The translations under genes were made by a program, and so were the position numbers. The notes under the pieces are model-generated. The model saw only the letters and a list, made by a program, of their open reading frames with translations. It did no database searches and had not been told where the DNA came from. 33,103 nt of DNA from an uncultured beta proteobacterium (GTDB lineage Bacteria > Pseudomonadota > Gammaproteobacteria > Burkholderiales > Burkholderiaceae_C): positions 1-33,103 of the forward strand of contig CAITQH010000021.1 of assembly GCA_903894475.1 (NCBI GenBank). The letters are read 5' to 3'. This document shows positions 1-33,103 of this stretch, one piece after another. Numbering within the stretch: position 1 is the stretch's first letter; every line of letters starts with the position of its first letter.

Positions 1-394
1 CCATTCCAGCCACCGGCGAAAGTCAGGACCGGCCGGTCGCGGCCCTGGTCCGGGATGCCAATGCGGTCACCCAGATTGAGGTTTCGTTTTCACTGACATG
101 TCGGGCTCCATTGCGGAGAAAAGTCATTCACGACTGGCAGCTTCCTGGAATTTGAATTCGACGCGAGTGAGCCGCCACTGGTGGAGGCGGGCAACGTGCC
201 TGCGACCATTCATATGATGTGACTGCTGCGACACCCAAACGGCGTAACGGGCACACGTTTCAACAATTGCCCTTTCGGTCTATCAATTTCAACACTTTTC
301 TTGCAATCTAGGTGCTTGCTGGAAATTCAATTGCTGCCGTTCGCTTGTCAGTCAACTGACCCTACACGGTTGCCCGACCAGCAATCAGTTCAAA

Positions 395-715
395 TCAGGC
401 TCCATGCGCGTCTGGCTGACTGATGGGTAGCGTGATGGTAAAACGGGTGCCGGTGCCAACTTGGCTCCAGACCTCGATTTCACCATGATGGCGCTCGACG
501 CTCCTGGAGGCCAACCACAGGCCCAGCCCGGAGCCCTTGCCCAGGCGATCGGTCAGGATCGATAGCTCGCGCTTGGCTTCCAGCGATTGCACAGCGTTGA
601 CCAGCAGCGTCATGAAAACCTCTAAGAGCTGAGCTGACTGACAGCATACGGCCTCAAGTGCGGCAACGCAGGAGCCAAATTCTTTTCTTTCCGTAGGGGC
701 GGCTTTACTCGTCAT
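395..715 (-). pseudogene. Histidine kinase remnant (HATPase_c fragment)
   Basis: The protein has an N-box-like segment (QLLEVFMTLLVNAVQSLE) joined almost directly to a G2/C-terminal segment (GKGSGLGLWLASRSVERHHGEIEVWSQVGTGTRFTITLPI). The DxGxG box, ATP lid and the dimerisation/H-box domain are missing. Confidence 0.7.
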
Positions 716-1327
716 GTCAGCCGGTCCCGAACCCAGGCGATGACCTGGCGCGCACTGAAAGGCTTGATGAAAATGCGCGTCGACACCGGGCAGGTCTCGC
801 TGACCTCACTCGCAAATTCGATGGACTCGACGCCAAGCTCTTGCAGCAGCCTGCATCCGACCTGCGCCTTGATTTTTGGGCTGTAGAAGAAGGCTCCAAG
901 ACCATTTTCCAGTTCCCTCAGTTGCGCCAGCGATATGTTGTGGCGCCTGGCAAACGCCGTCTCATCAATATTCGCATCGAGCCGGCATTTGTGCAGAAGG
1001 TCCTGTTCAACCGCCGTCCAGGATGAAATCTTCGTAGTCACCTGAATCTCGCCAGGATGCTTTCCGAAAACATGACGGCCTTGGTCTTGTACCGCAGCCG
1101 GCAATGCCGACCCTGCTGGCATCCTCCGGCAGGAGCGTTCAAGTCGCAGCAAGATTTCGCTGCTTCTTCGCTTCTGTTGATGCGGTCTTGGCAGTGCAGC
1201 AGCCAGTCACCAATGCGATTGCGCCACACGCTGAGAACGTAAGTCTTGCTTGTCATACCAGCCTGTCCCGAACCCAGGCGCTGACCTGACGCGGACTAAA
1301 GGGCTTGATGAAATACGCATCGGCACC
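711..1327. repeat. Diverged direct duplication of about 76 bp (711-787 and 1252-1327)
   Basis: gtcatgtcagccggtcccgaacccaggcgatgacctggcg... versus gtcataccagcctgtcccgaacccaggcgctgacctgacg... Both copies span the response-regulator tail and the start of a following MTSK ORF. Confidence 0.75.
712..1152 (-). pseudogene. HTH-like segment fused to the C-terminal tail of a response regulator (probable remnant/chimera)
   Basis: The middle (FARRHNISLAQLRELENGLGAFFYSPKIKAQVGCRLLQELG) looks like a helix-turn-helix. The C-terminus FIKPFSARQVIAWVRDRLT is a near copy of the tail of the intact regulator at 1253-1624 (FIKPFSPRQVSAWVRDRLV). No complete receiver domain is present. Confidence 0.5.
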
Positions 1328-1624
1328 AAACCGCCGAGCCTGATCTGAGTCGGCAATCTGGCCTCGCGCACTTACCATCGCGACCTGAATACTATCGGTT
1401 TGCGGGTTGCTCTTGATCGCTTGAAGCACCTGCAAGCCATCCAGTTCGCCGGGCATCATGACATCGAGCAAGACGACCTTTGGCGGGAACTGCCGGATAC
1501 TTTCGAGCGCGCTGAGGCCATCTTTTGCTTCATCAAGTGCGTAATCCTCGCCCAAGGTGATGGCAAGCAGACGCCTAATGTCGGGGTTGTCGTCAACAAT
1601 AAGGACTTGGGTCATGGCAGGCAT
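1253..1624 (-). CDS. Single-domain response regulator (CheY-like receiver)
   Basis: VLIVDDNPDIRRLL acidic pocket, VVLLDVMMPGELDG phospho-Asp site, AMVSA and YFIKPFS Lys site; 123 aa. Confidence 0.92.
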   Translation of the reverse strand: MPAMTQVLIVDDNPDIRRLLAITLGEDYALDEAKDGLSALESIRQFPPKVVLLDVMMPGELDGLQVLQAIKSNPQTDSIQVAMVSARGQIADSDQARRFGADAYFIKPFSPRQVSAWVRDRLV

Positions 1625-1679
1625 TCAATCGAAGTGAATTAGTCCAATAATGGCCGAGTATTGGCGCTCTACGGAATAG

Positions 1680-1707
1680 GAACAATTACCCCAAAGGGCA
1701 ATTGTTC
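1680..1707. promoter_or_regulatory. Candidate operator, palindrome GAACAATTACCC-CAAA-GGGCAATTGTTC
   Basis: 12-bp arms with one mismatch and a 4-nt spacer, in the divergent intergenic region between 1253-1624(-) and 1782-2951(+). The core is shared with 10084-10111. Confidence 0.7.
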
Positions 1708-1781
1708 TTTTGGGCCAGTTCCCTAGCATGCGAAGCACGATAGCGATCCAGCTGGATCTCACGTGAAATGGTGAAATACGT

Positions 1782-2951
1782 ATGGCCCATCCCGCAGTCA
1801 AACTCAAGAATCGTCGGCAAGCTGCCCTGCGATTGAGTGAAACCAGCGCCCTGTTGGAAGCAGCCCTGCAGACCATGTCACAAGGAATTTGCGTGATTGG
1901 CCAGGACGGCCGCTACAAAATGGTCAATGACAGGGCCTGCGAGTTGCTGGACCTGCCGAAGTCACTGCTGCAGAGCCAACCTTTGTTGTCTGAAGTGGTG
2001 AAGTTTCAGCGCGATCGGGGTGACTTCGGACCGGGACTCTCTCGTGTGCAGGAGTCGGCGCGCAACTATGTAGCCACCTTGGGCGTGGATGTGGACGAAC
2101 GTATACCCCGGCGCTACCTGCGCCAGGACCATATTGGCCGCTATATTGAGGTCCACACCCACCGCATGCCATCAGGTGATGTGGTTCGGACCTACACCGA
2201 CGTCACGCGTTACGAGGAAGTCAATCGGCAGCTCAAGCTAGTGCTTGACGAATACCAGGAACTCAGTGACAACGCGATGCAGCGCGGTCGCGATCAGATG
2301 ATCGCCGCGCTGACTCGACTCTCTCTTGTTCGTGACAACGAAACCGGACTGCACACCAAGCGCACTCAACTCTACGTCAGGGCACTGGCGCAAGCCCTGG
2401 TTCGCGCTGGCCACTACACCGAGCAACTAGCCGAGTCACAAATTGAGCTGATTGCCAAGGCCACCCCGATGCACGACTTGGGCAAGGTCGGCATACCCGA
2501 CCATATTCTGTTAAAGCCCGGCCTCCTCACTGACGAGGAAACGCAACTTATGCGCACACACGCCGCGCTGGGCGAGTCAATTCTGCGGGTGATGGCAGGC
2601 GCAGGGCAAGCCGATGGCTCCCTGTTTTCTGTAGCAGCCAGTTTGGCCGGCGCGCACCATGAAAACTGGGACGGCAGCGGCTATCCACGGGGTCTGAGCG
2701 GCCAGGACATCCCGCTGGGAGCACGCTTGATGGCAGTTGCTGATGTGTACGACGCACTGACGACGGCCCGCGTCTACAAGCGCGCATGGACGCATGCAGA
2801 GGCGAGCGCTGAAATCCTGAAGCTCGATGGCATCAAATTTGACCCGCTGATTGTTGCTGCGTTCCAGCAGGAGGAGGCGCGCTTCTATCTCATTGCGGAG
2901 GAATTTCGCGATAAGGAAGAAACTCATCAGGCGCACAAAGCACCAGCATAA
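1782..2951 (+). CDS. PAS domain plus HD-GYP domain protein (putative c-di-GMP phosphodiesterase)
   Basis: N-terminal PAS-like MSQGICVIGQDGRYKMVNDRACELLDLP; HD motif ATPMHDLGKVGIPDHILLKPG; GYP region AHHENWDGSGYPRGLSGQDIPLGARLMAVADVYDALTTARVYK. Confidence 0.9.
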   Translation: MAHPAVKLKNRRQAALRLSETSALLEAALQTMSQGICVIGQDGRYKMVNDRACELLDLPKSLLQSQPLLSEVVKFQRDRGDFGPGLSRVQESARNYVATLGVDVDERIPRRYLRQDHIGRYIEVHTHRMPSGDVVRTYTDVTRYEEVNRQLKLVLDEYQELSDNAMQRGRDQMIAALTRLSLVRDNETGLHTKRTQLYVRALAQALVRAGHYTEQLAESQIELIAKATPMHDLGKVGIPDHILLKPGLLTDEETQLMRTHAALGESILRVMAGAGQADGSLFSVAASLAGAHHENWDGSGYPRGLSGQDIPLGARLMAVADVYDALTTARVYKRAWTHAEASAEILKLDGIKFDPLIVAAFQQEEARFYLIAEEFRDKEETHQAHKAPA

Positions 2952-2961
2952 TCATTACGCA

Positions 2962-3465
2962 ATGCAGGCAAACCCAAGGATGAAAGAAATACCCCGCACA
3001 CCCTCGACCCAGGCGCCCGTTGCTTTGCCCGGTGTTGTAGCGCTGGTTGATGATGACCTCCAGATTGGTCAGGCGCTCAGTACCTGGTTCAAACTGGGTG
3101 GCTTGCAGACCGCGCACCACAGCTCAAGTGAGAGTCTGCTTCAGGCGATCACGCAGACAAATGGGCATCCAACGCTGCCGTCAAGCACCGACCCGTCGCA
3201 GCGGACTGAATTGGTCGCCGCCGTGCTCGACCTGAACCTGCCCGGCATGTCGGGTTTCGCGCTGGCCACCACGCTGCGGGAGCGCTTCCCCCGCTTGCCA
3301 ATGGTCATCATCACCGCCCTGCGCGAGGATGAAAGGGCGCCTTATGGCGCTGCGCCCTCGAGCATCACCTGCCTGCAAAAGCCTTTTGACCTTGATGCCC
3401 TGGACGAGGCGCTTTTTCCGATGATGCACGCCAACATGGTCGATGACTTGACAAACCGATCATGA
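2962..3465 (+). CDS. Receiver-only response regulator
   Basis: Internal ATG at 2962 (MQANPRMKE); VALVDDDLQIGQ, AAVLDLNLPGMSGFAL, IITA, LQKPFD. The longer ORF start at 2851 overlaps the HD-GYP gene. The stop overlaps the next ATG by 4 nt (ATGA). Confidence 0.85.
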   Translation: MQANPRMKEIPRTPSTQAPVALPGVVALVDDDLQIGQALSTWFKLGGLQTAHHSSSESLLQAITQTNGHPTLPSSTDPSQRTELVAAVLDLNLPGMSGFALATTLRERFPRLPMVIITALREDERAPYGAAPSSITCLQKPFDLDALDEALFPMMHANMVDDLTNRS

Positions 3466-4154
3466 ACAACAAGCCGATGCTTGCCGGCAATGTGCGACGG
3501 ACGATTACCGTGGATGATGAGCGCATGGCCGCGCGTTGCGCTGTTGGGCGCGTGGTCCTGATTGACGATGACCCGCAAATTCTGGCAGCACTGGGCGCGC
3601 TGCTGGACATGGAAGGCTATGCCGTAGAGACGTATTCGTTGGCTTTGAGTTACTTGCAGGTGCTGACCTTCAACCGTCCTCTCTTTCCCGGGCCAAGTTG
3701 CGTGCTGTGCGACGTCAAGATGCCTGAAGTCGATGGCCTGGAATTGCAACGCAGACTGGCCGAGCTTGACCACATACCGCTGCTACTGATGAGCGGTGAC
3801 AGCGGCGCCTTGGAGGCGGTCAGTGCCTTTCGCGCAGGCGCCCTCAACTTCCTGATCAAACCGATCGAGGCCGATTTGCTGCTCGATGCAGTGGCTCACG
3901 CTCTGGCCGTGAGTGCACAGCGCCAGCAACTCGATGGCCGCCAGACCGATCGGGCACGACGCATTGCCTCCTTGACCGAGCGTGAACGCGATGTCGCCCG
4001 CTGCGTGGTGCGTGGCAGCATCAACCAGGATATCGCCGACGAATTGGGTATTGCACTTCGCACGGTCAAACTGCATCGGCAGCGCGCGCTGGAAAAACTC
4101 GGCGTCAATACGGTAGCCGATCTGGTTCGACTGGCGGAACCAGGCGGCCTTTAA
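3462..4154 (+). CDS. FixJ/NarL-type response regulator with LuxR-type HTH
   Basis: Receiver: VVLIDDDPQIL, CVLCDVKMPEVDGLE, LLMSGDS, LIKPIEA. C-terminal HTH: LTERERDVARCVVRGSINQDIADELGIALRTVKLHRQRALEKLGVNTVADLVRL. Confidence 0.93.
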   Translation: MNNKPMLAGNVRRTITVDDERMAARCAVGRVVLIDDDPQILAALGALLDMEGYAVETYSLALSYLQVLTFNRPLFPGPSCVLCDVKMPEVDGLELQRRLAELDHIPLLLMSGDSGALEAVSAFRAGALNFLIKPIEADLLLDAVAHALAVSAQRQQLDGRQTDRARRIASLTERERDVARCVVRGSINQDIADELGIALRTVKLHRQRALEKLGVNTVADLVRLAEPGGL

Positions 4155-4166
4155 GGAGGCACAGGA

Positions 4167-6296
4167 TTATCCAGGCAATCGGTTCGCATTCACCGGCAAT
4201 GTCATGGTCACGCAGGCGCCTGCATCGTCGGCATTGACAATGCTCAGGGTGCCCTGGTGCTTGGCCATGATGTTGCGGGAGATCGACAGCCCCAGCCCCA
4301 AGCCGGTGCTCTTGGTGCTGAAAAACGCGGTGCCGACCTGTTCCAGGTTCTCGGGCGTCAAGCCCGGACCAGTGTCGGTGATGCTTAATTGCACCTGTTT
4401 TTGCGTCGTGTTGATCTGAATCTCGATCACGCGATGCCGGACCTGTTGCAAGGCCTCGATGGCGTTACGCAGGGCATTGAGAAGCACCTGAGAAAGTTGT
4501 ATCACATCCCCTTGCACCAGAACCGGGCTGTCGGTCATCGCGAACTTGACCAGCACTTGATGCTGACGGATATCCACTTCCATCAAATCAAGGGCGTCAA
4601 GCACCACTTGCTGCAAATCCACTACCAGGTGCTGCGCCTGGCTCGGGCGAATGAAGGTACGTATCCGCTCGATGATGTCGCTGGCGCGCCGGGTGTTGTG
4701 GATGATTCGCTCAATCAACTCCCCGACCTGGGCCGTCTCCAGACGACCGCTGCGCAAGCCCCGCTGCATGACCTGTGCGTTGGTCAGGATAGCGGTCAGC
4801 GGCTGATTGAGTTCATGCCCGAGTGAGGCCGACATCTGGCCCAGACTGCGTTGGCGATCAAGCTGGACAAGCTGATCGGTCAACCGTCGCCCCTCTGTTT
4901 CCAATTCGCCTCTGCGGCGTTTGTGTTCGGAGATGTCACGCGTCACGCCGAGCACCTCGAACATACCATCCTCATTCACCATCGGATACGCCATGACTTC
5001 GGTCCATACTGTGGAGCCGTCTTTGCAGCGGTATTCGAGCTCGCCCCGAAAAGTTTGCGGTTCTGCACCAGCAGCCAGGTCAACGTGTAATTGCGTGAAA
5101 TATCCGATGCTAATGGCTTGGGAATCGGGGGTCAGGGTCTCCTCAATGGTTTGTTGCATCGCCTCCATCGGGGTGAACCCGCGCACGGCCATGACAGCCG
5201 GGCTGACATAGGTAACGCTGCCGTCGGGCGCCATGGTCCAGATCACATCCCGGGTGTTGTCGGCCAGCAGCCGAAGTCGATGTTCGCTTATGCGCAAGGC
5301 ATCCTCAGCCTGTTTGCGAGGGGTGATGTCTTCCTTCACTGCCAGGTAGTGGCTGACCACGCCGTCCTCATCGGCAATCGGTGCAATGACGGCCCATTCA
5401 TGGTAAAGAGAGCCATCTTTTTTGCGATTCACGAGTTCGCCTTGCCACTCCTGGCCAGCAGTTAGGGCATCCCATAATTCCCGATAGGTACTGAACTTTG
5501 TCTTGTCTGACTTCAGTATCCGTGGGTTCTTCCCGACCACCGCATCGAATGGATAGCCGGTGACTTTGCTGAAGCTCGGGTTGACATATTCGATGTTGCC
5601 GGCCAAATCCGTGAGCACAATGGTGGTCGGGCTTTGCTCAACCATGCGCGTCAACTTTCGCAATTCGATCTCGACCTGCTGGCGTCGCGCGATTTCATCG
5701 TCGGCCCGCGCCAGCGCCCGAAACACCAATCTGTTGCTGTAATACACCGCACTGGCGGTCATTCCAAATAGCGCCGTAAAGTTCATCCATTGCGTGATGC
5801 CAACGCTGTAGTTCGGCTTGGGCAAGAGGCCAGCATTCTCAGCCAGGATCAAGCCCATCACTGCCAGCGAGCTTGCAATGGTGGCAAGCACAATGCCGGG
5901 CAGCTGAAACAACATGCCGACCAGAATCACCCAAAAGACATAGATCGACGCCGTCGGTGTCCGGATGGTCCCCAAACTGATGTTCGCTGCCGTTAGAAAG
6001 ACAAAAAAGAGGGTGGTCAGGGTGAATGCGACAAAGGTGACTCTGCCGCTGTGCAGTATTCGGCGAATCGACAAGAGCACGGCAAACCACAAAATAGCGA
6101 TGACCAGTGCACCGATCGGGACGTTGTTGCCAAGCACGACGCCGATGATGATAAGCACAGTCAGCAACAAATTAACGGTAATGGCCCCATTTATCAGCTC
6201 AGCGTGGCGCGTCTTTTCTTCATCACCTTCAAAAAGAGGTGACGCGAACCAGCGTCTGATCATGTCTATCACATGCGTCCCCCAGTTTGTTGCCAA
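4167..6296 (-). CDS. Membrane PAS-PAS sensor histidine kinase (FixL-like HisKA/HATPase)
   Basis: Hydrophobic N-terminal TM block; two PAS/PAC segments (SPTTIVLTDLAGNIEYVNPSFSKVTGY; DNTRDVIWTMAPDGSVTYVSPAV); H-box SLGHELNQPLTAI; N-box VLLNALRNAIEAL; DTGPGL; GLGLGLSISRNIM. Confidence 0.95.
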   Translation of the reverse strand: MATNWGTHVIDMIRRWFASPLFEGDEEKTRHAELINGAITVNLLLTVLIIIGVVLGNNVPIGALVIAILWFAVLLSIRRILHSGRVTFVAFTLTTLFFVFLTAANISLGTIRTPTASIYVFWVILVGMLFQLPGIVLATIASSLAVMGLILAENAGLLPKPNYSVGITQWMNFTALFGMTASAVYYSNRLVFRALARADDEIARRQQVEIELRKLTRMVEQSPTTIVLTDLAGNIEYVNPSFSKVTGYPFDAVVGKNPRILKSDKTKFSTYRELWDALTAGQEWQGELVNRKKDGSLYHEWAVIAPIADEDGVVSHYLAVKEDITPRKQAEDALRISEHRLRLLADNTRDVIWTMAPDGSVTYVSPAVMAVRGFTPMEAMQQTIEETLTPDSQAISIGYFTQLHVDLAAGAEPQTFRGELEYRCKDGSTVWTEVMAYPMVNEDGMFEVLGVTRDISEHKRRRGELETEGRRLTDQLVQLDRQRSLGQMSASLGHELNQPLTAILTNAQVMQRGLRSGRLETAQVGELIERIIHNTRRASDIIERIRTFIRPSQAQHLVVDLQQVVLDALDLMEVDIRQHQVLVKFAMTDSPVLVQGDVIQLSQVLLNALRNAIEALQQVRHRVIEIQINTTQKQVQLSITDTGPGLTPENLEQVGTAFFSTKSTGLGLGLSISRNIMAKHQGTLSIVNADDAGACVTMTLPVNANRLPG

Positions 6297-6381
6297 CGAA
6301 CAAGTTTACGCTCCACCGGTTGACGGGATAGCTTGTGCCTTATGGTCGAGTTGCAAAGAAATGACTCTGAGCGCGTCGGAT

Positions 6382-8358
6382 TTACCTGGTGACAATGGCA
6401 AAGGTGCCGGTGGCCTTGTCAATCAGGCTGAAGAAACGGATCAGGTCGATCTTGCTGCCGCCGATCTTGAGATCGTCGCTCAGCAGGGTGTCTTTCACAC
6501 CCGCAGTACCCGCCATCATCTTGACAAAGATCGGCTTGGTCAGCGTCAGAGTCGCATTGGCGTTGTCTGCCGGGTTAGCCTTCTTGAAGTGCAAAACCGA
6601 ATTTTCAATCCACAGCACAAAGGACTCCTGACTGTCCGAGAACACCAGATTGATTTTGAGGTCCTTGCCCTCAGCCGCCGGACCATCCAGACCGGCAGCC
6701 ATGGCTTCCAGAAAGCGCTCGATCGGGGTTTGCGACAGCATGTCTACAAAGTAACTGCGATCAACCCCCTTCTTTGGCGCTCCGCTGCGCAGTTCAAGCG
6801 CTGCCGTCAGATAGCTGTTGCGCCAGGTTGATGCCTCGGACATATAGCCCATCTGGTCGTACGTCTTGGCCAGCAGTTCCTTGGCGCCTTGGTGCGCAGG
6901 ATCGCCAAAGACGACTTGGTCGAGCAGTTCTGCCGCCCAGCGATAGTCACCTTTGTCAAACGCGCTCTGGGCCGCAGCAACCGTCTTGTCGACGCCTCCC
7001 ATGAGTTCCAGATAGCGCTTGGCAGACTCCTGTGCCGGCAGCGGGTTGAGATGGGCTGGGTTGCCATCGTAGGCGCCCAGGTAGAACTGGTAGACCGCCT
7101 TCACGTTGTGGCGCAGGTCGCCGTAGTAACCGCGGGCGCCGAAATGTTCCGACAGTGACTTTGGCAGTTTGACCGTCTCTGCGATGTCGCGTGGGGTGTA
7201 GCCTGCGTTCATCAAGCGAACCGACTGATCGTGCGTGTACTTGTAGACGTCGCGGTGCTTGGTGATGAATTCGGCAATGCGCGCGTTGCCCCAGATGGGC
7301 CAATTGTGTTGACCCACATAGATTTCAGAATCACCCAACTGATCGAGCGCCTGCTGCATGTACTGTGACCAGCGCAAGGCATCACGCACCTTGGCGCCAC
7401 GCACCGGCAGCAGGTTGTGCATGGTCTGTGTCAGGTTCTCCGCGCCGCCGTAGAGTTTTTTGTCCGGGATCGAGAACGTCATTTCGGCCGGTGCCTCGGC
7501 ACCTGGAACATTGTGAAATACAAAGCGCACACCGTCGAGCAGCAGTTCTTCGGTGGGTTTACTGATGATCTTGTTGGGCGCCAGGATGCCGAAGCTGCCG
7601 TAAGCCGTCTCGCGGCCGATCCCGACATCAACAAAGCCCTTGGCTGTGCGTTCCAGGTTGCGTCCGGTCTGGTAGACCGATCGCCGACCCATCGCCGTGC
7701 CGACCATGATGTTTTCGCTGGTGGCCTCTTCCATGAAGCCTTCAGAAGCAACGACAGGAATCTTGCGCGCCGCAACCTCTGCGGCTGTCACAACACCCAG
7801 GGCGCCGCCAAAGTGGTCGATATGGCTGTGCGTGAAAATGATGACCGATACCGGCTTTTCACCCAGATGCTTGGCGACGAAGGCCAACGCTGCTGTGGCG
7901 CTTTCGCGCGCAGTCAGGGTGTCGATAACAATCCAGCCGCTCTTGCCCTCGACCAGGGTCATGTTGGCCATGTCAAAGCCACGCACCTGGTAGACACCGT
8001 CCGTTACCTTGAACAGGCCCACCTGCGAGTCAAGCTTGGCATGGCGCCACAGACTCGGGTTGACCGTTGCCGGCGCTGGCCCGTCGATGAACTTGAAGGC
8101 ATCGAAGTCAATCAGGGTCTGGCCAGTGGAGTCGACGATCTTGCCCTCGGGCTTGGCGACCAGCCCTCGTTTGGCATCTTCGAAGTCCTGTTGCTCATCG
8201 AGTCTGAGGTCTTTGGCAAACTGGGCGTTGACCTTCAGCGTTTCGGGCATCGCGTCTCCCGCTGCGCCACCTACGCCGGCAGTCTTGCTGCAGCCGCCTG
8301 CCAGGATAAGCAGCGCCGCCAGGCACAGTGTCTGGGATACATGAATCAGTTTGTTCAT
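6382..8358 (-). CDS. MBL-fold hydrolase, alkyl/aryl-sulfatase (SdsA1-like), predicted lipoprotein
   Basis: Lipobox-like LILAGGCS; metal-binding motif FTHSHIDHFGGALG; alkylsulfatase dimerisation region; C-terminal SCP2-like domain (LKIGGSKIDLIRFFSLIDKATGTFAIVTR). Confidence 0.88.
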   Translation of the reverse strand: MNKLIHVSQTLCLAALLILAGGCSKTAGVGGAAGDAMPETLKVNAQFAKDLRLDEQQDFEDAKRGLVAKPEGKIVDSTGQTLIDFDAFKFIDGPAPATVNPSLWRHAKLDSQVGLFKVTDGVYQVRGFDMANMTLVEGKSGWIVIDTLTARESATAALAFVAKHLGEKPVSVIIFTHSHIDHFGGALGVVTAAEVAARKIPVVASEGFMEEATSENIMVGTAMGRRSVYQTGRNLERTAKGFVDVGIGRETAYGSFGILAPNKIISKPTEELLLDGVRFVFHNVPGAEAPAEMTFSIPDKKLYGGAENLTQTMHNLLPVRGAKVRDALRWSQYMQQALDQLGDSEIYVGQHNWPIWGNARIAEFITKHRDVYKYTHDQSVRLMNAGYTPRDIAETVKLPKSLSEHFGARGYYGDLRHNVKAVYQFYLGAYDGNPAHLNPLPAQESAKRYLELMGGVDKTVAAAQSAFDKGDYRWAAELLDQVVFGDPAHQGAKELLAKTYDQMGYMSEASTWRNSYLTAALELRSGAPKKGVDRSYFVDMLSQTPIERFLEAMAAGLDGPAAEGKDLKINLVFSDSQESFVLWIENSVLHFKKANPADNANATLTLTKPIFVKMMAGTAGVKDTLLSDDLKIGGSKIDLIRFFSLIDKATGTFAIVTR

Positions 8359-8400
8359 ATGAAGTGCTCCTTGTCTTCCGGTTTTTTTGTTGGACGGTTA

Positions 8401-10005
8401 TCACTGGCCTGCACGAATCAACTCGGCCGCTTTTTCCGCAATCATGATGGTCGGTGCGTTGGTGTTGCCGCCGATCAGGGTTGGCATGATGGAGGCGTCG
8501 ACCACGCGCAGGCCTGCTATGCCCTTGACACGCAACTGCGCATCAACTACCGCCAGTGGATCGCTGTCCGGTCCCATCTTGCAGGTGCCAACCGGGTGGT
8601 ACTGGGTGTCGGCTCGATTGCGAATATCGCGCGCCATGCCCTCGGGGTCATCAAGCGCAGCCGGGTAGAGCATCTTGCCGCGGATCGAATCAAAGGGCCT
8701 GGATTCAATGATGCGCTGTTGCATCTGCCCGCCTTTGACGAGCAGATGAAGATCGCGCTCATCGGCGAGGAACTTCGGATCAATGCTGGGCGCAACGCGG
8801 GGGTCTGGACTGTTCAGCGTCACGACACCACGGCTGTAGGGACGTAGCACGTCGACGTGGCAGGATATGCCGTGGCCCAGGTGCATGGTGCGTGCGTGGT
8901 TGTCAACGATGGCGATCACAAACACCAGTTGCAGATCGGGTATGGCCACCTCAGGTGAGGATCGCATGAAGGCGCCGGCAGTCGCGATCGAACTGGTGAT
9001 TAGGCCGGAACGCTTGCCGCGCCATTGCAACATGGCATTGGCCAGCTTGGCAGACCCGCGCAAGGACACGCCAATGGTGTCGGTATGGCTGGGTACACGC
9101 CAGGTTTGAACGTAGTCGATGTGATCCTGCAAATTCTTGCCTACACCCCACAGGTCTTTCACGACCGGGATGCCAAACTTTTGCAACTCATGGGTGGCAC
9201 CAATACCGGACAGCATCAACAACTGAGGTGAACCGAACGCACCGGCGGCCAAAAGTACTTCACGACGCGCACGTACCTGCTCGAGATGGTTGCCCTGGTA
9301 GTAAGCCACGCCGCGGGCGCACTTGCCTTCGATCATCACTTTCGCCGCTGTTGCCTGGGTGACGACCGTGAGGTTGGGACGTGAAAGATTGGGTGTTAGA
9401 AAGCCCTTGGCTGCGCTGCATCGTTCGCCGTTTTTCTGCGTGACCTGGTACAGGAAGGCGCCATCCTGCTCGGCGCCGTTGTAGTCCGGATTGAGTGCAA
9501 GTCCATTCAGCTGTGCTGCGTCCAGAAAGAGCTTGTTGACCGGGCTGGCGTGGTTCTGGTAGGTGACGTTGAGCGGTCCGCCCTGACCATGAAAGCCATC
9601 GACAAACTGTTCGTTGTTTTCGCTGCGCTTGAACAGCGGCAACACGTCGTCATAACGCCATCCGGGGTTGCCCAAGGCGGCCCAGTGGTCATAGTCCCAC
9701 GGGTTCCCACGCACATACAGCATGGCATTGATGGAACTCGAGCCGCCCAGCGTCTTGCCGCGTGGCTGGTAGCCGCGACGACCATTCAGACCCGGCTGCG
9801 GCACCGTCTCAAAAGCGTAGTTGTTGATCCTGGTGGGGACCATCGCCACGACGCCGACTGGGGCGTGAATCAGCACGCTCTTGTCGGGTCCTCCGGACTC
9901 CAGCAAGCAGACCGTGACACCAGGATCCTCACTCAAGCGCCCTGCCAGCACACACCCGGCTGAGCCAGCGCCGACCACCACGTAGTCAAACTCCATACTT
10001 GACAT
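8401..10005 (-). CDS. GMC family FAD-dependent oxidoreductase (choline/alcohol dehydrogenase-like)
   Basis: N-terminal [58 protein letters not shown]-terminal [10 protein letters not shown] and [30 protein letters not shown]. Confidence 0.95.
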
Positions 10006-10083
10006 CTTTTGTCTCCATATCTATGCAGCTCTTGCATCACAAGCTGTCGTGAAAAAAGTCAAGCGTAGCGAGCGGGCGTTTAA

Positions 10084-10111
10084 GAGCAATTGCCCCAAAG
10101 GGCAACAAATG
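10084..10111. promoter_or_regulatory. Candidate operator GAGCAATTGCCC-CAAA-GGGCAACAAATG upstream of the GMC oxidoreductase
   Basis: The 17-bp core ATTGCCCCAAAGGGCAA matches 1685-1701 (ATTACCCCAAAGGGCAA) with one difference. On the minus strand it lies about 80-105 bp upstream of the start at 10005, and upstream of a possible -35 TTGACT (10057-10062). Confidence 0.65.
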
Positions 10112-10601
10112 GAGCATGACTGCGGATAGCAAAACCATCACGACTGCGACTTGACTGCCGTTTCGCTGGGTTTTCTGTTATGTGCTTTCCCGCGTTTATA
10201 GGTAGCTTTGCTTCTCCCGAGGCCGAGTGACAGGTGTTGAGATCACAGTTCGCTGAAAGACCGCTTTGGAGTGCAATCTTGGCCGTCTCTTGTGGTCGGC
10301 AAAAGCCAGCGGGCACCTTGAAGTGCCCACCCGAAACATGACATTCGGGGATTGACAGATCAGGTTGCCGCAACCCTGCCGGTCGTGAGTGCGAACAAGG
10401 TGTCCTTACGCCACAGTGGCTGAGAGGATGCTAGCAGCGATCTGCATCCTCAATTTCGGCTCTGCGCCTTCGGTTGAAAAGCCCCAAGCGCAATCCGCGT
10501 CGTTTGAGGTGGGCAGGTCAACACATGATGTCGAAAACGCAAGCCCATCACTGCGTCCGAGCAAGGCCGCAGAAGCCAAACGGCTGCTCAGGCTGTTTCA
10601 C

Positions 10602-11576
10602 TCAATCCACCTTCGCGCCAGAAGCCTCTACAGCCGCACGCCAGCTCTCCGTGTCTCGGCGCACAAAATCAGAGAACTCTTGAGGAGTACCTCCGACAAC
10701 TTCAAGGCCTTGGCCAGCCAGGTTGCTGCGTAGTGCCGGGTCTGCCAGCGCCTTGCCAATTTCAGAGTTCAGCCGAGCAATCGTTGTCGCTGGCGTGCCT
10801 GCCGGCACCATGATGCCCTGCCATCCCACCGCTGCATAATCCTTCAGACCAGCCTCTGCCATGGTAGGCACGTCGGGCATCACAGGTGATCGTGTAGCGC
10901 CAGTGATCGCCAACGCTCGGACCTTGCCAGCCTTGACGTACGGCACCGCCGTGACCAAGTCGTTTGAGAGAACTTGAACATCCTTTCCAAGAAGTGCGCT
11001 GAGTGCCGGTGCCGCGCCCTTGTATGGAATATGCGTCATTGAAATGCCAGCTCGCAACTTGAACAACTCAACTGCCAGATGCGGGAAGGTTCCGTTGCCC
11101 GCCGATGAGTAATTGAGCGCGCCCGGCTGCCTTTTCGCCAGCGCAATCAGTTCAGCCAAATTCGCCACCTTGACGTCTTCTGCCACCAGAAGCAGGTTCG
11201 GCACCTTTACCATCAAAATGACCGGGGCGAAGGCGGCAGCAGTATCGTAGGGGAGCGTTTTGTAGAGACTTGGGTTGATGGCGATATTGGTGTTGGCAAA
11301 CAACAGCGTGTGCCCGTCTGCAGGTGCCTTTGCGACCGTGTCGGCACCAAGAATTCCGCCGGCCCCGGCTTTGTTGTCGATAACCACTGGCTGACCCAGG
11401 GCAGAGGACAAGCGAGTGCCAATCGTGCGCGCCAGGACATCGGCTGAGCCGCCGGGTGGGAAAGGCACAACGATGCGTATCGGTTTGAAAGGAAAGTCCT
11501 GGGCCGTCGCCGTAACGCAGGCCAATGCCATGCAGGCACCGATCAAATACTCGATCAAACGCACGACAAACTTCAT
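10602..11576 (-). CDS. Bug-family (TctC-like) tripartite tricarboxylate transporter substrate-binding protein
   Basis: Signal peptide MKFVVRLIEYLIGACMALACVTATAQ then DFPFKPIRIVVPFPPGGSADVLARTIGTRLSSALGQPVVIDNKAGAGGILGADTVAKAPADGHTLLFAN. The start at 11576 overlaps the upstream stop (ATGA). Confidence 0.95.
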   Translation of the reverse strand: MKFVVRLIEYLIGACMALACVTATAQDFPFKPIRIVVPFPPGGSADVLARTIGTRLSSALGQPVVIDNKAGAGGILGADTVAKAPADGHTLLFANTNIAINPSLYKTLPYDTAAAFAPVILMVKVPNLLLVAEDVKVANLAELIALAKRQPGALNYSSAGNGTFPHLAVELFKLRAGISMTHIPYKGAAPALSALLGKDVQVLSNDLVTAVPYVKAGKVRALAITGATRSPVMPDVPTMAEAGLKDYAAVGWQGIMVPAGTPATTIARLNSEIGKALADPALRSNLAGQGLEVVGGTPQEFSDFVRRDTESWRAAVEASGAKVD

Positions 11577-13264
11577 GATTGTTCTCCTGCTTGCGGAATA
11601 ACTGGCAACAATAAATAGGACTCGAAGGCGCCGCCAAAATGCAGGGTATGACGGGTCAGAACTGGGTTGCAGGTATGCACCCAGATCGGATCTTCTGCTG
11701 TCGAGTCTTGCCCCCGGATGTCCAGGGCAAGACAATGCCCCTTGCGGAACAAATTTGACACTTCCCGAATCTCCATTGCATAAGCGTAGCTTTGACCCAT
11801 CGTCAATTGCTCCTTGCCGCTGTGTCTTTGCCAAGGTCGAAAAGGTGTCGATTTTTCGGCATCAAGTTCCCGCTGCGAAGCCCGCAGCCATCCCTTGGTC
11901 AGAGTACGTGAAGTGCCATCGGGTGCCAGGTCGCGCAGGGTGACAATCCAGGTTGCGTCGGGCTGGTCCAATGTTGCATGAAAATTCAGCATCACCGGAC
12001 CAGTCACCTCGACGTCGGCGGTGAAGGGCTCGGTCAGAAACGTCACAGCAGGCGGCAGTTGGCCGGGCGGCAGGTCGGGGTTGTTCAGGAGCTCGACGGC
12101 GTCGGAATGATCCTGCTGCTTGCGGGAAAGTGAACCGTGTGAGCCCAGGTAGAACCTGGTCCACGCAGTGCGCGCCAGCGGCCACTCGTTCTCGAAACGA
12201 TACTCGCCACTGCCCTTGATCAATAACTGGATCGGCGGCTCATCCATGAAGCCTGTATCGTTCCCCTTGAGCCAATGGTCATACCAGCGCAGAATCAAAT
12301 CATGATGGTCGGTCCAGGGGCGCAGTGGGCCAAGACGCGACTCCGTCTCCATCACCAGCAATTTCTTGGGGGCGGTGATACCTTCGTAGGCTTGAAATGC
12401 ACCAGCCAGATGCACAGCCCAACTGGTCCAGCGCGTGACCAGGAAAGTAGGGATGCGGATCCTGTCAAACATCCGATATGGCGAACGTTCCCAATAGAAC
12501 GGGCCATCAAACGGCTCCAGCATCCAGCCGAAAAGTAGAGGGTTCTTGTTCGGATATTTGAGTTGAATATGCAGATAAGGAGAATTCTGCACCTCTGGTG
12601 TCTGCATCAACGCCGAGACACGACGATCAATCTCATGCTGGGGCAAGTAGTCGTAACTCAATGGGCGCATGCCGTCCACACTCACATGACCCCACCACTG
12701 GTGCCAGAACCCCTCATTGAGCAGTCCGCCGTGGTAAACGCTTTGCCGATAGCGATCGGTCAGCGCCTCGTAGGGAACGATCGCTTTAAGATGAGGTGGC
12801 TGCTGCGCCGCCACCATGTATTGCATCACTGCGAAATAAGACATGCCCAGCATGCCGCAGTTGCCGTCGCACCAAGCCTGCTCGGCCATCCACTCAATGA
12901 TGTCGTAACCGTCTTCCTGCTCCTTGGGTCCCTGGTAACAGTACTCACCCTCCGAATCGCCCGAGCCACGTGCATCGGCGATGACGTGAACGTAGCCGCG
13001 GCTGACAAAGTATTCCGAATCGCCTGCTTCGAGTCCGCCATTGCCTGCCAATGGACTGAGTGGCGATCGTTTGTCGGAAATGCGTTGCAGATCCTTGCCA
13101 TAGTGAGAGTAAGACAAGAGGGCCGGATAGCGGCCAGGCTCGTCAGGAAGATAGACGTCGCAGGCCACACGGGTGCCGTCACGGGTCCGAATCATGACGC
13201 CCCGCTGCACAGACATACCGTAGGCCGGTTGGGATACTTTGCTGTGCCAGTCCTGTGCAGTCAT
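11573..13264 (-). CDS. CocE/NonD family hydrolase (S15 / X-Pro dipeptidyl-peptidase-like)
   Basis: RTRDGTRVACDVYLPDEPGRYPALLSYSHYGK; HVIADARGSGDSEGEYCYQGPKEQEDGYDIIEWMAEQAWCDGNCGMLGMSYFAVMQYMVAAQQPPHLKAIVPYEA; C-terminal beta domain. The start could lie further upstream (ORF opens at 13291). Confidence 0.9.
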   Translation of the reverse strand: MTAQDWHSKVSQPAYGMSVQRGVMIRTRDGTRVACDVYLPDEPGRYPALLSYSHYGKDLQRISDKRSPLSPLAGNGGLEAGDSEYFVSRGYVHVIADARGSGDSEGEYCYQGPKEQEDGYDIIEWMAEQAWCDGNCGMLGMSYFAVMQYMVAAQQPPHLKAIVPYEALTDRYRQSVYHGGLLNEGFWHQWWGHVSVDGMRPLSYDYLPQHEIDRRVSALMQTPEVQNSPYLHIQLKYPNKNPLLFGWMLEPFDGPFYWERSPYRMFDRIRIPTFLVTRWTSWAVHLAGAFQAYEGITAPKKLLVMETESRLGPLRPWTDHHDLILRWYDHWLKGNDTGFMDEPPIQLLIKGSGEYRFENEWPLARTAWTRFYLGSHGSLSRKQQDHSDAVELLNNPDLPPGQLPPAVTFLTEPFTADVEVTGPVMLNFHATLDQPDATWIVTLRDLAPDGTSRTLTKGWLRASQRELDAEKSTPFRPWQRHSGKEQLTMGQSYAYAMEIREVSNLFRKGHCLALDIRGQDSTAEDPIWVHTCNPVLTRHTLHFGGAFESYLLLPVIPQAGEQS

Positions 13265-13331
13265 ATTTGCTTCCATCAAGAGGTTTACCACGCCGAATTC
13301 GGCTGGAACGCTTCAGTTTAGGATAGAGTTC

Positions 13332-13354
13332 GATGGTTGTAATAATCAACTATC
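13332..13354. promoter_or_regulatory. Candidate MarR operator GATGGTTG-TAATAAT-CAACTATC
   Basis: Inverted repeat GATNGTTG-N7-CAACNATC in the divergent region between the CocE/NonD hydrolase and the marR gene. The same pattern occurs at 13972-13994. Confidence 0.75.
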
Positions 13355-13384
13355 ACAGGTAGAAACCCGCAGTCTGCCAAGCAA

Positions 13385-13903
13385 ATGTCGCTCCAAGCGC
13401 CGAAACGGCTGGATGAATTATTGAATTACCGGCTTGCACGTTTGCTGGCCAAGAGCAGCGCACCTGGAATCAGGCTGTTCGAAGGGAGATATGGTGTTTC
13501 AAGGCGTGAATGGCGATTGGTGGGTCTTGTTGCAGTTTATGGCGCGATGTCTCCGTCAGATCTGGCAACCCTGGCTCACCTGGATCGCCCATGCGTTTCC
13601 CGGGCCATTACGGAGTTGGTTGAAAAGGGATTGCTGGTGCGTGCTGGCGTTCCAAACGACGGACGTCGAGCCCAGGTCGACATTACCCGCAAAGGCAAGA
13701 AGCTGTACGAAGTGGTGTTGCCGCAGGTAGTGAGCATCAACAATGCCGTGTTGGGGGTCCTTAACTCTGATCAGCTGACCGAACTCGACAAGATTCTTGA
13801 CTTGCTTACCCAATCCGCCGAAGAGGTAGTGCGCTCGTCTCCCGTGATTGGAGAGGGTTCACGTCACATTGGCGGTCTGCGTTCGATGCCGGACTTGAAC
13901 TGA
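13385..13903 (+). CDS. MarR family transcriptional regulator
   Basis: YRLARLLAKSSAPGIRLFEGRYGVSRREWRLVGLVAVYGAMSPSDLATLAHLDRPCVSRAITELVEKGLLVRAGVPNDGRRAQVDITRKGKKLYEVVLP: classic winged-helix MarR pattern. Confidence 0.93.
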   Translation: MSLQAPKRLDELLNYRLARLLAKSSAPGIRLFEGRYGVSRREWRLVGLVAVYGAMSPSDLATLAHLDRPCVSRAITELVEKGLLVRAGVPNDGRRAQVDITRKGKKLYEVVLPQVVSINNAVLGVLNSDQLTELDKILDLLTQSAEEVVRSSPVIGEGSRHIGGLRSMPDLN

Positions 13904-13971
13904 AATGGTCTTGACAGATCTTGACGCCCGTGAAGGAGCCTTTGTTCCACAGACAGCGGGTTTGTACGTAG

Positions 13972-13994
13972 GATAGTTGTTTTGTACAACGATC
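13972..13994. promoter_or_regulatory. Candidate MarR operator GATAGTTG-TTTTGTA-CAACGATC
   Basis: Second occurrence of GATNGTTG-N7-CAACNATC, 70 bp upstream of the lipoprotein start at 14065. It overlaps a weak promoter-like pair TTGTAC-N17-TACAAC (13962-13990). Confidence 0.75.
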
Positions 13995-14064
13995 GCATTC
14001 CGTCCTAGACTGAAGCGTCCGCATCGAATTTGATGTGGATGACTATTATTACAAAGGAGACATA

Positions 14065-16422
14065 ATGGAAATGCGCAATTCGCGACTCCGTTTGGCGTTC
14101 AGCAGACCGGTCGTTTTTTCAGTCGGACTTGCACTCCTGACAGTCGGGGTGCTGACCGCTTGCGGGGGCAGCGATCCGATTCCCCCTGTAGTTGCACCTA
14201 CCCCCACCCCGGTACCCGTCGTTTCAACGCCAAGCGTCTCGGTACTGTCGTCGCTGGCGCACCGCGTCAGTGGTGGCAGTGCACTCGTGGATATCGCCAT
14301 GCCCGCGAATGCCACGGCGTCAGATGCCTTGGTGGTAACCGCTAACGGAAAAGACGTGACCTCGATCTTCAAGGCAAGCGCTACAACGGGCCATCTATCC
14401 GGCCTGGTGACCGGACTCGCGGCTGGCGATAACGCACTGGTGGCCAAGGTCGGCAATTCCGCTGCAGCCACGGTGACCTTGACCAATTACGGCATTGCCG
14501 GTCCGGTTTCATCCGGGCCATACGTTACCCCCTTCATCTGTCAGACCAGCACATTGGCCTTGCCGGATGGGACCAAACTGGTGGCCACGGCAAATGACCC
14601 CAATTGCTCGGCTGCGACCAATGTTCAGTATCAGTATCGGACGACAGCTGAGGTCTACAAGACATTGACTGACACCACGAAGATTCCGACCGATGTGAAG
14701 ATGATCAAGAACGCAGCTGGGGCGTCTGTTCCGTACATCGTGCGGGTGGAAACAATGACCATCGACAGAGGTATCGCTCAGATCACCATCCTCTTTGATC
14801 CCACGACGGACGTAGAGCCTACCCCGGCAACGCCTCCGAAAAACTGGAACAAACGCCTTGTCTACGGCCACGGAACTGGTTGCATGGCCGGTTGGTTCAT
14901 TCAGGGTGGTGTCTGGGGCTATAACCCGATGAATGACACTTGGCTTTCACGCGGATACGCAGTGGCCAACAACACCTTGAACCACCCGACCAATAGTTGC
15001 AATCAAGTGATCTCCGGCGAAGCTGCCGTGATGACCAAAGAGTATTTCATCAAGCGTTTTGGAGCTCCGGTTTATACGATTTCTACAGGAACTTCTGGCG
15101 GCTCGATCGCAAGCGTGCAATTGGGTGATATGTTCCCGGGGCTTTTTGACGGTGCGCTTGTCGATGCCAGCTTCCCCGATGTCATCACGATTGCGCAATC
15201 AGCGACTGATGCGCATTTGCTGTCCAACTACTTTGCCAGCACTTCTCCATCTGCCGCTTCGTTCACATCCCAGCAGAAGGCATTGGTTTCAGGCTACGCC
15301 GCAGAAATAACGATGGTCGCGGCTGGCAATCAAATGGGGCGCACGGATCCGGTACCGGGCCGTCTGGCACCAACTTTTGCTGGCGTTGGAAATTACGCAT
15401 CGGCCGTCTGGAATGCGGTGGTGCCAGTGTCCCTGCGCTACGATCCAAACGCCACGCCGCCAAATTTTGCTGGTGCTAGACCCACAATTTACGATATCGG
15501 TGTCAACGTTTACGGCAAGGGAGTGAATCCACTCGACCCCTCCGGCAAGACAACCATCGGTTTACGCACTTTTGACAACGTCGGCGTGCAATACGGGCTG
15601 TCAGCACTCAATGCGGGTGCCATCACGGCTACACAATTTCTGGACATGAACGCCAGCGTTGGTGGCTTTGATACCGATGCCAATCCGGTCACTAAACGTA
15701 GCGTCGGAAACGACGGGGCGATCTTGCGCGCAAACCAGGCTGGCTTGCTGCTTAGTGCCAGCGCAGGCCTTGCGTCTATTCCGGTTCTTGACGTTACCAA
15801 TATTTATGCGGAAGACACCAGTAATTACCATTTGCAGTGGGAGCACTTTGCGGTGCGCGAACGGTTGATCCAGTCCAATGGAAACGCAGACAACTATGTG
15901 ATGTGGCGTGGTGGCCCCGGTACCGGTGCCACCACAGCCAATCCTGCCGCGCCTATTGCAGCGCTTAGCACCAATGCTATTGCTGCCTTCGAAAAATGGA
16001 TGGAGGCCATCCTTGCGGACAAGTCGGCAGACCTTCAGCGGACCAAAGTTATCCGCAACAAGCCGGCCGACCTGGTTGACGGTTGCTTTGACAAGTCGAC
16101 GCCCCCGCAATTCATTGCGGAGAAGCAGACTTTAGGTACGAGTGGAACGCAGTGCAATATCTTGTGGCCTTCGTACCGTTTTCCGCGCATGGAAGCGGGT
16201 GGTTCGCTGGCGTCCAACAATCTGAAATGCCAGCTCAAGCCTGTGGACCTCGCAGACTACAAGTTGTCCTTCAGCTCTGCCGACTTGAGCCGCCTGCGCG
16301 CGACATTTCCTTCAGGCGTGTGCGATTTCAGCAAGCCGGGTGTGAATTTCACCAAAGTAGTTCCGTGGGCTTCCTTCGGCCCGTCGAAGGTCAACCTGGT
16401 GTTCGACATCACCGCGCCTTGA
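14065..16422 (+). CDS. DUF6351-like secreted hydrolase, predicted lipoprotein
   Basis: RBS AAAGGAGA before ATG 14065; lipobox-like LTACGG; central VYTISTGTSGGSIASVQLGDMFPGLFDGALVDASFPDVI (alpha/beta-hydrolase-like nucleophile elbow GTSGGS). The family name is from memory of its pattern (CNxVxSxE..FxKRxGxPxxTxxxGxSGGxIxxxxxxxxxPGLxDGxxxxxxFPD). Confidence 0.75.
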   Translation: MEMRNSRLRLAFSRPVVFSVGLALLTVGVLTACGGSDPIPPVVAPTPTPVPVVSTPSVSVLSSLAHRVSGGSALVDIAMPANATASDALVVTANGKDVTSIFKASATTGHLSGLVTGLAAGDNALVAKVGNSAAATVTLTNYGIAGPVSSGPYVTPFICQTSTLALPDGTKLVATANDPNCSAATNVQYQYRTTAEVYKTLTDTTKIPTDVKMIKNAAGASVPYIVRVETMTIDRGIAQITILFDPTTDVEPTPATPPKNWNKRLVYGHGTGCMAGWFIQGGVWGYNPMNDTWLSRGYAVANNTLNHPTNSCNQVISGEAAVMTKEYFIKRFGAPVYTISTGTSGGSIASVQLGDMFPGLFDGALVDASFPDVITIAQSATDAHLLSNYFASTSPSAASFTSQQKALVSGYAAEITMVAAGNQMGRTDPVPGRLAPTFAGVGNYASAVWNAVVPVSLRYDPNATPPNFAGARPTIYDIGVNVYGKGVNPLDPSGKTTIGLRTFDNVGVQYGLSALNAGAITATQFLDMNASVGGFDTDANPVTKRSVGNDGAILRANQAGLLLSASAGLASIPVLDVTNIYAEDTSNYHLQWEHFAVRERLIQSNGNADNYVMWRGGPGTGATTANPAAPIAALSTNAIAAFEKWMEAILADKSADLQRTKVIRNKPADLVDGCFDKSTPPQFIAEKQTLGTSGTQCNILWPSYRFPRMEAGGSLASNNLKCQLKPVDLADYKLSFSSADLSRLRATFPSGVCDFSKPGVNFTKVVPWASFGPSKVNLVFDITAP

Positions 16423-16513
16423 GTCGCAGTTTCCTGACTTTGTCTGGATTGACTGAGTCAGGAAGCCATCGCACGAAGGGCTAGCTATTGGGTCCTTCAC
16501 CGAAGTTCCATAG

Positions 16514-16544
16514 AACCCACAACTTTGCCGTTGTGGGTTTTTTA
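16514..16544 (+). terminator. Rho-independent terminator downstream of the DUF6351-like gene
   Basis: Stem AACCCACAAC / loop TTTGCC / GTTGTGGGTT followed by TTTTTATT. Confidence 0.85.
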
Positions 16545-16576
16545 TTGAACACGAGTCGATGAAATCGCCGCACCAA

Positions 16577-17461
16577 TCACTCTCGTTGCGACGATGGCTT
16601 GCGCCCGCTCCACCAGCTGTCCACGCTGTACACCAGCAGGGCAATCCAGATCAGATAAAAGCCGATGGCACGTGCTGGCTCGAACACCTCAGCGTAAAGC
16701 CACACACCCACCAGCATCTGCAAACTGGGCGAGATGTATTGCAGAATGCCCAGTGTTGCCATCGGTATGCGGCGGGCACCGGCGGCAAATAGCAGCAGGG
16801 GGATGGCGGTCAGCGGCCCGGCGAGCAAGAGCCAGCCCATGGTGAGCGCATCAGCTTGCACCAGCGCACCCTGCCCGTGCCATGCCCACCACGCCAGCGT
16901 GCCCACAGCGAACGGCGAGAGCAGCAGTGTCTCCAGCGTCAGGCCTTCCAGTGCGCCAAGTTGGGCCAACTTGCGCAGCAGTCCGTAAATGCCAAACGTA
17001 GCCGCCAGTAGCAAAGCGATCCAGGGCAGTCGTCCGCCTTGCAGCGTGAGCCACAGCACGCCTGCCGCGGCCAACGCCACGGCCAGCCATTGGCCACGGC
17101 GCGGTCGCTCCTTCAGGAAGATGAACCCTAGAAAGACATTGACCAATGGCAGGATGAAGTAGCCCAAACTGGCGTCGATGACATGGGCATTTTGTATGGC
17201 CCAAACATAGACCGACCAATTGATCGACAGGAGCAGGGCCGACACGCCAAAGGCAAGCAGCACGCGCGGCTGACGGGTCGCCTCGCGCAGCCAGGCCCAA
17301 CGCCGCAGAACCAGCAGCACACACAGCAGAAAGAGCAGAGCCCACACCATGCGGTGCGCCACGACCTCCAGCGCATTGACGTGAGAAAGCTGCTTGAAGA
17401 AGACCGGCAACAAGCCCCATGAGGCGTAGGCCAGTGCGGCGTAGATCACACCGGGGTTCAT
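16577..17461 (-). CDS. rarD: EamA family transporter RarD
   Basis: MNPGVIYAALAYASWGLLPVFFKQLSHVNALEVVAHRMVWALLFLLCVL...NWSVYVWAIQNAHVIDASLGYFILPLVNVFLGFIFLKERPRRGQWLAVALAAAGV...LGILQYISPSLQMLVGVWLYAE. Start at 17461 (ATGA overlap with the upstream gene). Confidence 0.93.
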   Translation of the reverse strand: MNPGVIYAALAYASWGLLPVFFKQLSHVNALEVVAHRMVWALLFLLCVLLVLRRWAWLREATRQPRVLLAFGVSALLLSINWSVYVWAIQNAHVIDASLGYFILPLVNVFLGFIFLKERPRRGQWLAVALAAAGVLWLTLQGGRLPWIALLLAATFGIYGLLRKLAQLGALEGLTLETLLLSPFAVGTLAWWAWHGQGALVQADALTMGWLLLAGPLTAIPLLLFAAGARRIPMATLGILQYISPSLQMLVGVWLYAEVFEPARAIGFYLIWIALLVYSVDSWWSGRKPSSQRE

Positions 17462-17907
17462 GGCCTGAGCCTGATCAGCTTGGCCGACAGGGCGGTGCCG
17501 CAGACGATGATGGCGGCGCACAGCAACATCCACAGTGAAATCGTTTCCTGAAGGAAGACCATGCCATAGAGCAGCGCAAACACTGGAACGACGAAGGTGA
17601 CGGTTTTGGTAAAACTGGCCGATATGCCGTAGCTCAGACAGGCCAGCAGGCAAGCCATGATGGCCCAGGCGCTCGACAGGCCGATGAAGAAGACCTTTTT
17701 CCAGTTGGCCGCGAGTTGTCGCCGCAGACCGCGCCACAGCAACCAGGGCAGCAGAAAAAGTGCGGCGATCACGACGCGCAGACCAGCGGTAGGCAGTGCA
17801 CCAAATTCCTGACCAGCCAGGCGCATGAACAAAAAGGACGATCCCCAGAGCGCAGCCAGCAGCAGGAACTTGCCAAGCCAGGGTTTGCTGGTCTGAGCTG
17901 GGTTCAA
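17458..17907 (-). CDS. Half-size EamA/DMT transporter (about 149 aa; internally shortened or pseudogene)
   Basis: N-terminal WLGKFLLLAALWGSSFLFMRLAGQEFGALPTAGLRVVIAALFLLPW and C-terminal TVTFVVPVFALLYGMVFLQETISLWMLLCAAIIVCGTAL are typical EamA ends; most of the usual ~290 aa protein between them is absent. Probable TTG start at 17907 overlapping the ogt stop. Confidence 0.75.
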   Translation of the reverse strand: MNPAQTSKPWLGKFLLLAALWGSSFLFMRLAGQEFGALPTAGLRVVIAALFLLPWLLWRGLRRQLAANWKKVFFIGLSSAWAIMACLLACLSYGISASFTKTVTFVVPVFALLYGMVFLQETISLWMLLCAAIIVCGTALSAKLIRLRP

Positions 17908-18398
17908 AGCATGCCTTCGAGATGCAGCAAGGCGGTCTTGCGATCGAGTCCGCCAGCGTATCCGGTCAGGGCGCCGTTGGCTCCGATCACGCGGTGGCAT
18001 GGCACCACGATGCTAAAGGGATTGCGCCCGACGGCGCCGCCGAGGGCGCGCACGGCGCGGGGCCGGCCGATGGCGCTGCTGAGTGCGCCGTAGCTGGTGC
18101 TGCTGCCATAGGGAATGGCCAGCAGGGCGTGCCAGACGGCTTGTTGAAAAGCGGTGCCGCACGCCATGTCCAGCGGCACAGTGAAGGTGTGGCGCTGGCC
18201 GGCGAAGTACTCGTCGAGTTCGGTCCCGGCGCGTCGCAGCAGCGGATGCTGGTCGTCACGCGCCCAGTGTGATGTGTCGGGCTGATGGCGCTGGCCGGCA
18301 AACCAGATGCCCACCAGTTGCTCCTCGCTGGCGGCCAGAATGATAGCGCCGAGCGCGCTGGTGTGGAGCGTTTGAACGGTGGATGCGGCGAATTTCAT
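17904..18398 (-). CDS. ogt: Methylated-DNA--[protein]-cysteine S-methyltransferase
   Basis: Active-site region FSIVVPCHRVIGANGALTGYAGGLDRKTALLHLEG; upstream FQQAVWHALLAIPYGSSTSYGALSSAIGRPRAVRALGGAVGRNP. Start MKFAAST at 18398. Confidence 0.95.
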   Translation of the reverse strand: MKFAASTVQTLHTSALGAIILAASEEQLVGIWFAGQRHQPDTSHWARDDQHPLLRRAGTELDEYFAGQRHTFTVPLDMACGTAFQQAVWHALLAIPYGSSTSYGALSSAIGRPRAVRALGGAVGRNPFSIVVPCHRVIGANGALTGYAGGLDRKTALLHLEGML

Positions 18399-19900
18399 GT
18401 TGCTAACTCCTGCCAGGCTCGTATCACGGCGTAACTGCGCCACGGTTGCCAGGCCTTTGATTTCAGTTCTGCCTCTTTGGCGGAATGCTTGCTGTTCTGC
18501 AAACCCAAAGCGCGATGCAAGGCGACATCGCCGGCGGGAAAGGCGTCGGGCCAGCGCAGTGCGCGCATGGCAATGTACTGCGCTGTCCAGTCGCCGATAC
18601 CGGGCAGGGCTTGGAGCGCGCTCATCGTGGCTTGAACATCGGCACCCGCGTGCAACTGCAGGCCCTGCGTCAGCACGGCGCGAGCGAGCGCCTGGATTGC
18701 AGCCTGGCGCTGCTTGACGATGCCCAGGCGCCCCAGCGCATCAGGGCTGGCGTTGGCCAGCGCGGCCGCTCGCGGGAAAAGTCGGTTCAAACCGTCGATA
18801 GGCGTCTGAATCGGCTCGCCAAACGCTTGCACCAGGCGAGTTGTCAGGGTGCGGGCCGCCGCAACGGTAATCTGCTGACCCAACACGGCGCGAACGGCCA
18901 GCTCAAAGCCGTCCAGGCTACCGGGCACGCGCAAACCGTCGCCCTGTGGAAAGCTCGCGTGCAGCAAGCTGTTGATGGCCAGTGGATCGGCGTCCAGATC
19001 CAGCAGAGAACGCACTCGGGCCAGCAGCGCTGGCAGCACCGGGCGCAATGAATCGCTCAGACGCAGTTCAAGGCGGTGGCCGACGGCGTCAAAGCGTGCT
19101 ACCAGCCAGCCGCTGTAATGCTGCTGGCAGATCTCGACGCTGACCGTCTTGCTGATGCTCCTGTGCCCCGGCAGGAGCGTCACCTGCTCCGTGCCGGCCA
19201 CGCTGCGGCTGGCAAAGAATTGCAACATCGCCGGCACGTCATAGGGGGGGCGGTAGGCGAGTTTGAGGTTGAGGCCGGGGTCGGCCCGACTCGAGCCGCC
19301 CGCGGCATGGCTGCGCCGCAGTTGGCTCGGGTTCAAGGCGTAGTGTTGGGCAAATGCCGTGTTGAAACTGCGCACGCTGGCAAAACCGCTCAAGCGGGCC
19401 ACCTCACTGACGGGCAGCGTGGTGTCGGTCAGGAACTGCTTGGCCGACAGCAGGCGCCGGGTTTGCAGGTATTGCAGTGGTGAGACACCAAAACGCGCCT
19501 CGAAGATGCGCCGCAGGTGCCGGTCGCTGACGCCCAGACGCTGCGCCAACTGTTGCATGCTGGGCGTTGCGCCGTTCCAGTTTTCGTACCGGTCGATCAG
19601 ATCGGCGGCCTGACCGGCGAGGATGCTGGAGGCGTCCTGCATCGACCAGACCCGACTCTCCACTTCTCGGTTGATGGGGTGGCCGCGCGGCGCAAGTTCT
19701 GGCCGGCAACGCAGACAGGGTCGAAAGCCGGCCCCTTCGGCCTGCGCCGGTTGCGAAAAAAAGCGGCAATTCTCGCGCTTGGGTGTACGCACACGGCAGA
19801 CCGGCCGGCAGTAGATTCCGGTGGACGTCACGCCAGCGAAAAAGAGACCGTCGAATCGTGCATCCCGCGCCATCAGTGCGAGGTAGCGTTGTTCATTCAT
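18395..19900 (-). CDS. alkA: Ada Zn-domain / AraC HTH / AlkA DNA-3-methyladenine glycosylase fusion
   Basis: MNEQRYLALMARDARFDGLFFAGVTSTGIYCRPVCRVRTPKRENCRFF (Ada-type Cys cluster); AraC HTH (LAQRLGVSDRHLRRIFEARFGVSPLQYLQTRRLLSAKQFL); glycosylase HhH LQALPGIGDWTAQYIAMRALRWPDAFPAGD. Confidence 0.93.
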   Translation of the reverse strand: MNEQRYLALMARDARFDGLFFAGVTSTGIYCRPVCRVRTPKRENCRFFSQPAQAEGAGFRPCLRCRPELAPRGHPINREVESRVWSMQDASSILAGQAADLIDRYENWNGATPSMQQLAQRLGVSDRHLRRIFEARFGVSPLQYLQTRRLLSAKQFLTDTTLPVSEVARLSGFASVRSFNTAFAQHYALNPSQLRRSHAAGGSSRADPGLNLKLAYRPPYDVPAMLQFFASRSVAGTEQVTLLPGHRSISKTVSVEICQQHYSGWLVARFDAVGHRLELRLSDSLRPVLPALLARVRSLLDLDADPLAINSLLHASFPQGDGLRVPGSLDGFELAVRAVLGQQITVAAARTLTTRLVQAFGEPIQTPIDGLNRLFPRAAALANASPDALGRLGIVKQRQAAIQALARAVLTQGLQLHAGADVQATMSALQALPGIGDWTAQYIAMRALRWPDAFPAGDVALHRALGLQNSKHSAKEAELKSKAWQPWRSYAVIRAWQELAT

Positions 19901-20054
19901 CGATTCGTCTTCAAGGCCTGTCATGCGCTGGATGATACGCGCGCAAAGGGCCTTGATGCAGATCTTTTCAGCCGTTTTCGGACATGCCCATGGACTAGAC
20001 TGCGACCTACAATTCGGGGCGCAGCGGTCATGCCGCATTTTCAGGAACTTCACC

Positions 20055-21437
20055 ATGCAGTTATCAGCTTCGATCTTCAAGGCCTACGACATCCGCGGCA
20101 TTGTGCCGAGCACCATCAATGAAGCCGTGGCCGAGGCGCTCGGTCGCGCCTTTGGCACCGTAGCGCGCGCCGAAGGTGAAACGGCAGTCGCGGTCGGACG
20201 TGACGGCCGGCTCAGCGGTGCCATGCTGAGCGCTGCCTTGATGCGCGGTCTGGTGGCCGCTGGCGTTGAGGTGATTGACATCGGCATGGCGACGACACCG
20301 ATGCTTTACTTTGCCGCCAGCACCGAGTGCCGCAGCGGCATTCAGGTGACCGGCAGCCACAACCCGAGGGACTACAACGGTTTCAAGATGGTGCTGGCCG
20401 GGCGCGCCATTTACGGTGACGAAATTCAGGCCTTGCGGCGCATGATGGAAGCTGAGTCCTGGTCGCTGCAAGGCGGCGGAAGTCTGCGCCAGATCGACGT
20501 TGAGCCGGCCTACCGGGCGCGCATTGTTGGCGACATCAAGCTGGCGCGTCCGATGAAGATCGTGGTGGACTGCGGCAACGGCATTGCCGGTGCGTCGGCA
20601 CCCGCCATCCTGCGCGCCATTGGCTGCGAAGTGACCGAGTTGTACAGCGAGGTCGATGGCAACTTTCCGAATCACCATCCGGACCCGAGCAAGCCCGAAA
20701 ATTTGCGCGACCTGATTGCCGCGCTGGCCGCCGGCGACGCGGAGATCGGTCTGGCTTTTGATGGTGATGGCGACCGCCTCGGAATCGTCACCAGCGCCGG
20801 CAACAACATCTACCCGGACCGGCAACTGATGCTGTTCGCGCAGGATGTCCTGAGCCGCGTGCCGGGTGGCACCATTCTGTTTGATGTCAAGTGTTCGCAA
20901 CGTCTGGCGCCGGCGATCGAGGCGGCTGGTGGCAAGCCTTTGATGTTCAAGACCGGGCATTCGCTGATCAAGGCCAAAATGAAAGCCGTCAATTCGCCGC
21001 TCGGTGGTGAAATGAGCGGCCACATTTTCTTCAAGGAGCGCTGGTTCGGCTTTGATGATGGCACGTATGCGGGCTGTCGTCTGCTTGAAATTCTGAGCCG
21101 CTCAGCCGACGGCAATGCGGTGCTCGACGCGCTGCCGAGCAGTTTTTCGACGCCCGAACTCAACGTGAAATGTGCCGAGGGTGAACCGCACACGCTGGTG
21201 GATCAACTGCTGGCAGCGGCGAATTTCGCGGCACCCGCTGTGGTGAATCCGATCGATGGTCTGCGCGTTGACTGGCCCGATGGCTTTGGCCTGATTCGCG
21301 CCTCCAACACCACGCCGGTGCTGGTGCTGCGCTTTGAAGGGCAGACCGAAGCGGCTCTCCAGCGCATCGAGGGCGACATGCTGGCCTTGCTGCGCTCGGT
21401 CAAACCCGGCGCCAAACTGGACGAGGCCGCGCATTGA
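20055..21437 (+). CDS. algC: Phosphomannomutase/phosphoglucomutase
   Basis: SIFKAYDIRGIVPSTINEAVAEALGRAFG; phosphoserine loop GIQVTGSHNPRDYNGFKM; metal loop LAFDGDGDRLGIV; GGEMSGHIFFKERWFGFDDGTYAG; RASNTTPVLVLRFE. Confidence 0.95.
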   Translation: MQLSASIFKAYDIRGIVPSTINEAVAEALGRAFGTVARAEGETAVAVGRDGRLSGAMLSAALMRGLVAAGVEVIDIGMATTPMLYFAASTECRSGIQVTGSHNPRDYNGFKMVLAGRAIYGDEIQALRRMMEAESWSLQGGGSLRQIDVEPAYRARIVGDIKLARPMKIVVDCGNGIAGASAPAILRAIGCEVTELYSEVDGNFPNHHPDPSKPENLRDLIAALAAGDAEIGLAFDGDGDRLGIVTSAGNNIYPDRQLMLFAQDVLSRVPGGTILFDVKCSQRLAPAIEAAGGKPLMFKTGHSLIKAKMKAVNSPLGGEMSGHIFFKERWFGFDDGTYAGCRLLEILSRSADGNAVLDALPSSFSTPELNVKCAEGEPHTLVDQLLAAANFAAPAVVNPIDGLRVDWPDGFGLIRASNTTPVLVLRFEGQTEAALQRIEGDMLALLRSVKPGAKLDEAAH

Positions 21438-21472
21438 AGATGCGGTCGAGCCGCGTGCCCCAGCGCGCTCCC

Positions 21473-21713
21473 GTCCTCCCGGCACCGTCTGTCCTCCCGG
21501 CACCGTCTGTTCTCCCGGCACCGTCTGTTCTCCCGGCACCGTCTGTTCTCCCGGCACCGTCTGTCCTCCCGGCATCAGCTGTCACCCCGGCATCATCTGT
21601 CATCCCGGGCCTGACCCGGGATCCATGGATTGCGGATCAGGTCAGCAATGACACGGGGGTCCGCAATGACACGGGGGTCAGCAACTACAGGTGGTACCGC
21701 AATGACAGTCAGG
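21473..21713. repeat. Interspersed repeat with tandemly amplified ends: 18-bp array (21473-21598), palindromic core, 18-bp array (21646-21713)
   Basis: Left units GTYCTCCCGGCACCGTCT (5 near-perfect plus 2 degenerate copies). Core GTCATCCCGGGCCTGACCCGGGATCCATGGATTGCGGATCAGGTCAG. Right units CAATGACACGGGGGTCMG (2 near-perfect, then degenerate). Confidence 0.9.
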
Positions 21714-21747
21714 ACTGCACTGGCAGGCCGTGTGTGGGTGACGGGCT

Positions 21748-22728
21748 ATGAAAATTTTGATCGTCAAGCTGTCTTCGCTTGGCGATGTGGTGCATGCCAT
21801 GGCGGCCTTGCAGGATATTCGGCGTGCCTTGCCGCAGGCGCAGATTGACTGGGTGGTGGAGCGTGGTTTTGGCGCCTTGGTGCGGCGTTGCGTGGGCGTG
21901 AATCGCGTCATTGACTGCGAACTCAGGCGCTGGCGCAAGGAGCCTTTGTCTGCGCAGACATGGCACGCCTGGCGCAGTTTTAAAGCCGAACTGCAACGCG
22001 AACCGTATGACGCGGTGATCGATCTGCAGGGCTTGACCAAGTCTGCCCTGATTTCCTGGCTGGCGCATCTCACAGCGCAGGGCCAGCGCTACGGCCTGGC
22101 ACTGCAAAGCGAAGGATCGAGCTTTGAAGCGCCGGCGCGCTGGGTGGCCGATGTTGCCATTGAGTTGCCAACGCACATTCACGCGGTCGACCGTTCGCGT
22201 CAGCTGTGCGCCAAAGCGCTTGGCTACGAGTTGGCGCAGGACCTGTCTTTCGGATTGATGGCGAAGGCCCCATCGCAGGTCGGCGAGCGCCCGCTGGTGG
22301 CCCTGATCCATGGCACTTCGCGTGTTGACAAGCAGTGGCCAGTCGCCTGCTGGCAAACGCTTGGTCAAAACTTGATTCAGCAGGGATACCGCCTTGCCTT
22401 GCCTTGTGGCAGTGATGCGGAAGAACAGCTTGCGCGCCAAATTGCCAGCGGCCTGAGCGATGCCGAGGTCTGGCCGCGCCTGGAACTCGACGCCCTGACC
22501 GATGCGCTGGCCGGCTGTGCCGGCGTCGTTGGTGTTGACAGTGGCCTGAGTCACATCGCTGTGGCATTGAACTTGCGCCACGTTCAGATCTACAACTTTG
22601 ACACCGCCTGGCGTACCGGGCCGCAAGGCAGCTTGCGTCAGCGCAGCGTCTTTGCCAGCCCGACGCCCTCGGCCGAGGCGGTTTGGCAGGCCTGGCTTGG
22701 ACTGACAGAAGAAAGCAGTTCGACATGA
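21748..22728 (+). CDS. waaC: Lipopolysaccharide heptosyltransferase I
   Basis: MKILIVKLSSLGDVVHAMAALQDIRRALPQAQIDWVVERGFGALVRRCVGVNRVI; LIHGTSRVDKQWPVACWQTLG; GVVGVDSGLSHIAVAL. Paired with waaA. Confidence 0.93.
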   Translation: MKILIVKLSSLGDVVHAMAALQDIRRALPQAQIDWVVERGFGALVRRCVGVNRVIDCELRRWRKEPLSAQTWHAWRSFKAELQREPYDAVIDLQGLTKSALISWLAHLTAQGQRYGLALQSEGSSFEAPARWVADVAIELPTHIHAVDRSRQLCAKALGYELAQDLSFGLMAKAPSQVGERPLVALIHGTSRVDKQWPVACWQTLGQNLIQQGYRLALPCGSDAEEQLARQIASGLSDAEVWPRLELDALTDALAGCAGVVGVDSGLSHIAVALNLRHVQIYNFDTAWRTGPQGSLRQRSVFASPTPSAEAVWQAWLGLTEESSST

Positions 22729-24014
22729 CCCGGCTGCTCTACAGCTTTCTGATGTGGTTGGCGCAACCGCTGTTGCGGCGCAAGCTGGCACGCCGCGGCG
22801 AGCAGGAACCGGGCTACCTGGAGGCGATTGAAGAGCGTTTTGGTCACTACGGTCAGGCGGCGTCTGCGGTCGACGGCAATACGGTCTGGCTGCACGCCGT
22901 CTCCTTGGGCGAGACACGCGCAGCCGGGCCATTGGTGGCAGCTCTGCGCCGGCGCCTGCCTGGCATGCGTTTGCTGCTGACGCATGGCACGGCCACCGGT
23001 CGCATGGAAGGCCGCAAATTGCTGCAACCGGGTGACCTGCAGTGCTGGCAGCCCTGGGACACGAGCGGCGCCACCGCACGCTTCGTCGAACATTTCAGGC
23101 CGCGCATCGGCATTCTGATGGAGACCGAGATCTGGCCCAATCTGGCTGCGGCCTGTGCGCAGGCTGGTGTTGCGCTGGTGCTGGCGAACGCCCGCCTGAG
23201 CGAGCAATCGCTGCGTTGGTCGCAGCGTCTGGCTTGGCTGGCGCGCCCGGCCTATCGCAGCCTGAAGGCGGTGTGGGCGCAGACGCAGGACGATGCAACA
23301 CGCCTGGCCGCGATGGGCGCCCCGGTGCAGGGTGTTCTGGGTAATCTGAAATTCGATGCCACGCCGGATGCCGCGCAGTTGGCGCTGGGGCGATCCTGGC
23401 ATGCCAGGCTTGAGCGACCTGTTGTGATGTTTGCCAGCTCGCGGGACGGTGAGGAAGCGGCCTTGCTGCGGGCGCTTGCTGCGCCCGAGATGGCGCAGGC
23501 AGCGAACGCAGTGCAGTGGCTCTTGGTGCCGCGCCATCCACAGCGTTTTGATGAGGTCGCCGCGCTGATGGCGCAACAGGGCTTTGCCGTTTCCCGGCGC
23601 AGTCTGTGGTCTGAGGGACCGCCGTCTTTCACGGCCGATAAGCCGACACTCTTGCTTGGCGACACGCTGGGCGAGATGGCGCTCTATTACGCTCTGGCCG
23701 ATGTTGCACTTCTGGGTGGGAGTTTCGAGCCGCTGGGCGGGCAAAACCTGATTGAAGCGGCGGCCTGCGCCTGTCCGGTGGTGATGGGTCCGCACACCTT
23801 TAATTTTGCCGAGGCGGCGCAGCTGGCCCTTGCGGCGGGCGCCGCGCAGCGTGTCGACAATCTCCAAGAAGCGGTGTTGGCAGCATCAGCCTTGACGCAG
23901 GATGCACAGCGGCTGCCCGCAGCGCGGCTGGCCGCTGACGCCTTTGCGCAGGCGCATCAGGGGGCGCTGGAACGCACGCTCGACGGTATTTTGTCGTCGT
24001 TACGAAACCCCTGA
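22725..24014 (+). CDS. waaA: 3-deoxy-D-manno-octulosonic acid (Kdo) transferase
   Basis: WLHAVSLGETRAAGPLVAALRRRLPGMRLLLTHGTATGR; LMETEIWPNLAAACAQAGVALVLANARLSE; VALLGGSFEPLGGQNLIEAAACACPVVMGPHTFNF. ATGA overlap with waaC. Confidence 0.95.
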   Translation: MTRLLYSFLMWLAQPLLRRKLARRGEQEPGYLEAIEERFGHYGQAASAVDGNTVWLHAVSLGETRAAGPLVAALRRRLPGMRLLLTHGTATGRMEGRKLLQPGDLQCWQPWDTSGATARFVEHFRPRIGILMETEIWPNLAAACAQAGVALVLANARLSEQSLRWSQRLAWLARPAYRSLKAVWAQTQDDATRLAAMGAPVQGVLGNLKFDATPDAAQLALGRSWHARLERPVVMFASSRDGEEAALLRALAAPEMAQAANAVQWLLVPRHPQRFDEVAALMAQQGFAVSRRSLWSEGPPSFTADKPTLLLGDTLGEMALYYALADVALLGGSFEPLGGQNLIEAAACACPVVMGPHTFNFAEAAQLALAAGAAQRVDNLQEAVLAASALTQDAQRLPAARLAADAFAQAHQGALERTLDGILSSLRNP

Positions 24015-24214
24015 ACCCGGTGTCGTCGCGGCGCAACAGCCGTGAACCCGAAATCGTCACCGTGTGCCGCCCCTGAACCCGGTGTCGTCACTGCGAGCGA
24101 AGCGCGGCAGTCCATGCAGTCAGAAGTCATGGATTGCTTCACTTCGTTCGCAATGACGGGGGTACAGCGCAATGACGTGGGTACAGCGCAATGGCGGGGG
24201 TGTCGCGCAATGAC
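24008..24214. repeat. Second repeat cluster between convergent waaA and tolC: 31-bp tandem (about 3 units), palindromic core, 19-bp tandem (about 3.3 units)
   Basis: CCCCTGAACCCGGTGTCGTC at 24008 and 24070 with a degenerate copy at 24039 (period 31). Core CACTGCGAGCGAAGCG...TTCACTTCGTTCGCAATGAC. CAATGACGKGGGTACAGCG units at 24151, 24170 and 24189 (degenerate), partial at 24208. Confidence 0.88.
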
Positions 24215-25549
24215 TTACTTGGCCAACAACAGGGAGTTGACGCTTTGCAGGTCGTCGGCCTTGAGCGTGCCATTGGCCTGGCGCAACTTCAGACCACCGA
24301 GCAGAACGTCGTAGCGTGCTTTGGCCAGCTTGGCCTTGGTATCGAACAACTGGCTCTGCGAGTTGAGCACGTCAATGTTGATGCGCACGCCAACCTGGTA
24401 ACCCAGCTTGTTGGCGTCCAGCGCGCTCTGGCTGGAAGCCTCCGCCGCTTCCAGCGCTGCGACCTGGCCCTGACCCGAGAGCACACCAAAAAAGGCGGTG
24501 CGTGTGCCCTGCGCCACTGCCCGTTTGGCGCCCTCCAGGTCATTGCGTGCCTTGTCTTCCAGTGCGATGGTTTCCTTGATCCGGTTCTGGGTCGCAAAGC
24601 CGGCAAACAGCGGCAGGTTGAACGACAGGCCGATAGAGCCGGCATTGACGCGGGAACCGACGCCCACTGTGCTGTTGCCTTCCAGATTGTTCATGGCGGT
24701 ATAGCTGGCGCTCAAGTCAAGCGTTGGCTTGTGGCCGGCCTGTGCCTTTTTGGTTTCTAGCAGCGCCACATCGAGTGCGATCTGACCCTGGCCTATCGCC
24801 GGGTGCACGGTCTCGGATTGTTGGACCCAGACGTTGACGTTGTCCGGCTGCAGCGCGGGCAGCTTCAGCGGCAGTGCCAGCGCCAGTGGCTGGGCGTTGT
24901 CCTTGCCAACGAGCTGATCGAGCGCAATTTTCTTCACGCGCAGATCGTTTTCGGCCGCGATCTCCTGGGCGATCACCAGATCGTAGCGGGCTTGCGCCTC
25001 GCGGGTGTCGGTGATGGTGGAGGTGCCGACCTCGAAGTTGCGTTTGGCCGATGCGAGTTGCTCGGCCACCGCTGTCTTCTGGGCTTTCACAAAGGTCAGG
25101 CTGTCCTGCGCGGCCAGCACGTCGAAGTAGCCCTGGCCAACGCGCACGATCAGGTCCTGATCGGCGCTCACCAATTGGGCCTGCGCCAGATCAATCTGCT
25201 TGATGCCTTGCTGGTAGCTGGCCCAGTTGGCCGGGCGGTAAAGCGCTTGCGACGCGCTGACGGTGGCGCTCTGGGTGCCGTAGGAACGGTCGCTGCTGGG
25301 GCCCAGATCGGGGATGACTTCCTGCGTCGAACGCGACAGCCCGAGCGCCAGATTGGCCACCGGGAGAATCGCCGCCTTGGCCTGATCGGCTTTCGCCAGC
25401 GTTGCGTCAAACTGCGATTTGGCTGACTGGTAGGACGCATCAAAACTGCGTGCCGACTGGTACAAATCGATCAGACTTTGCGCCTGCGCCGGCAAGGCCA
25501 GCGCGGCTCCGACGGCGACAAACAGGGGTAGCAGACGAAACGTTTTCAT
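24215..25549 (-). CDS. tolC: TolC family outer membrane efflux protein
   Basis: Signal peptide MKTFRLLPLFVAVGAALALPAQAQ; SLIDLYQSARSFDASYQSAKSQFDATLAKADQAKAAILPVANLALG; paired coiled-coil repeats; VGVRINIDVLNSQSQLFDTKAKLAKARYDVLLGGLKLRQANGTL. Confidence 0.95.
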   Translation of the reverse strand: MKTFRLLPLFVAVGAALALPAQAQSLIDLYQSARSFDASYQSAKSQFDATLAKADQAKAAILPVANLALGLSRSTQEVIPDLGPSSDRSYGTQSATVSASQALYRPANWASYQQGIKQIDLAQAQLVSADQDLIVRVGQGYFDVLAAQDSLTFVKAQKTAVAEQLASAKRNFEVGTSTITDTREAQARYDLVIAQEIAAENDLRVKKIALDQLVGKDNAQPLALALPLKLPALQPDNVNVWVQQSETVHPAIGQGQIALDVALLETKKAQAGHKPTLDLSASYTAMNNLEGNSTVGVGSRVNAGSIGLSFNLPLFAGFATQNRIKETIALEDKARNDLEGAKRAVAQGTRTAFFGVLSGQGQVAALEAAEASSQSALDANKLGYQVGVRINIDVLNSQSQLFDTKAKLAKARYDVLLGGLKLRQANGTLKADDLQSVNSLLLAK

Positions 25550-25568
25550 GAGTGCCTTCGCGTGGGGA

Positions 25569-26222
25569 TCAGAAGCGGAACGGTGAGGGCACCGGAAAGT
25601 TCAGCAGGGTCGGAGCAGCGCTGTCCCAGGGCTGGCTGGTCGAAAACTCGGCCTCACCGGTGCGGCTGATGATGGTAGCGCGCATCACCGGCTCCTGCCC
25701 GACGATGGCCAGCAGACGACCACCGACCTTGAGTTGAGCGAGCAGATTCTGCGGAACTTCGGCAACGCAGCCGCCCAGCACGATGACATCAAAAGGGCCT
25801 TCTGCCGCTGCGCCAACAGCGCCATCAAACTGACGCACTTCGGCGTTGTGAATGCCGGCCTTTTGCAGGTTGGCGCGCGCCATGGCAGCCAACTCGGGCT
25901 GGATTTCCAGAGCAATGACACGTTGCGCCTGGTGTGCCAGCAAAGCGGTCAGGTAGCCCGAGCCGGCGCCAATCTCCAGAACCTTCTCGTGCTTCTGCAC
26001 GGCCGCGTCCTGCAGCAGTCGCGCCTCCAGTCGGGGCGCGAGCATGCGCTGGCCGTGGCCGATCGGGATTTCCATGTCGACAAAAGCCAGTGCCTTGTGC
26101 GCCAGCGGGACAAAGTCTTCGCGTTTGACCACTGACAGCAGGTGCAGCACCTGATCGTCCAGAACGTTCCATGGACGAATTTGCTGTTCGATCATGTTGA
26201 AGCGCGCTTGTTCAAGGTTCAT
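25569..26222 (-). CDS. Protein-L-isoaspartate O-methyltransferase family protein
   Basis: MNLEQARFNMIEQQIRPWNVLDDQVL; KVLEIGAGSGYLTALLAHQAQRVIALEIQPELAAMARANLQKAG; FDVIVLGGCVAEVPQNLLAQLKVGGRLLAIVG. Confidence 0.92.
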   Translation of the reverse strand: MNLEQARFNMIEQQIRPWNVLDDQVLHLLSVVKREDFVPLAHKALAFVDMEIPIGHGQRMLAPRLEARLLQDAAVQKHEKVLEIGAGSGYLTALLAHQAQRVIALEIQPELAAMARANLQKAGIHNAEVRQFDGAVGAAAEGPFDVIVLGGCVAEVPQNLLAQLKVGGRLLAIVGQEPVMRATIISRTGEAEFSTSQPWDSAAPTLLNFPVPSPFRF

Positions 26223-26262
26223 TTCTTTACTCCGAGGGTCGGTTAACTGATTTGGCAAAATT

Positions 26263-29200
26263 TTACCCGCTGGCGCCGTCGCGGGCGCTCCAGCGGCGGC
26301 GCAGCCATTGCGCCAGATCATCCAGATAGCAGTAGACCACCGGTACCACCACCAAAGTCAGCAGTGACGAAGTGATGACGCCGCCAATCACTGCCTGTCC
26401 CATCGGAGCGCGCTGCTCCGAGCCCTCGGTCAGCGCAAAGGCCAGTGGCAGCATGCCAAAAATCATGGCCAACGTGGTCATCAGAATCGGGCGCAGGCGC
26501 ACTTTGGCAGCCATCAGCAGGGCGGCGCCGCGCTCCATGCCGTCCTCGCGGGCGCGAATCGCAAAGTCGACCAGCAAAATGGCGTTCTTGGTCACTAGGC
26601 CCATCAGCATCACGATGCCGATGATGGAGAACATCGATAGCGTCGAGCCGAACATCAGCAGCGCCAGCACCACACCAATGAGGGTCAGCGGCAGGGCCGT
26701 CATCAGGGCCAGCGGCTGGAAGAAGCTCTTGAACTGACTGGCCAGGATCATGTAGATGAAGACGATGGCCAGCATCAGCGCGGAGATCGCATAGTCAAAC
26801 GACTCGGCCATGTTCTTGGTCGAGCCGCCCATCTGGTAGCGGTAACCGGGTGGAAAACGTATGCTTGCCAGCGCAGCCTTGATGTCGTCTGATACCTCAC
26901 CGACCGAGCGTTGATAGACGTTGGTGCTGATGGCTACCTCGCGCGTCATGTCGCGCCGGTTGATCTGGTTCGCCCCAGTGGACTCGAGCACCCTGGCAAT
27001 CTGGTTCAGGCGCACGATGCGCGCGCTGCCGTCGGCGTTGGCGCCCATCGTGAAGGGCAGGTGCTGCAGATCATCCGGGTTGTTTCGTGCATCGGGCGCC
27101 AGACGGACATTGACATCGTAAGTCTGATCATCCGGTGCGCGCCAGTTGCCCACCGTCTGCCCCGCGATCAGGGTACGCAGCGCGCTGGCAATCTGACCGA
27201 TGCCCAGACCCAGGTCGGAGGCGGCATCGCGCCGCACCGCCACGGCCAGCGTCGGCTTGTTCGGTTTGACGCTGGAGTCCAGATCGACCAGGCCGGGAAT
27301 CGGCCGGATCCTGTCCATTACCAGTTTGGTGAGGCGCTCGAGCTCGGCCAGATCCTGACCCTGCAGAGAAAACTCGATCTGCTTTTGCCCACCCACCGGA
27401 TCCATCAGGCCAACGTGCGTTACCGTAATACCGCTGACCTGCTTGAGCCGCTGGCGCAAGGCAGACGAGAGTTCATCGACGCTGCGCTGGCGTTCCTTTC
27501 GGTCCACCAGGCGGATATAGAAGCTGGCGTAGCTCTTGCCGGCGGCGCTGCCGGTGTTGATGGTCGCCAGCGAGTAATGCACTTCGGGATTGCTGCGCAG
27601 AATGGCTTCGACCTGCTTGACTTTGCCTTCGGTCACTTCGATCGAAGAACCCATCGGCGTATAGAAGTTGAGCCAGGTTTCAGAAAAATCGGCGGACGGC
27701 ACAAATTCGGTGCCCAGCAGCGGCACCATGAAAATGCTGGTGATAAAAATCAGCAGTGCCGCGAACAGGGTCTTGAGCTTGTGCACCAGTGCCCAGCGCA
27801 GGATGCTCTGGTAGAGGTCGATCAGCAGATCGGTCGCATGGTCGAACCAGCCGGTAACGCGGCCAATCGTCTTGTCGTAGAGCGTGACCGGTGGGCCGTG
27901 GCGGCCGTGCGCATCGATGCTGGGGTCATGCCAGATCGATGAAAGCATGGGGTCCAGCGTGAAGCTGACAAACATGGAGATCAGTACGGCGGCCACGATG
28001 GTGAGACCGAACTCATGGAAGAACTTGCCGATGATGCCGCCCATGAAACCAATCGGCATGAACACTGCCACGATCGACAGCGTGGTGGCCAGCACCGCCA
28101 GGCCGATTTCCTGGGTGCCGTCGAGCGAGGCCTGATACGGCTTCTTGCCCATCTGCACATGGCGCACGATGTTTTCACGCACCACGATCGCATCGTCAAT
28201 CAGCAAGCCAACACACAGGCTGAGCGCCATCAGCGTGATCATGTTGATGGTAAAGCCGAACAGGTTCATGAACAGAAAGGTGCCAATCAGCGCGATCGGC
28301 AGTGTCAGACCCGTGATGACGGTGGAGCGCCAGGAATTGAGAAACAGGAACACGATCAGGATGGTGAGCAGGGCGCCTTCAAAAAGGGTCTCGCGCACGT
28401 TTTCCACCGCCACCTTGATCTGGCGCGAGCCGTCGTAAACCGGTTCGAGTCGTACGCCCGGCGGCAGTTCAGCCTTCATTGCGGCAACCGTTTTTTGCAG
28501 TCCCTCAATCACGGCAATCGTGTTTTCGTCCTGCGCCTTTTGCACGCTCAGCAGCAGAGTGCGCTGTCCGTTGTAAAGTGCCAGGCTGTCGGTTTCCTGG
28601 GCACCATCGACGACGCTGGCGATCTGGCCGATGCGTACCGGCGTGCCGGCCTTGCGCGCGACGATGATTCGGGTGAAATCTTCCGGACGCTGCATGCGCG
28701 CTTCGATCTTGACCACGCGCTCCTGTTCCAGCGAGCGGATCGCGCCCATGGGCAGGTCCTGATTTTCATAATTGACGGCCGCCACCACCTGTTCGGGTGT
28801 CACGCCAAAGGCTTCCATGGCCTGCGGGTTGAGGTAGATATTGATTTCGCGCTTGGTGCCGCCGACCACCGTCACGGAGCCCACACCACGCACATTTTCC
28901 AGGCGCTTTCTGAGTGTCTGGTCGGCCCAGTTCGTCAGTTCAACGTCGGACATGGATTTGCCGCCCGCTGGGCCTGCTTTGGCGGGCTCTGCCAGTACCG
29001 CGAGTGACCAGACCGCCTTGCTTGCCGGGTCGAAGCGCAGCACACGCGGCTCCTTCACCTCGGTGCGCAGGGTGGGGCGCACGATGGCGACTTTTTCTCG
29101 TACATCGTCGGCGGCCTTGCGCCCGTTGATGTGCAGCTGGAATTCAATGATCACGACCGACATGCCTTCATAGCTGCGTGAGGTCAGTGCGTTGATGCCG

Positions 29201-29424
29201 GCAATCGAGTTGACACCTTCTTCGATCTTTTTGGTGATTTCGCTTTCCACAATTTCCGGTGAGGCGCCCGGGTATTCGGTTGTGACCACTACGACCGGAA
29301 AGTCAACGTTGGGGAACTGGTCCACCTGCAGACGCTGGTAGGAAAACAGACCCAGCACCACGATGGCAAGCATGATCATGGTGGCAAAGACCGGGTTCTT
29401 CAGGCTGACGCGGGTGAACCACAT
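26263..29424 (-). CDS. RND family multidrug efflux permease (HAE1/AcrB-like)
   Basis: [98 protein letters not shown]; 1053 aa. Confidence 0.97.
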
Positions 29425-29427
29425 GGC

Positions 29428-30564
29428 TTACTTGCCGCTGGCCGCGGGCGCGAGGGTGATGGGGGTGCCATCACGCAGGGTGCCAACACTGCCCGATACC
29501 ACTTTGGCGTTTTCGCTGACGCCCTTGATGGCGACCATGGCCTGAGCGTCGATCTCGCCACGCGCACCAAGCTCCACCGTCTGGTGCCGCACCTGCTGCT
29601 TTTCCGCCAGTTGAACATAGGGTTGCGGTTTGTCGGTGCGAACCGCGCTCAGAGGCACGGCCAGCGTCTGCAGGTGGCCCGTGCCGAGTACGCCTTGCGC
29701 AAACAGACCCTGGCGCAGACCAGGGGCCGGGTCCACCGCCAGATAGGCGACAACGGCGCGGCTGCCGGCAACAGCGCTCGGGTTGATCCGGACCACGCGA
29801 GCGTTTACCGGCTTGGCAGAACCCTCTATTTGCAGCACAGCGCTTTGACCCAGACGCAAGTCCATCGACTCGGTGGCGCTCAGGCTGGCTTCGAGTTCAA
29901 GCCGGCTCAGATCGACGATTTCCACAATCCGTGCTTCCGGCGAGACCCGCTCGCCAGGCTGTGCCAGGCGCTGCGAAACCAGACCGGCCAGCGGCGCGCG
30001 CAAGACCGTGTCGTCCAACGCCTTGCTTGCGACCTCCGAGCCGGCCTGCGCGGCTCTAAAACTGGCCTCGGCGGCTGCCAGGCTGGCCAGCGATGTATCG
30101 AGTGCGGTCTTGGAGATAAAGCCTTGATCGACCAGTGAACGGTTGTTGTCAAAGGCGCGCCGGGCAATGTCAACCTGGGCCTTGGCCGACTCGGCCAGTT
30201 GCTGCGCCTGGCGGACTCGCGCCTGGTATTCGCCCGGATCGACGCGGGCGATGATCTGACCGGCCTTCACCGTGTCGCCTTCGCGCACGGTCAGGTCCTG
30301 CAGTTCGCCAGCGACGCGGGCTTTCACAATGGCGGAATTGACCGCCTTGAGCGCGCCCGAAATGGCCAGTCCGATGGCCATGTCGCGGCTCTTCACCTCA
30401 ATCACATCAAGAGCGCCCAGTTCGACGACGGGTTGGCTGCGATCTGCTGCCAGTCTGGCGACCGTTGCCTGCTGCGCCTGACGGCTCGACAGCGCGCGCC
30501 AGACGCTGCTTGCGAGCAATCCGACCAACAAGGCGAGCAGCGCCCATTTCATCCAGCGTTTCAT
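29428..30564 (-). CDS. RND efflux periplasmic adaptor subunit
   Basis: MKRWMKWALLALLVGLLASSVWRAL; VKARVAGELQDLTVREGDTVKAGQIIARVDPGEYQARVRQAQQLAESAKAQVDIA; VLRAPLAGLVSQRLAQPGERVSPEARIVEIVDLSRLELEASL. Confidence 0.95.
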   Translation of the reverse strand: MKRWMKWALLALLVGLLASSVWRALSSRQAQQATVARLAADRSQPVVELGALDVIEVKSRDMAIGLAISGALKAVNSAIVKARVAGELQDLTVREGDTVKAGQIIARVDPGEYQARVRQAQQLAESAKAQVDIARRAFDNNRSLVDQGFISKTALDTSLASLAAAEASFRAAQAGSEVASKALDDTVLRAPLAGLVSQRLAQPGERVSPEARIVEIVDLSRLELEASLSATESMDLRLGQSAVLQIEGSAKPVNARVVRINPSAVAGSRAVVAYLAVDPAPGLRQGLFAQGVLGTGHLQTLAVPLSAVRTDKPQPYVQLAEKQQVRHQTVELGARGEIDAQAMVAIKGVSENAKVVSGSVGTLRDGTPITLAPAASGK

Positions 30565-31268
30565 AAACAGTGAGTTCCTTTTTTGGTCACAGCGGAAGCG
30601 GGGCGCAGGCACAGACCGGCAAGAATGATTTGCAACTGGCTTGCCAGATATTCTTCGGGCACCAACTCGGTTTGCTCTGCCGGGTCATAGCAGGCAGTGT
30701 TGGAGTGAATCAGAAGTTGCAGAAAGATCATGGGTGCAAGTACGGCAAAAACTGCGTATTTCATGTTGAGCGGCGCAAATTCGCCATGGTCCACGCCGCG
30801 TTGCAGAATGCGTGCAATCAGCAGGTGGGCCGGTTGGATCACTTCCTGTTGGTAAAACAGGGCGAGCTCCGGGAAGTTCTTGCCTTCTCCTAGCATCAGC
30901 TTGGTGATGCCTGAGACCTTGGCGTTGCCCTGGCGCTGCCACCACAGCGTCATGCAGTGGCGCAGCATGTCGGGCGTGCTGCCGTCAAAGGCATCGAACT
31001 CTGCGTTCCATTGCGAAAAGCCGCCAGAAATGTTCTCCCTGACCACAGCCTTGAACAACTCTTCCTTGCTCGCGAAATACAAGAACAAAGTCCCTTTGGA
31101 AACACCGGCTCGGTGTGCCACTTCTTCGGCGCGGGTCGCGGCAAAACCCTTTTCGACAAACAGGTCCAGAGCGGCGGCCAGCAGCTCGCCTGGACGCGCG
31201 TCCTTGCGCCGCTCGTGCTTGATCGACGGCGGTGCATTCGCGGTGCGGGGGGTTTTGCCTGGAGACAC
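30561..31268 (-). CDS. TetR/AcrR family regulator
   Basis: PGELLAAALDLFVEKGFAATRAEEVAHRAGVSKGTLFLYFASKEELFKAVVREN. Likely GTG start at 31268 (VSPGKTPRTANAP). The ORF to 31454 is N-terminally overextended. ATGA-type overlap with the adaptor gene. Confidence 0.9.
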   Translation of the reverse strand: MSPGKTPRTANAPPSIKHERRKDARPGELLAAALDLFVEKGFAATRAEEVAHRAGVSKGTLFLYFASKEELFKAVVRENISGGFSQWNAEFDAFDGSTPDMLRHCMTLWWQRQGNAKVSGITKLMLGEGKNFPELALFYQQEVIQPAHLLIARILQRGVDHGEFAPLNMKYAVFAVLAPMIFLQLLIHSNTACYDPAEQTELVPEEYLASQLQIILAGLCLRPASAVTKKGTHCL

Positions 31269-31273
31269 GTTTG

Positions 31274-31295
31274 TTAATGACTGGTTGGTTAGTAA
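31274..31295. promoter_or_regulatory. Candidate TetR operator TTAATGAC-TGGTTG-GTTAGTAA
   Basis: Imperfect palindrome TTAnTnAC-N6-GTnAnTAA immediately upstream of the tetR start, in the divergent tetR/msrA region. Confidence 0.55.
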
Positions 31296-31428
31296 TGTAG
31301 CTTGCGACGGCCAGACTGTCAACGCTGGCGATGTAAATTTGAGCAAAGTGGACACCCCTGCGGGAGCTGAAACAGGGTGGCGCGTAAGATGACCGGATTG
31401 AGCGCTGTGCAAACTTGGGGAGTATTGA

Positions 31429-31968
31429 ATGACCGAGCTTCGACAAACCATCACTCTTGGCGGCGGCTGCTTCTGGTGTCTGGAGGCGGTCTATGTCTGC
31501 GTCAAGGGTGTGCTGGACGTGGAAAGCGGCTATTGCAACGGTCACGTGCTGCAACCGAGCTACAGCGATGTCTGCAGCGGCGCGACCGGTCACAACGAAG
31601 TGGTCAAGCTGGTGTTTGATTCGACCCAGATCAGCGCACGCGAAATTCTGGAGATCTTCTTCGTGATCCATGATCCGACGACGCTCAATCGCCAGGGTCA
31701 TGACAGTGGTACGCAGTACCGCAGCGGCATCTATTTTTCGACGCCGGTGCAGCAGGCGCTGGCCAGAGAGATCATTGATGAGATGACGAACGGCACGGTC
31801 TACCGCAGCCCCATCGTCACCGAAGTGCTGCCGCTGGCGAATTACTGGGCCGCCGAGGATTACCACCAGGATTACTTTGCAAAGAACCCGCAGCAGGGCT
31901 ATTGCGTCGCAGTGGCGGCACCGAAAGTTGCGAAATTTCGTCGTACTTTTGCACGCTTGGTGCGCTGA
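31429..31968 (+). CDS. msrA: Peptide-methionine (S)-S-oxide reductase MsrA
   Basis: TITLGGGCFWCLEAVYVCVKGVLDVESGYCNGHVLQPSYSDVCSGATGHNEVVKLVFD; FFVIHDPTTLNRQGHDSGTQYRSGIYF; EDYHQDYFAKNPQQGYC. Confidence 0.96.
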   Translation: MTELRQTITLGGGCFWCLEAVYVCVKGVLDVESGYCNGHVLQPSYSDVCSGATGHNEVVKLVFDSTQISAREILEIFFVIHDPTTLNRQGHDSGTQYRSGIYFSTPVQQALAREIIDEMTNGTVYRSPIVTEVLPLANYWAAEDYHQDYFAKNPQQGYCVAVAAPKVAKFRRTFARLVR

Positions 31969-31986
31969 TATTTCTAAACGGCGGCC

Positions 31987-32937
31987 GTGACCGATCCTGT
32001 TTTTTCCGCCCTCTTGCCTGTCGTCGTCCTGATTGCGATTGGCTACATCAGCGGTCGCGCCGGCTGGATCCGCTCCGAGGCCAGCAAAGACCTGTCAGAT
32101 CTGGTCTTTATGGTGCTGGCGCCGGCCTTGTTGTTTCGCACCATGAGCACGGTGCATGTGGAGCAACTCAATTTCAAGCCGGTGGCCATGTATTTTGTGG
32201 CGGCGGCCTTTATCTTTGCAGCGATGCTGGTCTGGCAGGGTATGTCACGCCGTGCGGCCGTGCTGGCGTTGGCGGCAACTTTCAGCAATACCGTGATGAT
32301 AGGAGTGCCCCTGGTGGCGCTGGCTTATGGCGAAGCCGGATTGGTGATGCTGTTCACACTGATATCGGTGCATGCGCTTGTGCTACTGACACTGGCTACG
32401 GTGGTACTGGAACTTGCTGTGGCACGCGAACAGTCGGTCAGTGACAGCGGTGCGCCGCGCCACATGGCGCTGACCGTACTGGCGGCGATGCGCAACGGCA
32501 TCATCCATCCGGTGCCCCTGCCCATCCTGTTGGGTCTGGTCTTTGCGCAAACCGGTCTGGTGGTTCCAGCGCTGCTGGACAAGCCCTTGCTGCTGCTGAG
32601 CAACGCGTTTGGCCCGATCGCGCTGCTGCTGGTCGGTGTTACCCTGGCCCAGGTGCGTGTAGGCGAGCATCTCAGAGCGGCCCTGGGCCTGGCGCTGATC
32701 AAGAATCTCGCGTTCCCGGCGCTGGTTGCGCTGTTGAGTTGGTCGCTCGGACTCAGTGGTCTGACTTTGTCCGTGATGATTGTGGCTGCTTCCATGCCGA
32801 TCGGCGCCAATGTGTTCCTGTTTTCGCAGCGCTACCAGGTGGCGCAGGAACTGGTGACGGCCAGCGTGGCAGTGTCAACCGTGCTGGCGCTGTTGACAGT
32901 TTCGCTGGTGATGACCCTGTTGGGTACGACTTATTGA
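31987..32937 (+). CDS. AEC family (auxin efflux carrier-like) transporter
   Basis: Hydrophobic ~10-TM protein; LLPVVVLIAIGYISGRAGWIRSEASKDLSDLVFMVLAPALLFRTM; AATFSNTVMIGVPLVALAYGEAGL; C-terminal ASMPIGANVFLFSQRYQVAQELVTASVAVSTVLALLTVSLVM. GTG start. Confidence 0.93.
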   Translation: MTDPVFSALLPVVVLIAIGYISGRAGWIRSEASKDLSDLVFMVLAPALLFRTMSTVHVEQLNFKPVAMYFVAAAFIFAAMLVWQGMSRRAAVLALAATFSNTVMIGVPLVALAYGEAGLVMLFTLISVHALVLLTLATVVLELAVAREQSVSDSGAPRHMALTVLAAMRNGIIHPVPLPILLGLVFAQTGLVVPALLDKPLLLLSNAFGPIALLLVGVTLAQVRVGEHLRAALGLALIKNLAFPALVALLSWSLGLSGLTLSVMIVAASMPIGANVFLFSQRYQVAQELVTASVAVSTVLALLTVSLVMTLLGTTY

Positions 32938-32963
32938 GACTTCCATAAATCATGACAGTCCGG

Positions 32964-33103
32964 ATCGTCATTGCGAGCCTCCCGAATCCGGCCCGATACC
33001 GCACACGGACTCTGAACCTGAAATTGTCATCCCGGACTTGATCCGGGATCCAGTGCCACGCGAGCCATGGATTGCGGGTCGGGGCCCGCAATGACAAGCA
33101 GGG
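32964..33103. repeat. Third copy of the interspersed palindromic repeat family (runs to the window edge)
   Basis: CTGAACCTGAAATTGTCATCCCGGACTTGATCCGGGATCCAGTGCCACGCGAGCCATGGATTGCGGGTCGGGGCCCGCAATGAC; same blocks as at 21599-21652 and 24039-24158. Confidence 0.85.

Follow-up and report, generated by a model that had tools for sequence, protein, structure and literature searches.

The marR gene of this locus lies between two copies of a 23-bp interrupted palindrome, raising the question of whether the two sites and the genes behind them form a regulon and, if so, whether the regulator switches these genes off or on. Most MarR proteins repress. In the window, the whole stretch of 33,103 nucleotides analysed here, the relevant genes and sites are:

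13385 to 13903, plus strand: MarR-family regulator of BhbR2 type, 172 amino acids
11573 to 13291, minus strand: CocE/NonD-type hydrolase (S15/PepX_C), the start more likely being the ATG at 13264
10602 to 11576, minus strand: periplasmic solute-binding protein of Bug/TctC type, whose gene overlaps the stop of CocE and probably belongs to the same operon
14065 to 16422, plus strand: DUF6351 tannase-like lipoprotein (lipobox LTAC, GTSGGS; Shine-Dalgarno AAAGGAG at 14053-14059)
13332 to 13354, minus strand: operator 1, predicted BhbR2-type MarR site, composite score 41.8
13972 to 13994, plus strand: operator 2, predicted BhbR2-type MarR site, composite score 37.7, kept in the close relative L014

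Read from the window sequence, 13332-13354 is GATGGTTG-TAATAAT-CAACTATC and 13972-13994 is GATAGTTG-TTTTGTA-CAACGATC; these are the matched palindromes with identical arms and spacing that the first-pass annotation had described, 640 bp apart with the single marR gene between them. Their placement also holds as first described: operator 1 lies between the divergent marR and CocE/NonD-Bug operon, 31-53 bp ahead of the first marR codon, and operator 2 precedes the gene for the DUF6351-like lipoprotein. The operator centres fall at about -35 of the CocE-Bug and DUF6351 promoters, respectively, the predicted transcription starts being near 13308 (minus strand) and 14018 (plus strand). A genome-wide search for GATNGTTGN7CAACNATC, as the annotation had proposed, returned only the two window sites in 5.2 Mb, against 0 matches for the reversed pattern, so that the contrary prospect it had raised, of an abundant motif unlinked to this locus, gives way to a motif confined to these two sites. 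Across the 301 genomes of its family, the exact motif turns up in only 6 (controls, 0), and a relaxed pattern of operator, 11 bp and TANANT finds the same two places only in this genome. Genome places with one or two mismatches were dismissed as chance; family-model scoring covered the 13 of them examined as loci, all of which score low.

The two sites have more in common than their arms. Their spacers had been called unrelated because they were compared in opposite promoter orientations; once both sites point toward the gene served, site 1 (reverse-complemented) reads GATAGTTG-ATTATTA-CAACCATC beside GATAGTTG-TTTTGTA-CAACGATC for site 2, and 4 of the 7 spacer bases are equal. Both sit in a duplicated, inverted module of about 93 bp, with 65 of 93 positions identical; no other 93-mer in the window reaches more than 41 (mean 23, sd 4.2). 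The module comprises:

13302 to 13394, minus strand: duplicated promoter module, copy 1
13932 to 14024, plus strand: duplicated promoter module, copy 2
13315 to 13320, minus strand: TAAACT, the -10 hexamer serving CocE-Bug, separated from operator 1 by exactly 11 bp
14006 to 14011, plus strand: TAGACT, the -10 hexamer serving DUF6351, separated from operator 2 by exactly 11 bp
13363 to 13370, minus strand: GCGGGTTT, a conserved accessory block between operator 1 and the marR start
13956 to 13963, plus strand: the same block GCGGGTTT, upstream of operator 2

The string common to both copies is GCGGGTTT-n-TAC...GATAGTTG-nTTnnTA-CAAC-n-ATC-11 bp-TAnACTGAAGCGT. What has been conserved is an operator-promoter module with a set orientation, in which the spacer is constrained and not free. 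A strong sigma-70 promoter was looked for at both modules and none was found; ATTACA and TGTACA, which lie 17 bp from the -10, match the -35 consensus in part.

A copied module could also be a mere leftover of promoter duplication, or site 2 could serve marR as a hairpin in the RNA or as a terminator, in either case without a regulatory role; the 161-nt leader RNA does fold somewhat better than shuffles (z -2.06). Yet site 2 points at DUF6351 with the correct promoter spacing, and L014 retains both operator and -10 although the flank upstream of site 2 has diverged. No Rfam match was found, and the dyad of site 2 is not followed by a run of T, a terminator-like match lying at 14016-14041; the Rfam and terminator readings were rejected on these grounds. 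We consider a functionless site 2 very improbable.

The regulator itself carries a MarR winged-helix domain above Pfam cut-offs (PF12802, 44.5 bits against 27; PF01047, 37.2 against 24.6), and no paralogue of it was found in the genome at E<=1e-10. Its best NCBIfam match by E-value is HpaR (TIGR02337, 5.8e-15), but the 55.3 bits fall far under the 121.2-bit equivalog cut-off, and assignment to the HpaR equivalog was rejected. The best-matched characterised homologue is BhbR2 of Pigmentiphaga kullae H8, a MarR-family dimer that controls phbh2-pcaB2-pcaA2, binds this type of site in electrophoretic mobility shift assay (EMSA) and DNase I footprinting experiments, and protects TCCTTGATTGTTCTAATCAACC, from -43 to -22 (PMC12016517). 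Induction requires BhbR2, which is a ligand-responsive activator and stays bound to DNA with its inducer, 3-bromo-4-hydroxybenzoate (PMC12016517). In P. kullae K24 (L022), the exact TCCTTGATTGTTCTAATCAACC 22-mer occurs at -43 from the marR start and the locus also holds the bhbR2 primer sequences; the K24 MarR was thus matched to the published BhbR2. The window MarR and this K24 counterpart are 47% identical over 175 columns (E 7e-55) and fall in a joint group of 33 rows in the tree (support 93/87). MarR dimers bind a 16-23 bp inverted repeat near their own gene; inverted repeats are present and conserved here, binding being shown for BhbR2 only.

The BhbR2 promoter also agrees in its geometry. 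Its -10 (AGCTAGAGT) lies at the position set by our composite model of operator, 11 bp and -10, and, counted from the published start site, the -10 hexamer spans -12 to -7 while the operator is centred on -35, in agreement with that model. By sequence and spacing, the window operators fit the BhbR2 rule of -43 to -22 and 11 bp from a TAGAGT-like -10. The window protein is thus most likely a BhbR2-type regulator, with two predicted targets.

The MarR alignment was scanned against one genome per species, yielding 80 loci, nearly all of them from Burkholderiales. The divergent CocE-Bug pair is retained in five (L014-L018), which form one clade with the window (support 100/100). The conservation in orthologous loci proposed as a check is borne out: counting the window, 76 of 81 marR genes have the site just upstream (symmetric matrix), although the loci are mutually related and the count does not represent independent events. 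Leave-one-out scores of these sites range from 10 to 32, a score above 9 being reached by 1.5% of the 1,841 segments that served as controls. Leave-one-out scoring and controls were used with a matrix that had the window sites as its seed, and near copies remain. The five exceptions are all Cupriavidus, in which the module precedes a Bug-sulfatase operon and marR lacks a site of its own, indicating that the site tracks the target operon and not marR alone.

When 69 distinct sites were aligned in target orientation, the distance from operator to TANANT was exactly 11 bp without gaps, and the fixed positions of TANANT were kept in 65, 68, 62 and 68 of the 69. The spacer is asymmetric, with T-W-G-A at its centre and complementary bases at pair 10-12 in just 1% of sites, and so probably carries promoter information. 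The composite model scores above 12 at 14 further places in 758 kb (reversed control, 2): one in L014, before DUF6351; seven in Pigmentiphaga; one in L045, about 170 bp upstream of a Bug match; and five in Cupriavidus, before the Bug-sulfatase operon.

A second module, aimed at a Bug operon near marR, is present in all seven Pigmentiphaga loci (L019, L022, L023, L025, L027, L028 and L033). Counted from marR, its position is about +2730 to +2820, with L022 at about +2729. This operon is a predicted further target of BhbR2, one that we did not find reported in open-licence literature. The 69 aligned loci also have TnnGGGTTTnTnCC as a conserved block, 9-17 bp from the operator on the marR side and beyond the published footprint; blocks of this type are absent in Pigmentiphaga and about 10 bp farther from the operator in Cupriavidus. 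The density of GGGTWWN1-3CCC is 16 per 10 kb upstream of marR, versus 1.6 in other intergenic and 0.24 in coding DNA.

Covariation between protein and operator was also considered. Protein and operator distances are weakly linked: the recognition helix gives a partial r of 0.17, and the remainder of the protein does as well or better; recognition-helix covariation, confounded by kinship, was set aside. Covariation between arms is significant at pairs 4-18 and 6-16 only. Both arms have changed together in some subclades (L053, L059, L062, L065 and L054, L075, L093; ATGG/CCAT and CTTG/CAAG), and their recognition helices are unlike the majority form.

An interrupted dyad can resemble the T-N11-A motif of LysR-type regulators, and a TetR gene occurs elsewhere in the window, so the sites might belong to another regulator or a global factor and lie near marR by accident. 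We give this scarcely any credence, as the site follows the MarR clade or, in loci whose marR lacks one, the Bug operon; a homologue has been footprinted on this type of site, and the genome has no further copy of the motif. This uniqueness, the conservation, Cupriavidus Bug operons and footprinted homologue strongly support the earlier proposal of a likely MarR regulon comprising both sites.

How the regulator acts is a separate matter. In the mechanism we propose, a dimer of the 13385-13903 product would bind operators 1 and 2, each centred near -35 of a promoter that is weak and has its -10 a fixed 11 bp beyond, promoter 1 serving the cytoplasmic CocE/NonD-type hydrolase and Bug and promoter 2 the secreted lipoprotein. 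An aromatic carboxylate or ester would bind the DNA-retained dimer, which most likely then activates both promoters; marR itself is probably also controlled from operator 1, and the outcome would be a small regulon for ester hydrolysis and uptake. The second module would have arisen as an inverted copy of the first. We assign a probability of about 0.62 to a BhbR2-type dimer acting at both operators and activating the CocE-Bug and DUF6351 promoters in step. The sequence itself shows the sites, their uniqueness, and the module with its spacing and conservation. For the 47%-identical homologue, the literature shows that it binds, where it sits with respect to the start site, that it activates and that ligand does not displace it. 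We infer the same behaviour for the window MarR, the sign of control, the ligand class and the direction of copying.

The same sites and regulon could also be described with a classical repressor, the dimer occluding the -35 of both target promoters and of marR until released by ligand. This was our initial inference, later demoted given the published behaviour of BhbR2. An operator centred on -35 is the classic repressor position too; the asymmetrically conserved T-W-G-A, 18 bp from the -10, could serve as a -35 core; and, given their partial -35 matches, the promoters might work unaided. Overlap repression of this kind is typical of characterised MarR proteins (PMC12016517), and HpaR represses the hpa operon (PMC7180172). 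The DUF6351 module, moreover, is shared by one close relative only (L014), a point against the proposed mechanism as a whole. Nevertheless, BhbR2, with the same operator and position, is an activator that its inducer does not release, and for this reason the default repressor picture is not the best supported. Spacing that is always 11 bp, together with weak -35 elements, is better explained by an activator, and the lack of a strong sigma-70 promoter at both modules fits a need for activation. Activation thus appears likelier than classical repression for the window MarR, and repression, though a serious contender, unlikely.

If the regulon is read from its targets, the hydrolase, Bug protein and lipoprotein together suggest that an aromatic or similar ester is hydrolysed outside and inside the cell and the acid taken up, and suggest an ester or aromatic acid as ligand. 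Among the loci examined, the window and L014 are the only ones in which the operator precedes DUF6351. The idea that DUF6351 is generally a target was rejected: the gene is present in 30 genomes of the family and, of 30 loci scanned, the window alone has the site. DUF6351 often lies beside Bug/TctC genes without the operator (L116, L117, L118, L123 and L125), an adjacency in other family members hinting at a general DUF6351-Bug partnership. In the window, the Bug gene is followed by an alkyl-sulfatase-type metallo-hydrolase and a GMC oxidoreductase (6382-8358; 8401-10005), for neither of which was a match found in the relatives' loci. Arylsulfatase-Bug operons are frequent predicted targets of the same MarR clade elsewhere; the genes near its operators include LigA, LigB, 4-hydroxybenzoate 3-monooxygenase, arylsulfatases, SulP permeases and Bug proteins.

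A MarR-type sensor thus almost certainly controls an esterase-uptake operon and a secreted tannase-like enzyme together. More tentatively, and with somewhat less than even confidence, we suggest that this widespread Burkholderiales clade consists of constitutively bound, ligand-switched activators, sited where sigma region 4 would contact the -35 and rigidly 11 bp from the -10, and that the module is copied as a cassette recruiting genes such as DUF6351. One footprinted activator, from a degrader of brominated hydroxybenzoate, stands for some 80 loci with a common operator-promoter code. The predicted regulons take in Bug transporters, aryl-sulfatases, LigAB/hydroxybenzoate operons and a tannase-like enzyme, most without known substrates, and the invariant spacing makes the idea of a DNA-retained MarR activator directly testable by altering one spacer. 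The operator type is already known from BhbR2; the clade-wide module and the lineage-specific recruitment of DUF6351 appear undescribed in open-licence literature.

Several known systems resemble this locus in part. EstR-EstC of Agrobacterium is alike in gene arrangement, its MarR gene adjoining the esterase gene under its control, but estC is tied to organic hydroperoxide sensitivity (PMC5201249). HpaR, regulator of the homoprotocatechuate operon, is likewise a MarR regulator of aromatic catabolism, but a repressor. IadR/MarR_73 of Variovorax (auxin catabolism) binds between its own gene and the catabolic operon (PMC9613470); it is a repressor released by ligand, unlike the BhbR2-type behaviour expected of the window MarR, and is not among the sequence matches of that protein to solved structures at E<=1e-6. 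BhbR2 differs in its targets, a hydroxylase and a ring-cleavage dioxygenase in place of CocE-Bug and the DUF6351 lipoprotein, and the window has a second module downstream of marR, before DUF6351. The likeness to BhbR2 extends to the type of palindrome (TTGATT-N5-AATCAA lies within the module), its placement relative to the -10 and start site, and a marR gene divergent from the target operon.
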